Shown: in pieces, positions 1-64,000 of the stretch
How positions within the stretch are numbered: the stretch's first letter is position 1
Layout of the letters: every line of letters begins with the position of its first letter
Assembly: GCF_017813365.1 (NCBI RefSeq)
Contig: NZ_JAGIZA010000004.1
Coordinates: 62,001-126,000, forward strand
Length of the DNA: 64,000 bases
Reading direction: 5' to 3'
Origin: Roseomonas indoligenes
Lineage (GTDB): Bacteria > Pseudomonadota > Alphaproteobacteria > Acetobacterales > Acetobacteraceae
Notes under the pieces: model-generated
Databases searched by the model: none
Seen by the model: only the letters and a program-made list of their open reading frames with translations
Told to the model about the DNA's origin: nothing
Translations under genes and position numbers: made by a program

Positions 1-65
1 ACGAGATCGCCCACCTCGTAGCGCGAGACATAGGACCGGCCGTCCGGATCATAGCTGATTTCCAT
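1..65 (-). CDS. N-terminal fragment of an unidentified protein, cut by the window edge
   Basis: An open frame runs from an ATG at 65 down to the window edge and reads MEISYDPDGRSYVSRYEVGD and on. It has no stop and plausible codon use, but only about 21 codons are visible. No clear Shine-Dalgarno sequence precedes it and I do not recognise the family. It would be divergent from metE, sharing the 66-200 upstream region. Confidence 0.35.
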   Translation of the reverse strand, partial: MEISYDPDGRSYVSRYEVGDL

Positions 66-154
66 GGCGCCGCCGAAGGCTGGGGTTGGCCACCATCATC
101 CGCCAATCCGGTGAACGGATTGCTGATGCCCCGAGCCATTTAGGACATCCACTT

Positions 155-172
155 CATAAGGATATCTTTATG
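155..172. promoter_or_regulatory. 18-bp palindrome next to the metE promoter, candidate operator
   Basis: CATAAGGATATCTTTATG is an inverted repeat with 8 of 9 pairs Watson-Crick; only G160/T167 fails. It ends 4 bases before the proposed -35 element of metE. Its AT-rich form stands out in this GC-rich DNA. From memory it resembles operators of ArsR-family methionine-cycle regulators such as SahR, but I cannot check the published motif, and no such regulator is in the window. Confidence 0.55.
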
Positions 173-176
173 TCGC

Positions 177-205
177 TTGACACCTACCTCGGGCTCCGGT
201 CAGAT
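177..205 (+). promoter_or_regulatory. Candidate sigma-70 promoter of the metE riboswitch transcript
   Basis: TTGACA at 177-182 and TCAGAT at 200-205 are separated by 17 bases. Transcription would begin near 212, just where the conserved cobalamin riboswitch fold begins. The -35 element is a perfect consensus match; the -10 element is weaker. Confidence 0.5.
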
Positions 206-209
206 GAGG

Positions 210-420
210 GCGTCGAGGTTCCCCGGCGCGCGACCCTGCGCCGGGGCTAAGAGGGAACCCGGTGCAGGCGTGCGAGCGCCAAATCCGGGGCTGCCCCCGC
301 AACTGTGAGCGGCGAGCCGAGGTCCATCACGCGTCACTGGCGCCCGGGGTTCACGCCCAGGCGCCGGGAAGGCCGGACCGGAGGCGTTGACCCGTGAGCC
401 AGGAGACCTGCCCCGGCACA
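210..420 (+). ncRNA. Cobalamin riboswitch upstream of metE
   Basis: The AdoCbl/cobalamin riboswitch core is readable in order: an AGAGGGAACCCGGTG-type segment near 250-264, GGGGCTGCCCCCGCAACTGT near 287-306, CCGGGAAGGC near 364-373, and the terminal B12 box GAGCCAGGAGACCTGCC at 396-412. This class binds adenosyl- or related cobalamins and normally represses the downstream gene when B12 is plentiful. A small hairpin (75-79 of the 400s block paired with 483-487, i.e. CCGCC/GGCGG) lies between it and metE and could be part of the expression platform. Repressing a B12-independent methionine synthase is a classic use. Confidence 0.93.
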
Positions 421-547
421 TAACGTCCTCCGGCGGGGTGTCCGGTCAGGTCGCAGGTCCAGTACGGACGGATTCCGCCAGTGGCGGGATACGCCCGCGC
501 GACGGCTCGCGGCTGCCCTCCGCGCCAACACAGCAAAGGCGAGGTCC

Positions 548-2878
548 ATGTCCGTCACTGTCGCAACGCTCGGCTTCCCCCGCATCGGCCCCCGCCGCGA
601 ACTGAAGACCGCGCTCGAGAGCTACTGGTCCGGCAAGTCGGACCGCGCCGCGCTGCTCGCGGTCGCCGCCGGGCTGCGGGCGAAGACCTGGGCGCGGCAG
701 AAGGAGCTCGGCGTGGACCACGTGCCGAGCAACGACTTCTCCTTCTACGACCACGTGCTCGATACCAGCGCCATGGTCGGCGCCATCCCCGGCATCTACG
801 GCTGGACCGGTGGTCCTGTGGACCTCGACACCTATTTCGCCATGGCTCGGGGCGCCCAGGGAGCTGAAGGGGGCGAGGCGCACGCGGATTGCGGGCACGG
901 CTGCACCCACAAGGCCGTCGACGTGCCCGCCGCCGAGATGACGAAGTGGTTCGATACGAACTACCACTACCTCGTCCCCGAGTTCTCCACCGGCCAGTCC
1001 TTCGCCCTCTCCTCCACCAAGGTCGTGGACGAGTTCCTGGAGGCGAAGGCGCAGGGCGTCCACACCCGCCCCGTGCTGCTCGGCCCCGTGACCTTCCTCC
1101 GGCTGGGCAAGAGCCACACCGGCGACGTGAACCGCGAGGAGCTGCTGCGCGCCCTGCTGCCTGTCTACGAGGAGGTTCTGCGCCGCCTCTCCGCCGCGGG
1201 CGCCGACTGGGTGCAGATGGACGAGCCCTGCCTGGTGCTGGACCTTACCCATGAGGACCGGGCCCTGCTGGCGATGGCCTATGAGGCGCTGGGGAAGGCC
1301 GCGCCGGCGGTGAAGCTGATGCTGACGGCCTATTTTGGCGGGCTGGGTGAGAACCTGGACGAGGCGGTGAACCTGCCGGTCGCCGGGCTGCACCTGGACC
1401 TGGTGCGCGCGCCGGAGGAGCTGGAGGCCGTGCTGGCGAAGGCCCCGAAGGAACTGGTGCTCTCGCTCGGCGTGGTGGACGGCCGCAACGTGTGGCGCGC
1501 GGATCTGGAGACGATCCTGGCGCGGCTGGAGCCGGTGGCGAAAGGTCGCGACATCGTCCTCGCCCCCTCTTGCTCCCTGCTGCACACGCCGATCGACCTG
1601 GCGCAGGAGACGGCGCTGGACGAGGACGTGCGGAGCTGGCTCGCCTTCGCCGTGCAGAAGATCGAGGAGCTGGCGACGCTGGCCCGCGCCCTGAACGAGG
1701 GGCGGGCGAGCGTGGCCGGACCCCTCGCGGCCTCCTCCGCCGCCGCCGCCGCCCGCAGGACCTCTCCCAAGATCCATGACGGCGCGGTCGCGGCGCGGCT
1801 GAAGGCCGTGGATGCGGCCATGACGCGGCGCAACCTGGCCTTCGCCGATCGGCGCGGGCTGCAGGCGGAGGCGCTCGGCCTGCCCGCCTTCCCGACCACG
1901 ACCATCGGCTCCTTCCCCCAGACCGAGGAAGTCCGGCGCGCCCGCGCCGCCCATGGCAAGGGCACGATGACGGACGCGGACTACGAGGCTTTCCTCCGCG
2001 AGGAGACGGCCCGCACCGTGCGCTGGCAGGAGGAGATCGGGCTGGACGTACTGGTGCACGGCGAGTTCGAACGCAACGACATGGTGCAGTACTTCGGGGA
2101 GCAGCTCTCGGGCTTCGTCTTCACGAAGCATGGCTGGGTGCAGTCCTACGGCTCGCGCTGCGTGCGCCCGCCGATCCTGTTCGGCGACGTCTCCCGCCCC
2201 AAGCCGATGACAGTGGGGTGGTGGACCTATGCCCAGGGCCTGACGGAGCGGCCGATGAAGGGCATGCTGACGGGCCCCGTGACCATCCTCAACTGGTCCT
2301 TCGTGCGCGACGACGTGCCGCGGGAGCTGGCCTGCCGGCAGGTCGCCCTGGCCATTCGGGACGAGGTGGCGGACCTGGAGAAGGCGGGCGCGAAGGTCAT
2401 CCAGATCGACGAGGCCGCGCTGCGCGAGGGGCTGCCGCTGCGCCGGGGCGACTGGGAGCACTACCTGGACTGGGCGGTGGAGTGCTTCCGCATCACCGCT
2501 TCCGGCGTCGCGGACGCCACGCAGATCCACACCCACATGTGCTACTCGGAGTTCAACGACATCATCGCGGCCATCGGCGACATGGACGCGGACGTGATCT
2601 CCATCGAGACGGCGCGGTCCAGGATGGAGCTGCTGGGGGCCTTCGCGGATTACAGCTACCCGGCGGAGATCGGGCCGGGCGTCTACGACATCCACTCCCC
2701 CCGCGTGCCGGCGGTGGAGGAGATGACGGGGCTGCTGGCGGCCGCGCGGTCCCGCCTTTCGCCGGAACAGCTCTGGGTGAATCCGGATTGCGGCCTCAAG
2801 ACCCGCAAATGGCCTGAGACCCGCGCCGCCTTGGTGAACATGGTGGCCGCGGCGAAGCAGGTGCGGGAGCTCGCCTGA
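548..2878 (+). CDS. metE: Cobalamin-independent methionine synthase MetE
   Basis: Cytosolic 5-methyltetrahydropteroyltriglutamate-homocysteine methyltransferase, the last step of methionine synthesis without B12. The protein has 776 residues, slightly longer than the usual 750-760. The N-terminal MetE domain opens with LGFPRIGPRRELK; the catalytic C-terminal barrel starts near residue 455 (TTTIGSFPQT). Zinc ligands are visible as the HxC of THMC in the segment IHTHMCYSEFND, and the cysteine of NPDCGLKTR near the C-terminus. An extra Cys/His-rich stretch lies at residues 106-124 (C115, H117, C119, H121). It follows the cobalamin riboswitch and precedes metF. The ATG at 548 is preceded by AGGCGAGG and matches the family start. 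Confidence 0.97.
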   Translation: MSVTVATLGFPRIGPRRELKTALESYWSGKSDRAALLAVAAGLRAKTWARQKELGVDHVPSNDFSFYDHVLDTSAMVGAIPGIYGWTGGPVDLDTYFAMARGAQGAEGGEAHADCGHGCTHKAVDVPAAEMTKWFDTNYHYLVPEFSTGQSFALSSTKVVDEFLEAKAQGVHTRPVLLGPVTFLRLGKSHTGDVNREELLRALLPVYEEVLRRLSAAGADWVQMDEPCLVLDLTHEDRALLAMAYEALGKAAPAVKLMLTAYFGGLGENLDEAVNLPVAGLHLDLVRAPEELEAVLAKAPKELVLSLGVVDGRNVWRADLETILARLEPVAKGRDIVLAPSCSLLHTPIDLAQETALDEDVRSWLAFAVQKIEELATLARALNEGRASVAGPLAASSAAAAARRTSPKIHDGAVAARLKAVDAAMTRRNLAFADRRGLQAEALGLPAFPTTTIGSFPQTEEVRRARAAHGKGTMTDADYEAFLREETARTVRWQEEIGLDVLVHGEFERNDMVQYFGEQLSGFVFTKHGWVQSYGSRCVRPPILFGDVSRPKPMTVGWWTYAQGLTERPMKGMLTGPVTILNWSFVRDDVPRELACRQVALAIRDEVADLEKAGAKVIQIDEAALREGLPLRRGDWEHYLDWAVECFRITASGVADATQIHTHMCYSEFNDIIAAIGDMDADVISIETARSRMELLGAFADYSYPAEIGPGVYDIHSPRVPAVEEMTGLLAAARSRLSPEQLWVNPDCGLKTRKWPETRAALVNMVAAAKQVRELA

Positions 2879-2915
2879 CGGTTACCCCTGGAAGACAGGG
2901 TTCGAAGACCAAGAT

Positions 2916-2943
2916 CGGGGGCCATGCACCGGTGCGGCCCCCG
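2916..2943 (+). other. Strong hairpin between metE and metF
   Basis: CGGGGGCC at 2916-2923 pairs with GGCCCCCG at 2936-2943, and GCA/TGC pair inside it. There is no following run of T, so it may be an RNA-processing or partial termination signal rather than a full intrinsic terminator. It leaves room for metF to be cotranscribed with metE. Confidence 0.5.
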
Positions 2944-3005
2944 GTCCCGCCAGCCGCCCGGATGTGCGGCCAGTTGCTGTCGAGAGGGAACGAGACGTGG
3001 GGAAC

Positions 3006-3962
3006 ATGGTGAAGCTGGGACCGACGCTGGAGCGCTGGCTGGCCGGGGACCGGGTGGGACCCTTGCCGGCGCGCGACGCCGACCAGCCCCCGCCGCTGCT
3101 CTCCTTCGAGTTCTTCCCGCCGAAGACGGAGGCGCTGGAGCAGCAGCTCTGGGCCTGCGTGCGGCGGCTGGCACCGCTCCGGCCGCGCTTCGTCTCCGTC
3201 ACCTACGGGGCAGGGGGCAGCACCCATGCCCGGACCCACGCCACCGTCGCCCGCTTGGTCACGGAGACGGACCTGGTACCCGCCGCGCACCTGACCTGCG
3301 TGGGTGCGACGCGGGAGGAGGTGGACGAGGTGGCCCGGGGCTACTGGGATGCGGGGGTGCGGCACATCGTGGCCCTGCGCGGCGATGCGCCCCCCGGCAC
3401 CACTTACGCGCCCCATCCCGGCGGCTACGCCTATGCGGCCGACCTCGTGGAGGGGCTGCGGCGCATCGCCGACTTCGAGATCTCGGTCGCGGCCTATCCG
3501 GAGGTCCACCCTTCCGCGCGCAGCGCCGACGACGACCTGGACAGCCTGAAGCGCAAGCTCGACGCCGGGGCCACCCGGGCGATCACGCAGTATTTCTTCG
3601 ATACGGCGACCTATCTCCGGTTCCTGGAGCGGTGCCTGAAGGCCGGGATCACCGCGCCGATCGTGCCGGGGATCATGCCGGTGTCCAACTACGCCCAGGC
3701 CGCCAAGTTCTCCGCCATGTGCGGTACCTCCGTCCCGGACTGGCTCGGCGCCATGTTCGAGGGGACCGAGGACGACCCGGACATGCGGCGGACCGTCGCC
3801 ACGGTGGTTGCGTCCGAGCAGGTCCGCACCCTGCAGGCGAACGGGGTTGACGAGTTCCACTTCTATACGCTGAACCGTCCGGAACTGACCTATGCCATCG
3901 CCCATGTCCTGGGCGTGCGGCCGAGGCCTGCGGTTGCACCGGCCCCCGTCGGGGTCGCCTGA
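3006..3962 (+). CDS. metF: 5,10-methylenetetrahydrofolate reductase MetF
   Basis: FAD enzyme that reduces methylene-THF to methyl-THF, the methyl donor used by MetE or MetH. The MTHFR signature LSFEFFPPKTEALEQQLW lies near the N-terminus, followed by FVSVTYGAGGS, HLTCVG, IVALRGDAPPG and GGYAYAADLV, then TQYFFDT, all typical of bacterial MetF; the length of 318 residues fits a family of about 300. The ATG at 3006 is chosen; in-frame GTG codons at 2964 and 2997 are alternatives, and GAGAGGGAA at 2981-2989 would serve the one at 2997. It lies about 130 bases after metE and 30 before queH. Confidence 0.95.
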   Translation: MVKLGPTLERWLAGDRVGPLPARDADQPPPLLSFEFFPPKTEALEQQLWACVRRLAPLRPRFVSVTYGAGGSTHARTHATVARLVTETDLVPAAHLTCVGATREEVDEVARGYWDAGVRHIVALRGDAPPGTTYAPHPGGYAYAADLVEGLRRIADFEISVAAYPEVHPSARSADDDLDSLKRKLDAGATRAITQYFFDTATYLRFLERCLKAGITAPIVPGIMPVSNYAQAAKFSAMCGTSVPDWLGAMFEGTEDDPDMRRTVATVVASEQVRTLQANGVDEFHFYTLNRPELTYAIAHVLGVRPRPAVAPAPVGVA

Positions 3963-3992
3963 CGCAACCGCCGCCAGCCGGGGGAGAGAGAC

Positions 3993-4649
3993 ATGACCGA
4001 AGCCGAACGCCCCGTCCTCATCCCGCCCGGCGGCGCCCGGCGCGTGCTGCTGCACTCCTGCTGCGCGCCCTGCTCCGGTGAGGTGATGGAGGCCATGCTC
4101 GCCTCCGGCATCGACTACACGATCTTCTTCTACAATCCGAACATTCACCCGCGGCGCGAGTACGACCTGCGGAAAGACGAGAACATCCGCTTCGCCGAGA
4201 AGCACGGGGTGCCCTTCGTGGACGCGGATTACGACAAGGACGAGTGGTTCCGCCGCGCCAAGGGCATGGAGTGGGAGCCGGAGCGCGGCGCCCGCTGCAC
4301 CATGTGCTTCGACATGCGCTTCGACCGCACCGCCCTCTATGCCCACGAGCACGGCTTTCCGGTGATGACGAGCTGCCTCGGCATCTCCCGCTGGAAGAAC
4401 ATGGCCCAGATCAACGACAGCGGGCACAGGGCCGCGAAGCCCTATGAGGGCCTGTCCTACTGGGACTTCAACTGGCGCAAGGGCGGGGGCGCCGCCCGGA
4501 TGATCGAGATCTCCAAGCGCGAGGAGTTCTACCAGCAGGAGTATTGCGGCTGCGCCTATTCCCTGCGGGATACGAACCAGCATCGGCGGGAGCAGGGGCG
4601 GGAGCCGATCCGAATCGGCGAGCTGTATTACAAGGAAGATCCGAAGTAG
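3993..4649 (+). CDS. queH: Epoxyqueuosine reductase QueH (cobalamin-independent type)
   Basis: QueH (DUF208) carries out the last step of queuosine synthesis, reducing epoxyqueuosine to queuosine in the wobble position of GUN-anticodon tRNAs. It is an iron-sulfur enzyme that replaces the unrelated cobalamin enzyme QueG. The 218-residue protein shows the family cysteines: [11 protein letters not shown] near residue 20, CTMCFDMR near 102, and CGCAYSLRD near 184. [16 protein letters not shown] and [11 protein letters not shown] are also QueH-like. It begins 30 bases after metF, so it probably shares the cobalamin-riboswitch transcript, which fits its B12-independent chemistry. Confidence 0.93.
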
Positions 4650-4674
4650 CCCTTCGGACCCCGGGGAGAGAACG

Positions 4675-5850
4675 ATGAACCGCCGCACCCTCATACTCGG
4701 CGCGGCCGGGCTGCCTCTCGCCCAGGCAGCCCTGGCCCGCCCGGCGCTGGCGCAGGAAGCGCCGTTCCGGATCGGGCTGATCCTGTCCATGACCGGCCCC
4801 TTCGCCTCCACGGGAAAGCAGATCGAGGCGGCTGTGCGCCTCTATGCCCGCCAGAACTCTGCCTTTGCCGGCCGCCCGGTGGAGATCCTGCTGCGCGACG
4901 ATGGCGGCGCGGCGGATGCCACCCGGCGCCTGGCGCAGGAACTGGTGGTGAACGAGAAGGTCTCGGCCCTGGCCGGCTTCGTCCTCACCCCGCACGCCCT
5001 GGCCGCAGCCCCCATCGCCGCGCGCGCGCGGGTGCCGATGGTGGTGATGTCCGCCGCGACTGCAACCGTGACCGAGGCCTCGCCCTTCGTGTTCCGCACC
5101 TCCCAGACCACGCCGCAGGTCACGGTGCCCCTGGCGGGATGGGCGGCGGAGAACGGCGTCCGCAAGGCCGTTACCGTGGTGTCCGACTACGGGCCCGGGC
5201 TGGACGCGGAGAAGTGGTTCGGCCAGCGCCTGGGTGCCGCGGGCGGGACGGTGGCGGAGGCCCTGCGCGTGCCGCTGGCGAACCCGGATTTCGCGCCTTT
5301 CCTGCAGCGGGCGCGGGACGCGGCGCCGGACGCGGTCTTCGTCTTCGTTCCTGCAGGCGTCGGATCGATCTTCATGAAGCAGTTCGCGGAGCGCGGGCTC
5401 AAGGATGCGGGCATCCGGCTGATCGCGCTGGGCGACGTGCTGGACGACGACATCCTGAACGGCATGGGAGAGCCGGCGCTCGGCGTCATCTCCTCCCATC
5501 ACTACTCCGCCGCGCATGACAGCGAGGCGAACCGCCGCTTCGTCGCGGCCTTCCGCGAGGCGGCGGGGATGCGGCCCAACTTCATGGCCGCCGGCGGCTA
5601 TGACGGCATGACGCTGCTGCGCATGGCCGCCGAAAAGGTGGGCGCCGGCGCAGCCGGCCAGGCTCTGGCGGACGCGATGAAGGGCATGTCCTGGGAAAGC
5701 CCGCGCGGTCCCGTCAGCATCGATGCCGCGACGCGCGACATCGTGCAGAACGTCTATATCCGCCGCGTGGAGCGGCGGGAGGGCGAGCTCTACAACGTGG
5801 AGTTCGCCACCGTCCCGGCGGTGAAGGACCCGGCCAAGGCGGCAGGCTGA
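4675..5850 (+). CDS. Liv-type ABC transporter periplasmic binding protein
   Basis: Periplasmic solute-binding protein (type I fold, LivK/Peripla_BP_6 family) that would deliver a ligand to the LivHMGF permease encoded directly downstream. It has 391 residues, with a signal peptide in the first 26 (MNRRTLILGAAGLPLAQAAL, cleavage near ALAQ-EAP). The mature part begins FRIGLILSMTGPFASTGKQ, the usual opening of this family. It starts 25 bases after queH with GGGGAGAG before the ATG. The family binds branched-chain amino acids, amides, aromatic compounds and others, so the ligand cannot be read from sequence; the methionine-gene context allows a sulfur compound or methionine as a guess. Confidence 0.9.
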   Translation: MNRRTLILGAAGLPLAQAALARPALAQEAPFRIGLILSMTGPFASTGKQIEAAVRLYARQNSAFAGRPVEILLRDDGGAADATRRLAQELVVNEKVSALAGFVLTPHALAAAPIAARARVPMVVMSAATATVTEASPFVFRTSQTTPQVTVPLAGWAAENGVRKAVTVVSDYGPGLDAEKWFGQRLGAAGGTVAEALRVPLANPDFAPFLQRARDAAPDAVFVFVPAGVGSIFMKQFAERGLKDAGIRLIALGDVLDDDILNGMGEPALGVISSHHYSAAHDSEANRRFVAAFREAAGMRPNFMAAGGYDGMTLLRMAAEKVGAGAAGQALADAMKGMSWESPRGPVSIDAATRDIVQNVYIRRVERREGELYNVEFATVPAVKDPAKAAG

Positions 5851-5860
5851 CCCACGCCCC

Positions 5861-6721
5861 ATGCTGACGGTCCTGTTCGACGGCATCGCCTACGGGATGG
5901 TGCTGTTCATCCTCGCCTGCGGTCTGGCCGTCACCTTGGGGCTGATGAACCTCGTGAACCTCGCCCATGGCGCCTTCGCCATGGCCGGGGGCTATGCGGC
6001 GCTGGTGCTGGTGAACGCCTGGGGCGTGCCGTTCCTGGCGGCGCTGCCGCTGGTGTTCCTGGCCACCGCCGCTCTGGGCGCGGTGATGGAGCGGACGCTT
6101 TACGCGCAGGTCTATGCGCGCAGCCACCTGGACCAGGTGCTGTTCTCCGTGGGGCTGATCTTCATGGCGATGGCGGTGGTGGATTACGCGGCCGGGCCCA
6201 GCCAGCAATTCGTGCGGATCCCCGACGCGCTGCGCGGCCGGATCGAGGTTGCCGGGGTGGGCATGGGAATCTACCGCCTCCTGGTCATCGGCATCTGCGG
6301 CGCGGTGGCCCTGGCCCTGCACCTGGCCCTGGCCCGGACCCGCTTCGGCAGCCAGCTCCGCGCGGCGGTGGATGATGCGCGCGTCGCACGGGGGTTGGGG
6401 ATCGATGTGGGTCTGATCTTCACCGTCACCTTCGCCGTGGGCTCGGGCCTTGCCGGGCTGGGCGGGGCGCTTGGGGCGGATATCCTCGGGCTCGATCCCG
6501 GCTTCCCGCTGCGCTTCATGATCTACTTCCTGATCGTGGTGACGGTTGGCGGCACGGCCTCCATCCCCGGCGCCTTCCTCGCCTCGCTGCTGCTCGGCAT
6601 CGCGGACGTGGCGGGCAAGTACTACCTGCCCTCCATGGGGGCCTTCATCATCTACGGGGTGATGCTGGCGGTGCTGGTCTGGCGGCCGCAGGGGCTCTTC
6701 GGCCGGGCGGGCGCGCGATGA
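5861..6721 (+). CDS. livH: Liv-type ABC transporter permease LivH
   Basis: Inner-membrane permease of a branched-chain amino acid type importer, 286 residues with about eight hydrophobic segments. The first reads FDGIAYGMVLFILACGLAVT and is followed by GLMNLVNLAHGAFAMAGGY, the characteristic LivH N-terminal motif. GGTASIPGAFLASLLLGI near the C-terminus is also typical. It begins 10 bases after the binding-protein gene and overlaps livM by 4 bases (ATGA), so it is translationally coupled. Confidence 0.93.
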   Translation: MLTVLFDGIAYGMVLFILACGLAVTLGLMNLVNLAHGAFAMAGGYAALVLVNAWGVPFLAALPLVFLATAALGAVMERTLYAQVYARSHLDQVLFSVGLIFMAMAVVDYAAGPSQQFVRIPDALRGRIEVAGVGMGIYRLLVIGICGAVALALHLALARTRFGSQLRAAVDDARVARGLGIDVGLIFTVTFAVGSGLAGLGGALGADILGLDPGFPLRFMIYFLIVVTVGGTASIPGAFLASLLLGIADVAGKYYLPSMGAFIIYGVMLAVLVWRPQGLFGRAGAR

Positions 6722-7710
6722 CGGCCGCACCGGAGGAGACGGCCCGTCGGCAGCTGGCGGGGCTGGCGCGCTGGCGCCCGGCGGAGATCGCCTTCTGGGT
6801 GCTGGTCCTCGCCGCCTACTTCCTGTTCCCGCAACGCGCGGCGCTGATCGCGGAGGTGGCGGTGATTGCCCTCTTCGCGCTCTCGCTGGACCTCGTGCTC
6901 GGCTACGCCGGCATTCTCACCCTGGGCCATGCGGCCTTCTTCGGCTGGGGGGCCTATGCCGCCGGCATCGCCGCTGCCCGCGGATGGGAGGACCCGGTCC
7001 TGGGCTTGCTGCTGGGCGGTGGGACGGCGGGGGTGCTGGGTTTGCTGGGTGCGCCCCTTGTGCTGCGCGGCGGGGATCTGACGCGGCTGATGGTGACGCT
7101 CGGCCTTGCCACCGTGCTGCACGAGCTGGCCAATCGCTTCACCGGCCTGACTGGCGGGGCGGATGGGCTGCAGGGCATGAATGTCGGGCCGCTTCTCGGG
7201 AAGTTCGAGTTCGACCTGGAGGGGCATGTGGGCGCGGCCTACGCGCTGGCCGTGCTGTTCCTGGCCTTCCTGCTGCTGCGGCGCATCGCGCTCTCGCCCT
7301 TCGGCTGGTCGCTCCGGGCGATCCGCGCCAACCCGCTGCGCGCGGCGGCGCTGGGCATCCCGGTGCGGCGGCGGCTGGTGGCGGCCTACACGATCGGCGC
7401 CGCGCTGGCCGGGGTGGCGGGGGCGCTGCTGGCGCAGGTGACGCAATTCGTGTCGCTCGACGTGCTCTCCTTCCAGCGCTCGGCGGACGGGCTGCTGGTG
7501 CTGTTGATCGGCGGTGTCGGGTGGCTCTATGGCGGACTGGTCGGCGCGGTGGTCTTCAAGCTGATGCAGGACCTGCTCTCCAGCCTCACGCCGCAGTACT
7601 GGCAGTTCTGGATCGGGGCGCTGCTGGTGGCGCTGGTGCTGCTGGGGCGGGACCGGCCCCGCGCCTGGATCGCCGGGCTGCGCCGCCCGGCCGAAAGGGC
7701 CGCGCCGTGA
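6718..7710 (+). CDS. livM: Liv-type ABC transporter permease LivM
   Basis: Second membrane subunit of the importer, 330 residues. The segment ALSLDLVLGYAGILTLGHAA and the following FFGWGAYAAG are the LivM hallmark; later come VMVTLGLATVL-like and GGVGWLYGGLVGAVVFK segments. A cytoplasmic stretch of about 35 residues precedes the first membrane helix. It overlaps livH at its start by 4 bases and livG at its end by 4 bases. Confidence 0.93.
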   Translation: MTAAPEETARRQLAGLARWRPAEIAFWVLVLAAYFLFPQRAALIAEVAVIALFALSLDLVLGYAGILTLGHAAFFGWGAYAAGIAAARGWEDPVLGLLLGGGTAGVLGLLGAPLVLRGGDLTRLMVTLGLATVLHELANRFTGLTGGADGLQGMNVGPLLGKFEFDLEGHVGAAYALAVLFLAFLLLRRIALSPFGWSLRAIRANPLRAAALGIPVRRRLVAAYTIGAALAGVAGALLAQVTQFVSLDVLSFQRSADGLLVLLIGGVGWLYGGLVGAVVFKLMQDLLSSLTPQYWQFWIGALLVALVLLGRDRPRAWIAGLRRPAERAAP

Positions 7711-8451
7711 CGCCGGCGCTGGAGACGATCGGGCTGACGCATCACTTTGGCGCCTTCTGCGCGACCGACAGCGTCAGCCTCTCCCTTCCGCCCGGGGCGC
7801 GGCACGCGCTGATCGGGCCGAACGGCGCGGGCAAGACCACGCTGGTGAACCTGCTGACGGGCGTGCTGCGCCCGGGCGCCGGGCGCATCCTGCTGGCGGG
7901 CGAGGAGGTCACAGGGCTGGCGCAGGACCGCCGCGTGCGGCGCGGCCTGTCCCGCACCTTCCAGATCAACCAGCTCTTCCCGGAGATGACGCCGCTGCAG
8001 AGCGTCTCCCTGGCCGTTTCCCGCCGCCTGGGTCGGGACGGGGCCTGGTGGCGCCGCCTGGGCCATGGTGGCGCGGTTGCGGAGGAAGCGGCGGAGATCC
8101 TCGGGCGCTTCGGGCTATCCGACGCGATGGGGCGCCGCGTTGGTGACCTTCCCTACGGCCGTCAGCGCCTGCTGGAGGTCGCCCTGGCCATTGCCGCGCG
8201 CCCGCGCGTGCTGCTGCTGGACGAGCCCGCCGCCGGCGTGCCGGAGGCCGAGCGGGAGGACATCCTGGCCGCCGTCGCCGCCCTGCCGCGAGAGGTGGCG
8301 GTGCTGCTGATCGAGCACGACATGGACCTCGTCTTCCGCTTTGCCGAGCGCATCACCGTGCTGGTCGCCGGCGCGATGCTGATGGAGGGAACGCCCGCCG
8401 AGGTGGCCGCAGATCCCCGCGTGCGCGCGGTGTATCTCGGGGAGGGCGGGC

Positions 8452-8459
<8 letters not shown>
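7707..8459 (+). CDS. livG: Liv-type ABC transporter ATP-binding protein LivG
   Basis: Cytoplasmic ATPase of the importer, 250 residues. Walker A is GPNGAGKT, the signature region is LPYGRQRLLEVALA (the non-LSGGQ form usual for LivG) and Walker B is VLLLDEPAAGV, followed by the switch histidine in LIEHDMD. The FQ of the Q-loop is in SRTFQINQLFPEMT. The start is the GTG at 7707, inside the GTGA that also ends livM; the frame upstream of it is only a livM shadow. Confidence 0.93.
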
Positions 8460-9162
<703 letters not shown>

Positions 9163-9164
9163 GG

Positions 9165-9187
9165 GGGCCGGGGAGAACCCCCGGCCC
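9165..9187. terminator. Bidirectional terminator-like hairpin between livF and the MetE-like gene
   Basis: GGGCCGGGG at 9165-9173 pairs perfectly with CCCCGGCCC at 9179-9187 around a 5-base loop. It sits between two convergent genes, which fits termination from both sides, although there is no T run. Confidence 0.6.
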
Positions 9188-9195
9188 GCCAGGGC

Positions 9196-10329
9196 TCAGC
9201 GGCCCCAGAGCTCCTCGGACAGCTCCGCCACCAGGCGCAGCTTCGCCCACTGCTGCTCCTCGGAGAGCTTGTTGCCCTCCTGCGTGCTGGCGAAGCCGCA
9301 TTGCGGGCTGATCGCCAGCTGCTCCATCGGCAGGAACTTCGAGGCATCGTCCAGGCGGCGCTTCAGCTCGTCCTTGCTCTCCAGCTCGCCGGTCTTGCTG
9401 GTCATGATGCCCAGCACCACCACCTTGTTCCCGCGCGGCACGAAGCGTAGCGGCTCAAAGCCGCCTGAGCGCTCGTCGTCGAACTCCATGAAGTACGCGT
9501 CCACGTCGATCGCGTTGAACAGCACTTCGGCCACCGGCTCGTAGCCGCCCGTCGCGATGAAGGTGGACTGGAAGTTGCCGCGGCACAGGTGCATGGACAT
9601 CGCCATGTCCTTCGGCCGCGCGCGTGTCGCGCGGTTGATCATGTCGGCATAGATCTGCAGCAGCCCCTCGACATGCTCGCCGCGGCGCTTCAGGCCCTCG
9701 ATCTGCTGGGGGTCGCAGAGATAGGCGATGTTCACCTCGTCGAGCTGCAGGTAGCGGCAGCCCGCCGCGTAGAAGGCGCCGACGGCCTCCTCGTAGGTCG
9801 CGCCCAGGTCGCCGAAGAACTCGTCCATGTGCGGATAGACGGAGCGGTCGATCGCCTCGCGCCCGCCGCGGAAATGCACGACGCTGGGGGAGGGGATGGT
9901 CTGCTTCGGAATCGCCGTGCGGGTGCGGGAGGCGGTGTAGCGGAAGTCCTCGATCATGCTGGGTTTCCAGCCGATCTTGCCGGTCACCCGCAGCTTGTGG
10001 CCGAGGGTCGCGCCCTTGAAGGCCACCTTGTCCTCCGGCTCGTAGATCTCGATCCCGTCGAGGCCGCCGAGGAAGTCGTAGTGCCAATAGGCGCGGCGGT
10101 ACTCGCCGTCCGTCGCGGCCCGGAGGCCGACCTCCTCCTGCTTCGCGATGGCGCGGGCGATCTGCTCGTCCTCCACGGCGCGCAGGCCTGCGGCATCGAG
10201 CCGCCCCTCGGCACGGGCGGCGCGGGCCTCGCGCAGCGCCTGGGGCCGCAGCAGGCTGCCGACATGGTCGGCACGGAAGCTCGGGAAGCTGGCGGCGCGC
10301 GGCCGGTCAATCGTGTCCGAGTGGGACAT
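9196..10329 (-). CDS. MetE-like methyltransferase lacking the N-terminal MetE domain (YxjG/MetE-II type)
   Basis: A 377-residue cytosolic zinc methyltransferase made only of the catalytic MetE/UroD-type barrel. It opens with FRADHVGSLLRPQALREAR. Zinc ligands are visible as HxC in MSMHLCRGNF (about residue 245) and the cysteine of SPQCGFAS near residue 345. Family members transfer a methyl group to homocysteine; the methyl donor of the short forms is often not folate and is uncertain here. It has its own cobalamin riboswitch, which supports a role in B12-independent methionine formation. No MesX/DUF1852 partner is visible nearby. It is convergent with the liv genes. Confidence 0.85.
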   Translation of the reverse strand: MSHSDTIDRPRAASFPSFRADHVGSLLRPQALREARAARAEGRLDAAGLRAVEDEQIARAIAKQEEVGLRAATDGEYRRAYWHYDFLGGLDGIEIYEPEDKVAFKGATLGHKLRVTGKIGWKPSMIEDFRYTASRTRTAIPKQTIPSPSVVHFRGGREAIDRSVYPHMDEFFGDLGATYEEAVGAFYAAGCRYLQLDEVNIAYLCDPQQIEGLKRRGEHVEGLLQIYADMINRATRARPKDMAMSMHLCRGNFQSTFIATGGYEPVAEVLFNAIDVDAYFMEFDDERSGGFEPLRFVPRGNKVVVLGIMTSKTGELESKDELKRRLDDASKFLPMEQLAISPQCGFASTQEGNKLSEEQQWAKLRLVAELSEELWGR

Positions 10330-10401
10330 GGCTGGGCATCCTGACGTCAGAGGTCACCGCGGCCGGACCCTGGAAGAACCCCGCTTCCCGGTGGCGCGCT
10401 G

Positions 10402-10557
10402 ACATCGTGCTGGCAGGTCTCCTGGCTCGCGCCTCGCTGCCTTCCGCTGCCCTTCCGGTGCGACCCGGCGGCATGCGGCGATCGGCTCCGCGCTGACAGT
10501 TGCGGGGGCAGCCATGGTCTCTCACCATGTTCCCTTGAAGCCCTCCCGGGCACCAGC
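10402..10557 (-). ncRNA. Second cobalamin riboswitch, upstream of the MetE-like gene
   Basis: Read on the minus strand, the cobalamin riboswitch elements occur in order: GGCTTCAAGGGAACATGGTG, then GGCTGCCCCCGCAACTGTCA, CCGGAAGGGC-like pairing segments, and the B12 box GAGCCAGGAGACCTGCC (plus-strand complement at 10412-10428). The leader ends about 70 bases before the ATG at 10329. A 10-base palindrome CTGACGTCAG at 10341-10350 lies in that space. Confidence 0.92.
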
Positions 10558-10563
10558 AGGGCC

Positions 10564-10592
10564 GGTGTAGGGGGCGGGTCATTGGGCGTCAA
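10564..10592 (-). promoter_or_regulatory. Candidate promoter of the second riboswitch
   Basis: On the minus strand TTGACG (10592-10587) and TACACC (10569-10564) are 17 bases apart, placing the start of transcription near 10557, at the 5' edge of the riboswitch. The -10 match is moderate. Confidence 0.4.
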
Positions 10593-10734
10593 ATGACGGC
10601 AGGTTTTGCAGGGGACATACGGCGAGGCTGGTCCGGATCCGTCCTGTTTCCCTCCAGGGAGGAGTGGACCTTCGGCTTGCTTCCGGGCGCGGCAGGCCGT
10701 GACGGGGTGGCGGCGCTTCGCTAGGCTGCCGCCT

Positions 10735-11106
10735 ATGCCCTTCGCGCGGACAGGCCTCGTGCGCCTCATCGCTCTGCTGCTGCTGATGCAGTGGGCGGGC
10801 GCCGCCGTGCCGCATGCGCGGGCCATGGCGCGGGCGGCCACGGCCCAGGCCGTGGAACTCTGCACCCATGGGGGCCGGCGCCTCGTCGTGCTCGACAAGG
10901 ACGGCAGGCCCTTGCAGCCGGCCCAGGCCGATGACTGCTGCATCCTCTGCCACGGGCCGCTCGGCCCGGCGGCACCCGGGCCGGCGGTGGCGACCGGGGC
11001 GGCCGCCAACATCCTGCCCATGGCGGAGCCGTTCCGGCGGCCGGGCCTGCCCGCCCTCCCGCCGCGCGCACCCCCGCAGCAGCCCAGGGCTCCACCACAT
11101 TTCTGA
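10735..11106 (+). CDS. DUF2946-like small cysteine-containing exported protein
   Basis: A 123-residue protein with an N-terminal hydrophobic segment (residues 6-28, LVRLIALLLLMQWAGAAV) and a proline-rich tail. The middle carries CTHGG and DDCCILCHGP, the Cys/His pattern seen in DUF2946 proteins, which are often found beside copper genes. It precedes the PCu(A)C gene by about 270 bases, in the same direction. A role in copper handling at the membrane is an inference from context. The ATG at 10735 gives a clean signal segment. Confidence 0.6.
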   Translation: MPFARTGLVRLIALLLLMQWAGAAVPHARAMARAATAQAVELCTHGGRRLVVLDKDGRPLQPAQADDCCILCHGPLGPAAPGPAVATGAAANILPMAEPFRRPGLPALPPRAPPQQPRAPPHF

Positions 11107-11373
11107 CCCCGCTACGGGCGCCGCCGGGGGACTTTCCTGACCGCCGTTGCCGCTTCGCCGTGGCGTGAGGGGCCGCCCGCTACCGCCGGGGCGAGCGCGG
11201 CGCGAGCTGTAGGGGCACCGCCCTACGGGGTCGGACCAAGCCCTCCCGTCCAGTGCCTGCGAGCATCCTCCTTTTCCGATCCTGGCTGCCAGGCCGGCAA
11301 CCACCACCCTTCGCGGCCTATCGGCCCGATGATCTCGCCCCACGCGGGCACGACCTTGCAAGGAAACCTGACC

Positions 11374-11847
11374 ATGTCCTTCACCCGTCGCACGACTATT
11401 GCCACCATCGCCCTCTCGCCCGCCCTTGCCACCGCCCAGCAGGCCCCGTCCGGGGGCGTTGCGGTGGAGCAGCCCTGGATGCGTGCAGCGATCCAGGGCG
11501 GGACGGGTGGCGCCTTCCTGACCCTCCGCAACTCCGGCACGCAGCCGGACCGCCTCCTTTCCGCCAGCAGCCCGGCCGCGCGCGCGGTGGAACTGCACAG
11601 CACCGTGCGGCAGGGCGACGTGATGCGGATGCTGCCCGTGCAGGCGGTGGATGTGCCGGCGGGCGGCAGCGTCACCCTGCGGCCGGGCGGGCTGCACATC
11701 ATGCTCGTCGGTCTGGCCGAGGCTGCCCGGGCCGGAGGCACGGTGCCGCTGACCCTCAACTTCGAGCGGGCCGGCGCGGTGCCCGTGCAACTGGCCGTGC
11801 AGGCCGCCGGCGCTTCCGGCCCGGCCGGGCAGGGCCACCAGCACTGA
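11374..11847 (+). CDS. PCu(A)C-type periplasmic copper chaperone
   Basis: A 157-residue periplasmic protein that binds Cu(I) and hands it to the cytochrome oxidase CuA site in known homologues. The signal peptide is MSFTRRTTIATIALSPALAT. The mature protein starts VAVEQPWMRAAIQGG, typical of the family, and the copper motif is visible: ELHSTV, then MRM, then GGLHIML, matching H-x(n)-M...H-x-M. The C-terminus is His-rich (GQGHQH). The ATG at 11374 with AAGGAA upstream is preferred over the longer frame opening at 11329. Confidence 0.9.
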   Translation: MSFTRRTTIATIALSPALATAQQAPSGGVAVEQPWMRAAIQGGTGGAFLTLRNSGTQPDRLLSASSPAARAVELHSTVRQGDVMRMLPVQAVDVPAGGSVTLRPGGLHIMLVGLAEAARAGGTVPLTLNFERAGAVPVQLAVQAAGASGPAGQGHQH

Positions 11848-11901
11848 ATCCGCCGCTGCCGTGAGGATCGTCGCGAAGGAGGAGGGGCGATCCGCCCGAC
11901 C

Positions 11902-12234
11902 TTGCCGAACGGCTTCCTGCCTCGCCTCCGCGCCGTTCTGCTCGCCTTTCTCCTGGCCGCCGAGCCGACGGCCCCCTGGTCCCATGCCGCCCTGCTGGGC
12001 ACGGGCCGGGAGAACGGGGCAACGGTGGCGACGGCACCGCAGGAGATGACGCCGCGCTTCGACGGGGCGGTGACGCTGATCGGCCCGCGCGTCGCTGGCC
12101 CCGCGGGCGAGGTCGCGACACGGTCCGGGCGGCGCTTACGGCGGGCCTCGCCGCCGGACCCTGATCTTGTCAGCTGGCGCGTCATCCCGGCGGACTGACA
12201 CCCGGTCCGCGGCAGCACGACTTTCGGCGTGTGA
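11902..12234 (+). pseudogene. copC: copC-like gene interrupted by an in-frame TGA
   Basis: The reading frame from a TTG at 11902 encodes a signal peptide (LRAVLLAFLLAAEPTAPWSHA) and a CopC-like sequence starting SHAALLGTGRENGATVATAP. It ends early at TGA 12196-12198, giving 98 residues. Reading through that TGA continues the same frame as HPVRGSTTFGV to TGA 12232-12234. This matches the normal CopC end, where the motif is VSWRVxSADGHPVxGxFxF: the TGA stands exactly where a glycine codon (GGA) is expected. The second copper-ligand histidine of the family follows the stop, so the truncated product would lose it. The middle is also shorter than usual, suggesting further decay. Confidence 0.7.
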
Positions 12235-12483
12235 ACCGCACCGTGCCTAAGTACCGGGCCGGCCGAGGACGTCGGGGAGGGGCGGCGCCGCGCGGCGGAG
12301 GTTCTGCTACTCGACGCCCTCTCCATTGGGGCGGGCGCTACTCCGGGCGCTGATAGTGTCTCCGCCGGCCTGCCCGGGACAGTGCCCCGAGCTAGCGCTG
12401 CCTGGCCACTGGAATGCGCGGGTGGAAGTCCCCGTCAGCGACGTTGAGCAGGTCTGCGTGCCTCTCGAATTCGACACGCCGCC

Positions 12484-13398
12484 TCAGCCTGAGGCGAACC
12501 CTGCCTTGAGCAGCCGGTTTCCCCGCAGCCGATGCCCGGCCAGATCGACGAAGCTGCGGACCTTGGCGGAGGTCCGGGTACCCTCGGGGTGGACGACATG
12601 GATGGGAACCGGCGGCTCCTCGTGGTCCTCCAGGAGAAGCACGAGCTTCCCTTCCGCCACGGCCGGCGCGACCTGATAGGAGAGCAGCCGGGCAATCCCG
12701 TGGCCGTCGATCGCCGCGGCCAGGGCCGCATCGACGGTGTTGCAGACCAGCCGCGGCCTGACGGTAACGGATGCCTTCCGGTCCTGCCCGAAGCGCCATT
12801 CTGGTGAGGGGTCGAGGCCTGTCGAGCCGATCACCTGATGCTCCCGCAGATCACGGGGTACTGTTGGGGTGCCGTGCCGCGAAAGGTAGTCCGGCGCGGC
12901 GCAGACAACCCGGCGGACGCTGCCGACGCGCCGCGCGACGATGCCGGAATCGGCGAGATGCCCGATCCGGATCCCGACATCCGCGCCTTCCTCGATCATG
13001 TTGATCACCCGGTCCAGGAAGAGGGCGCGCAGGATTATGGCGGGGTGGCGCGAGAGGTACTCCGTCATGATGGGAAGCACGTAGAGCCGGCCGAACTGGA
13101 CCGATGCGGTGACCGTGAGCGTGCCGGTCGGCCGGGCATCGGCCCCGGCGGCCGCGGCCTCTGCCTCCTCGATCTCGGAAAGAATGCGCCGGCAGTCCTC
13201 CAGGTAGCGCCGGCCGGCCTCGGTGAGCTTCACGGAACGTGTCGTCCTCGTCAGGAGCCTTGTGCCGATCGTCTCCTCCAGAGCCGCCACTGCCCGGGTG
13301 ACGGCAGGCGGGCTGAGGCCGAGTTGCCGCGCCGCGCCGGCGAAGCTCTCGCTATCCGCGGTCCGCACGAAGATCCGCATCGCCTGCCAGCGATCCAT
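12484..13398 (-). CDS. LysR-family transcriptional regulator
   Basis: A 304-residue DNA-binding regulator. The winged helix-turn-helix is at residues 1-60 ([19 protein letters not shown], then [20 protein letters not shown] and [16 protein letters not shown]). The effector-binding domain follows from about residue 90, in the subgroup containing many repressors with a ...SGIVARRVG pocket. It is divergent from the glutathione S-transferase gene at 13529, which it probably controls. The effector is unknown. Confidence 0.92.
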
Positions 13399-13462
13399 CC
13401 GAAAGCCCTCCGCGGACGCCTGCGTGATTGTTCCAGATCAGGGAAGAGTGGATTGCTCAGAA

Positions 13463-13482
13463 TGCCGGTTAACCCTCCGGCA
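13463..13482. promoter_or_regulatory. Inverted repeat in the LysR/GST intergenic region
   Basis: TGCCGG at 13463-13468 and CCGGCA at 13477-13482 form perfect 6-base arms around 8 bases. It lies between the divergent lysR-type and GST genes, so it may be an operator or a hairpin in the GST leader. It lacks a clear LysR T-N11-A core. Confidence 0.3.
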
Positions 13483-13528
13483 TGGAAGGATTTCGATGGC
13501 GGCACGTCTTCGCCAACGGAGAGCCGCC

Positions 13529-14146
13529 ATGAAGCTTTACTCCACAGGATTGTCCGGCCACGCCCATCGCGCGCGCCTGTTCCTGTCGCTGCTCGAGCTG
13601 CCATACGAGCTCGTTGAGGTCGATCTCGCATCACGGGAGCAAAAGGCGCCGGCCTTCCTGGCCCTGAATCCCTTCGGGCAGGTGCCCGTCCTCCAGGACG
13701 GCACCACCGTCGTTCCGGACTCCAACGCCATCCTCGTCTACCTGGCCAGGAAGTCTGGCCGCACCGATTGGCTGCCCGAAGATCCGGCCGGCGCGGCGCG
13801 GGTGCAGCGCTGGCTTTCCGTTGCGGCCGGGCAGATCGCGGCGGGCCCGGCGGCGGCCCGCCTCATCACCGTCTTCGGCGCGCCCTACCGGCCTGAGGAG
13901 GTGATCCCCCGGGCCCATGCCATCCTCACCCTGATCGAGGCCGAACTCGGCAGTGCCGAATGGATCGCTGCCGATCGCGCGACGATCGCGGACATCGCGC
14001 TCTACAGCTACATCGCGGCGGCGCCTGAGGGGAACGTGGACCTCTCGCCCTATCCTGGCATCCGCGCGTGGCTGAAGCGGATCGAGGCGCTGTCCGGCTT
14101 TGTTGCCCTTCCTAGGACCGCGGCGGGCCTCCATGCGGCCGCATGA
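13529..14146 (+). CDS. Glutathione S-transferase family protein
   Basis: A 205-residue cytosolic GST. The thioredoxin-like N-terminal domain starts [20 protein letters not shown] and contains the cis-proline region QVPVLQDG and the glutathione-contact [11 protein letters not shown]. The helical C-terminal domain includes [12 protein letters not shown], with the N-capping box of GSTs. The ATG is at 13529; the longer open frame upstream overlaps the lysR-like gene and is not credible. It overlaps the next gene by 14 bases, indicating coupled translation. Confidence 0.92.
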
Positions 14147-15155
14147 CCCGGGCCGGGAGCCGGTGGACCTGCCTTCACCGTGGCACGCGGGCGAAGTCAC
14201 CCTGCAACGAAGCGTCGGAGCGAGCGAACACCTGCGGGCCATTGGGGGAAGGATCATCCGCGATGCCATGCCGGAGCAGCACCAAGGCTTCTTCGCGATG
14301 CTCTCCTTCGTGGTGCTCGGCGCGGTGGACCCGGAAGGGCAGGTCTGGGCCACCCTCCGAGCCGGTAGGCCGGGGTTCATGGCCGCGGTCGATGCCCGCC
14401 ACCTCCGGCTCGGCCTGGCCCGCGATCCCGCCGACCCCGAGGATGCGGGGATGGAGGACGGCGATGCTCTCGGCCTCCTCGGCATCGATCCCGTCACCCG
14501 TCGCCGCAACCGCCTGAACGGCACGCTCCGCCGCAGCGGGGCCGATGCCTTCACCGTCGCGGTGGTGCAGAGCTTCGGCAACTGTCCCCAGTACATTCAG
14601 CAGCGGGCGGCGCTTCCCCTACGGGACCCGCGCTCCGCAGCCTCGGCGCCGCCGGTCGTGTCGGAGCGGCTGGATGGCCGGGCGAGGGCGATCATCAGCG
14701 GCGCGGACACCTTTTACGTGGCCACCTACGCGGATATCGCGGGCGGCGAGAGGCAGGTTGACGTCTCGCACCGCGGCGGCCGGCCCGGCTTCGTCCGCAT
14801 CGACGCCGACGGCCGGCTCACCGTGCCGGACTTCGCGGGAAACCGCTTCTTCAACACGCTCGGCAACATGCTGGTGAACCCGAAGGCCGGGCTGACCTTC
14901 GTGGAGGACGGAACGGGTGACCTGCTGCAGATGACCGGCCGGGCCGAGGTGCTGCCCGACTCCCCGGAGGTTGCGGATTTCGCCGGTGCGGAGCGACTCT
15001 GGCGCTTTGAGCCGCAGAAGCTGGTCTTCCGCCCGGCCGCCTTCCCGCTGGCCCTTTCGCTCGTCGCGAATGGCTGGTCACCCAGCACGCTGCGGACAGG
15101 CGTTTGGGAGCAGGGAAGGGGGGAGGGGCCGCTCGAGGCGATGCCGTCCCCGTAG
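14133..15155 (+). CDS. Pyridoxamine 5'-phosphate oxidase-like FMN-binding protein
   Basis: A 340-residue protein of the PNPOx-like split-barrel superfamily. The segment [20 protein letters not shown], followed by [20 protein letters not shown] and [21 protein letters not shown], is the usual FMN-binding pattern of these proteins. An N-terminal half ([19 protein letters not shown], then [10 protein letters not shown]) repeats the same fold, so there are probably two barrel halves. Substrate unknown. It overlaps the GST gene and is likely regulated with it by the divergent LysR protein. A start at ATG 14133 is chosen; TTG 14100 is possible. Confidence 0.82.
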
Positions 15156-15261
15156 TCCGACAACCCGGATGGGCATCGCCCTCTTCTCCGGCCGGCCAAC
15201 GGCCCGTGGCGCATCGTTGCGCGGGAGGTCGGGCCCGATGTTGGAGAAGCCGCCGCCATTG

Positions 15262-15282
15262 CTCCTGCCCTAGCAGCAGGAG
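15262..15282. terminator. Hairpin between convergent genes
   Basis: CTCCTGC at 15262-15268 pairs with GCAGGAG at 15276-15282 around a 7-base loop. It lies in the 219-base space between the FMN-barrel gene and the convergent amidohydrolase gene. No T run is present, so termination is only likely. Confidence 0.4.
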
Positions 15283-15374
15283 ATGCCGTCGTTGGCAGAC
15301 CGGGTCGCGCGGCATGCAGGTCCGGAGGAAGCGGGCGGGCGTGAGAGGGGGCAACTTCTCGGCGAAGCGACCGG

Positions 15375-16571
15375 TCAGGGAGCCTCGACGAGAGCCTCGC
15401 CTTTCCGGGCCACCACGCGGCCCCGCTTGACGACGAGGCGGCGCGGCGGGTGTGCGGCCACGGCCTCGGCCGGTGTCTCGGCCCCCAGCAGGACGAGGTC
15501 CGCGATGTGGCCCGGCGCAAGGCCGTAGTCGTCGAGCCGCAGCACGGAGGCGCCTCCATGCGTGCAGGCGTGGAGCGCCATCTCCATCTCCTCGTCACGG
15601 CGGAAGTTGTTGCGGAGCCCCACCAGCATGGCCCGCTCCAGCATGTCGGCCGTGCCGTAGGGGTTCCAGCTGTCGCGCACCCCGTCGGAACCGGCACAGA
15701 CCCGGATGCCCAGCGCGCGCAGCTTTGCCAACGCCGGCACGGGGCGGCTGGCCGGTGCGGTCGTGGCCACCGCCACGTCCAGCTCGGCCATCGCCGCCAG
15801 CAGCGGATTGACCAGGGCGGCGTCCGGATCACCGAGGCAGAAAGCATGGCTGACGGTGATCTGGCCCTTCATGCCGAGGGCGCGGGTGCGTTCCAGGATC
15901 AGTTCCAGGCTGAAGGCGCCCATGGTGCCGCCCTCGTGCAGGTGGATGTCCACGGGGCGGCCGAAGCGCTCCGCCAAGCCGAAGACCACGTCCAGATGTC
16001 CTTTCGGGTCGCGGTCGATGGCGCAGGGATCGAGCCCGCCCACGACTTCGGCCCCCATCCGCATCGCCTCCTCCATCAGCGCCGCGACGCCTGGCCGGGT
16101 CAGGATCCCGGATTGCGGGAAGGCGACGATCTCCACATCCATGGCCTCGGCATAGGCCGCGCGGGTCGCGAGAACGCCCTGGAGGCCGTCGAGCCCCGCC
16201 ACGTCATCCACGTCGACGTGGGTGCGGATATGGGTCGTGCCCATGCGTAGCGCCTGCACCAGCAACCGGGCGGACTGCCGGGCCGGATCGATCGCGCCGG
16301 TCGCCCGCAGGGCCCGCTCAGCTTCGATCTTATCCAGGATGGAGGGGCCCGCCGGGTGCGGCAGCCAGCCCATTCCCCAGAGGGACTTGTCGAGATGAGT
16401 GTGCGCCTCGACCAGCCCGGGGATGGCAAGAGCGCCGCCGCCATCCTCCACCGGCACGCCCGGCGCTTCCTGCCCCGGACCGAAGGCCGCGAACCGGCCG
16501 CCGCGGATGAGCAGGTCGGTCGCGGGCCCGCCCATCGGGCGGACGTTCCGCAGCAGCAGGTCGTGGTGCAT
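15375..16571 (-). CDS. Cytosine-deaminase-like amidohydrolase
   Basis: A 398-residue metal-dependent hydrolase of the cytosine deaminase/atrazine-hydrolase branch. Metal ligands are visible in order: HTHLDK after PGLVEA (near residue 62), HLHEGG (near 206), SHAFC (near 236) and the aspartate of SDGVRDSWNPYG (near 305). The WNPYG and GTADMLERAM segments closely resemble CodA (DPWYPLGTANML in the E. coli protein, from memory). It would deaminate a pyrimidine or related cyclic amidine. The ATG at 16571 (MHHDLLLRN) is preferred over the longer frame. Confidence 0.85.
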   Translation of the reverse strand: MHHDLLLRNVRPMGGPATDLLIRGGRFAAFGPGQEAPGVPVEDGGGALAIPGLVEAHTHLDKSLWGMGWLPHPAGPSILDKIEAERALRATGAIDPARQSARLLVQALRMGTTHIRTHVDVDDVAGLDGLQGVLATRAAYAEAMDVEIVAFPQSGILTRPGVAALMEEAMRMGAEVVGGLDPCAIDRDPKGHLDVVFGLAERFGRPVDIHLHEGGTMGAFSLELILERTRALGMKGQITVSHAFCLGDPDAALVNPLLAAMAELDVAVATTAPASRPVPALAKLRALGIRVCAGSDGVRDSWNPYGTADMLERAMLVGLRNNFRRDEEMEMALHACTHGGASVLRLDDYGLAPGHIADLVLLGAETPAEAVAAHPPRRLVVKRGRVVARKGEALVEAP

Positions 16572-16784
16572 CGGGCTCTCCGGGTGTCGGCGGGGCCCAT
16601 GGTGCAGGATGCGGAAAGGGCCCGCCATCGACGGTCCGGGGAGGACCATGACGCCGCCATCCTCTGTCCGGGCTTCCCGCCCCGTCCAGGGTCCCCATGT
16701 TCCTGGGCTGATAGCCCCTTGGAGACCGGATCCGCATGAACTCGGCCGAGAGGCCCCGTCCCGTCAGGGGACGCGACGGTACGG

Positions 16785-17186
16785 GTGGTGCTCGCGGCGG
16801 CCTACCTCGTTGCCGGCGTCCTCCACCTTACCGCGCCCGACCCGTTCCTTCTGATCACGCCGGACTGGGTTCCCTTCCCGCGGCAGGTCATCCTGGGGAC
16901 CGGCCTTTGCGAGATCGCTGGCGCGGTGGGACTGATGGGGCGGCGGATGCGCCGCGCGGCCGGGATCGGGCTCGCGCTCTACGCTGTCCTCGTCTTTCCC
17001 GCGAACATCAAGCACGCGCTGGACGGGTTGCCCGCCGGGAATGTTCAGCTCGGCTGGTGGTACCACCTGCCGAGACTGGCGCTGCAGCCCGTGCTGGTTT
17101 GGTGGGCGCTGTTCGCGGGCGACGTGCTGGACTGGCCCTTCAGATCCGGAGTCCGCCGGGCGAGCGCCGGGATGCGGCGTTCCTGA
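16785..17186 (+). CDS. DoxX-like integral membrane protein
   Basis: A 133-residue protein with four hydrophobic segments: MVLAAAYLVAGVLHL, QVILGTGLCEIAGAVGLMG, GIGLALYAVLVFPANI and LALQPVLVWWALFAGDVL. AGVLHLTAPDPFLLITPDW and FPANIKHAL are typical of DoxX-related small membrane proteins whose function is unknown. The GTG at 16785 is the first sensible start. It stands alone, divergent from the amidohydrolase gene. Confidence 0.7.
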   Translation: MVLAAAYLVAGVLHLTAPDPFLLITPDWVPFPRQVILGTGLCEIAGAVGLMGRRMRRAAGIGLALYAVLVFPANIKHALDGLPAGNVQLGWWYHLPRLALQPVLVWWALFAGDVLDWPFRSGVRRASAGMRRS

Positions 17187-17207
17187 CGCAGCGCGCGGCC
17201 CCTGGGC

Positions 17208-17576
17208 TCAATGCCCGCCGAGCTGGCGCAGCGCGAGCAGCGGTACGAAAGCGGCCAGGGCCACGGGAATCGACCAGTACTCCATGCTGATCCAGAACAG
17301 GGCGTGCCGGCGCCTGAGGACGACCCGTTCCTGCGTTCTCGGATCCACCAGATCTCGCCCGGGCGCGCTGTTCAGGCGCCGCCCGACGATCCAGTTGACT
17401 GCTGCGGCGGCGAAGAGGCCCGCGCTGAAGGCCAGGAAGGCCAGGTCAGGCCGGCCGGCCGCAGTGAGAAGCCATTGGAGGATTGCCCCGACCACCACGG
17501 CGGTTCCGACGACGACGGGAAGCACGAGGATGCCCCAGCCCGACCAGATCACGAACATGCCGAGCCTTTCCTTCAT
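17208..17576 (-). CDS. Hypothetical membrane protein
   Basis: A 122-residue protein, family not recognised. It has two strong hydrophobic regions near the N-terminus (VIWSGWGILVLPVVVGTAVV and the following VGAILQWLL), a third (LAFLAFSAGLFAAAAVNWIV) and a C-terminal one (EYWSIPVALAAFVPLLAL). The pattern WIVGRRLN...VLRRRHALFWISMEYW is shared by small proteins of unknown function in alphaproteobacteria, as far as I recall. The ATG at 17576 (MKERLGMF) is chosen. Confidence 0.6.
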   Translation of the reverse strand: MKERLGMFVIWSGWGILVLPVVVGTAVVVGAILQWLLTAAGRPDLAFLAFSAGLFAAAAVNWIVGRRLNSAPGRDLVDPRTQERVVLRRRHALFWISMEYWSIPVALAAFVPLLALRQLGGH

Positions 17577-17755
17577 CTCCGAAGTGGAGATCACACAGGC
17601 ACGGAAGGGAGCACGCCCGGCTCCTCCCGGCAACCGGTGCGGGTCAGCTGTCCCGGCGGTTGGGGAAGTCAGGCGACGAATGGCTGGGCATGCCGCGGCG
17701 CGGGGGAAACCGTCGGCGGCTCCCGCGACACGGCCTGCCGTGGCAAACTCGGAGA

Positions 17756-18124
17756 ATGACCGATGCCGTCCCCTCCCGCTCCGTCCGTGTCCGCTCCTAC
17801 CGCGACGCCGTCCGTGATGTGGGCCGGACCTTCCGTCTCGCGCCCGGCGTGGATATCGCGGCCGCGGTGAAGCGCGCCGCTCTCGCGGCCGTGCCGAAGA
17901 CGGAGGGGTGGACGATGCGCGTCTTCACCGTCCGGCGAACCGGCGAGGGCGAGCGGGCTGCCGCCGTCCTGGACCGCCTTGCGCGCGACGCAATGGGAGG
18001 CACTGACTTTGCCGCCAGCGTTGCGGCAACGCTCGACGGAAGCATCGCCGTCCTGGTCGTCGCGGCCAGGGACCCCGGGCGTATCGAGCGGGTGAGCTCC
18101 GCGATGAGCGGGACGGGTCGCTGA
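17756..18124 (+). CDS. Hypothetical protein
   Basis: A 122-residue soluble protein that I do not recognise. The start MTDAVPSRSVRVRSYRDAVR follows GGAGA. It has no signal peptide or membrane segment and is rich in alanine and arginine. GC and codon pattern match the neighbours. It stands between a small membrane protein and the hybrid kinase, both on the opposite strand. Confidence 0.5.
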   Translation: MTDAVPSRSVRVRSYRDAVRDVGRTFRLAPGVDIAAAVKRAALAAVPKTEGWTMRVFTVRRTGEGERAAAVLDRLARDAMGGTDFAASVAATLDGSIAVLVVAARDPGRIERVSSAMSGTGR

Positions 18125-18213
18125 CCTGGGCAGGGCTGGACCGGGAGCTGACGATCCGCGCGATCCCGATAGCGTAGCTTCGTTCGAGACCGTGCCCGGC
18201 CACCCGACAGTTC

Positions 18214-20295
18214 TCAGCCGGATTGGATGAGCGCCTTGATGCGGCTGGCAAGGGTCTCCATGGCGAAAGGCTTCGTCAGTACCTGCATGCCGACATCCAG
18301 ATCGCCGTCGCCGATCACCGCGGTTTCTGCGTAGCCGGTGATGAAGAGCACGCGGAGGCCGGGGCGGAGGACGCGCGCGGCATCCGCCAGCTGGCGGCCG
18401 TTCATGCCGCCGGGCAGGCCGACATCGGTTACCAGCAGGTCGATGCGCCGGTCCGACTGGAGGATCCTCAACCCCTCCGGCCCATCGGCCGCCTCGACCG
18501 CGGCGTAGCCCAGGTCCTGGAGCACCTCGGCGGCCAGCATCCGCACGGTCGGCTCGTCATCGACGACGAGGACCGTCTCTCCCGCCGTCGTCCGCCCGGC
18601 ATCCGTTAGGGCGGGCATCTCACCTGCCACGGTGGCGGCGCCCGCATGGCGCGGCAGATAGAGGCACACCGTGGTCCCCCGCCCCAGCTCCGAGTGGATG
18701 CGGACCTGCCCGTGCGACTGGCGGGCGAAGCCGTAGATCATGGACAGGCCCAGCCCGGTCCCCTGACCGAGTGGCTTGGTCGTGAAGAAGGGGTCGAATG
18801 CGCGCTCGATCACCTCAGGGCTCATCCCTGTGCCGGTGTCGGTGACGGCGAGCGTGACGTATGGGCCGGGGGACAGTTCCAGCGCGCGGGCGGCCGGCCC
18901 GTCCAGTGCGAGGTTCGCCGTCTTGATCGTCAGCACGCCGCCGTCCGGCATGGCATCGCGCGCGTTGATGCAAAGGTTGAGAAGCGCGTTCTCCAGCTGG
19001 TTCGGGTCCACGAGCGTGGTCCAGAGATCGTCCGACAGGAGGGAGTGAAGCTCAATAGCTGGCCCGATGCTGCGGACCACCAGTTCCTCCATTCCCGCGA
19101 CCAGCTGGTTCAGCGCGGTCGGCTTAGGATCCAGCGTCTGTCGCCGGGAGAAGGCGAGCAAACGGTGCGTCAGCGCCGCGGCGCGCCCCGCCGCCACCTT
19201 GGCCGAGCCGAGATAGCGCCCCAGATCCGCCGTCCGGTTCTGCTCCACGCGGCGCTGGATGAGCTCAAGGCTGCCGATGATGCCCGTGAGCAGGTTGTTG
19301 AAGTCGTGCGCCAGCCCACCGGTGAGCTGCCCGACCGCCTCCATCTTCTGGCTCTGCTGCAGCAGTTCCTCGGCCACGCGGCGCTGCTCGGCCTCGGCCA
19401 GCATGGCGTCATGCGCTTCCCGCAGCTCGGCGGTGCGCGCCGCGACGCGTTCCTCCAGCGTCTCGTTCAACCGCCGCAGGCCCTCCTCGGCCATCCGGCG
19501 AACGGTGATGTCGGAGTAGACGCCGACCAGCCTGGGCCGGCTCCCATCCCGGTCTCGCACCAGCCGCGCGCGAACCTCCGCCCAGTGGGTGCTTCCGTCG
19601 GGCCAGATGGTTCGATACTCGATGACGTGGTCGGCACCCCGCTCAATGCTTGCGCGTACGGCGGCCTGCATCGCCGCGCGATCATCGGGATGGATGCTGG
19701 CGAGAAGATCCTCGTAGGTGAAGGGCGCCGCGGGCGACCGGCCGAACACGGCCTTGCAGGTATCGGAGACGGTCAGGAGGCCGGTTTCCGCCTCAAGTTC
19801 CCAGGAGCCGAGGCGGCCCGCCTGCAGCGCGGTCGAGAGGCGCTCGCCGGTCTCGTGCAGCTCCTCGATCCGCGCCCGGGCCTCGAATTGTCGCTGTCGG
19901 CCCTTCAGGGCGGAGCGCGCAACGCTGACGAAGGTCGTGGGCCGGAACGGACGCTCCAGGAAGGTGGCATTGCCCAGCAGTTCTGCGAGGCGTGCCGCGT
20001 TGGGGTTATGCTCCGGCGCGCCGCCACCGCGCGTCAGGACAATGAAGGGAAGGTCCGACCAGGCAGGCTGGGCGGCGATGCGGGCCAGGATGCCGCGCAG
20101 GTCGGCGCCCACCAGCGCCTCCTCCGTCACCACGGCGAAGCCGGCCTGTTCGTCGATGGCAGCCTCGAAGGCAGCGAGATCGCGGCAGATTCGGGACACC
20201 GCGCCCGCCCCGCGCAGCAGCTCCTCGGCGATGGAAGCGTCCCGGCCATGCGGCATGAACACGAGCGCGGCCAGCCCGTCGGAAGATGGCATCAA
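18214..20295 (-). CDS. Hybrid sensor histidine kinase with PAS and receiver domains
   Basis: A 693-residue cytoplasmic kinase. Residues 1-130 form a degenerate receiver-like domain (FVVTEEALVG, ending in RPFRPTTFVS). A PAS domain with PAC covers about 150-275 (ALQAGRLGSWELEAETGLLT, HPDDRAAM, VGVYSDIT), followed by a coiled coil. The HisKA phospho-acceptor is the histidine of GGLAHDFNNLLTGI near residue 335; the HATPase part has NLCINARDAM and GTGTGMSP-type boxes. The C-terminal receiver keeps its aspartate in LLVTDVGLPGG and the lysine of LTKPF. Its ATG overlaps the KaiC-like stop by 4 bases, so both are made together and probably act together. Confidence 0.93.
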   Translation of the reverse strand: MMPSSDGLAALVFMPHGRDASIAEELLRGAGAVSRICRDLAAFEAAIDEQAGFAVVTEEALVGADLRGILARIAAQPAWSDLPFIVLTRGGGAPEHNPNAARLAELLGNATFLERPFRPTTFVSVARSALKGRQRQFEARARIEELHETGERLSTALQAGRLGSWELEAETGLLTVSDTCKAVFGRSPAAPFTYEDLLASIHPDDRAAMQAAVRASIERGADHVIEYRTIWPDGSTHWAEVRARLVRDRDGSRPRLVGVYSDITVRRMAEEGLRRLNETLEERVAARTAELREAHDAMLAEAEQRRVAEELLQQSQKMEAVGQLTGGLAHDFNNLLTGIIGSLELIQRRVEQNRTADLGRYLGSAKVAAGRAAALTHRLLAFSRRQTLDPKPTALNQLVAGMEELVVRSIGPAIELHSLLSDDLWTTLVDPNQLENALLNLCINARDAMPDGGVLTIKTANLALDGPAARALELSPGPYVTLAVTDTGTGMSPEVIERAFDPFFTTKPLGQGTGLGLSMIYGFARQSHGQVRIHSELGRGTTVCLYLPRHAGAATVAGEMPALTDAGRTTAGETVLVVDDEPTVRMLAAEVLQDLGYAAVEAADGPEGLRILQSDRRIDLLVTDVGLPGGMNGRQLADAARVLRPGLRVLFITGYAETAVIGDGDLDVGMQVLTKPFAMETLASRIKALIQSG

Positions 20296-21794
20296 TCGGG
20301 CTCTAGCAGGTCCAGCAGTGGCCCCGGGGCACCGGCAAAGGTTGGTACGCCGCGGAGGACGCCCTGGAACTTGTCGATGGGCGCCCCGAACACCAGTCCG
20401 GTCCGGCCGATCCGGTATTCACGGATCGTGTCCTCATGGGCGCCCGTACGCTTCTTGATCACCGATACGGCACGCCGCACCCTGCCGAGCGCCTCGAAGT
20501 AGCGCAACAGGATCACGGTATCCGCGAGATACGTCACATCCACGGGCGATTTCATGTCCCCCACAAGCCCGTGCTGGGCCACCGTGAGGAAGGTCGTCGC
20601 GCCCTGGCGGTTCAGGTACTGCAGCAGCTCGTGCACGTGCAGGACGAGCGCGTTCTCGTCGGGCATGGCGGCTTGGTAGCCATTGAGGCTGTCGATGACC
20701 ACGGTTTTGGAGCCGGCAAAGTCCACCCGCTCGCGCACGCGATGGGTGAACTCCCCAGGTGAGAGCTCGGCCGCGTCCACCTGCTCGATATGGAGGGCGC
20801 CGCTGTCCCGCATGGCCCGGAGGTCGAAGCCCAGCTGCGCCGCGCGCTCGAAGAGCAGGCCTAGCTCCTCGTCGAAGACGAACATTGCCGCCCTGCCGCC
20901 GCCGGCGATGGCTGCCGCCATGAACTGCAGGGTGAAGATGCTCTTGCCCGTGCCTGCGGGACCAAGGATCAGCGCACTCGATCCCTGCTCGATGCCGCCG
21001 CCCAGCAGTGCATCCAGCGCGCCAATGCCGCTCGTCGTGCGGTGGCGATCAAACCCGGTCCTGTGTTCGGCGGCGATGAGGCGGGGGTAGACATGCACCC
21101 CCCCGGTCCGGATCGTGAAGTCGTGGTAACCGCCCCGGAACGACCGGCCCCGGTATTTCGACACCCGCAGTCGACGACGCTCCGCGCCATAGGCGGGGGA
21201 CAGCTCCTCCAGGCGGATCACGCCGTGGACGACGCTGTGCACTGTCTTGTCGAAGGCCTCCGAGGTGAGGTCGTCCAGCAGCAGGACCGTCGCGCCCAGC
21301 CGGGCGAAGTAGTGCTTCAGGGCCAGGATCTGCCGGCGGTACCGCAGGGAGCTCTGCGCCAGCAGGCGGATCTCGGAGAGGCTGTCCAGTACCACGCGCA
21401 CGGGCTGCAGCCGCTCATAGGCCTGGAAGATCTGTCGGGTCGCCTCGCCGAGTTCGAGGTCCGACGAGTAGAGAAGGCTTTGCTGCTGCGCCTCGTCCAG
21501 CAGACTCTCGGGCGGCACCAGCTCGAAGACCTCAACCGCCTCGGGAAGTGTCCAGCCATGGGAAGCGGCGCCGGCGCGGAGTTCCCGGTCCGTCTCGGAC
21601 AGGGTGATGTACAGGCCGCGCTCGCCCTGCGCCGCGCCTTCCAGGAGGAAGCGCAGGGCGACGGTGGTCTTGCCCGTGCCCGGGCTGCCCTCGAGGAGGA
21701 ACATGTGCCCGGGGGACAGGCCGCCACTGAGAACGTCGTCCAGTCCCGGAACACCTGTCCGGGCAAGTTCCGGGGGCTGCGTCCTGCGATCCAT
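20292..21794 (-). CDS. KaiC-like double-domain ATPase
   Basis: A 500-residue protein with two tandem RecA/KaiC domains. Walker A motifs are GSPGTGKT (36-43) and GPAGTGKS (278-285). The paired catalytic acids of KaiC appear as SE (66-67) in domain 1, so the first one is lost, and DE (308-309) in domain 2. The cyanobacterial phosphorylation pair S431/T432 aligns with T421/Y422 (DVTYLADTVILL). KaiC homologues outside cyanobacteria often pair with histidine kinases and need not be clocks. No kaiA or kaiB is in the window. The ATG at 21794 with upstream GAGGAC is preferred over the longer frame. Confidence 0.92.
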   Translation of the reverse strand: MDRRTQPPELARTGVPGLDDVLSGGLSPGHMFLLEGSPGTGKTTVALRFLLEGAAQGERGLYITLSETDRELRAGAASHGWTLPEAVEVFELVPPESLLDEAQQQSLLYSSDLELGEATRQIFQAYERLQPVRVVLDSLSEIRLLAQSSLRYRRQILALKHYFARLGATVLLLDDLTSEAFDKTVHSVVHGVIRLEELSPAYGAERRRLRVSKYRGRSFRGGYHDFTIRTGGVHVYPRLIAAEHRTGFDRHRTTSGIGALDALLGGGIEQGSSALILGPAGTGKSIFTLQFMAAAIAGGGRAAMFVFDEELGLLFERAAQLGFDLRAMRDSGALHIEQVDAAELSPGEFTHRVRERVDFAGSKTVVIDSLNGYQAAMPDENALVLHVHELLQYLNRQGATTFLTVAQHGLVGDMKSPVDVTYLADTVILLRYFEALGRVRRAVSVIKKRTGAHEDTIREYRIGRTGLVFGAPIDKFQGVLRGVPTFAGAPGPLLDLLEPD

Positions 21795-21979
21795 GTCCTC
21801 ATCCCGATGGGCGGCGGTGCGTCGGGCGGCCTGGGAGGGCGCTCTGGCTCCGGGTGGGCCGTGCCATGCGGCGGCAGCTTCGTCCAGCCCGGAATCCTCC
21901 CGGTAAGCCCTCGTACGGGAGTGAGATGTGGGCGCGGCGGCGGATGGGAAGGGGCTGCTGCCCCGCCTGGGCCCGACGC

Positions 21980-24055
21980 CTACTCGGCCGCGAGCGCCAC
22001 GGCTTCCTCGGCCCGCATCCACACCGCCGTGTCGTGGAACACGGCGCCCCCGGCGGGGAGCGCGGGCTCGTCGCTGGTCAGCACGTTGATGCCGTGCCCG
22101 GCGCCGCCGAAGGCCGCTGCGGGCCAGATGCTCTCCACCACCACCGTGCCGGCGGTCTGCCCGGGGACGTGCCGGGCATGCAGCACCACCTCGCCCCGCG
22201 CATTGCCCAGGCGCATGAGGGCGCCGTCCGCAATGCCGTACCGCGCCGCGTCCTCCGGCGCGACCAGCGCCTGCGGCCGCCCCTCGCGCTTCCGGGCATT
22301 CGGCGTCTCGGTGAAGGTCGAGTTGAGGAACTGACGCGCGGGCGCGGCGACGAGCCGCATGGGGCGCTCATCCGTCGCCATGTCCACCAGGGGAACCCAG
22401 TCCGGCAGCGGCGGCAGTTTTCCCTCCGTATCGCCCAGTGCCCGCCAATCCGCGCGGAAGCGGAAGCGTCCGTCGGGGTGCCCGAAGCCGTCCAGGAAAT
22501 GCGCGCGCTCGAAGGGCGGCTGCACGTCCAGCCAGCGGCGCTCCGTCATCTCCTCCGCGCCCGGATAGCCGGTGGCACGGAGGGTCGCATCCGCCAGTTC
22601 CAGGCCGGACATGCGGAAGCTCGGATCGTCGAGGCCCAGCCGTGCCGCCAGGGCGCAGACCAGGTCGTGGTTGGAGCGCGCCTCGCCCGGCGGTTCGATC
22701 AGCCGCCGCCCGATCTGGACGTGGCTGTGCCCGCCGGCCTGGTAGATGTCGTCATGCTCCAGGAAGGTGGTCGCGGGCAGCAGGATGTCCGCGTAGCGCG
22801 CCGTCTCCGTCATGAACTGCTCGTGGACGACGGTGAACAGGTCCTCACGCAGCAATCCCTCACGCACGCGGTTGCTGTCAGGGCAGACGGAGGCCGGGTT
22901 GCCGCTCTGCACCAGCAGCGCGTGCACGGGCGGGCCGCCCTGCAGCGCTTCGGCATCGCCGGTGAGGATGCTGGCGATGCGGCTCATGTCCAGCTCGCGG
23001 ATGGCAGGGTCGCGCCAGCCCGTGCCCTCAATCAGCGACTTGTCCCAGGGATAGATGCCGCGGTTGCTCCACAGCGCGCCGGCACCCTCGTGCCGCCACT
23101 TGCCAGTGACCGCCGGCAGGCAGGTGACGGCATGCATGGAGGCCGCGCCGTTGCGCCCGCGGGTGAAGCCGAAACCGACGCGGATATAGGCTCGGGGCGT
23201 GCCGTTGTAGAGCGCGGCGAAGGCCTCGATCGCCTCCGCGGTCAGGCCGGTGATCGCCGCCGCCCATTCGGGGCCGCGCGTCGCGAGATGCGCCTCCAGG
23301 GCGACGGGATCGTCGGTGTACCGCTCCATATAGGCACGGTCGGCCTGTCCGTCGCGGAAGGCGCAGTGCATGACGGCGCAGGCCAGTGCCGCATCCGTGC
23401 CCGGGCGCAGCGCGAGATGCATGTCCGCGGCGGCCGCCGAGCCGGTGCGATAGGGGTCGATCACCACAAGCTTCGCCCCGCGCTCCTTCCGGGCGCGGGT
23501 GACATGGGCCATGACGTTGACCTGGGTGGAGACGGGATTGGTGCCCCAGAGCACGTTCAGGTCGGCCAGCGCCATCTCGCGCGGATCCGTGCCGGTGATG
23601 CGGCCGCAACCCGCCGTCCAGCCCGCCGCGGCGATGGCCGTGCAGATGGTACCCTTGCGGCCGGACCAGCGCATGGCGTGGCGCAGGCGGAAGACGCCGT
23701 CCCGGTTCACCAGCCCCATGGTCCCGGCGGAGGAATAGGGCCAGACCGCCTCGCTGCCATGGCGGGCCGCCGCCTCGGTGAATCCGGCGATGATTCGGTC
23801 CAGCGCCTCGTCCCAGGTGATGCGACGGAAGAGGCCGCCGCCCTTCGGCCCGTCCCGCAGCATGGGATGCAGGACGCGGTCGGGGTGGTGCACCCGCTCG
23901 GCGTAGCGCATCACCTTGTTGCAGATCACGCCCGCCGTGTAGGGGTTGTCCGCCCCGCGGACCGTGCCGATGGTGCGCTGATCCAGCACCTCCACCTCCA
24001 GCGCGCAGGTGCTGGGGCAGTCATGCGGGCAGACCGAGGCGCGGGTCTCGGGCAT
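21980..24055 (-). CDS. Molybdopterin oxidoreductase with N-terminal 4Fe-4S site
   Basis: A 691-residue protein of the DMSO reductase/formate dehydrogenase family. The N-terminal iron-sulfur motif is SVCPHDCPSTC followed by GVICNK. Bis-MGD cofactor segments are visible: WPYSSAGTMG, NVLWGTNPVST, KLVVIDPYRTG, and the C-terminal dinucleotide-binding domain from about residue 575 (FLNSTFTETPN). There is no twin-arginine signal, so it should be cytoplasmic. No separate Fe-S or membrane subunit gene lies next to it, so electron partner and substrate are unknown. The ATG at 24055 begins just before the cysteine motif. It is downstream of nothing coupled; a 185-base gap separates it from the KaiC-like gene. 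Confidence 0.9.
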   Translation of the reverse strand: MPETRASVCPHDCPSTCALEVEVLDQRTIGTVRGADNPYTAGVICNKVMRYAERVHHPDRVLHPMLRDGPKGGGLFRRITWDEALDRIIAGFTEAAARHGSEAVWPYSSAGTMGLVNRDGVFRLRHAMRWSGRKGTICTAIAAAGWTAGCGRITGTDPREMALADLNVLWGTNPVSTQVNVMAHVTRARKERGAKLVVIDPYRTGSAAAADMHLALRPGTDAALACAVMHCAFRDGQADRAYMERYTDDPVALEAHLATRGPEWAAAITGLTAEAIEAFAALYNGTPRAYIRVGFGFTRGRNGAASMHAVTCLPAVTGKWRHEGAGALWSNRGIYPWDKSLIEGTGWRDPAIRELDMSRIASILTGDAEALQGGPPVHALLVQSGNPASVCPDSNRVREGLLREDLFTVVHEQFMTETARYADILLPATTFLEHDDIYQAGGHSHVQIGRRLIEPPGEARSNHDLVCALAARLGLDDPSFRMSGLELADATLRATGYPGAEEMTERRWLDVQPPFERAHFLDGFGHPDGRFRFRADWRALGDTEGKLPPLPDWVPLVDMATDERPMRLVAAPARQFLNSTFTETPNARKREGRPQALVAPEDAARYGIADGALMRLGNARGEVVLHARHVPGQTAGTVVVESIWPAAAFGGAGHGINVLTSDEPALPAGGAVFHDTAVWMRAEEAVALAAE

Positions 24056-24160
24056 GGGGTGTCGTCCTCCGGTCAGCCTCTCGGCACGTTGAGGGCAGCC
24101 AGCACGAACCGTGCCGTCGCTGCCCTCCCTCCGCCAGGGGGGGGGCATCCCGGCCGCGCC

Positions 24161-26494
24161 CTATCGCGGCCCCCCCCGTCTGCGCCGCCCGCGGCCCCGG
24201 GCCGGAATGTCTCCCCCGCCAGCAACCGCCCGGACCCGGCCGGAGGGGCTGGCGGCCAGCACCGCCTCGATCCACTCGTTCAATCGCCCGCTCTCGGCCA
24301 GGGCGCCCTCGAGGTCGCGGTAGGTCCCGGGGTAGCGAAGCGCCATCCAGCGCCAAGCGACGAGCCGCCGGTGCACGCGTTCGGCGAGCTGCAGCGCGTC
24401 CTGGCTGGCACGGTCCGGCGGGGGCAGGCGCCCGGCCTTGGGCGGGGCCACGGAGCCCCCGATCGCGTGCTCGACCGCCCAGTCCGCCAGGCGCGAGATG
24501 CCCTCGTCGCGCTCGTCCACCGGGCACATCGCGTAGGTCCAGCGATCCAGGAGCGACAGCTCCCGCACCCCGTCGATCGCGGCGGCGATGGCCAGCTGGG
24601 TCGAGAGGTCGCCGAGGCGGTAGTTCGGGTCGTCCCGCCGCAGCACCGCCCGCTCGATCCGCCGAAGCGTGCCGAAGAGGCTCTCCGTGCCCATCTCCGC
24701 CGCAACGGCCGCCACGATCTCCGCATCCGGCGCAACGGGCGGGCGCAGGTCGGCCGGCGGCTCCGGGGCTGCCTTCAGGGCGCGGGCGATCTGCCGGGGG
24801 TCGCCCCCCCCGGCCAGCACCGCGACGATCCCCTCCGCATGGGATCCGCCGAAGCGGCCGGCGCGGCCGCCGATCTGCTTGATCTCCTGCACGGTGAGCG
24901 GCCGGTCCTCCTTGCCGTCGTACTTGGTCAGCGCTGAGAACACGACCCGGCGCAGGGGGCCGATATTCAGCCCCATGCCGATCGCGTCCGTCGCGACGAG
25001 AACCTCCGCCTCGCCGTCGCGGAAGCGCCTGGCCTCGGCGCGCCGCACCGTCGGGCCCAGGGCGCCATAAACCACCGCCACGCTGCGGCCGCGCCGCATC
25101 AACTCGGCGCGCAAGGCGAAGACCTCGCGGCGCGAGAAGGCGATCACGGCATCGCCGCGGCCGATCTCGGCGAGGGGAACCGGGGCAGGGGACGCGACGA
25201 GCGGGCCCATGCGCTCCAGCCGGATCTCCTCGATCGGGTCGTTGCAGAGGGTCGCGATGCGCCGGAGCATCGGCGCGGCGTCGGGGGCGCCGAGAAGGAT
25301 CACCTGCCGCGCCGGGACGCCCATGATGGCGGCGGTCCAGGCCGCCCCGCGCTCGGGATCGGCGAGCATCTGCACCTCGTCGATCACGGCAACGTCAACC
25401 GGGGTCTGGAAAGGGCACATCTCAACCGTTGCCGCCGTGTGGCGGCTGCCCGGCACGGGAATGCGCTCCTCGCCGGTCGAGAGCGAGGTCGGGATGCCGC
25501 GCGCCTCCAGCGCGTCCCGGTACTCGTGGGCGAGCAGCCGGAGCGGGCCGAGCGCGATCCCGCTCTCGGCCTCGGCTAGCCTGCTCAGGCCGAAATAGGT
25601 CTTTCCGGAATTCGTCGGGCCGAGGCAGGCGATGATCTTCCGGTTCAGGGCGCGCGCCGTGGCGAAATGCCCGACATACCGGTCCAGCCCCGCGATCCGT
25701 GCCACCGCGGCGTTGCTGATCCGCCGCGTCGGCTGGGCTTCCTCCTCCTGCGCGGGGCCGCGACCCTGCTCCGCCTCCCGCCAGCCCTGCACCTGGCTTT
25801 GCAGCGCCTCCAGGGCCGCCGGGTCGAACTCCGGTTCCTGCATGACGCGCCCGCCACGACGGACGGTGACCCGCCGCGCGACCGGGATGATCCCCGCGCG
25901 GATCCAGCGATCCGCCTCGTAGCGCGTGCAGCCGAGCAGGGAGGGAACCGCCTCCGCGCCGACCAGCGAGGATTCCCATTCCTTGAGCCGTCGCTCCTCG
26001 ACGGCCTGGGTTTCGCGGGCCATCCGCGCCGCGGCACGCCGCTCGCCGCGGCGGCGGCGCTCGGCGTCGGTGGCGCGCCAGATGAAGCTGTCGGCCTGCA
26101 CCGCCGGCATGGCGAAGGCTTCGGCGACGAGTGCCGCGCACTGACCAACGGCTTCCAGCGTGGCCCCGCCCGAACTTCCGCGGGGCAGATCAAGGAGTGC
26201 CTCGGCAAGCGCGCTCTCCGGCGTGCCATACCCATTCAGCCGGGCCAGCACCGCCTCGCGCAGCGCCGCGAGAAGGCCCGCATCGCCTGCCTCCGGGTCC
26301 GTGATGCTGCTGAGTGCGACGCTGATGTCGTCAAGCCGCGCCGGAAGCGCCTCGGCCTGTCGCGCGAGCGTCATCAGCCTCGACCGCCATGCCTGCCGGC
26401 GGATCTCGATCGGCCCGCGGGGCCCCGCATCGTCGGTCATCGGGACCTCCGCTCCGTCCGCCGCGGCATTCGCATTCTTGTGGCGGGGCTCCAT
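24161..26494 (-). CDS. SUV3-like superfamily 2 RNA helicase
   Basis: A 777-residue helicase resembling the mitochondrial RNA degradosome helicase SUV3, which has alphaproteobacterial homologues. Walker A is GPTNSGKT (292-299), the DExH-type box is DEVQM (372-376), and the C-terminal helicase motifs include VYGALGPTVRRAEARRF, VATDAIGMGLN and QIGGRAGRFG. About 280 residues precede the core; within them SLLGCTRYEADRWIRAGIIP (near 185-204) looks like a MerR/excisionase-type DNA-binding segment, followed by a coiled coil rich in Arg and Glu. The ATG at 26494 with AGGAG 8 bases upstream is clear. Confidence 0.9.
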   Translation of the reverse strand: MEPRHKNANAAADGAEVPMTDDAGPRGPIEIRRQAWRSRLMTLARQAEALPARLDDISVALSSITDPEAGDAGLLAALREAVLARLNGYGTPESALAEALLDLPRGSSGGATLEAVGQCAALVAEAFAMPAVQADSFIWRATDAERRRRGERRAAARMARETQAVEERRLKEWESSLVGAEAVPSLLGCTRYEADRWIRAGIIPVARRVTVRRGGRVMQEPEFDPAALEALQSQVQGWREAEQGRGPAQEEEAQPTRRISNAAVARIAGLDRYVGHFATARALNRKIIACLGPTNSGKTYFGLSRLAEAESGIALGPLRLLAHEYRDALEARGIPTSLSTGEERIPVPGSRHTAATVEMCPFQTPVDVAVIDEVQMLADPERGAAWTAAIMGVPARQVILLGAPDAAPMLRRIATLCNDPIEEIRLERMGPLVASPAPVPLAEIGRGDAVIAFSRREVFALRAELMRRGRSVAVVYGALGPTVRRAEARRFRDGEAEVLVATDAIGMGLNIGPLRRVVFSALTKYDGKEDRPLTVQEIKQIGGRAGRFGGSHAEGIVAVLAGGGDPRQIARALKAAPEPPADLRPPVAPDAEIVAAVAAEMGTESLFGTLRRIERAVLRRDDPNYRLGDLSTQLAIAAAIDGVRELSLLDRWTYAMCPVDERDEGISRLADWAVEHAIGGSVAPPKAGRLPPPDRASQDALQLAERVHRRLVAWRWMALRYPGTYRDLEGALAESGRLNEWIEAVLAASPSGRVRAVAGGGDIPARGRGRRRRGGPR

Positions 26495-26794
26495 CTGGTC
26501 TCCTGGGGAACACGGCCAAGCCCTGCTTGGCTGGAATGAGAGGCGAACGCGCAGGCCGAAGTTGCGGTTGGCGCTGGCGGGTTTGCGGATGCTCCGCACC
26601 GAACCGAACGCCGATGTCCCTCCTCGAGACAGGCCTTATCCGAATACTTCCGGCATCCACCAAATCTGTCCCGTCCGGCGCATGTTTGCCATGGACAGAT
26701 GAATCGCGAGAAATCAGGGTGGTAGGCCCTTTCCCTACTCCAAGGTGTCAGCCTGCAACGACCTCTTCGTTCCCATCAGCGCCAGCTCGCGGCC

Positions 26795-28654
26795 GTGGTC
26801 CAGGCGATGGCCGCGGGCGAGACGGAGGCGCGCGACATCCTCGCCGCCGTTACGCCGGGTGGGGGCAAGTCGCTGCTCCCCGTGCTCGCCGCCGCGGCCC
26901 TGATCGGGGCCGGCATTGTCGAGCGTGTCTGCTGGATCGTGCCGCGCGACAGCCTGCGCCTGCAGGCCGAGGAGGCCTTCGCCGATCCCGCCTGGCGCGC
27001 CACCCTCGGCCACGCCCTCTCCGTCCGCGCGGCCGAGAACGCGCCCGATCCCTGCCGCGGGCTGGCCGGCTACGTCACCACTTATCAGGCCGTCGCCGCC
27101 GCCCCCGACCTGCACCTGGCCGAGTTCCGCCGCCACCGCACGCTGCTCGTCATCGACGAGATGCACCACCTGCCCGCGCTGGCTGAGACCGACCCGGTCG
27201 CGGCGGCCCAGGCCGAGGCCGCGGGGGAGGACCAGGCGAGCGCCTGGTCCCGCGCCATCCTGCCCCTGCTGGAGACCTCGGCCGTGCGCCTGCTGCTCTC
27301 CGGCACGCTGGAGCGTGCCGACGGGCGCGGCATTCTCTGGCTGCCCTATCGCCGTGGCCCGCGGGCGCGCACGCGCGAGGTGGAGCTGGACGCCGAGGGA
27401 TGGGCGGTGGTCGGCTACTCCCGCGCGCAGGCGCTGGCCGAGCGCGCCGTGCTGCCCGTCACCTTCGGCGCGCTCGACGGCGAGGCAAGCTGGCGCGAGG
27501 AGGAGGTGGAAGTCGGGCCCCACCGCCTCTCCGCCCCCTTTCCTTCGGAGACCACCCGCCCCGCGCTCTTCACCGCGCTCCGGACCGGCTTTGCCGAGGC
27601 GCTCCTGCGGGAGGCCTTCGTCGCTATCCGGGATCTCCGGACCCGGCGCCGCGAGGCGCGCGGCCTGCCGCCCGGCGCCCCGGCCCGGGGCCTGGGCAAG
27701 CTGCTGGTGGTCGCGCCCGACCAGACGGCCGCCCGGCACTATCTCGAGGTCCTCCGCCGCTGGATCCCGCCCGCCCAGGCCGAGGAGGTCTCCGCCCTCG
27801 CTACCTCCGACACCCCGCGGGCGCACGAAGTGCTCGCCGCCTTCCGGTTGCGGCCCGAGCCCTCGATCCTGGTGACCGTCGCCATGGCCTATGAGGGGCT
27901 GGACGCGCCCGAGGTCGCCGTGGTGGCCGCGCTCACCCACATCCGCTCGCGCCCCTGGCTGGAACAGATGGTCGCCCGCGCGACGCGGGTGGACCCGCAG
28001 GCCGGGCCCTACGAGGAGCAGCGCGCGCTGGTGTTCCACCCCGACGATCCCCTGTTCGGCGGGTTTCGGCGGAGGATGGAGACGGAGCAGGGGACGCTGG
28101 CAAAGCGCCCGCAGGAGAGACGGCGCCAGCCCATCCTGCCCATGTGGCTCCTGGACCAGCTCCCCCCGGCCAAGGAGGGCATCACCCCGCTGGCCTCGAA
28201 CGCGCTCGCGCTCCGCTACGACACGCTCCGGCCCGGGCCCGAACTCGCGATGCGCCGCCCCGAGCAGGAGGAAGCACAGGGCGAGATGCTAGAGGTGCCC
28301 TCCGCGGCCGAACGGCGCCTGCGCGCGCGGTTGGGCGAGATGGTCGCGATCCAGGCCGTGGAGGACGAGGCGGGGCGGGCGGGGCCGCGGGCCGGCGTTG
28401 CGGGGCCCGGGCTGTACCACCGCTACAACGCCTGCCTGAAGCGCATCATGGGCGACAAGAGCCGGGCGCAGATGACGCTGGCGGAGTTGCAGGCCGCGAT
28501 CGGCTGGCTCGAGCGCAACCGGCTCTCCGACCATCTTCACCTGCTGGACCACGACCCCCGCTACGCTTGGTCCGTCCGGAAACGGGGCGCGTGGAAGCCG
28601 CCGGTGGCACGGCGTGCTGGCCCGGGTGGGGCATCGGCCAAAGCGGCTGGGTGA
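26795..28654 (+). CDS. DEAD/DEAH-type superfamily 2 helicase
   Basis: A helicase-like ATPase of at least 619 residues. The Walker A motif is TPGGGKS near residue 24, Walker B is LLVIDEMHH near 120, and the C-terminal helicase part has VTVAMAYEGLDAPEVAVVAA and EQMVARATRVDPQAG. The C-terminal 130 residues contain LYHRYNACLKRIMGDKSRAQ followed by MTLAELQAAIGWLER, which I do not recognise with certainty. The given GTG is the first usual start, but the same frame upstream (back to 26726) reads LQRPLRSHQRQLAAV, the RPHQ-like segment expected ahead of Walker A. The real start may be CTG at 26753, with AAGG seven bases before. It is divergent from the SUV3-like gene. Confidence 0.8.
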   Translation: MVQAMAAGETEARDILAAVTPGGGKSLLPVLAAAALIGAGIVERVCWIVPRDSLRLQAEEAFADPAWRATLGHALSVRAAENAPDPCRGLAGYVTTYQAVAAAPDLHLAEFRRHRTLLVIDEMHHLPALAETDPVAAAQAEAAGEDQASAWSRAILPLLETSAVRLLLSGTLERADGRGILWLPYRRGPRARTREVELDAEGWAVVGYSRAQALAERAVLPVTFGALDGEASWREEEVEVGPHRLSAPFPSETTRPALFTALRTGFAEALLREAFVAIRDLRTRRREARGLPPGAPARGLGKLLVVAPDQTAARHYLEVLRRWIPPAQAEEVSALATSDTPRAHEVLAAFRLRPEPSILVTVAMAYEGLDAPEVAVVAALTHIRSRPWLEQMVARATRVDPQAGPYEEQRALVFHPDDPLFGGFRRRMETEQGTLAKRPQERRRQPILPMWLLDQLPPAKEGITPLASNALALRYDTLRPGPELAMRRPEQEEAQGEMLEVPSAAERRLRARLGEMVAIQAVEDEAGRAGPRAGVAGPGLYHRYNACLKRIMGDKSRAQMTLAELQAAIGWLERNRLSDHLHLLDHDPRYAWSVRKRGAWKPPVARRAGPGGASAKAAG

Positions 28655-28741
28655 CACGACAGGGCGGACACGCTGCCCACGCTCACCGACGCGCATCTCG
28701 TCTGCGGCCGTATCCAGCCCGATGCGAAGCGCGGTGCAGCA

Positions 28742-30118
28742 TCAGCCAAGGGCGAGCTTCGCCACCAGCCCGACTGCCGCAGTGATGCCGAGGGTTTTCA
28801 GCAGACCCAGCCTGAGGCGGAACAGGCAGACTGCCGCGAGCGCGGCGAGCGCCAGGGCGAGCGGGTCCAGGCTGCCCGGAACCGGCATGTCCAGCGTCGC
28901 CGGCCCAACCTCCACCCGCCGCACCTCGGCGAAGAGCACGCGCAGGCCGAACCAGAGGGCCAGGTTGGCGATCACTCCGACCACGGCGGCCGTGACGGCA
29001 GCCAGCGCGCTGGTCAGTTCGCGGTTGGAGTGCAGCCGCTCAACATAGGGCGCGCCGAGGAAGATGAAGACGAAGCAGGGGGCGAAGGTAACCCAGACCG
29101 TCAGCAAGGCAGCCAGCACGCCCCAGCCGAGCCCGCCCGCGCCATAGCCGGCCAGGAAGCCGACGAACTGCAGCATCAGAATCAGCGGCCCCGGCGTGGT
29201 CTCAGCCAGTCCGAGGCCGACCAGCATCTGGTCGGGCGTCAGCCAGCCGTAGCCCTGCACGGCCGCCTGCGCCACGTAGGCGAGCACGGCGTAAGCGCCT
29301 CCGACGGTGACCACCGCCATCTTCGAGAAGAACCAGGCAACATCGGCGAGAACCCCTGCGCCGGCCGCCATGAGCAGGGCGACCGGCAGCAGCCAGAGCG
29401 CCACGGCGACCCAGCCCGCCCGCCACGCCCTGGCCGCCAGGCGGGCAGGGCGCCCAGGGTCGGCCGCGAGCACCGCGTCCAGCGCCGCGGGCGGCCCATC
29501 CTTCGCGGTGCCGTGGCCGCCCCCCCTGAATGCCCCCGGGGCGAAGTAGCCGATGAGCGCCGCCGCCAGCACGACGCCGGGGAAGGGGACACCGAAGACA
29601 TAGAGCGCGAGGAAGGCGGCCGCGGCCAGCGCGAGCGCGGCGTCCGTCTTGAGCGCCCGCCGCGCCACGCGCAACAGCGCCTCGACCACCAGCACCAGCA
29701 CGGCGCACTTCAGCCCGAAGAACAGCGCCGAGACGACGGGGACCTCGCCCAAGGTGGCGTAGAGAACGGAGAGGCCGAGCATGACGGCCATGCCTGGAAG
29801 CACGAACAACGTGCCTGCCGCGATCCCGCCGCGGACGCCGTGCATCAACCAGCCCAGGTAGGTGGCAAGCTGCTGCGCCTCCGGTCCTGGCAGGAGGGTG
29901 CAGAAGTTCAGCGCGTGCAGGAACCGTGCGTCCGAAACCCAGTTGCGCTCATCGACAACTTCCCGGTGCAGGAGGGCGATCTGCCCGGCCGGTCCACCGA
30001 AGGATAGAAGGCCGATCTTAAGCCAGACCCGCAGCGCCTCCTTGAAGGCTGGAAGGCGTGGCTCACCCGCGGCAGTCGCCTCGGACGGCACATCGGTGCC
30101 AAGGGTGGTTTTGCTCAC
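28742..30118 (-). CDS. chrA: Chromate transporter ChrA
   Basis: A 458-residue integral membrane protein of the CHR family, double-domain form, expected to export chromate. The first domain begins WLKIGLLSFGGPAGQIALLH and continues FLHALNFCTLLPGPEAQQLA; the second repeats the pattern with FFSKMAVVTVGGAYAVLAYV and GLAETTPGPLILMLQFVGFL. Both PGP motifs are intact. It overlaps the upstream ChrB-like gene by 4 bases and is the last gene of the pair. Confidence 0.95.
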   Translation of the reverse strand: MSKTTLGTDVPSEATAAGEPRLPAFKEALRVWLKIGLLSFGGPAGQIALLHREVVDERNWVSDARFLHALNFCTLLPGPEAQQLATYLGWLMHGVRGGIAAGTLFVLPGMAVMLGLSVLYATLGEVPVVSALFFGLKCAVLVLVVEALLRVARRALKTDAALALAAAAFLALYVFGVPFPGVVLAAALIGYFAPGAFRGGGHGTAKDGPPAALDAVLAADPGRPARLAARAWRAGWVAVALWLLPVALLMAAGAGVLADVAWFFSKMAVVTVGGAYAVLAYVAQAAVQGYGWLTPDQMLVGLGLAETTPGPLILMLQFVGFLAGYGAGGLGWGVLAALLTVWVTFAPCFVFIFLGAPYVERLHSNRELTSALAAVTAAVVGVIANLALWFGLRVLFAEVRRVEVGPATLDMPVPGSLDPLALALAALAAVCLFRLRLGLLKTLGITAAVGLVAKLALG

Positions 30119-30666
30119 GCCATTGTCTCCGAACGCGCATCTGAGGCCGCCGCAGGGCTGTGGTGCATCCAGCCGGCCAGGTCCCGGCTCCCGCAGGCAA
30201 AGGCATCGTACTGGCCCAGGGCAGCGCCGAGTTGGCCCAGGTCACCCCGGTACATCCGCGACAACCTGAGCGAGGCGGCCAGCGGGCCTGCCGTTTCCGG
30301 CATGAGATCGGGGCGGCCCGTGTCGGTGCTGCGCATGATGGGGGCGAGGCAGGAGGGGGCCTCCGACCTGAGGCCGAACGCCTCGATCATGGAGTCGACG
30401 GTGCAGCCCTCTCCGCGGTGGCTCCAGCAGACGTCCTCCATGTCGGACGCGGTCGCGCCGAAGCGGACCGTGAACGCACTGACCTCCGGGCTGGACTGGT
30501 TGTTCAAAAAGGTGCGGGCCTGGGGATCCGGGTCCGGGATCCGGTCAGGCCGGAGGTGAAATCCATTCCTCGGCGCCTGGGCGGCAAAGCGGCCCTCCGG
30601 CAGGTAGGACCCCGCATCGGCATGGCGCAGCCAGGCCGCGGGTTGCGATGGGCGGGGACGCCGCAT
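30115..30666 (-). CDS. ChrB C-terminal-domain-like protein, degenerate N-terminus
   Basis: A 183-residue protein. Residues from about 70 on match the ChrB C-terminal domain: VRFGATASDMEDVCWSHRGE, then CTVDSMIEAFGL, LAPIMRSTDTGRPDLMPETA and QYDAFACG. ChrB proteins sense or handle chromate next to chrA. The first 65 residues are proline- and arginine-rich and do not carry the usual start of this domain (a KIDRIACPWLIRRFID-like segment with a cysteine, from memory). This could be decay, an old frameshift or a divergent subfamily. It overlaps chrA by 4 bases and ends against the lysR-type gene (sharing base 30666). Confidence 0.65.
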   Translation of the reverse strand: MRRPRPSQPAAWLRHADAGSYLPEGRFAAQAPRNGFHLRPDRIPDPDPQARTFLNNQSSPEVSAFTVRFGATASDMEDVCWSHRGEGCTVDSMIEAFGLRSEAPSCLAPIMRSTDTGRPDLMPETAGPLAASLRLSRMYRGDLGQLGAALGQYDAFACGSRDLAGWMHHSPAAASDARSETMA

Positions 30667-31598
30667 CAGGTCCGGCCGGCGCGGGACTGGCTGGCCGGTC
30701 TGGGACGATCGGATTTCACAGCGTCTGCTCCCAGCGCGCGGATGAAGTCCTGCGCCAGCCTTGACGCCGGGCGCAGGCGCGCGGTGACGAGGCGGGCGGT
30801 ACTGGGAAGGGTGGGCCGGAAAGGGCGGCTGACCAGGTCGTCGGCGCGCGCCCCCATCAGCCCGAAGCCATCCATCAGCGCGATGCCCACGCCGGCCCGG
30901 ACAAGCGCGCAGGCCGCATGGGTGTGGGACACTTCGACGGCGATGCGGAAGGGGATGTTCCTGTCCGCAAAGGCGCGGGCCACCTGCTCGCTCAGGACGA
31001 GGTTGCGGCTCGGGCAGATGAGCGGGTGGTCGGCCAGGGCCTCCGGCCCGATGCTGCGCCGGCTCGCCAGGGGATGACCGGGCTGCATCACGCAGGCCAG
31101 GCCCGTGCTCTGCAGGTCCCGCACGACCAGGGCCTCGTGGCCGACAGGCCCGATGATGAAGCCCAGATCATCCCGGTGCGACGCGATCCGCTGGATGATC
31201 TCGTGCGCGCTGAAGGTCTGCAGGGTGATCGCACTCTCCGGCCGCATCTCCCGGAAGCGTCGGATCGCGGCCGGCAGGATGGAACTCGCGAGGGACGGGA
31301 TGGCGGCGATGGCCAGGATGCCGGCCCGCCCCTCCCTCAGTTCCCCGGCCATGCGCTGCACCAGCTCGATCGCGGTGAAGGCTCCGAGCGTGCCGGGGAA
31401 CATGATCTGCGCCTCCGCCGTCGGCCGCAGTCGCCTGCGCTCCCGCACGAAGAGGGCGAAGCCGAGCCGCGCCTCCGCCTTCTGCAGCATCCGCGTGACG
31501 GCGGGCTGGGAGACGTTCAGCGCCGCCGCCGCGGCGGTGACGCTGCCGAGCTCCATCACGCGGCGGAAGACCTCCATCTCCCGCAGTTCGAAGGTCAT
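30666..31598 (-). CDS. LysR-family transcriptional regulator
   Basis: A 310-residue LysR protein. The helix-turn-helix lies at residues 1-60 (ELREMEVFRRVMELGSVT, AAAALNVSQPAVTRMLQKAE); the effector domain follows with RFREMRPESAITLQTFSAHE and ALVRAGVGIALMDGFG, the form common in regulators of amino-acid or opine-like catabolism (for example the OccR/NocR type). ATG 31598 is chosen. It is divergent from the enolase-superfamily gene at 31712, which it most likely controls, and lies just upstream of the chromate genes on the same strand. Confidence 0.92.
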   Translation of the reverse strand: MTFELREMEVFRRVMELGSVTAAAAALNVSQPAVTRMLQKAEARLGFALFVRERRRLRPTAEAQIMFPGTLGAFTAIELVQRMAGELREGRAGILAIAAIPSLASSILPAAIRRFREMRPESAITLQTFSAHEIIQRIASHRDDLGFIIGPVGHEALVVRDLQSTGLACVMQPGHPLASRRSIGPEALADHPLICPSRNLVLSEQVARAFADRNIPFRIAVEVSHTHAACALVRAGVGIALMDGFGLMGARADDLVSRPFRPTLPSTARLVTARLRPASRLAQDFIRALGADAVKSDRPRPASQSRAGRT

Positions 31599-31617
31599 AA
31601 CCAACGGACATGATCCC

Positions 31618-31639
31618 TGCGCATAACGGCATTTGCGCA
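31618..31639. promoter_or_regulatory. 22-bp inverted repeat, candidate LysR operator
   Basis: TGCGCA at 31618-31623 and TGCGCA at 31634-31639 flank AT-rich arms (TAA and ATT), forming an inverted repeat with a T-rich/A-rich centre as in LysR boxes. It lies 20 bases upstream of the lysR-type ATG and 73 before the divergent gene. Confidence 0.5.
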
Positions 31640-31711
31640 CATCATCCCCGGCGCGACAAACTCACCCTGCCGGGCCGCCGAGAGCCCGCCGCGGGACGGA
31701 GGGACGTTGCG

Positions 31712-32857
31712 TTGAAGGTGGTGGAGATCCGCGCCTATCTGCTGGGCTTCGCGCCCACGCCCGCCATCGGCAACGCGTCGCGCATGATCCGCCGGCGGGA
31801 CTTCCTGTTGCTGGAACTGGTGGCCGACACCGGCGCACGCGGTTGGGGCGAGGTCTTCGCTTCGCCGGCTGCCGCGGCAGCCCTGGTCCGCACGCGGCTC
31901 GCGCCGATCGTGCTCGGCGCATCGCCGCATCACCATGGCCGCCTTTACGACCGGATGCTCGGCACGCTCGGCTATGACCGGCGGGGCCCGGGGATGATGG
32001 CGATTTCGGCCGTGGACATGGCTCTGCACGACCTCGCCGCGCAGGACCGGGGCATCAGCGTGGCCGAGGCGCTTGGCGGTGCGCTGCGCACGCGATTGCC
32101 CGCCTATGCCAGCGCGCCCTTCATCACCACGGATGCCGTGGAGCCCTATGGCCATTACGCGGCCGAGATCGACACCATTCTCCGGCGCAACTTCCGCGCC
32201 TTGAAACCGCGCGCCGGCGTCTCCCCCCGAGCGGACGGGATGATGGCGGCGGCGGTGCGCCGGCAGGTCGGGCCGGACGTCTCGATCATGGTGGACATCA
32301 ACCAGGGCTACACGGCCCGTGCGGCGATCGAGTCCGCGCGCCACATGGAGGAAGTTGGCCTCCTCTGGATGGAGGAGCCTGTCCAGCCGGAGGACGTGGC
32401 GGGCTATGCCGCGATCTCCGCCGCCGTTCCGGTCGCTGTCGCGGGCGGCGAGGCGCTGGCCAGCCCTGCGGCCTTCCGGGACTTCCTGGCCGCGGGCGCG
32501 ATGTCCGTGCTGCAGCCGGACCTTACCGTGTGTGGCGGCTATACGGGCTTCCTTCGCATCGCGGCGCTCGCTTCGGCCTATGACATCCCGGTCATGCCGC
32601 ACGTCTTCGGGACGGTGGTGAACATGCGCGCGGCATTGCAGGCCGCGGCGCTCGTCACGCCGCGCCGCGGCGTGCCGGGGGAGTATCCCTGGATCGAGTA
32701 CGACGCCTCCGCCAACCCGCTGCTGGAGATCGCGGGGGCGCTGCCGGTCGAGGCGGACGGCACGATGATTGTGCCCGACGCGCCGGGCACCGGGCTGGAC
32801 CTGCAAGGGGAACGGCTGGCGCCCTGGATCAGCGAGACCTGGCGCCTTGTCGCCTGA
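31712..32857 (+). CDS. Mandelate racemase/muconate lactonizing enzyme family protein
   Basis: A 381-residue enolase-superfamily enzyme that abstracts the proton next to a carboxylate of an unknown acid substrate. Magnesium ligands are visible as the aspartate of MVDINQGY, the glutamate of WMEEPV and the glutamate of AGGEAL; the KxK-type catalytic site is ALKPR, with only the first lysine kept, and the C-terminal barrel ends with MPHVFGT. The start is TTG 31712 with GGAGGGA at 31697-31703; the product begins MKVVEIRAYLLG, as in homologues. It heads a run with two Bug-type binding proteins and an HD protein. Confidence 0.87.
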   Translation: MKVVEIRAYLLGFAPTPAIGNASRMIRRRDFLLLELVADTGARGWGEVFASPAAAAALVRTRLAPIVLGASPHHHGRLYDRMLGTLGYDRRGPGMMAISAVDMALHDLAAQDRGISVAEALGGALRTRLPAYASAPFITTDAVEPYGHYAAEIDTILRRNFRALKPRAGVSPRADGMMAAAVRRQVGPDVSIMVDINQGYTARAAIESARHMEEVGLLWMEEPVQPEDVAGYAAISAAVPVAVAGGEALASPAAFRDFLAAGAMSVLQPDLTVCGGYTGFLRIAALASAYDIPVMPHVFGTVVNMRAALQAAALVTPRRGVPGEYPWIEYDASANPLLEIAGALPVEADGTMIVPDAPGTGLDLQGERLAPWISETWRLVA

Positions 32858-32878
32858 ACGCCCCATGGAGGAGACGAC

Positions 32879-33865
32879 ATGCAGATGGTGACCCGCCGCT
32901 CGGCCCTCGGGGCGCTTGCCCTGGCAGCACCCGCCCTCGTGCTGCCCCGGGCCGGCCGCGCGGCCGCCTGGCCGGAGCGGGCGGTGACCCTCGTCGTGCC
33001 CTTTCCACCGGGCGGCAGCAACGACGTGGTGACGCGGATGGTGGCCCAACCCCTTTCCCAGGCGCTGGGCCAGCCCTTCGTGGTGGACAACCGCCCTGGC
33101 GCCAACGGCAACATCGGTGCGGCGCAGGTCGCCCGCGCGGCGCCGGATGGCTACACGGTGCTCGTCTCCGGGAACGGCCAGAACGCGATGAACCACGGGC
33201 TGTACCGCAACATGCCCTATGATTCCCGCACGGGCTTCACCCATGTCGCACAGCTCGCCTCCCTGCCCAACGCCCTGATCGTCGCGGAAAGCTTTCCGGC
33301 GCGCACGCTGCAGGACCTGATCCGCATGGCGAAGGAGAAGCCGGGCGACATCACCTTTGCCAGTCCCGGCAGCGGCTCCTCCGGCCATCTCGCCATGGCG
33401 ATGCTGATGCGCGCCGCAGGGATCGAGATGCTGCACGTTCCCTACCGCGGCGCCGCGCCTGCCATCACCGACGTGATTGCAGGGCAGGTGCCGGTGGTGA
33501 TGATCAACGTGGACATTCCCCTGCCGCATGTGCGCGCCGGCCGGCTGCGCGTGCTCGCCGTGACGAGCGAGGCGCGAAGCCCGCTCTATCCTGAGGCGCC
33601 GACGATCGCCGAGAGCGGTTATTCCGGCTTCTCCGCGAATGGCTGGCTCGGCCTCTCCCTCCCGGCCGGCGCGCCGGCCGACATCGTGGCCCGCCTGCAC
33701 GACGCCGCCGCCCGGGCGCTCCAGGACCCGCAGGTGCGGGAGCGGTTTGCGGCCAGTGGCTACATCCCCGGCGGGGGCTCGTCCGCCGACTACGCCCGCT
33801 TCATCGATGCCGAGATCGCCAAGTGGGGAAGCGTGACGCGCGACCTCAACATCGTGCTGGAGTAG
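32879..33865 (+). CDS. Bug-family tripartite tricarboxylate transporter binding protein
   Basis: A 328-residue periplasmic binding protein. The signal peptide ends near AGRAAA; the mature part starts WPERAVTLVVPFPPGGSNDV, the signature of Bug/TctC proteins, followed by VVDNRPGANGNIGAAQVARA and VPYRGAAPAITDVI. The family binds carboxylic acids and related small molecules. No TctA or TctB membrane genes are in the window, so this is an orphan subunit. It begins 21 bases after the enolase-family gene. Confidence 0.92.
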   Translation: MQMVTRRSALGALALAAPALVLPRAGRAAAWPERAVTLVVPFPPGGSNDVVTRMVAQPLSQALGQPFVVDNRPGANGNIGAAQVARAAPDGYTVLVSGNGQNAMNHGLYRNMPYDSRTGFTHVAQLASLPNALIVAESFPARTLQDLIRMAKEKPGDITFASPGSGSSGHLAMAMLMRAAGIEMLHVPYRGAAPAITDVIAGQVPVVMINVDIPLPHVRAGRLRVLAVTSEARSPLYPEAPTIAESGYSGFSANGWLGLSLPAGAPADIVARLHDAAARALQDPQVRERFAASGYIPGGGSSADYARFIDAEIAKWGSVTRDLNIVLE

Positions 33866-33872
33866 GGGCGCC

Positions 33873-34535
33873 ATGAACTTCCTCGATCGCCGCGAGCGCC
33901 GCGACATCACCGACGCGATGCGCGCCGAGGTCCTGGAGGACCTTCCGGAGCTGGCCCAGATCGGGAACGAGGAGCTGCGGCACAAATGCGTTGAGGTCTG
34001 GTGCCTCGCCCTCGCCGAGAGCAGCTTCGCGCGCATTTCCGATATCCCCGGCGAGTCCAACCCCGGCCAGTTCGTCCTGCGGCGCGGCGACCAGGCCGCG
34101 CATCTGCGGGGCGTGACCCGCATCGCCCTTTCCATCGCGGACGAGTTCGCGGCGATGGATCCCGGCGTGCGGATCGACCGCGACCTGGTGATCGCCGGTG
34201 GGCTGACACACGACGTGGGCAAGCCGTGGGAATTCGACGCGGCCAACCGCGCGCGCTGGACGGGCGATCCCTCGGCCACGGGTCTGCCCTCGCTCCGCCA
34301 TCCCGTCTACGGCGCGCATCTCTGCATCGCGGTCGGGTTGCCGGAGGAGCTGGCGCACATCGCCCTCGCCCATTCCTTCGAGGGGGAACACCTGATCCGC
34401 AGCCTGGAATGCCTCATCGTGCAGCGGGCGGACCACCTCTGGTGGGCGATCGCCGGCGGCTGCGGGCTTCTGCAGCCCTCGGGCGATGCGATCCTCGAGA
34501 CCCGAAGGATCGTGCCCCGCCCACTCCGCGACTGA
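33873..34535 (+). CDS. HD-domain phosphohydrolase-like protein
   Basis: A 220-residue protein with an HD metal-site pattern: the histidine of AAHLRGVTR, the HD doublet in THDVGKPWEF, and histidines in LRHPVYGAHL and IALAHSFEGEH. Such proteins hydrolyse phosphoesters, often of nucleotides, but this branch is not characterised as far as I know. It begins 7 bases after the first Bug gene and is followed 31 bases later by the second, so it is embedded in that operon. Confidence 0.8.
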   Translation: MNFLDRRERRDITDAMRAEVLEDLPELAQIGNEELRHKCVEVWCLALAESSFARISDIPGESNPGQFVLRRGDQAAHLRGVTRIALSIADEFAAMDPGVRIDRDLVIAGGLTHDVGKPWEFDAANRARWTGDPSATGLPSLRHPVYGAHLCIAVGLPEELAHIALAHSFEGEHLIRSLECLIVQRADHLWWAIAGGCGLLQPSGDAILETRRIVPRPLRD

Positions 34536-34566
34536 CCTCGCCCGCCGTCCAGGAAAGGAAGCCGAC

Positions 34567-35535
34567 ATGAGATCGGTCCCTCGCCGCACCGCCCTGTTCC
34601 TCCCGGCCCTGCTGGCGGCCGGGCCGGCCCGCGCCGAATGGCCGGACCGGCCGGTCCGCATCATCGCGCCCTTCGCGCCGGGCGGAAGTTCCGACCTCAT
34701 CGCGCGCCTGATCGGGACGGAGTTGCAGACTCGGCTGGGCCAGCCCGTGGTGGTGGAAAATCGCGGAGGTGCCAATGGCGCAATCGGGATGGCGGCCGCG
34801 GCCCAGGCGCCCGCCGACGGCTACACGCTCGTGCAGGGCCATATCGGCACGCATGCGATCACGCCCGCCATCATGCGCAGCCCTGGCTACGACACGCTGC
34901 GCGACTTCACCACCGTCGCGATCCCCGCCACCTCCTCCTCCGTGCTGGTGGTGCCGCAGGCCAGTCCGGTGCGGGACCTGAAGGGGCTGCTCGACCTCGC
35001 GCGCGCCAGGCCGGGCGAGCTGAGCTATGGCTCCCCGGGCATCGGCTCGCCCTCTCACGTCACGGTCGTGCTGCTCTCGAAGATGACGGGGATCAACGCG
35101 CAGCACGTGCCCTATCGCGGCGGCGGCCCGGCCGTGACGGATCTGGTGGGCGGCACGCTGGACTTCATGTTCGCCGGCCCTTCCGAAGTGATGGGGCAGG
35201 TCCAGTCCGGCCGCCTGCGCGCCCTGGCCACCACCGGCGAGCAGCGCTCACCGGGCAGCCCGCACCTGCCCACCGTCGCGGAGGCGGGCGTCCCTGGGTT
35301 CCGGTTCACCGTCTGGCACGCGCTGTCCGTCCGTGCTGGCACGCCGCCCGCGCTTCTCCAGCGGTTGCGCCAGGAGGTCGCGGCCATCTTTGGCAAGGAG
35401 GCGATCCAGCTTCGCCTCCGCGACGTGGGCCTGGAACGCGGACCTGCCGATGCCGCGGCCGGAGACGCCATGCTGCGGGCCGAGGTGACGAGATGGGGCG
35501 CGCTCGTCCACGAGGCCGGCATCCAGGCGGAGTGA
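34567..35535 (+). CDS. Bug-family binding protein, second copy
   Basis: A 322-residue periplasmic protein of the same family as 32879-33865 but clearly diverged. The signal peptide ends near GPARA; the mature part begins EWPDRPVRIIAPFAPGGSSD, with VVVENRGGANGAIGMAAAAQ and QHVPYRGGGPAVTDLVGGTL. AGGAAG-type Shine-Dalgarno (AGGAAAGGAAG) precedes the ATG. Two different binding proteins in one cluster suggest two related ligands or redundancy. Confidence 0.92.
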   Translation: MRSVPRRTALFLPALLAAGPARAEWPDRPVRIIAPFAPGGSSDLIARLIGTELQTRLGQPVVVENRGGANGAIGMAAAAQAPADGYTLVQGHIGTHAITPAIMRSPGYDTLRDFTTVAIPATSSSVLVVPQASPVRDLKGLLDLARARPGELSYGSPGIGSPSHVTVVLLSKMTGINAQHVPYRGGGPAVTDLVGGTLDFMFAGPSEVMGQVQSGRLRALATTGEQRSPGSPHLPTVAEAGVPGFRFTVWHALSVRAGTPPALLQRLRQEVAAIFGKEAIQLRLRDVGLERGPADAAAGDAMLRAEVTRWGALVHEAGIQAE

Positions 35536-35843
35536 TCGACGCCCGTGCGGGGGCGGAACCAGCACCGGGCAACCATTTTAGATCCGGTCCTCCGAGACAG
35601 ATGGCCATCGCCTGCCCAGTGGGCCTCCGTCGTCGCTCACCTGATTTTTCCCGGTAGCCCGACCCGAGTGCTCCTCGGCACCGGCTGACCTGGGCAGAGC
35701 AAACTGCCGGCTCCGGATGCGGGCGAAGTGCCCCGGGGGCAGCGAACCGGCCTTCTCCGCGTTGGACCCGAGGCCGGATGCCCCGCGATCCTTGCGGGCA
35801 TCACCCCTGCCATTGTGGTCGGGTGGCCAGTGATGGGGGCGAG
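35536..35843. other. Intergenic region with one hairpin, no gene seen
   Basis: This stretch between the second Bug gene and the first HWE kinase holds no credible reading frame. The only structure I see is an imperfect hairpin at 35777-35802 (GATGCCC pairing with GGGCATC, with one bulged C). I found no clear promoter. Confidence 0.5.
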
Positions 35844-37718
35844 ATGCCTGACTTAGCCAGGATGACGAAACGGCAGGAAGTCCTCGCGGATTTCGGCGAG
35901 TTCGCCCTGCGCTCCCAGCAGCTCGACAGCGTCCTGGCCGAGGCATGCCGCCTTGTGGGCGAGGCGCTCGAAACCGGCCGCGCTAAGGTCCTGGAGATCC
36001 AGGACGCGGGAAAAACGTTGTTCCTGCGGGCCGGGGTGGGCTGGGATCCAGGGGCTGTCGGCGAACTGCGGATGCCCATGGAGGAGCACACCTCCGAGAC
36101 CTTCGCGGTCGCGGCCGGCGGGCCGGTGATCTCCCAGGACATCGGCCGGGAGGACCGCTTCGACGTTCCGCCCTTCATGCGGGAGGCCGGGGTGGTCGCC
36201 CTGGTGAACGTGCCGATTTTCCTTCCGGGGGGCCGAGCCTACGGTCTGCTGCAGGTGGACGACACCAGGCCCCGTGACTTCGGCAACGACGACATCCAGT
36301 TCCTCCGCACCTACAGCACCATCCTCGGCCCGGTCATCGATCGGCTGCTCATGGCCCGGGATCTGCGGAGGAGCGAGGAGCGCTTCCGCCTCACCGTGGA
36401 GGCGGCGCTCGACTACGCCATCTTCGTCACCGACCCGCAGGACCGTATCGCCGACTGGCTGCCCGGGGCAGAGGCCGTCTTCGGCTGGGCGGCGGAGGAA
36501 GCGGTCGGGCAGCCCGCCGCCATCACCTTCACGCCCGAGGACCGGGCGAGCGGCCAGGACCGGTGGGAAACCGACACGGCTCGCCGGGAGGGCGTTGCCC
36601 CGAACGTCCGCTGGCACGTCCGGAAGGACGGCGGGCGCGTCTTCATCGAGGGCTCCACCCGGGCCCTGCGCGACGCGGACGGTACACTGCTCGGCTTCCT
36701 CAAGATCGGCCAGGACGTCACCGCGCGCCGCGAGGCCGGGGAACGCCTCCGGGAGAGCGAGGAGCGCTTCCGGCAGTTCAGCGATGCCTCCTCGGACGTC
36801 ATCTGGGTCCGCGACGCCGAGACCCTGCGGATCGAGTATCTCAGCCCGGCTTTCGAGGCGGTCTACGGGGAGAGCCGGGAGGCGGTCCTGGGCGAGGGCG
36901 GCCTGCAGCACTGGGCCGGGCTGGTGCATCCCGAGGACCGCGAGCGGGCACTCTCCATGATCAGGCAGGTCCAGGCCGGAGAGCGGGTCCTGAACGCCTT
37001 CCGGATCCTGCGGTCCTCCGACGGCGAGACCCGCTGGATCGAGAACACGGACTTCCCGCTGTTCGACGCATCGGGCCGGGTTCAGCGCATCGCCGGGCTT
37101 GCCAAGGACGTGACGGAGGCGCGGATGAGCGCCGCCCGGCTGGAGGTGCTGGTCGCCGAGTTGCAGCACCGCAGCCGCAACCTCCTCGGCGTGGTCGCCT
37201 CGGTCGCGTCCAAGACCCTCGGCCACGAGGGGCCCGCCGCCGACTTCCAGGCGCGGCTTCAGGCCCTCAGCCGGGCGCAGGGCCTGCTCAGCCAGTTCGG
37301 CAGCGACAATGCCGAGGTCGGCGCCCTGGTCCGGGCCGAGCTGGCGGCGCACACGGATGTCCGCCCGCCGAAGGTGGTGGTCTCCGGCCCCCGGGTGCTT
37401 CTCACGGCGCGGCAGGTGCAGAACTTCTCCCTCGCCCTGCACGAGTTGACCACCAACGCGGTGAAGTACGGTGCCCTGCGGGATGACGCGGGGCAGCTCA
37501 CGGTTTCCTGGACCGGGGACCAGGACGAACGGGGACAGCGCCGTCTGACGCTGGACTGGATCGAGAGCGGCATGGAGCTGCAGCCAGTGGCGATGACCCG
37601 GCACGGCTACGGCCGCCAGCTGATCGAGAGGGCTCTCTCCTACGCCCTCCGGGCCAGGACCGAGTTCGTGCTCGGGGAGGACGGTGTGCGGTGCCGCATC
37701 CAGCTTCCTCTTCAGTAA
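35844..37718 (+). CDS. HWE-family sensor histidine kinase with GAF and two PAS domains
   Basis: A 624-residue soluble kinase. A GAF domain covers about 10-165 (LRSQQLDSVLAEACRLVGEA, VPIFLPGGRAYGLLQVDD), a first PAS about 178-300 (ALDYAIFVTDPQDRIADWLP) and a second PAS about 310-430 (SDASSDVIWVRDAETLRIEY). The phospho-acceptor histidine is in VAELQHRSRNLLGVVASVAS; the ATP domain has HELTTNAVKYGAL and the WIE triplet that gives the HWE class its name. Such kinases often serve light, redox or general stress responses. The GAF segment lacks an obvious bilin cysteine. A single-domain response regulator follows 67 bases downstream. Confidence 0.92.
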   Translation: MPDLARMTKRQEVLADFGEFALRSQQLDSVLAEACRLVGEALETGRAKVLEIQDAGKTLFLRAGVGWDPGAVGELRMPMEEHTSETFAVAAGGPVISQDIGREDRFDVPPFMREAGVVALVNVPIFLPGGRAYGLLQVDDTRPRDFGNDDIQFLRTYSTILGPVIDRLLMARDLRRSEERFRLTVEAALDYAIFVTDPQDRIADWLPGAEAVFGWAAEEAVGQPAAITFTPEDRASGQDRWETDTARREGVAPNVRWHVRKDGGRVFIEGSTRALRDADGTLLGFLKIGQDVTARREAGERLRESEERFRQFSDASSDVIWVRDAETLRIEYLSPAFEAVYGESREAVLGEGGLQHWAGLVHPEDRERALSMIRQVQAGERVLNAFRILRSSDGETRWIENTDFPLFDASGRVQRIAGLAKDVTEARMSAARLEVLVAELQHRSRNLLGVVASVASKTLGHEGPAADFQARLQALSRAQGLLSQFGSDNAEVGALVRAELAAHTDVRPPKVVVSGPRVLLTARQVQNFSLALHELTTNAVKYGALRDDAGQLTVSWTGDQDERGQRRLTLDWIESGMELQPVAMTRHGYGRQLIERALSYALRARTEFVLGEDGVRCRIQLPLQ

Positions 37719-37785
37719 GCTACGTTGTGGCGATTGCCGCGATCCGGCTCTACGCCAACTTCCCTTCCAGGTTGGCGTGAGGTTC

Positions 37786-38235
37786 ATGTTCGAAGCCGCC
37801 GGGCCGTTGACTGGTCGCCGCATCCTGCTGGTCGAGGACGAGTACCTGATCGCGGAGGTCATGGAGGAGTGGCTGAGCCGGGCCGGGGCAGTCGTTGTCG
37901 GGCCGGTGCCGGGCGTGGCGCAGGCGCTCGAGCTCATCGGGGACGGGGCGGGCGCGGTGGACGGGGCGGTGCTGGACGTGAACCTCGGCCCTGGCGCGAC
38001 CGCCTACCCCGTCGCGGACAGGCTGGCGGAACTCGGGGTGCCCTACCTGTTCGCGACAGGGGATGTCCGGATCATCGATGACTCGGTGCATCGGGAGCGG
38101 CCGCGCCTCGACAAGCCCGTGACGAGGCCGCAGCTGCTGAAGGCGGTAGAGCAGCTCCTGGCGGCCCGCCCGGTGCCGCTGCCTGATCGGAGCTCCCGGC
38201 AAGATGCAGGGATAGAAAGCGGTAACCGCGACTGA
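37786..38235 (+). CDS. Single-domain response regulator
   Basis: A 149-residue protein consisting of one receiver domain and a short charged tail. The acidic pair is in RRILLVEDEYLIAEV, the phospho-acceptor aspartate in GAVLDVNLGPGATAYPVAD, the conserved threonine in FATGD and the lysine in DKPVTRPQLL. It has no output domain. Its place between two HWE kinases suggests it takes phosphate from one or both, as in other HWE/receiver pairs. The ATG at 37786 is chosen. Confidence 0.92.
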   Translation: MFEAAGPLTGRRILLVEDEYLIAEVMEEWLSRAGAVVVGPVPGVAQALELIGDGAGAVDGAVLDVNLGPGATAYPVADRLAELGVPYLFATGDVRIIDDSVHRERPRLDKPVTRPQLLKAVEQLLAARPVPLPDRSSRQDAGIESGNRD

Positions 38236-38466
38236 ACTGCCCCGCCCGGGCCTATGCCGGGCATTTCTCAAAACGTCACGCTACGCTTGATTCGCGCGTC
38301 CACTTGGCCCGTGGCGTCCGGGAATCTGCCTGCCTTCCCGCTGGCAACTCCCCGCCGGGCAGGATGATCCGTCGTGGATCGCCTGAGCTGCCCATGCCAT
38401 GGTGGGCCGCGTTGGGGGCGCGCCAACGGGCCGCCGCCCTCGACCGTGCTTGCCGCAGGAGGAACC

Positions 38467-39828
38467 GTGCCGCCCGGCAAAGAAGTCGAAGGGACTTCGG
38501 AACCCCGCAGGAAGGCAGGCGAAAGCCACATCTCCCTGTCCGAGGAGCGGGACGCACTGGCTGCCGAGAACCGACTGCTCCGGGCTGACGCCCGGTCCCA
38601 GGCGGCGGCGAGGGGCGAGTTGCTTCGAAGGGTCTCGGACGCCGAGGCGCGGGTCTCTGCCCGGGAGGAATCGCTGAGGGCCAGCGGCGAGGCACTGCGC
38701 ATTTCGCTCGCGGAGGCCCGGCTCCTGGCCGAGAGCCTGGAGGTGGCCAATACCGCGCTCACCCTCAGGAATTCCTACCTTGAGGACGGCGCCGCGGCGC
38801 GGGTGGCGGAGCTGGAAGCGGCCAACGACGCCCTTCGTCGGGACGAGGAGCATCTGCGGCTCGTGTTCGAGAGCGCGACCGAGTACGCGATCTTCACCCT
38901 GGACCTCGAGGGACGTGTCACGAGCTGGAACCCCGGCGCCCAGCGCATCCTCGGCTACGGGGAAGACGAGATCGTCGGGCAGCCCGCGCACATCATCGTC
39001 ACGCCGGAGGACCGGGCCGCGAGGCGGCCTGAGATCGAGATGAGCCGGGCCGTGGAGCACTGCCGGGCCAGGGACGAGCGCTGGCACCTGCGGGCCGATG
39101 GGTCCCGGTTCTGGGCGGTCGGGATGCTGATGCCGCTCCTGAGCCGGAACGGAGATCTGCAGGGCTTCCTGAAGATCCTGCGCGACCACACGGAACGCCG
39201 GGAACACGACGAGCGTCTGGCCCTGCTGAACGACGAGCTGACCCACCGGGTCAAGAACACGCTGGCCGCCGTGCAGTCCGTCGCTGCCCATACGCTTCGT
39301 GGGTCGGACCTGTCCGTGGCTCTGCAGTCCACCCTCGTCGAGCGTCTCAAGGCGCTCGGGCGCTCCCACGACCTGCTGGTTTGGAACCGGTGGGAGGGTG
39401 CCTTGCTGAACGAAGTGCTCGAGCGAACGCTCGAGGCCTATGGCAGTGCTGACGGGGCGAGGCGGTTCTCGATGGCGGGACCGTCCGTCCGGCTGTCGTC
39501 GGACATGACGGTCACTCTCAACCTGGCCCTGCATGAGCTGGCGACGAATGCCGCCAAGTATGGCGCCCTCTCGGTGGCGGAGGGATCGGTCGATGTCCGG
39601 TGGGAACTCGAGCGAAGCGCCCAGGAACAGGCGCCCGCCGTCGTGATGACCTGGCGCGAGCGGGGAGGGCCGCCGGTTCGGCCGCCCGGGCGTCGCGGCT
39701 TCGGATCCCGGATGCTGGAACGTGCCCTGCCGTACCAGTCAGGTGGACAGGTTACCCTCAGCTTTGCGCCGGAAGGCGTTGAATGCCACCTCCGCCTGCC
39801 GATCGCGCCGCCGCCACCCGGCTTGTAG
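38467..39828 (+). CDS. HWE-family sensor histidine kinase with PAS domain and long coiled coil
   Basis: A 453-residue kinase. Residues 20-125 are a heptad-rich coiled coil (SLSEERDALAAENRLLRADA and on); a PAS domain follows at about 130-250 (LVFESATEYAIFTLDLEGRV, SWNPGAQRILGYGEDEIVGQ). The phospho-acceptor is the histidine of NDELTHRVKNTLAAVQSVAA; the ATP domain has HELATNAAKYGAL and WRE as the W-x-E motif. There is no membrane segment. The start is GTG 38467 because CAGGAGGA stands just before it; no better start exists in frame. Confidence 0.9.
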   Translation: MPPGKEVEGTSEPRRKAGESHISLSEERDALAAENRLLRADARSQAAARGELLRRVSDAEARVSAREESLRASGEALRISLAEARLLAESLEVANTALTLRNSYLEDGAAARVAELEAANDALRRDEEHLRLVFESATEYAIFTLDLEGRVTSWNPGAQRILGYGEDEIVGQPAHIIVTPEDRAARRPEIEMSRAVEHCRARDERWHLRADGSRFWAVGMLMPLLSRNGDLQGFLKILRDHTERREHDERLALLNDELTHRVKNTLAAVQSVAAHTLRGSDLSVALQSTLVERLKALGRSHDLLVWNRWEGALLNEVLERTLEAYGSADGARRFSMAGPSVRLSSDMTVTLNLALHELATNAAKYGALSVAEGSVDVRWELERSAQEQAPAVVMTWRERGGPPVRPPGRRGFGSRMLERALPYQSGGQVTLSFAPEGVECHLRLPIAPPPPGL

Positions 39829-39888
39829 GCTTCCAGGCGAAGATGATGCAGAACAGAGGAGATGGCTGCCAGGGGTCGTCCGAAGGAC

Positions 39889-42540
<2,652 letters not shown>

Positions 42541-43349
42541 CGGCCGCCCCGGCAAGTTCGGGACCGACAGGAAGCAGGACGGAGGAGCGCCGGACAGGGA
42601 GGAGTGGCCCCATGGTTCACAAGTGTGCACTGCTCGGCGCATCCCTGGCCGGCAGCCGCCTGGCCTGCCAAGGGAAGGCAGCGCGGACGGGCAGCCCGGT
42701 CTGCATCATCTTTCGGCCTGCGGACCCCGCCTGAGCCCTCGTTGAGAGGCTGCGGGCCGGCGCCGTCCAGCCCGGCGAACGCCGGAGCGAGAACGACCCG
42801 GCCGGGCTCTCGGCACGTCCCGGTCCCCCGTGCGCGGCGCGCTTCCTGTCCTGCTGGAGGCAGGAATTGTCGAGCTGCTCGTCCGTGTCACCGATCCCGG
42901 CCAGGAGGGCGGTCGACGGCGCGGCACCTTCACTGGCAGGGGCGGCTTCGGCCATAGGGCCACGGGCCGCCTAAACCGGGTCGGGTGACCGCGGCGGCGC
43001 CGAGCACCCGCCGCTCTGTGGACCTTCTGGTCCCGCACGGCCCACATCACCGCCGCATCGCCGACCGGGGCTGGTGTCGACCTTATTTCACGGTCAACCA
43101 GTAGCTCGAACGTGGTGTCCATGCAGGCCCCCCTCCGTCGGACGGGGAAGAGGCCTTCGACGTCGAGGGAGAGGTCGATGCAGCGTCTGCGGCCTGCCCC
43201 GGGCAGGCGCCGACGCCAGTACAACAGGTTGCCTCTCCGCCGGAGGTTAGGTGGCGTGCCTCATCGGGTCCCCAATCAGGACCGGTTGGCGCCAATGATG
43301 CTGTATGGCCCGGCTTACGCCTTTGATCTGCCAGAGCCCTCGGAAGGGT
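42541..43349. other. Long region without a confident gene
   Basis: This 809-base gap between aconitase and tRNA-Gln has open frames on both strands, but all are arginine/proline-rich and shadow-like. Two pieces look slightly protein-like on the minus strand: MDTTFELLVDREI and following from 43122, and LLAGIGDTDEQLDNSCLQQD near 42900, in different frames, as if a gene had decayed. On the plus strand there is one short frame with a good ribosome site (42612-42734, listed separately). Confidence 0.5.
42612..42734 (+). CDS. Possible 40-residue small protein
   Basis: The ATG at 42612 follows GGGAGGAG with a spacing of about 7 bases, one of the best ribosome sites in the gap, and opens a 40-codon frame starting MVHKCALLGASLAGSRLACQ and ending PADPA. 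It contains three cysteines. I know no family for it and it may be chance. Confidence 0.2.
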   Translation: MVHKCALLGASLAGSRLACQGKAARTGSPVCIIFRPADPA

Positions 43350-43423
43350 TGGCTGGGGAACCTGGATTCGAACCAAGACTGCCCGAGTCAGAGTCGGGAG
43401 TTCTACCGTTAAACTATTCCCCA
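43350..43423 (-). tRNA. tRNA-Gln (CUG anticodon)
   Basis: The minus strand folds as a full cloverleaf: acceptor TGGGGAA/TTCCCCA, anticodon stem CCCGA/TCGGG around the loop CTCTGAC (anticodon CTG, reading CAG), and T arm CTTGG-TTCGAAT-CCAGG. The discriminator is G and the CCA end is encoded. The U1-A72 type first pair is usual for glutamine tRNAs. Confidence 0.97.
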
Positions 43424-43545
43424 ACGGCAGGCGGCGCGCCCTATAGCCCGGCCTGTCGGACCCCGCAAGTCGGCGATCGTGCCGAACGGTGGAATAAGGG
43501 CTTGCCCCACCCTATCTCCAGGCGGATCATCGAAATATCAGTGCC

Positions 43546-44625
43546 ATGCAGACCCGGAACGCGTCCAGTTCGCCGGGTGGCACGCGGGGGGAGGGCCCCG
43601 CGCTGCCGCCCATCCCCGCCCCCGGCGGGCCCGTCCGACCCGGAAACGGGGCGCCCCTCTTCGCCGCGCTCGACCTCGGTACGAACAATTGCCGCCTGCT
43701 CGTGGCCAGCCCCTCCGGCCCGGCCGGATTTCGGGTGCTGGACAGCTTCAGCCGCATCATCCGGCTCGGCGAGGGGCTAAGCAGCACCGGCGCCCTCTCG
43801 GACGCTGCGATGGACCGGGCGGAGGCGGCGCTGGAGGCTTGCGGCCAGAAGCTGGCCCGCCGCCCGGTCCAGGCCGTGCACGCCGTGGCGACGGAGGCCT
43901 GCCGCCGCGCCACCAACGGCCCCGGCTTCATGCGTCGTGCCGAGCGGGCGCTCGGCGCCCCCATCCGTGTCATTCCCGCGCGGGAGGAGGCGGAACTGGC
44001 GATGGAGTCCTGCTCCCCCCTCTTCAGGCCGGAGGACCGGCGCGCCGTTCTCTTCGACATCGGCGGCGGCTCCACTGAGATTGCCTGGATCCGCACGGAC
44101 GAGCCCGGCCAGCCCCGGCTGATCGGCACCATCTCGGTTCCCCTCGGCGTCGTGACCCTTGTGGAGCGGGACGGCGCGGCCTGCTTCGGGGGCGCCGGGT
44201 TCGAGCGGGTGGTGGATGAGGTAGCGGCGAAGTTCGAAGCCTTCGATTCGGTCCACTGCATCCGCCAGGAGATGCGGGCCGGCGGGGTGCGGCTCATGGG
44301 CACCTCCGGCACCGTCACCACCCTTGCCGGCATCGCGCTGGACCTGCCCCGCTACAGCCGCGCCGCGGTGGATGGGCACGAGCTGGCCATGGGTTGCGCC
44401 GACCGCGCGCTGGAGGAACTGCGGACCATGGGCCGGGAAGGCTTGGCCGCGCATCCCTGCATCGGGCCGGACCGGGTTGATTTCGTCCTGCCGGGATGCG
44501 CCATCTACGCCGCCATCCGCCAGGTCTGGCCGGCCGCCGGCATCACCGTCTGCGATCGCGGCCTGCGCGAAGGGCTGCTGCTGCGGGCGATGCGGGAACG
44601 CCGCAAGCCCCGCCGCGGCGCCTGA
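43546..44625 (+). CDS. Ppx/GppA family exopolyphosphatase/guanosine pentaphosphatase
   Basis: A 359-residue ASKHA-fold phosphatase acting on polyphosphate or pppGpp. The two phosphate loops are ALDLGTNNCRLLVA (near residue 42) and LFDIGGGSTEIAWI (near 170). AVATEACRRATNG and LMGTSGTVTTLAGIAL are family motifs. The length fits the short form without the C-terminal HD domain, so Ppx versus GppA cannot be decided. It is the first gene of the run leading to rlmE, and 22 bases separate them. Confidence 0.92.
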   Translation: MQTRNASSSPGGTRGEGPALPPIPAPGGPVRPGNGAPLFAALDLGTNNCRLLVASPSGPAGFRVLDSFSRIIRLGEGLSSTGALSDAAMDRAEAALEACGQKLARRPVQAVHAVATEACRRATNGPGFMRRAERALGAPIRVIPAREEAELAMESCSPLFRPEDRRAVLFDIGGGSTEIAWIRTDEPGQPRLIGTISVPLGVVTLVERDGAACFGGAGFERVVDEVAAKFEAFDSVHCIRQEMRAGGVRLMGTSGTVTTLAGIALDLPRYSRAAVDGHELAMGCADRALEELRTMGREGLAAHPCIGPDRVDFVLPGCAIYAAIRQVWPAAGITVCDRGLREGLLLRAMRERRKPRRGA

Positions 44626-44647
44626 ACGCCCATCCGAGGACCATCCC

Positions 44648-46977
<2,330 letters not shown>

Positions 46978-47038
46978 CCGCAGACATCACGGCTCAGGCG
47001 CGCCGCATTTTCCGCGGCGCGCCCCTATCTGTGCAGAC

Positions 47039-48346
47039 ATGACCCCGCTCGCCCGAATCTCCGCCGCCATCGCCCTGCTGGACGCGCTGGAATCCGCCCC
47101 CCGCCGCCCCGCCGACGGGGTGGCCAACGACTTCTTTCGTGCCCGCCGCTTCATCGGCGGCGGCGACCGCCGCGCCATCGCTGACCGCGCCTGGGGCGTG
47201 GTGCGGGAGCGGGCACGGCTGGACTGGCACATCGACCGCACCGGCGCCGCGCCGACCGGGCGCCTCCTCATGGCCGCCTACCTCCTCCTCGTTGAGGGCG
47301 GCGGGCTGGCCGGGGTGGAGGCGGCCTTCAACGGCGGCCAGTACGCCGAGAGGCCACTCACCCAGGAGGAGCGGCGCTGCCTGACCAAGCTGGAGGGCCA
47401 GCCCTTCCTTCACCCCAAGATGGATGAGGCGACGCGCCTGAACCTGCCGGAATGGGCGCTGCCCGGCCTCCGCGTACGGTTCGGTGACAGCCTGCCGGAG
47501 GCTGCGGCGGGGCTGGAGGGCTCCGCGCCGCTCGACCTGCGCGTGAACCTCCTCCGTACATCCCGCGACGCCGCCGCTGCCGCCTTGGCGGCGGAGGGTA
47601 TCCCGACCGAGCCCACCCGCTACTCCCCCTGGGGCCTGCGCGTGGCGGACCGGCGCCCGATCCTGAACACCCGCGTCTTCCAGGACGGGCTGGTGGAGAT
47701 CCAGGACGAGGGCAGCCAGCTCATCGCCCTGCTGGCCGATGCCAGGCCGGGCATGAAGGTGGCGGATTACTGCGCCGGGGCCGCGGGCAAGACCCTCGCC
47801 ATGGCCGCCACCATGGGCAACCGTGGCCGGATCGCGGCGCTGGACGTCTCGGTCCCCAGGCTGACGGGCGCGGCCAAGCGCCTGGTCCGCGCGGGGGTGC
47901 ACAACGCCGAGACCCACCTTCTCGAAGCGGGTGACCGCTGGGTGAAGCGCCGGGCGGCCGGCTTCGACCGGGTGCTCGTGGACGCGCCCTGCACGGGAAC
48001 CGGGACCTGGCGCCGCAATCCGGACGCGAGGCTCCGGACGACGCAAGAAGATTACGCGGAGCTTATCACGAAACAGCGCGCGATCCTCGATCGTGCCGCG
48101 TCCTTGGTGCGCCCCGGCGGAAAGCTGATCTACGCTACCTGCTCGATCCTTCCCGGAGAGGATGAGGAGCAGGTGCGCGACTTCCTCGGCCAGCATTCGG
48201 ATTTCGACGCCGTGCCCCTGGCGGAAGCCTGGGCCGATGCGGGCATGCAGGGCCCGCCGCCGGGGGAGGGGCCGCACATGGCCCTGGCCCCGCACAGCCA
48301 TGGCACGGACGGCTTCTTCGCCGCCGTGCTGCGACGCCGCGCCTGA
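47039..48346 (+). CDS. RsmB/NOP-type rRNA cytosine-C5 methyltransferase
   Basis: A 435-residue SAM-dependent m5C methyltransferase. A NusB-like helical region occupies roughly residues 1-130, as in RsmB. The SAM motif is VADYCAGAAGKTLAMAA; the catalytic cysteine lies in DAPCTGTGTWRRNPD and the second cysteine in YATCSILPGEDEEQV, as in the NOL1/NOP2/Sun family. It is probably RsmB, acting on 16S rRNA, though other members of the family look similar. It stands between guaB and a GNAT gene. Confidence 0.9.
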   Translation: MTPLARISAAIALLDALESAPRRPADGVANDFFRARRFIGGGDRRAIADRAWGVVRERARLDWHIDRTGAAPTGRLLMAAYLLLVEGGGLAGVEAAFNGGQYAERPLTQEERRCLTKLEGQPFLHPKMDEATRLNLPEWALPGLRVRFGDSLPEAAAGLEGSAPLDLRVNLLRTSRDAAAAALAAEGIPTEPTRYSPWGLRVADRRPILNTRVFQDGLVEIQDEGSQLIALLADARPGMKVADYCAGAAGKTLAMAATMGNRGRIAALDVSVPRLTGAAKRLVRAGVHNAETHLLEAGDRWVKRRAAGFDRVLVDAPCTGTGTWRRNPDARLRTTQEDYAELITKQRAILDRAASLVRPGGKLIYATCSILPGEDEEQVRDFLGQHSDFDAVPLAEAWADAGMQGPPPGEGPHMALAPHSHGTDGFFAAVLRRRA

Positions 48347-48371
48347 CAGCCGCTGCTGACGAGGGCAGGCC

Positions 48372-48935
48372 ATGATGCAGGTGCGGCGTGCCCGGCCAGA
48401 GGACGCCCCCGCCATCGGGGCCATCCACCGCGCGTCCTGGCAGGACGCTTATCCCGGAATCCTGCCAGACGCCTATCTGGTCGGGTTGGATGAGCGGCGG
48501 ATCGCCGCTGGCTATCTCCGCGCCATGCTGGCGAGGCGGGGAGGGGAGGCGGTCTTCGTCGCCTGCGCGGAGGACGGCAAGCCCGTGGGCTTCGCCTCCG
48601 CCGGCCGCGCCCGGCGGGAGGGGATCGCGGAGGGTGAGGTCGAGACCCTCTATATCCTGCCGGACTGGCACGACCAGGGAATCGGGCGGCGGCTGATGCG
48701 AGCCTCCGCGGCCCATCTCTCGGCCATCGGCTGCTCCTCCGCCATGCTCTGGGTCCTGTCCGGCAACGCGGCAGGCTGGTTCTACCGCCACCTCGGCGGG
48801 CGGCCGGTGGGGGTGGAGAACATCCGCGTGGGCGGCCGCGCGGTCGAGCAGACGGCGGTCCTCTGGAACCCGATCGGCCTTCTCCTGGAGGCCACGGCGG
48901 CGACGCGGGAGCGGGATGCGCGCGGCGAGGGTTGA
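48372..48935 (+). CDS. GNAT family N-acetyltransferase
   Basis: A 187-residue acetyltransferase. Motif order is MQVRRARPEDAPAIGAIHRA at the start, then ETLYILPDWHDQGIGRRLMR, which holds the acetyl-CoA loop (Q-x-x-G-x-G/A form DQGIGRR), and ALWVLSGNAAGWFYRHLGG-like motif B (MLWVLSGNAAGWFYRHLG). The substrate is unknown. It is 25 bases after the rRNA methyltransferase gene and 30 before guaA. Confidence 0.9.
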   Translation: MMQVRRARPEDAPAIGAIHRASWQDAYPGILPDAYLVGLDERRIAAGYLRAMLARRGGEAVFVACAEDGKPVGFASAGRARREGIAEGEVETLYILPDWHDQGIGRRLMRASAAHLSAIGCSSAMLWVLSGNAAGWFYRHLGGRPVGVENIRVGGRAVEQTAVLWNPIGLLLEATAATRERDARGEG

Positions 48936-48965
48936 AGCCGCCCGCGTTTTATGGTGTTGGCCGCC

Positions 48966-50561
48966 ATGGCCGATACGAATCCCGCTCCTTACGCCAACCA
49001 GCCGGGCAGCGAGCGCCACCAGCGCATCCTGATCCTCGACTTCGGCAGCCAGGTGACCCAGCTCATCGCGCGCCGCCTGCGTGAGGAGGGCGTCTACTGC
49101 GAGGTCTGGCCCTTCACCGCCGACGAGGCCCGGATCCGCGGCTTCGACCCCATGGGCATCGTCCTCTCCGGCGGCCCGGCCAGCGTGACGGAGGGCGCGA
49201 GCCCCCGGGCGCCGCAGGCGGTCTTCGCGATGGGTCTGCCGGTGTTGGGCATCTGCTACGGCCAGCAGACCATGTGCGCCCAGCTCGGCGGCGGGGTGGA
49301 GGGCAGCGACCATCGCGAGTTCGGCCGCGCCCATGTGGAGGTGGCCGATGACTGCGACCTCTTCCATGGTGTCTGGGAGAAGGGCTCGCGCGAGCAGGTC
49401 TGGATGAGCCATGGCGACCGGGTGACCTCCCTGCCGCCGGGCTTCCGTGCCGTGGCCGTCTCCGAGGGCGCGCCTTTCGCCGCCATCGCCGACGACGCCC
49501 GCCATTTCTACGGCGTGCAGTTCCATCCGGAGGTGGTGCACACCCCGCACGGCCACGCCCTGCTGAAGAACTTCGTGCGGAAGATCTGCGGCGCCAAGGG
49601 CGACTGGACCATGGGCGCCTTCCGGGCCGAGGAGATCGAGCGCATCCGTGCCAAGGTCGGCAAGGGGCGCGTGATCTGCGGCCTCTCCGGCGGCGTCGAT
49701 TCCTCCGTGGCGGCCGTGCTGCTGCACGAGGCCATCGGCGACCAGCTCACCTGCATCTACGTCGATCACGGGCTGATGCGGGGCGGGGAGACGGAGCAGG
49801 TGCTCTCCACCTTCCGCGACCGCTTCAACATCAAGCTCGTCCACCGGGACGCCAGCGACCTCTTCCTCGGTGCGCTCGCCGGCGTCACGGACCCGGAGGT
49901 AAAGCGCAAGACGATCGGCCGCCTGTTCATCGAGGTGTTCGAGGAGGAGCAGGCTAAGATCGGCGGTGCCGACTTCCTGGCCCAGGGCACGCTCTACCCG
50001 GACGTGATCGAGAGCGTCTCCGCAACCGGCGGGCCCTCCGTCACCATCAAGTCCCACCACAATGTCGGCGGCCTGCCCGAGGGCATGCGGATGAGGCTGG
50101 TGGAGCCGCTGCGCGAGCTGTTCAAGGACGAGGTACGGGCACTCGGCCGCGAGCTCGGCATGCCCGAGGCCATCGTTGGCCGGCACCCCTTCCCGGGTCC
50201 GGGCCTGGCCATCCGCATCCCCGGCGAGGTGACGCGGGAGAAGGTGCAGATCCTGCAGAAGGCCGACGCGATCTTCCTGGAGGAGATCCGCGCCGCCGGC
50301 CTCTACGATGCCATCTGGCAGGCCTTCGCCGTGCTGCTGCCCGTCCGCACCGTGGGCGTGATGGGCGACGGCCGCACATACGACCAGGCCTGCGCCCTCC
50401 GCGCCGTGACGAGCACGGACGGGATGACGGCCGATGTCTATCCCTTCGAGATCGCCTTCCTCACCCGCGTATGCAACCGCATCGTGAACGAGGTCCGCGG
50501 CATCAACCGCGTGGCCTATGACGTGACGAGCAAGCCGCCCGGCACGATCGAGTGGGAGTGA
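48966..50561 (+). CDS. guaA: GMP synthase (glutamine-hydrolysing) GuaA
   Basis: A 531-residue enzyme making GMP from XMP, ATP and glutamine. The class I amidotransferase domain comes first, with catalytic Cys in [10 protein letters not shown] and His in [11 protein letters not shown]. The ATP-pyrophosphatase domain has the PP-loop [12 protein letters not shown], and the C-terminal dimerisation domain ends PPGTIEWE, as in all GuaA. ATG 48966 (MADTNP) is preferred over 48951. Confidence 0.98.
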
Positions 50562-50659
50562 CGGGCCAGGGCTAGCGCGCCCGCCCCTGGGAAGCGGGGC
50601 GGGAAGGCGCCAGAATGGCCATCTGCCCGGCCACGCCCGGGAGATGGAGGTAAACGCCC

Positions 50660-51673
50660 ATGCTCAAGACGATCCTGGCCGCCGGGTTGGCGGCTCTCCT
50701 CGCCTTCCCGGCGCTGGCGCAGGCCCCGCCCGACACCGTGGCCGCCATCCGCGCGCGCGGCTCGCTCGTCTGCGGCGTCACGCCCAATTCTGCAGGCTTC
50801 GGCACGCCGGACAGCCGTGGCGAGTGGCACGGCATCGACGTGGATTCCTGCCGCGCCATCGCGGTGGCGGTGCTGGGCGATGCGAAGAAGGTGCGCTTCG
50901 TGCCGGCCAGCACGGCCCAGCGCTTCACCATGCTTCAGTCCGGTGAGATCGACGTCCTCGCCCGCGTGACCACCTGGAGCATGGCGCGGGAGGGCGCGCT
51001 GGGCCTGGCCTTCGCCAGCATCAACGTCTTTGACGGCCAGGGCTTCCTGGTGAAGACCGATGCCGGGATCACCAGCGCACGGCAGCTGGACGGCGCGACC
51101 ATCTGCCTGCTGCCCGGCACCACCAACGAGCTGAACGTGGCGGACTACTTCCGCACCCACAACATGCGCTTCACCCCCGTGGTGATGGACAGCATCGAGG
51201 AGCTGCGCGCGGCCTTCCTCGCCGGCCGCTGCGACAGCTACTCCACCGACGCCTCCGCGCTCGCTTCCTACCGGGCCAGCCAGGGCGCGAACGCCGAGCG
51301 CTTCGTCGTGCTGCCCGACATCATCTCGAAGGAGCCGCTCGGCGTCGCCGTCCGTAAGGGCGACTGGCGCTTCTTCGACATGGCGCGCTGGGCCCATTTC
51401 GCGATGATCACGGCGGAGGAACTGGGCATCGACAGCCGCAACATTGACACCTATGCCACTAGCACGAACCCGGATATCCAGCGCTTCCTCGGCCGGTCCG
51501 GTGACCTGGGGCAGGGGATGGGCATGAGCAACGACTGGGCGGCGCAGATCGTGCGCCAGGTCGGCAACTTCGCCGAGGTCTGGGACCGCAACATGACGCC
51601 GCTAGGCATCCAGCGCGGCATCAACGCCCTCTGGACCAAGGGCGGGCTGCAATACGCGCCGCCGCTTCGTTAA
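50660..51673 (+). CDS. AapJ-like amino acid ABC transporter binding protein
   Basis: A 337-residue periplasmic binding protein (type II fold, SBP_bac_3) of the general L-amino acid group. The signal peptide is MLKTILAAGLAALLAFPALA. The mature part has RGSLVCGVTPNSAGFGTPDS, WHGIDVDSCRAIAVAVLGDA and LLPGTTNELNVADYF, which are AapJ/BztA features. The two cysteines (CGV and TICLL) may form a disulfide. No permease or ATPase genes lie beside it, so it is an orphan binding subunit between guaA and nrdA. Confidence 0.9.
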   Translation: MLKTILAAGLAALLAFPALAQAPPDTVAAIRARGSLVCGVTPNSAGFGTPDSRGEWHGIDVDSCRAIAVAVLGDAKKVRFVPASTAQRFTMLQSGEIDVLARVTTWSMAREGALGLAFASINVFDGQGFLVKTDAGITSARQLDGATICLLPGTTNELNVADYFRTHNMRFTPVVMDSIEELRAAFLAGRCDSYSTDASALASYRASQGANAERFVVLPDIISKEPLGVAVRKGDWRFFDMARWAHFAMITAEELGIDSRNIDTYATSTNPDIQRFLGRSGDLGQGMGMSNDWAAQIVRQVGNFAEVWDRNMTPLGIQRGINALWTKGGLQYAPPLR

Positions 51674-51685
51674 GGCTTCCTTGTA

Positions 51686-51708
51686 GCCCCGGACAGGCCG
51701 TGGGGCTG
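51686..51708 (+). terminator. Terminator-like hairpin after the AapJ-like gene
   Basis: AGCCCC at 51686-51691 pairs with GGGGCT at 51703-51708 a few bases past the stop codon. It may end transcription of the binding-protein gene before the nrdA promoter. There is no T run. Confidence 0.35.
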
Positions 51709-51854
51709 TGGATTGCGGGGATCATGGGGAGGCTTCCGCCTCACAGAAATGTTCTCGTTTGATGACGGGTGAAGGAACGGTTCGCGACTCGCTGAAAATA
51801 TGCGAGTCGCCCCACGCAACCCGTTCGGCCGTGTCGAAAACAGCACGGCAACTC

Positions 51855-51900
51855 ACCACATATAGCGTTCGTTCTCCCCGGGCCCCGCGATATCTTGTGC
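51855..51900 (+). promoter_or_regulatory. Pair of candidate NrdR boxes upstream of nrdA
   Basis: Two sites resembling the NrdR consensus ACACwATATATwGTGT lie at 51855-51870 (about 9 of 16 matches, CATATAGCGT core) and 51885-51900 (about 11 of 16, GATATCTTGTG core). Their spacing of 30 bases, three helical turns, is the arrangement expected for NrdR tandem boxes. NrdR represses ribonucleotide reductase genes when dATP is high. Confidence 0.5.
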
Positions 51901-51956
51901 GGAGCGCTTCCCAGAGGCATCCTCCTCCGCGGGGGAATTCAGGGGTTTTTTCTAAG

Positions 51957-53813
51957 ATGTTTGATGCCATTCAGCTTGAGGGACACGGTCAGGTTCAGGT
52001 CGATCGCTCGCGCGACGCCCTGCTGACGGCGTTCGGCAAGGACACGCTGAGCGACCGTTATCTGATGCCCGGCGAATCGTATCAGGACCTCTTTGCCCGT
52101 GTTGCCAGCGCCTATGGCGACGACGCGGCGCATGCCCAGCGAATCTATGACTACATCTCGAAGCTCTGGTTCATGCCGGCGACCCCCGTTCTCTCGAACG
52201 GCGGCACCAAGCGCGGCCTGCCCATCTCCTGCTTCCTGAACGAGGCCGATGACAGCCTGGACGACATCGTCGGGCTCTGGAACGAGAACGTGGCCCTTGC
52301 CTCCAAGGGCGGCGGCATCGGCTCCTACTGGGGCAACCTCCGTTCTATTGGGGAGAAGGTCGGGCAGAACGGCAAGACCTCCGGCATCATCCCCTTCATC
52401 CGGGTGATGGACAGCCTGACGCTGGCGATCTCCCAGGGCTCCCTCCGCCGCGGCTCCGCCGCCGTCTACCTGCCGATCTCCCACCCGGAGATTGAGGAGT
52501 TCATCGACATTCGCCGCCCGACCGGTGGCGACCCGAACCGCAAGGCGCTGAACCTCCACCACGGCATTCTGATCCCCGACGCGTTCATGCGCGCCGTGGA
52601 GGCCGACGAGGAGTGGGCGCTGACCTCGCCCAAGGACGGCGCGGTGATCCGGAAGATCTCCGCCCGCGGCCTGTGGATCCGCCTGCTGACCGCCCGCATG
52701 GAGCAGGGCGAGCCGTACATCATCTACTCGGACCACGTGAACCGGGCGATGCCGGAGCATCACAAGCTGGCCGGGCTCGAGGTGAAGACCTCCAACCTCT
52801 GCTCCGAGATTACGCTGCCGACGGGCCGCGACCATCATGGCCGCAACCGCACCGCCGTGTGCTGCCTTTCCTCCCTGAACTGCGAGACCTGGTTCGAGTG
52901 GAAGGACGAGCCGCGCTTCATCCCGGACGTGATGCGCTTCCTCGACAACGTGCTGCAGTCCTTCATCGAGACGGCGCCGGACAGCATGGCGAAGGCGAAG
53001 TACAGCGCCATGCGCGAGCGCTCGGTCGGCCTCGGCGTGATGGGCTTCCACTCCTTCCTGCAGTCCCAGAACGTGCCGTTTGAGAGCGTGATCGCGAAGG
53101 TCTGGAACATCCGGATGTTCAAGCACATCCGCGCCCAGACCGATGCCGCCAGCCGCGAACTGGCCGCCGAGCGCGGGCCCTGCCCGGATGCCGCCGAGTA
53201 CGGCATCATGGAGCGCTTCTCGAACAAGATCGCCATCGCCCCGACGGCCAGCATCAGCATCATCTGCGGCGGTGCGTCCCCGGGCATCGAGCCGATCGCG
53301 GCGAACGTCTACAACCACAAGACGCTCTCCGGCTCTTTCATCGTCCGCAACCCGTACCTTCAGAAGGTGCTGGCGAAGCACGGGCGCGACGATGACGAGA
53401 CCTGGACCTCCGTCACCGTCACCAAGGGATCGGTGCAGCACCTGGACTTCCTGACCCAGCAGGAGAAGGACGTGTTCAAGACGGCCTTTGAGCTGGACCA
53501 GCGCTGGGTGGTGGAGCACGCGGCCGACCGCACGCCCTATATCTGCCAGAGCCAGTCGCTGAACGTCTTCCTGCCCGCCAACATCCACAAGCGGGACCTG
53601 CACCAGATCCACTTTATGGCCTGGAAGAAGGGCGTGAAGTCGCTCTACTATTGCCGCTCCCTCTCCATTCAGCGCGCGGACACGATCAGCGAGAAGGTGG
53701 CCGTGCAGCCACGGCTGGGCTACGCCGTCAACGACGTGGAAGCGCCGCTGCCGCTGGTGGCGGCGGCCCCGGCCGAAACCACGAACTACGAGGAATGCCT
53801 CGCCTGCCAGTGA
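51957..53813 (+). CDS. nrdA: Class I ribonucleotide reductase large subunit NrdA
   Basis: A 618-residue alpha subunit that reduces ribonucleotides to deoxyribonucleotides. The redox-active cysteines are C92 (LPISCFLN) and C302 or C303 (AVCCLSSLN); the radical-site triad N280-C282-E284 is in SNLCSEITLP. The tail YEECLACQ supplies the C-terminal redox pair. There is no N-terminal ATP-cone, so activity control by dATP through the cone is absent; about 140 residues shorter than E. coli NrdA. The ATG at 51957 follows a leader with candidate NrdR boxes. Confidence 0.96.
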   Translation: MFDAIQLEGHGQVQVDRSRDALLTAFGKDTLSDRYLMPGESYQDLFARVASAYGDDAAHAQRIYDYISKLWFMPATPVLSNGGTKRGLPISCFLNEADDSLDDIVGLWNENVALASKGGGIGSYWGNLRSIGEKVGQNGKTSGIIPFIRVMDSLTLAISQGSLRRGSAAVYLPISHPEIEEFIDIRRPTGGDPNRKALNLHHGILIPDAFMRAVEADEEWALTSPKDGAVIRKISARGLWIRLLTARMEQGEPYIIYSDHVNRAMPEHHKLAGLEVKTSNLCSEITLPTGRDHHGRNRTAVCCLSSLNCETWFEWKDEPRFIPDVMRFLDNVLQSFIETAPDSMAKAKYSAMRERSVGLGVMGFHSFLQSQNVPFESVIAKVWNIRMFKHIRAQTDAASRELAAERGPCPDAAEYGIMERFSNKIAIAPTASISIICGGASPGIEPIAANVYNHKTLSGSFIVRNPYLQKVLAKHGRDDDETWTSVTVTKGSVQHLDFLTQQEKDVFKTAFELDQRWVVEHAADRTPYICQSQSLNVFLPANIHKRDLHQIHFMAWKKGVKSLYYCRSLSIQRADTISEKVAVQPRLGYAVNDVEAPLPLVAAAPAETTNYEECLACQ

Positions 53814-53819
53814 GGCCTC

Positions 53820-53908
53820 GCGTCATCTGACGCAACGAGGCGTGATTCGACCGCCGGCAGCCGGCGGTCCCACGCTGCTGCCAATCCGGCGGGGCTAAGC
53901 CCCCGCCG
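53820..53908 (+). other. Three successive hairpins between nrdA and nrdB
   Basis: GCGTCA/TGACGC (53820-53833), GACCGCCGG/CCGGCGGTC (53849-53869, perfect 9-bp stem with a 3-base loop) and CGGCGGGG/CCCCGCCG (53887-53908) follow one another in 90 bases. None has a T run. They could stabilise or process the mRNA to set the NrdA to NrdB ratio, or partly terminate it. Confidence 0.6.
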
Positions 53909-53949
53909 AAGCCCATCCCCTGCGCCCCACGCCCACCAGGAAGCCCACC

Positions 53950-55017
53950 ATGCCCGACGGCGTCATCACCCCCGACGAGCTGCCCGTGCAGTTCGACCTC
54001 CTCACGGCCAACCCCGTCTACAAGCCCTTCCGCTATCCCTGGGCCTATGAGGCGTGGCTGACCCAGCAGCGCGTGCACTGGCTGCCGGAAGAGGTTCCGA
54101 TGGCCGATGACGTGAAGGACTGGCAGAAGAACCTCAGCCCCGGCGAGCGCAACCTGCTCACCCAGATCTTCCGCTTCTTCACCCAGGCGGATGTCGAGGT
54201 GAACAACTGCTACATGAAGCATTACAGCCAGGTCTTTAAGCCGACCGAAGTGCTGATGATGCTGTCCGCCTTCTCGAACATCGAGACGATCCACATCGCA
54301 GCTTACAGCCACCTGCTCGACACGATCGGCATGCCGGAGCTCGAGTACTCGGCCTTCCTCAAGTACAAGGAGATGAAGGACAAGTACGATTACATGCAGA
54401 ACTTCTCGGTCGAGAACAAGACCGAGATCGCGAAGACGCTCGCCGCCTTTGGCGCCTTCACGGAGGGCCTGCAGCTCTTCGCTTCCTTCGCCATCCTTAT
54501 GAACTTCCCGCGGCACAACAAGATGAAGGGGATGGGCCAGATCGTCTCCTGGTCCGTGCGCGACGAGACGCTGCACTGCCTTTCCGTCATCCGCCTCTTC
54601 CGCACCTTCGTGCAGGAAAATCCGGAGATCTGGACGGAGGAGCTGCGCCGCGACCTCTACCTGATCTGCGCGACGATCGTGGACCACGAGGACGCCTTCA
54701 TTGACCTCGCCTTCAGCATGGGCGCGGTTCAGGGCCTCGATGCGGCGCAGACGAAGGAGTACATCCGCTTCATCGCCGACCGCCGCCTGCAGCAGCTCGG
54801 CCTGGAGCCGCTCTACCACATCGAGAAGAACCCGCTGCCCTGGCTGGACGAGATGCTGAACGCCGTGGAGCACGCGAACTTCTTCGAGAACCGCTCCACT
54901 GAGTACTCCCGCGCCTCCACCTTGGGCACCTGGGAGGAAGCCTTTGCCGATCAGGCCTTCAACGGCTCTCCCCAGCCCCAGGGCGAGATCATTCTTGGTG
55001 AGCCGGCCCGGCACTGA
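53950..55017 (+). CDS. nrdB: Class I ribonucleotide reductase small subunit NrdB
   Basis: A 355-residue diiron protein that forms the tyrosyl radical for NrdA. Metal ligands and radical site are complete: the acidic ligand in FFTQADVEV (near 81-83), E112 and H115 of IETIHIAAYS with the radical tyrosine Y119, a glutamate in FTEGLQLFASF, and E-x-x-H in DETLHC. The C-terminal GEIILGEPARH would dock on NrdA. It is 136 bases downstream of nrdA. Confidence 0.96.
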   Translation: MPDGVITPDELPVQFDLLTANPVYKPFRYPWAYEAWLTQQRVHWLPEEVPMADDVKDWQKNLSPGERNLLTQIFRFFTQADVEVNNCYMKHYSQVFKPTEVLMMLSAFSNIETIHIAAYSHLLDTIGMPELEYSAFLKYKEMKDKYDYMQNFSVENKTEIAKTLAAFGAFTEGLQLFASFAILMNFPRHNKMKGMGQIVSWSVRDETLHCLSVIRLFRTFVQENPEIWTEELRRDLYLICATIVDHEDAFIDLAFSMGAVQGLDAAQTKEYIRFIADRRLQQLGLEPLYHIEKNPLPWLDEMLNAVEHANFFENRSTEYSRASTLGTWEEAFADQAFNGSPQPQGEIILGEPARH

Positions 55018-55029
55018 GTCCCGACAGGC

Positions 55030-55057
55030 TGCCGGCGGCCTGAATCCGCCGCCGGCA
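55030..55057 (+). terminator. Terminator hairpin after nrdB
   Basis: TGCCGGCGGC at 55030-55039 pairs perfectly with GCCGCCGGCA at 55048-55057 around an 8-base loop, 12 bases after the nrdB stop. It is followed by a short pyrimidine stretch only. Confidence 0.6.
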
Positions 55058-55178
55058 CCCTTCACGGTTGTAGCCCGTTTCCGATCCTAAACCGCCCGGT
55101 TATGATAGGGTATCTCCTGAAGGGGATTCGGCTGCCCGGTGGGGGCGCTGGCCTTTGGACTGAGAGGCGGCAACGGGC

Positions 55179-55454
55179 ATGGCTGCGGACGAGCCAGACG
55201 GACCAAAGCCGGCGGGGCGGGCCCTGTCGGCCCCTCGGCATACTCGCCGTCTGACCGACAAGATCCTTATCGCATTCCATCATGCCTGCGATCAGGGCGA
55301 TTACGAGGTTGCCGAGGAAATGCTCCGCATCCTCGAGATGATGATCCGCCGCCGGACCGTTGCGCCCGACGCGAACCGGCGCAAGAACATGGAGAGTCTG
55401 GTGGCCGCGCACGAGCGCCTCTGGCTGCTTCGTCACCCGGAGAAGGACGTCTAG
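55179..55454 (+). CDS. Conserved small alphaproteobacterial protein
   Basis: A 91-residue, probably all-helical cytoplasmic protein. The core RLTDKILIAFHHACDQGDYE, then VAEEMLRILEMMIRRR and ESLVAAHERLWLLRHPE, has the look of a short conserved family of unknown function in Rhodospirillales. It has its own upstream space after the nrdB hairpin and is convergent with the methyltransferase gene. Confidence 0.7.
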   Translation: MAADEPDGPKPAGRALSAPRHTRRLTDKILIAFHHACDQGDYEVAEEMLRILEMMIRRRTVAPDANRRKNMESLVAAHERLWLLRHPEKDV

Positions 55455-55506
55455 CGGCCGAAGCTGCAGATCCACTTCTCGGAGCCGGATGTGGACCGGG
55501 GAGGGC

Positions 55507-56271
55507 CTACCCGGGGCTCCCGCCAGCCCAGGTGAGCTCCCCACCGCGCAGGATTGCCTCCGCTTCCCGCGTCCAGCCCGCGCCTTCATGCAGCACCAGC
55601 CCCGGCAGCAGGGTGCCGGGCGCACGCGGCGCGCGGCGCGCCCGCAGCAGCACCCGCCCCGCCGCTCTTCCGGCGCGTGGCCAGAGTGGCAGGATTTCCA
55701 CCCCGCCCAGCCCGGCACCGCGCAGCGCGGCAATACCGTCCTCCAGCCGCCCAGCCGGCAGGATCATCGTCGATCGTCCGCCCCGAGCGAGCGAGGCGCC
55801 GAGCAGTGAGGCCCAGCTTCCGAGGCCGATGCCGCCTGCATGGGTGGCGCCCGCCCGGAGCGCCGCGGGCGGCACGGATCCGCCGGGCCAGTAGGGCGGA
55901 TTGCTCACCGCCGCATCACAGCGCGGCAGGCGGGTCGGGAGAGTGGGGTCAGCGATATCGGCCTCTACCACCTCCACCCGCTCCGACCAGCCGTTCAGCG
56001 CCGCATTCTCTCGCGCCATGGCGGCAAGCGCTGGGTCGCGCTCCACCGCCACCGCCCGCGCACCGGGAACCCGCGCCAGCACGCAGAGGAAGATCCCCCC
56101 CGGCCCGCAACCGGCATCCAGCACCAGCCCGCCCGGCCGCATTTCCACCGAAGCGGCCAGCATCACGGCGTCCATGCCGGCTCGCAGCCCTTCCGACGGC
56201 TGGCGAAGGCGCACCCTCCCGTCGAGGAGGGTATGGACGGGACCTATCGGCGGGGGGGTCAGTCCCGCCAC
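55507..56271 (-). CDS. TrmN6-like tRNA (adenine-N6) methyltransferase
   Basis: A 254-residue SAM-dependent methyltransferase. The start PSEGLRAGMDAVMLAASV, SAM loop VLDAGCGPGGIFLCVLARV, acidic loop AVAVERDPALA and the N6-adenine catalytic motif NPPY (in AAVSNPPYWPGG) fit the YfiC/TrmN6 group that modifies A37 of tRNA1-Val. The C-terminal half is alanine/arginine-rich and less informative. Its start overlaps the end of the DUF2007-like gene by 13 bases. Confidence 0.82.
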   Translation of the reverse strand: MAGLTPPPIGPVHTLLDGRVRLRQPSEGLRAGMDAVMLAASVEMRPGGLVLDAGCGPGGIFLCVLARVPGARAVAVERDPALAAMARENAALNGWSERVEVVEADIADPTLPTRLPRCDAAVSNPPYWPGGSVPPAALRAGATHAGGIGLGSWASLLGASLARGGRSTMILPAGRLEDGIAALRGAGLGGVEILPLWPRAGRAAGRVLLRARRAPRAPGTLLPGLVLHEGAGWTREAEAILRGGELTWAGGSPG

Positions 56272-56474
56272 TCACCGGCCTCACGCAGCAGTGCCTCGGC
56301 CGCCCGCGCCTGCTCCTCCGGCACCGCAAGGCGCTGCGGGAAGGCACCGATCCGGCCCTCAACCGCGCTGACATGGCTGTCCAGCAGCAGGGGACGCAGC
56401 CCGCCATCCCGCAGCAGCGCTTGCAGGAAGCCCAGGCGCACCGGGTCGGATTCGGCCAGCAGCACGCGGATCAT
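56259..56474 (-). CDS. DUF2007-like small protein
   Basis: A 71-residue protein MIRVLLAESDPVRLGFLQAL, ending LAVPEEQARAAEALLREAGE, resembling the DUF2007 group (putative signal-transducing proteins with a ferredoxin-like fold). It overlaps and precedes the TrmN6-like gene, and the pair is divergent from ispB, which is a recurring order in alphaproteobacteria as far as I recall. Confidence 0.75.
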   Translation of the reverse strand: MIRVLLAESDPVRLGFLQALLRDGGLRPLLLDSHVSAVEGRIGAFPQRLAVPEEQARAAEALLREAGEWRD

Positions 56475-56591
56475 GGGCCTGGAACCTTTGCAAATGCGGG
56501 GCAGGGCCAATCTGTCGTGAGATGGCCGCCCGTTGATGCCCCCCCGCCCGGCCGGTATGGTGCCGCCCCCTATGGACAGGTCAATGCCCGC

Positions 56592-57623
56592 GTGAGCGTC
56601 CTTACCGCGCCCGTCACCTCCAACGTGACCTCCGAGCGCGATCCCGAACTGGCCCTGGAAGCTCTGACCGACCTGGTGCGGCTGGATCTGGAGGCCTGCA
56701 ACCGCCTGATCGTGGAACGGATGCAGAGCCCCGTGGCCCTCATCCCGCAGCTTGCCGCCCATCTGGTGGCCGCCGGCGGCAAGCGCATCCGGCCGCTGCT
56801 CACCCTCGCCAGCGCCCGTCTTTGCGGGCATCGCGGTGACCGGCACGTCGCCCTGGCGGCCTGCGTGGAGTTCATCCACACCGCCACCCTGCTGCACGAC
56901 GACGTGGTCGACGAGAGCGCGCTGCGCCGTGGCGCGCCGAGCGCGAACGCCGTGTTCGGCAACAAGCCCAGCGTGCTGGTGGGCGACTTCCTCTTCGCCC
57001 GCGCCTTCCAGATCATGGTGGCGGACGGGTCCTTGCGGGTTCTCGACATTCTCGCCACCGCCTCCGCCACTATCGCGGAGGGCGAGGTGCTACAGCTCGT
57101 CACCCAGAACGACACGGCGACGACGGAGGAACAGTATCTCCAGGTTATCGAGGGCAAGACCGCCGCCCTCTTCGCCGCCGCAACCGAGGTGGGCGCCGTG
57201 GTGGCCGACCGGCCGCAGGCCGAGGCGGAAGCCCTGCGGGAGTATGGCCGCAGCCTCGGCATCGCCTTCCAGCTCGTGGATGACGCGCTGGACTACTCCG
57301 CCAGTCAGGCCGCCCTGGGCAAGACGGTCGGCGACGACTTCCGCGAGGGCAAGATCACCCTTCCCGTGCTGCTCGCCTTCAACGCGGCGGGAGAGGAGGA
57401 GAAGGTCTTCTGGCGGCGGGTGCTGGAGGAGCGAGAGCAGGCCGAGGGCGACCTGGAGAAGGCCATTGGCCTGATGCAGTCCCGCGGCACGCTCGAAGCG
57501 ACCATCCGGCGCGCCCGGGATTACGGGGCGAGGGCGCTGGACTCCCTTTCCGTCTTCCCCGATGGCCCGGAGCGCCGGGCCCTCGCGGGCATCGTGGAAT
57601 TCTGCATCGCCCGCGCGCGCTAG
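56592..57623 (+). CDS. ispB: Polyprenyl diphosphate synthase IspB
   Basis: A 343-residue trans-prenyltransferase that builds the ubiquinone side chain. The first aspartate-rich motif is LLHDDVVDESALRRG and the second is QLVDDALDYSA. GGKRIRPLLTLASA, GNKPSVLVGDFLFARAFQ and KTVGDDFREGKITLPVLLAF are all typical. Chain length cannot be fixed from sequence, but the organism group mostly uses Q10. The GTG at 56592 is the best start in frame. Confidence 0.95.
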   Translation: MSVLTAPVTSNVTSERDPELALEALTDLVRLDLEACNRLIVERMQSPVALIPQLAAHLVAAGGKRIRPLLTLASARLCGHRGDRHVALAACVEFIHTATLLHDDVVDESALRRGAPSANAVFGNKPSVLVGDFLFARAFQIMVADGSLRVLDILATASATIAEGEVLQLVTQNDTATTEEQYLQVIEGKTAALFAAATEVGAVVADRPQAEAEALREYGRSLGIAFQLVDDALDYSASQAALGKTVGDDFREGKITLPVLLAFNAAGEEEKVFWRRVLEEREQAEGDLEKAIGLMQSRGTLEATIRRARDYGARALDSLSVFPDGPERRALAGIVEFCIARAR

Positions 57624-57639
57624 CCGCCTCCGGCTGGCT

Positions 57640-57655
57640 CGGGGCCTCAGCCCCG
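57640..57655. terminator. Hairpin between convergent ispB and SDR genes
   Basis: CGGGGC at 57640-57645 pairs with GCCCCG at 57650-57655 around CTCA, overlapping the last codons of the SDR gene. It may terminate both transcripts. Confidence 0.4.
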
Positions 57656-58387
57656 GCCCAGCCAGGGCATCTTCGTGGCCATGATGGTCAGGAAGGGGAT
57701 GTTCGCCTCCAGCGGCATGGAGGCCATGTGGGCGACGGTCTTGCCCACCAGCGCCACGTCCATCCGTGGCTCCGCCATCATCGACCCGTCGGGCTGCATC
57801 ACCCCGTTGGTCATCCGTTCCGTCATCGGGGTTGCGGCGTTGCCGATGTCGATCTGGCTGGCGGTGATGTCGTGCTTGCGGCCGTCCAGCACGATCTGCT
57901 TCGTCAACCCGGTCACCGCGTGCTTCGTGGCGGTATAGGCGGCCGCGCCCGGGCGCGGGGCATGGGCGCTGATGGAACCGTTGTTGATGATCCGCCCACC
58001 TTTGGGCGACTGGTTCTTCATGATGCGGTAAGCGGCCTGGGCGCAGTAGAAGGTGCCGTCCAGGTTGGCCGCGACGACGCCGCGCCAGTCCGCCAGCGGC
58101 AGTTCGTCGAAGTCCACGGCTGGGGCCCCGCGCCCGGCATTGTTGAACAGCAGGTCCAGGCGACCGAAGCGGGACTTCACCTCGGCGAAGGCGGCCTGGA
58201 CCTGGCCGTGGTCCCCCACGTCGCAAGTGATCGCGTGGCCCGAATCCCGGCCGGCGATCGTCTCCTGCAGCGGCTCCAGGCGGCGGCCGAACACGGCCAC
58301 GATCCAGCCATCGGCCAGCAACGCCTGCGCCGCGGCGCGCCCGATGCCCTGGCCCGCGCCGGTCACGACGGCGAAGCGATCGGCCAT
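57647..58387 (-). CDS. Short-chain dehydrogenase/reductase
   Basis: A 246-residue NAD(P)-dependent oxidoreductase. The nucleotide loop is VVTGAGQGIGRAAA, the structural motif LLFNNAG is present, and the catalytic set appears as NNGSISAHAPRPGAAAYTAT followed by K (S...Y-x-x-x-K). The substrate is unknown. The start MADRFAVVTGAG at 58387 follows GGGAGAGA. It lies between the convergent ispB and an amidohydrolase on the same strand, with 88 bases to the latter. Confidence 0.92.
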   Translation of the reverse strand: MADRFAVVTGAGQGIGRAAAQALLADGWIVAVFGRRLEPLQETIAGRDSGHAITCDVGDHGQVQAAFAEVKSRFGRLDLLFNNAGRGAPAVDFDELPLADWRGVVAANLDGTFYCAQAAYRIMKNQSPKGGRIINNGSISAHAPRPGAAAYTATKHAVTGLTKQIVLDGRKHDITASQIDIGNAATPMTERMTNGVMQPDGSMMAEPRMDVALVGKTVAHMASMPLEANIPFLTIMATKMPWLGRG

Positions 58388-58474
58388 GTTTCTCTCCCTG
58401 ATTTCGCGCGGCGGGAGCCTGCGTCCCGCGCCCGCCCGTGACAAGGCCGGCGGGCACGGGAAAGGGGTCTTCCG

Positions 58475-59953
58475 CTACTCGGCCAGGAGCCTCCGCGCGC
58501 CGGTGAAGCCTCCGGCCAGGGCGCGGCAGTGGCAGGCGACATGCGGCGCCAGGGCCTCGCACCAGTCCCGCGTTCCCCGGTTCAGCCTGGCGAGGCGGTC
58601 CGCCGCCTCCTGGGCGTCCCGTGCCAGCTTCGCCTCGTCCACGCCCAGCACGCGGCCGTCCCGCAGCTTCCAGTCGCCGCCGATCATCACCTCCCGCAGC
58701 GCCGAGCCGTCCTCGGTGAAGACGATTTGGTTCGCGGCGTCGTTGAAGGGCGCCCAGTTGATGTGGGCGAGATCGAGGAAAAGCAGGTCGGCCAGCCGGC
58801 CCGGCGCGATGACCCCGGCATCCAGCCCCAGCAGCTTCGCCGAACCCTCGGTCGCCAGCCGCACGGTCTCCGCCGTGCCCAGCCAGTCCTCCTCCGTCGC
58901 CTTCTCCCAGAGCCGGGAGGCGAAGGCGGCAAGGCGCATCGCCTCGAACATGTTCTGGTTGTCAGAGGAACCGGAGCCGTCGGTGCCGAGCCCGACCGTC
59001 ACGCCCGCCCGGATTGCCGCCCGTGCGGGCGCGATGCCGGAGGCCAGGCGCATGTTGGAGCCGGGATTGTGGGACAGCCCCGCACCCCGCCGCGCCAGCA
59101 GTTCCAGGTCCGCATCGGTCAGCCATACTCCGTGGGCCACGCTGAACCGCTCGTTCACCAGGCCCAGCCCATCCATATGCGCCAGCAGGGTGGAGCCGTA
59201 GCGGATCTCCCCGCCGCCCGCCTGGAAGCGCGCCTCGGCCACATGGGTCTGCATGGGCATCCCGTGCTCGGCCGCCAAGTCGCGGCAGCCCGCCATGAAA
59301 TCGTCGGAGCAGTGCAGGGGGATGGTGGGCGCCACGCCGAGCCGCACCGTCGCGCTCCGCCAGGACCGGGCGGCGGCATGGATGGCAGCCAAGATATCGT
59401 CCGGCCGCGCCATGGACATGGCGGCGGCCCGCGCCCGGTGCTCCTCCGGAAGGGCCTGGATCAGGCCGGGCGTCGCCTGAAAGAAGGTCAGGTCCGCCAC
59501 CATCGGGGCGAGCACCGCGCGAAGCCCCACGGCCTCGTAGGCCTCGGCCATGACATGCAGCCCTTCCAACGTGGGGCCGGGGAACTCGAAGGGCAGGTCG
59601 TAGCCGGCGGTGCAGCCCTTCCGCAGCATCTCCACCGCGGTCAGGGTGGTGGCGAGCCGCTTGTCCTCCAGCCCGCGACTCCCGCCGATCCAGGGGGCAT
59701 GGGTCAGCAGGAGGGCTAGGTCCCACTTGTCGCCCATGCCCTTGGACAGCCCGCCATGGCCATGGGTATGCCCGTTGATGAGACCGGGCATGACGAGGCG
59801 GCCGGTCGCCTCGTGGCGGGCAGCATCCTCCACGGCCGTACCGGGCGGCAGCAGGGCCGTGATGCGGTCGCCTTCCAGCAGGATATCGGCGAAGGGGGCG
59901 GAGAGGGCGTTGGGTGCCAGCACCCGGGCCCCCGTGATCAGCAGGCGTCTCAT
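58475..59953 (-). CDS. TRZ/ATZ-type amidohydrolase
   Basis: A 492-residue metal hydrolase of the chlorohydrolase/guanine-deaminase-like branch. Metal ligands are in PGLINGHTHGHGGLSKGM, QTHVAEARF, VAHGVWL and GLGTDGSGSSDNQNMFEAMR, all complete. The RLADLLFLDL and WKLRDGRVLGVDEA segments close the composite barrel. It probably deaminates or hydrolyses a cyclic nitrogen compound. ATG 59953 is chosen; GTG 59962 is possible. It is divergent from the HerA-like gene. Confidence 0.9.
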   Translation of the reverse strand: MRRLLITGARVLAPNALSAPFADILLEGDRITALLPPGTAVEDAARHEATGRLVMPGLINGHTHGHGGLSKGMGDKWDLALLLTHAPWIGGSRGLEDKRLATTLTAVEMLRKGCTAGYDLPFEFPGPTLEGLHVMAEAYEAVGLRAVLAPMVADLTFFQATPGLIQALPEEHRARAAAMSMARPDDILAAIHAAARSWRSATVRLGVAPTIPLHCSDDFMAGCRDLAAEHGMPMQTHVAEARFQAGGGEIRYGSTLLAHMDGLGLVNERFSVAHGVWLTDADLELLARRGAGLSHNPGSNMRLASGIAPARAAIRAGVTVGLGTDGSGSSDNQNMFEAMRLAAFASRLWEKATEEDWLGTAETVRLATEGSAKLLGLDAGVIAPGRLADLLFLDLAHINWAPFNDAANQIVFTEDGSALREVMIGGDWKLRDGRVLGVDEAKLARDAQEAADRLARLNRGTRDWCEALAPHVACHCRALAGGFTGARRLLAE

Positions 59954-60075
59954 GGACGGCACCCTGCAAGGGATGCGCCGCGCTGCCTACCCCGGGCCTG
60001 GACCTGTCATCGGAAGGGCAGATTCACGCCCGCGGGCGATGCCGCCCTCCCGCGATCTGCCGTATATGCCTGCCC

Positions 60076-61563
60076 ATGACCATCTCCATCGACATGGGGC
60101 GCACCACCGGCGGCACCCCCGGCACGCTGGACCTGGAGGAGCTCCTCGCCACCCGCCTTCTGGTCCAGGGTAATTCCGGCAGCGGGAAGTCCCACCTGCT
60201 GCGCCGCCTGATGGAGCAGTCCGCCCCCTGGGTGCAGCAGGCCGTGATCGACCCGGAGGGCGACTTCACCTCCCTCGCCGAGAAGTTCGGCCACCTCGTC
60301 ATCGATGCCGCCGCCCATGCGGAAGAGGCAATGGCTGCCGCCGGCGACCGCGTACGCCGCCACCGCGTTTCCGTGGTGCTGAACCTCGAAGGGCTGGAGG
60401 TGGACCGCCAGCTCCGCCACGCCGCCGCCTTCCTCAACGGTCTCTTCGACGCTGAGCGGGACCATTGGACACCCATGTTGGTGGTGGTGGACGAGGCCCA
60501 GCTCTTCGCCCCGGCCGCCGGCGGCGACGTGTCGGACGAAGCCCGCCGCGCCGCCCTGTCCGCCATGACGGACCTGATGTGCCGCGGCCGCAAGCGCGGC
60601 CTTGCCGGCATCATCGCCACCCAGCGCCTGGCGAAGCTGGCGAAGAACGTGGCGGCGGAAGCCTCCAACTTCCTCATGGGCCGTACCTTCCTCGATATCG
60701 ACATGGCCCGCGCCGCCGATCTGCTGGGCATGGAGCGCCGCCAGGCCGAGCAGTTCCGGGACCTCCAGCGCGGCCACTTCATCGGCCTCGGTCCCGCCAT
60801 CGCCCGCCGGCCGCTGGCCATCCGGGTCGGCGCGGTGGAGACGGAAAGCCGCGGCTCCGGCCCCTCCCTCACGCCCCTGCCGCAGACCGCGCCGGAGGAG
60901 GCGCGGGAGCTGATCCTGGCCGCGCCGGACCCCGTCTCCTCCCCGCGCCGGGAACGTCGCACCCCCGCCGCCCCGCCGCAGGACATTCTGGCCCAGCTCG
61001 CACAGGCCTCCGGCACGCGCCCCGCCGCTGCCGCGCGTGCGCCGGAGCCCGAGCCGAGCCCTGAGGAGGCGGCGGAGCGCGAGGCCCGCACGCGCGCCAT
61101 CCTGCATGAGATGCTGTCGGAGGAGGACGCGGCCTTCCGCCCGATCGGCGTGCTCTACCAGGACCTGCTCGTGCGCCTCCGCATCCATGCCGTGGGCGGG
61201 AAGCCGCCGGAACTGCCGGCCTTCCGCCGGATGCTCGCCGTCGCCCGCGCCGGCGTGCCGCCGGAGGCCGCGAACGACCCCGGCTGGCCCGATGCCGCCG
61301 CCCGCGCCGATACCCTGCCCGAGGACACGCAGGGGGTCTTCCTGCTGCTGGCCCACGCTGCCCGCCAGGGCCTTCCCTGCCCATCGGACGCCGCCATCGC
61401 CCGCGCCTATGGCAGCCGCTCCGCCGGCCGGGCACGGCGGCTTCTCACCTGGATCGAGGAGCAGGGTCTGATCGTGCAAAAACCCGCCGCTGGGGGGCGG
61501 CGGGTCGTCGCACTGGTCGGGCTGGCCTGGGAGACGGCGCCCGGGGACCCCGCCGCGGCCTGA
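60076..61563 (+). CDS. HerA-like DUF87 ATPase with C-terminal extension
   Basis: A 495-residue ATPase. Walker A is GNSGSGKS (32-39), Walker B is MLVVVDEAQLFAP (near 138-150), and TQRLAKLAKNVAAEASNFLM plus the arginine of MGRT resemble the HerA/FtsK-like motor family. Residues up to about 265 form the motor; a proline/alanine linker follows (300-340); the C-terminal 150 residues are helical and end in a winged-helix-like stretch (DAAIARAYGSRSAGRARRLL, then EEQGLIVQKPA). HerA proteins normally work with a NurA nuclease; none is in the window. Confidence 0.85.
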   Translation: MTISIDMGRTTGGTPGTLDLEELLATRLLVQGNSGSGKSHLLRRLMEQSAPWVQQAVIDPEGDFTSLAEKFGHLVIDAAAHAEEAMAAAGDRVRRHRVSVVLNLEGLEVDRQLRHAAAFLNGLFDAERDHWTPMLVVVDEAQLFAPAAGGDVSDEARRAALSAMTDLMCRGRKRGLAGIIATQRLAKLAKNVAAEASNFLMGRTFLDIDMARAADLLGMERRQAEQFRDLQRGHFIGLGPAIARRPLAIRVGAVETESRGSGPSLTPLPQTAPEEARELILAAPDPVSSPRRERRTPAAPPQDILAQLAQASGTRPAAAARAPEPEPSPEEAAEREARTRAILHEMLSEEDAAFRPIGVLYQDLLVRLRIHAVGGKPPELPAFRRMLAVARAGVPPEAANDPGWPDAAARADTLPEDTQGVFLLLAHAARQGLPCPSDAAIARAYGSRSAGRARRLLTWIEEQGLIVQKPAAGGRRVVALVGLAWETAPGDPAAA

Positions 61564-61567
61564 TCCC

Positions 61568-61583
61568 GGGGAGGGGCCTCCCC
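61568..61583. terminator. Hairpin between convergent HerA-like and TonB-receptor genes
   Basis: GGGGAGG at 61568-61574 can pair with CCTCCCC at 61577-61583, a few bases after the stop of the HerA-like gene. The loop is very small, so the stem is probably shorter in practice. Confidence 0.4.
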
Positions 61584-61599
61584 AGGACCGGGCTGTTTG

Positions 61600-63774
61600 C
61601 TACCAGCGGTAGGAAACGCTCCCGAGCACGTTCAGCCGGTTCCCGTAGAAGCAGCTGTCGTTCGTCGAGCAGCGGCTGACGTAGCGGGTGTCGGCCAGGT
61701 TGCTCGCGTTCACGCGCAGGGTCAGGCCGCGCATCCGCGGGGAGAGCTTCTCCAGGTCGTAGCGCACCGTGGCGTCGAACAGGGTGGTGGAGGGCACCAC
61801 GTAGTAGTTGCTGTTCGCGCTTGTGGTGTTCCCGAGGTAGCGCACGCCCGCGCCGAGGGTCAGGCCGGAGAGCGGGCCGGCAGCGTTGACGAAGGTGTAC
61901 TCGCCGTAGAGGCCCGCCGTGTTGCGCGGCACGCCGTTCGGGCGGTTGCCGTCCTCCGCCGCCACGGTGGTGCGGGTGATCTCCGGGTCGAGGTAGGTGT
62001 AGGAGCCGACGAGGGTCACGCCGCCGCCCAGCTCCGCCACCGCCTCCAGCTCCAGCCCGCGCACGCGGATCTTGCCGACCGAGACCTGGTTGAAGACGCT
62101 GCTCGGGTCGGTGGTCAGCGTGTTCTGCTGGGTCAGATGGAAGGCGCTGGCCTGGATGAAGCTACGCGTGCCGTTCGGCTGGAACTTGATGCCCGCCTCG
62201 TACTGCTCGCCCTCGAGCGGATCGTAGGTCGCACCGGAGACGGTGGTGCCGATCTGCGGCTGGAAGGACCGGGCGTAGGAGACGTAGGGCGCGAACCCGT
62301 TGTCGAAGAGGTAGATCCCGCCGACGCGCCAGGTGAACTTGCCGTCGTACTGGTAGCTGTTGCCCTCGGTCAGGCGGTTGCGCGTGTCCGCATAGGCGAA
62401 ATCCTGCCGGATGCCGCCCAGCAGCACGAGCTGGCCCCAGCGGATCTGGTCCTGCAAATACAGGCCGTACTGGCTGGTGTTCTGCCGGATGTCGCTGAAG
62501 CGGGAGGAGAGGCCGGGGATCGGCGCCGCGCCGTAGACCGGGGCGAAGACGTCCAGCCCGTTCGCGAGGGCGAAGGCCTGCCCGTTGCGGTAGGCGACGT
62601 AGCTGTAATCGAAGCCGCCGAGGACGGTGTGCGTCAGCGGGCCGGTGGTGAAGTCCGCGCGCAGCTGGTTGTCCAGTTGGAAGGTGGAGACGTCGATGTC
62701 CGCCCGGTAGGCGAAGCGGTTCAGCGTGCGCTGGTCGGCCTGCAGGCCGCCGCCATAGACCTGGTTCCAGGCGATGTCGGTGTGGGAGTAGCGCGCGTTC
62801 TGCTGGAAGGAGAACACGTTGTTGAAGCGGTGGCTGAACTCGTAGCCGATGCCGGCCTGAGTGCGCGCGAACTTGTCGAAGTCGGGCTCGCCGGTGAAGC
62901 GGTTCCGGCTGATGCGGCCGAAGGGCGTCAGCCCCGCCGTACCGTTGAAGGGCAGGAACTGGTTCCCGTTGGTGCTGTCCTGCTGGTAGTAGCCCAGCAC
63001 CGTGAAGGAGGTGTTCGCGTCCGGCCGGAAGGTGAGGGCAGGGGCGACGAAGACGCGGTCATCCCGCGTATGGTCCACTGTCGTCTGGCTCGCGCGGCCG
63101 AGCGCGGTCAGGCTGTAGGACCAGACGCCGTCCGCCGTCAGCGGGCCGCTGCTGGTCGCCTGTGCCTGGGCGCGGCCGTAGCTGCCGGCGGTCAGGCGCA
63201 CCTCGCCCTGCGCCGTGTCCGTCGGCCGGCGGGAGACCATGTTCACCAGGCCGCCCGGCGCGATCTGCCCGTACAGAACCGAGGTGGGGCCGCGCAGGAT
63301 CTCGTAGCGCTCCAGCCCGTAGGTCTCGTACACGTTGCCGGCGTAGCCGGTGTTGTAGCGCAGGCCATTCAGGAAGATGCCGTTGTCCTGGGCGTTGAAG
63401 CCGCGGATCTGGAACCAGTCCGTGCGGCTGTCCGTGCCGTAGTTCTCCACCCGCACGCCGGCGGTGTAGCGCAGCGCCTCGCCGAGCGTCTGGGCCTGGC
63501 GCGCGTCGATCTGGTCGCGCGGCACGACGGAGACGGATTGCGGGTTCTCGATCAGCGGCGTGTCGGTCTTGGTGCCGCTGATCTCCTGCCGCGCGACGAA
63601 GCCGCGCACCGGGTCCAGCGCCCGCTCCGAGCTTCCCGCCACGTCCACCGTGGGAACGCTCACGCTTTCCGTCGCTTCCTGGGCGAAAGCGGCCGAGAGG
63701 GCGACGGTGGTGAGCGCGGTTGCGCTCATCAGCCCTGCCAGCAGGCGCATGGGACGGATAGTGGCGGGGCGCAT
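61600..63774 (-). CDS. TonB-dependent siderophore-type outer-membrane receptor
   Basis: A 724-residue outer-membrane barrel for uptake of a ferric siderophore or similar. The signal peptide is MRPATIRPMRLLAGLMSATA followed by a cleavage near AFAQ. The plug has NPQSVSVVPRDQIDARQAQ, GEALRYTAGVRVENYG and QIRGF, as in the FhuA/FpvA group; barrel strands follow and the last residue is an aromatic Trp (GSVSYRW). A pair of cysteines (CSTNDSC) lies near the end. A second in-frame ATG at 63807 is possible. No cobalamin riboswitch precedes it, so a B12 receptor role is less likely. Confidence 0.93.
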   Translation of the reverse strand: MRPATIRPMRLLAGLMSATALTTVALSAAFAQEATESVSVPTVDVAGSSERALDPVRGFVARQEISGTKTDTPLIENPQSVSVVPRDQIDARQAQTLGEALRYTAGVRVENYGTDSRTDWFQIRGFNAQDNGIFLNGLRYNTGYAGNVYETYGLERYEILRGPTSVLYGQIAPGGLVNMVSRRPTDTAQGEVRLTAGSYGRAQAQATSSGPLTADGVWSYSLTALGRASQTTVDHTRDDRVFVAPALTFRPDANTSFTVLGYYQQDSTNGNQFLPFNGTAGLTPFGRISRNRFTGEPDFDKFARTQAGIGYEFSHRFNNVFSFQQNARYSHTDIAWNQVYGGGLQADQRTLNRFAYRADIDVSTFQLDNQLRADFTTGPLTHTVLGGFDYSYVAYRNGQAFALANGLDVFAPVYGAAPIPGLSSRFSDIRQNTSQYGLYLQDQIRWGQLVLLGGIRQDFAYADTRNRLTEGNSYQYDGKFTWRVGGIYLFDNGFAPYVSYARSFQPQIGTTVSGATYDPLEGEQYEAGIKFQPNGTRSFIQASAFHLTQQNTLTTDPSSVFNQVSVGKIRVRGLELEAVAELGGGVTLVGSYTYLDPEITRTTVAAEDGNRPNGVPRNTAGLYGEYTFVNAAGPLSGLTLGAGVRYLGNTTSANSNYYVVPSTTLFDATVRYDLEKLSPRMRGLTLRVNASNLADTRYVSRCSTNDSCFYGNRLNVLGSVSYRW

Positions 63775-63962
63775 GGCGGTCTCCGGTGCCGTCTCGAGAA
63801 AGGTCATCGCGGCGAACCTCGCATTTATGTGACGTGAGAACGCCTCGCAATTGCTCGCTCGTGTAATGTTCCTGTCACCTGCCCGGTGCGGCATTTCGGC
63901 AACGCTCGCCCCGGTGCCGGACCGGTCTATGCTGTCCGGAAAAGTCCAGGAGAGAGCGAGTC

Positions 63963-64000
63963 ATGTCCCTGCCCAGACGGACGGCCCTCGCGGCGCTAGC
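63963..64000 (+). CDS. First codons of an exported protein, cut by the window end
   Basis: After CAGGAGAG, an ATG at 63963 opens MSLPRRTALAALA, a typical start of a signal peptide with twin arginines. The gene is divergent from the TonB receptor by about 190 bases and may be part of the same uptake system. Its identity cannot be seen. Confidence 0.55.
   Translation, partial: MSLPRRTALAAL

Follow-up and report, generated by a model that had tools for sequence, protein, structure and literature searches.

MetH, NrdJ and methylmalonyl-CoA mutase have B12-independent counterparts in MetE, class I ribonucleotide reductase and the methylcitrate pathway, respectively. QueH is reportedly a non-orthologous replacement of QueG, as described by Zallot in 2017. 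The existence of B12-independent alternatives to B12-dependent enzymes is covered in PMC6461909, QueH is presented as a replacement of QueG, with citation of Zallot 2017, in PMC5372724, and control by cobalamin riboswitches of isozymes of B12-dependent enzymes is already known (PMC3766115), a metE riboswitch being described in P. megaterium (PMC9600662). Another cobalamin-independent system is MesD/MesX, a methionine synthase that can do without both methyl-folate and cobalamin (PMC7857596). In alphaproteobacteria the methionine-cycle genes are controlled by SahR, whose regulon has metH and metF at its core and, in some of the genomes, metE as a further member (PMC4239095).

The locus analyzed here lies at the beginning of a 64,000-nucleotide stretch of Roseomonas indoligenes DNA (hereafter the window) and consists of a cobalamin riboswitch followed by metE, metF and queH. 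As in the systems described in PMC3766115 and PMC9600662, a cobalamin riboswitch precedes metE and the same genome carries metH; unlike in the accounts consulted, queH is the third gene, and its B12-dependent partner queG is gone. The combination of QueH present, QueG absent and queA present conforms to the QueH/QueG replacement. The locus goes beyond it in that queG can be seen to have disappeared from its native site within one genus and in that queH is found behind a B12 riboswitch. A palindrome ahead of both metE and metH resembles the arrangement of the SahR regulon (PMC4239095), the operator being putative. The mesD and mesX genes, which accompany queH at 12 of 94 loci (see below), were not found in the first 12 kb of the window.

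The locus is thus a variation on a known theme, because riboswitch control of such isozymes was described before (PMC3766115). Its apparent novelty is queH as third gene behind a metE cobalamin riboswitch. A partial literature search yielded no report of queH under a cobalamin riboswitch or in clusters of B12-independent isozymes; the main text of PMC7857596 has no mention of queH and that of PMC4239095 none of COG1636/DUF208.

Organization of the locus and its leader

The features of the locus and of its immediate neighbours are listed in Table 1. Both the amino- and carboxyl-terminal domains of MetE were found (PF08267, PF01717). QueH matches the sequence of the solved QueH chain 7lc5_A (E 4.5e-23), and its seven cysteines, distributed over the motifs HSCCAPC, RCxxC and YCGC, are invariant in 15 aligned sequences.

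Table 1. Features of the metE-metF-queH locus and its neighbours (positions in the window)
Feature	Positions	Strand	Evidence and remarks
Palindrome ATAAGGATATCTTTAT, candidate SahR-type operator (tentative name)	156-171		core search
TTGACA, -35-like hexamer	177-182	+	read in the sequence, just after the palindrome
Cobalamin riboswitch aptamer	199-429	+	RF00174, 105 bits against a gathering score of 31.5; covers all 189 model positions
metE, B12-independent methionine synthase	548-2878	+	TIGR01371, 1129.7 bits, above cut-off
GC-rich hairpin, metE/metF junction	2913-2946	+	-26.1 kcal/mol, z -2.37; without 3' T-run
metF, methylenetetrahydrofolate reductase	2964 (or 3006)-3962	+	TIGR00676, 335.2 bits, above cut-off; PF02219
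queH, B12-independent epoxyqueuosine reductase	3993-4649	+	PF02677, 217 bits
Five-gene ABC transporter operon, branched-chain-amino-acid type	4675-9162	+	neighbour; starts 25 bp after queH
Short MetE-like gene, 377 aa, C-terminal catalytic domain only	9196-10329	-	NF005085, 515.7 bits, above cut-off
Second cobalamin riboswitch	10408-10558	-	neighbour; RF00174, 78 bits

The sequence-only reading had described a complete riboswitch and then metE, metF and queH on one strand, and this is borne out by the full-length RF00174 match and by family scores above their cut-offs. The gaps that it gave as about 130 and 30 bases also agree with those measured: 127 bases between metE and metF if metF starts at ATG 3006, or 85 if it starts at GTG 2964, the start being ambiguous, and 30 bases between metF and queH. 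The latter gap is unstructured in the window according to folding. A promoter and terminator scan of positions 1-11000, gene junctions included, gave nothing above chance. The common strand and the gaps of 85 or 127 bp and of 30 bp would suit co-transcription of the three genes, against which the GC-rich hairpin at the metE/metF junction has to be set. Their order is not a product of chance, because it recurs in G052, a genome of another genus.

Folding of the leader gave no clear sequestering helix, terminator or switch structure, and no mechanism class is therefore claimed for the riboswitch; the scan likewise found no intrinsic terminator in the leader. Upstream of the aptamer, the palindrome core AAGGATATCTTT (158-169) has, with at most two mismatches, two matches in 119 kb of DNA of the same genome, where 0.14 are expected. 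One is in the metE leader and the other upstream of metH; only the metH match is independent, since the core was defined from the metE-leader site and G052. At the -35-like hexamer, as in the rest of 1-11000, the promoter scan found no full sigma-70 site. The palindrome is present in five of nine metE leaders, those of G134, G037, G083 and Nitrobacter being devoid of it, and in neither of two leaders of the short MetE-like gene. In L035, L036 and L053, matches resembling SahR sites that precede metF-queH were discarded, further matches being found elsewhere in the same stretches. Note that in the own genome (L129 4860-11271, contig C19) metH, with the SahR-like palindrome upstream, adjoins a riboswitch-controlled TonB receptor gene.

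It is conceivable, if rather improbable, that queH belongs with the methionine/SAM regulon (metF, metE, metH) and has no link to B12 itself. The SahR-type palindrome at metE and upstream of metH would fit this proposal, as would the metF-queH pairs that three acetic acid bacteria carry without riboswitch. Against it, the palindrome is restricted to five of the nine metE leaders, and queH also adjoins nrdAB and methylcitrate genes (see below), whose common trait is B12 independence and not methionine.

The genes that follow queH were also considered. The best plasmid matches for the first 12 kb of the window come from Roseomonas and are ~77% identical over the transporter genes. The ABC transporter was set aside as a part of the unit: its orthologues follow catechol-pathway genes on two Roseomonas plasmids, and none was found within the 1.9 kb beyond queH in the G052 contig L029. 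The transporter operon is probably outside the metE-metF-queH unit, although read-through from the riboswitch could reach it, as it begins so close to queH. The second riboswitch stands before the short MetE-like gene, ~5 kb beyond queH, and the same pair, with a gene 87% identical, is found in G102, a genome of the same genus.

metH, queG and the probable origin of the operon

The genome that contains the window (5.8 Mb, 61 contigs, 99.35% complete) codes for MetH (1206.8 bits, cut-off 1010.85) and carries queA, and it has no TIGR00276 match that would identify queG. It has three cobalamin riboswitches, ahead of metE, of the short MetE-like gene and of a TonB-dependent receptor gene; the receptor resembles B12 receptors and scores below the cut-off of that family. 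The presence of metH provides metE with a B12-dependent partner, so that metE/metH can be a real B12 swap.

The situation is the opposite in what concerns queH. All 14 other genomes of the genus examined (G003, G102, G150-G161) have queG and none has queH, which makes one genome in 15 with queH when that of the window is counted. In G003, queG lies ~1.7 kb beyond queA on the same strand. Alignment of this region with its counterpart in the own genome (L130) matches both flanks, with 84.0% identity over 2,887 columns and 79.8% over 1,035; the alignment breaks at position 11495 of L130 and restarts at 11523, where G003 has 1,041 bp that include queG. A tblastn search of L130 with two queG proteins gave no credible match. 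Intact flanks around a missing queG, together with its presence in all 14 congeners examined, lead to the conclusion that the replacement of QueG by QueH occurred within the genus. Since queG is absent, QueH is a permanent replacement and has nothing to stand in for when B12 is low.

The swap of B12-dependent and B12-independent enzymes proposed earlier is consequently retained for metE, whose partner metH is present, and abandoned for queH, which has no queG partner. The claim that low B12 switches on both replacements together is not supported, as the genome gave no queG match and its ancestral site lacks queG between aligned flanks. The search of relatives for metH, queG and the same gene order, which it had recommended, gave metH and no queG in the own genome, and the same order in G052.

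G052 belongs to another genus of the family and carries the riboswitch, metE (75% identity), metF (84%) and queH (84%), with no match to queG. Its metF-queH gap is longer (~280 bp) and holds a strong palindromic hairpin (z -6.5), so that each of the two genomes has a strong hairpin at one gene junction: metE/metF in the window and metF/queH in G052. The G052 hairpin (L029 2700-2830, minus strand) is large and near-perfect; it may represent either a mobile palindrome or a terminator that lacks a T-run.

The metE gene of the window is closer to that of G052 than to that of G003, from its own genus, with which it shares 61% identity. In the metE tree the window copy and G003 metE are placed in separate supported clades (branches 99/99 and 100/98), and acquisition of the operon by transfer is therefore likely. 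The grouping with G052 is weakly supported in the QueH tree, and the G+C content of the operon is not foreign. The operon would have been transferred as one block, and the gain of queH would have preceded the loss of queG.

Neighbourhoods and distribution of queH

The 94 queH loci whose flanks were inspected include 80 named loci, which are the best 80 of at least 572 confirmed candidates and are biased to relatives of the window QueH, and 14 of the 17 queH loci of the family (window included; G029, G116 and G118 left out). Flanks extended to at most 8 kb in the named loci and to ~4-7 kb in most of those from the family; L029 was used over its entire 17-kb contig and the window over its first 12 kb. 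Note that related genera are counted repeatedly, namely three Xanthomonas, two Pseudomonas and three acetic acid bacteria.

Of these 94 loci, 21 have in their flanks a gene from another B12-independent system (metE, nrdAB, methylcitrate or mesXD), as against none of 27 non-queH stretches, which were 20 alphaproteobacterial stretches (332 kb) chosen by position and 7 further ones, beta- and gammaproteobacteria not being represented. At fixed thresholds, metE, nrdAB or methylcitrate genes are near queH in 9/32 alphaproteobacterial loci and 1/62 other loci (0/27 controls); the latter is L107, with prpC 7.1 kb off, which is left out of the 21. The mesD and mesX genes occur together near queH in 3/32 alphaproteobacterial and 9/62 other loci (0/27 controls). 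This association strengthens the B12-sparing idea put forward from the sequence. It also bears on a reading of queH and metF as chance neighbours, queH having landed behind metF without meaning. The rarity of the arrangement would suit that reading, queH being found in a single genome of 15 in the genus and riboswitches near queH in none of 34 genomes of a class sample. Repetition of the order in another genus and the 21/94 against 0/27 largely refute it and make it very improbable.

The arrangements around queH are diverse. In Nitrobacter vulgaris (L049), queH lies between divergent riboswitch-nrdA-nrdB and riboswitch-metE units; Hyphomonas (L050) has the series prpC, prpB, queH, riboswitch, metE; and in Sphingopyxis (L055) queH is flanked by divergent acnD, prpF, prpC and prpB and by riboswitch-metE. 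Family names were checked for seven proteins of these three loci. The two cobalamin riboswitches of the Nitrobacter locus (L049 3354-11381) point apart around queH. The series prpC-prpB-queH is found in a Devosia MAG and in a Pseudochrobactrum, the acnD side of the arrangement recurs in a Sphingomonas, and metE-queH occurs in one MAG. In L072 metE is followed by queH and the riboswitch is absent from the stretch, and there are no Rfam matches in nine stretches (L054, L082, L062, L056, L057, L059, L060, L033 and L034). Three acetic acid bacteria (L035, L036, L053) have a metF-queH pair without riboswitch that converges on mesD-mesX. Such differences between groups argue for repeated assembly.

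The position of queH relative to the riboswitch also varies. It is upstream in Nitrobacter, Hyphomonas and Sphingopyxis, where that riboswitch therefore cannot control it, and downstream in the window and G052 only. Among the nine alphaproteobacterial genomes in which queH has metE, nrdAB or methylcitrate genes in its flanks, six were checked for queG: it is absent from five (window, G052, Nitrobacter, Hyphomonas and the L072 genome) and present in Sphingopyxis. In the acetic acid bacteria G009, G131 and Novacetimonas, queG and queH coexist.

In the family sample, queH is present in 17 of 150 genomes and queG gives a match in 128, of which 126 score above the cut-off. Three of the 17 also have queG (G009, G131 and G134). 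Among the 14 with queH and without queG, MetH is kept by G000, G037 and G052, and 11 have no MetH above the cut-off; 10 of these 11 lack a cobalamin riboswitch as well, G083 having one, and these genomes therefore seem to have left B12. In 2 of the 17 (window and G052) a riboswitch precedes metE and then queH. In the class sample, which has queH in 36 of 385 genomes, comparison of riboswitch positions relative to queH in the 34 others identified six genomes with a riboswitch and none with one near queH. The location of queH behind a cobalamin riboswitch is thus a rare arrangement.

Reach of the riboswitch and reading of the operon

Whether a regulatory role follows from this organization depends on how far the riboswitch acts. 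It might truly set queH, such that B12 supply controls tRNA queuosine, with oQ accumulating at high B12 and Q being made at low B12, and the cell making use of the coupling. The position of queH 30 bp past metF, across an unstructured gap and behind one riboswitch, the lack of promoters and terminators above chance in 1-11000 and the lack of a queG that would buffer the effect all lend themselves to this proposal. We consider it unlikely, as there is no evident benefit in shutting off the only oQ reductase when B12 is plentiful, a hairpin stands at the metE/metF junction, and the close spacing is not kept in G052, the sole other genome with the same order, where 280 bp precede queH. Were it true, B12 would be a negative regulator of tRNA queuosine, and wobble modification and the decoding of NAU and NAC codons would track vitamin status inversely.

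The chances are about even that queH is instead insulated, the riboswitch acting on metE only (for example on its translation) and queH being expressed steadily from read-through or an internal promoter, so that the operon would be more a unit of transfer than of regulation. The leader, in which no intrinsic terminator was found, the strong hairpin at one junction in the window and in G052, and the three relatives in which queH precedes the riboswitch are in line with insulation. On the other side, no promoter-like site was found before queH, a 30-bp gap is typical of co-transcription, and translational repression of metE could still lower the downstream genes by polarity. Insulation overlaps with the explanation preferred here, which does not depend on it, and the odds given to the two are not exclusive.

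We favour, with a probability of roughly 0.7, that the locus is an acquired B12-independence operon. The sequences themselves establish the parts and their order, the presence of metH, the absence of queG between intact flanks and the proximity of queH to genes of B12-independent enzymes elsewhere. In the proposed mechanism one transcript would encode MetE, MetF and QueH, probably under a methionine-regulon operator followed by the cobalamin riboswitch. When B12 is plentiful the riboswitch would lower metE expression, leaving MetH to make methionine; when B12 is short metE would be expressed, the state of the methionine cycle being possibly an additional input. QueH would have arrived with the operon and taken over the last step of queuosine synthesis, queG being lost afterwards, and queuosine would since then be B12-free, with QueH as its standing route.

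If the riboswitch reaches queH, its effect would be one-sided: more B12 would mean less queuosine, with no back-up enzyme. Repression of the whole transcript at high B12 would cut the only oQ reductase, and perhaps also MetF, on which MetH depends, and this is a counterpoint to the operon, as are the ~280-bp gap with its hairpin in G052, the three relatives whose queH lies ahead of the riboswitch and the rarity of the order. A cut of the sole oQ reductase at high B12 is hard to see as an adaptation, and leaky control, insulation or no effect are therefore to be expected.

The operon resembles an intermediate in a gradual departure from B12 dependence, in which methionine synthesis can still be switched between MetH and MetE and queuosine has been moved for good to QueH. 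The proximity of queH to four different B12-independent systems in proteobacteria points to a physiological theme for QueH, and the locus allows the relation of tRNA modification to vitamin status to be tested directly.
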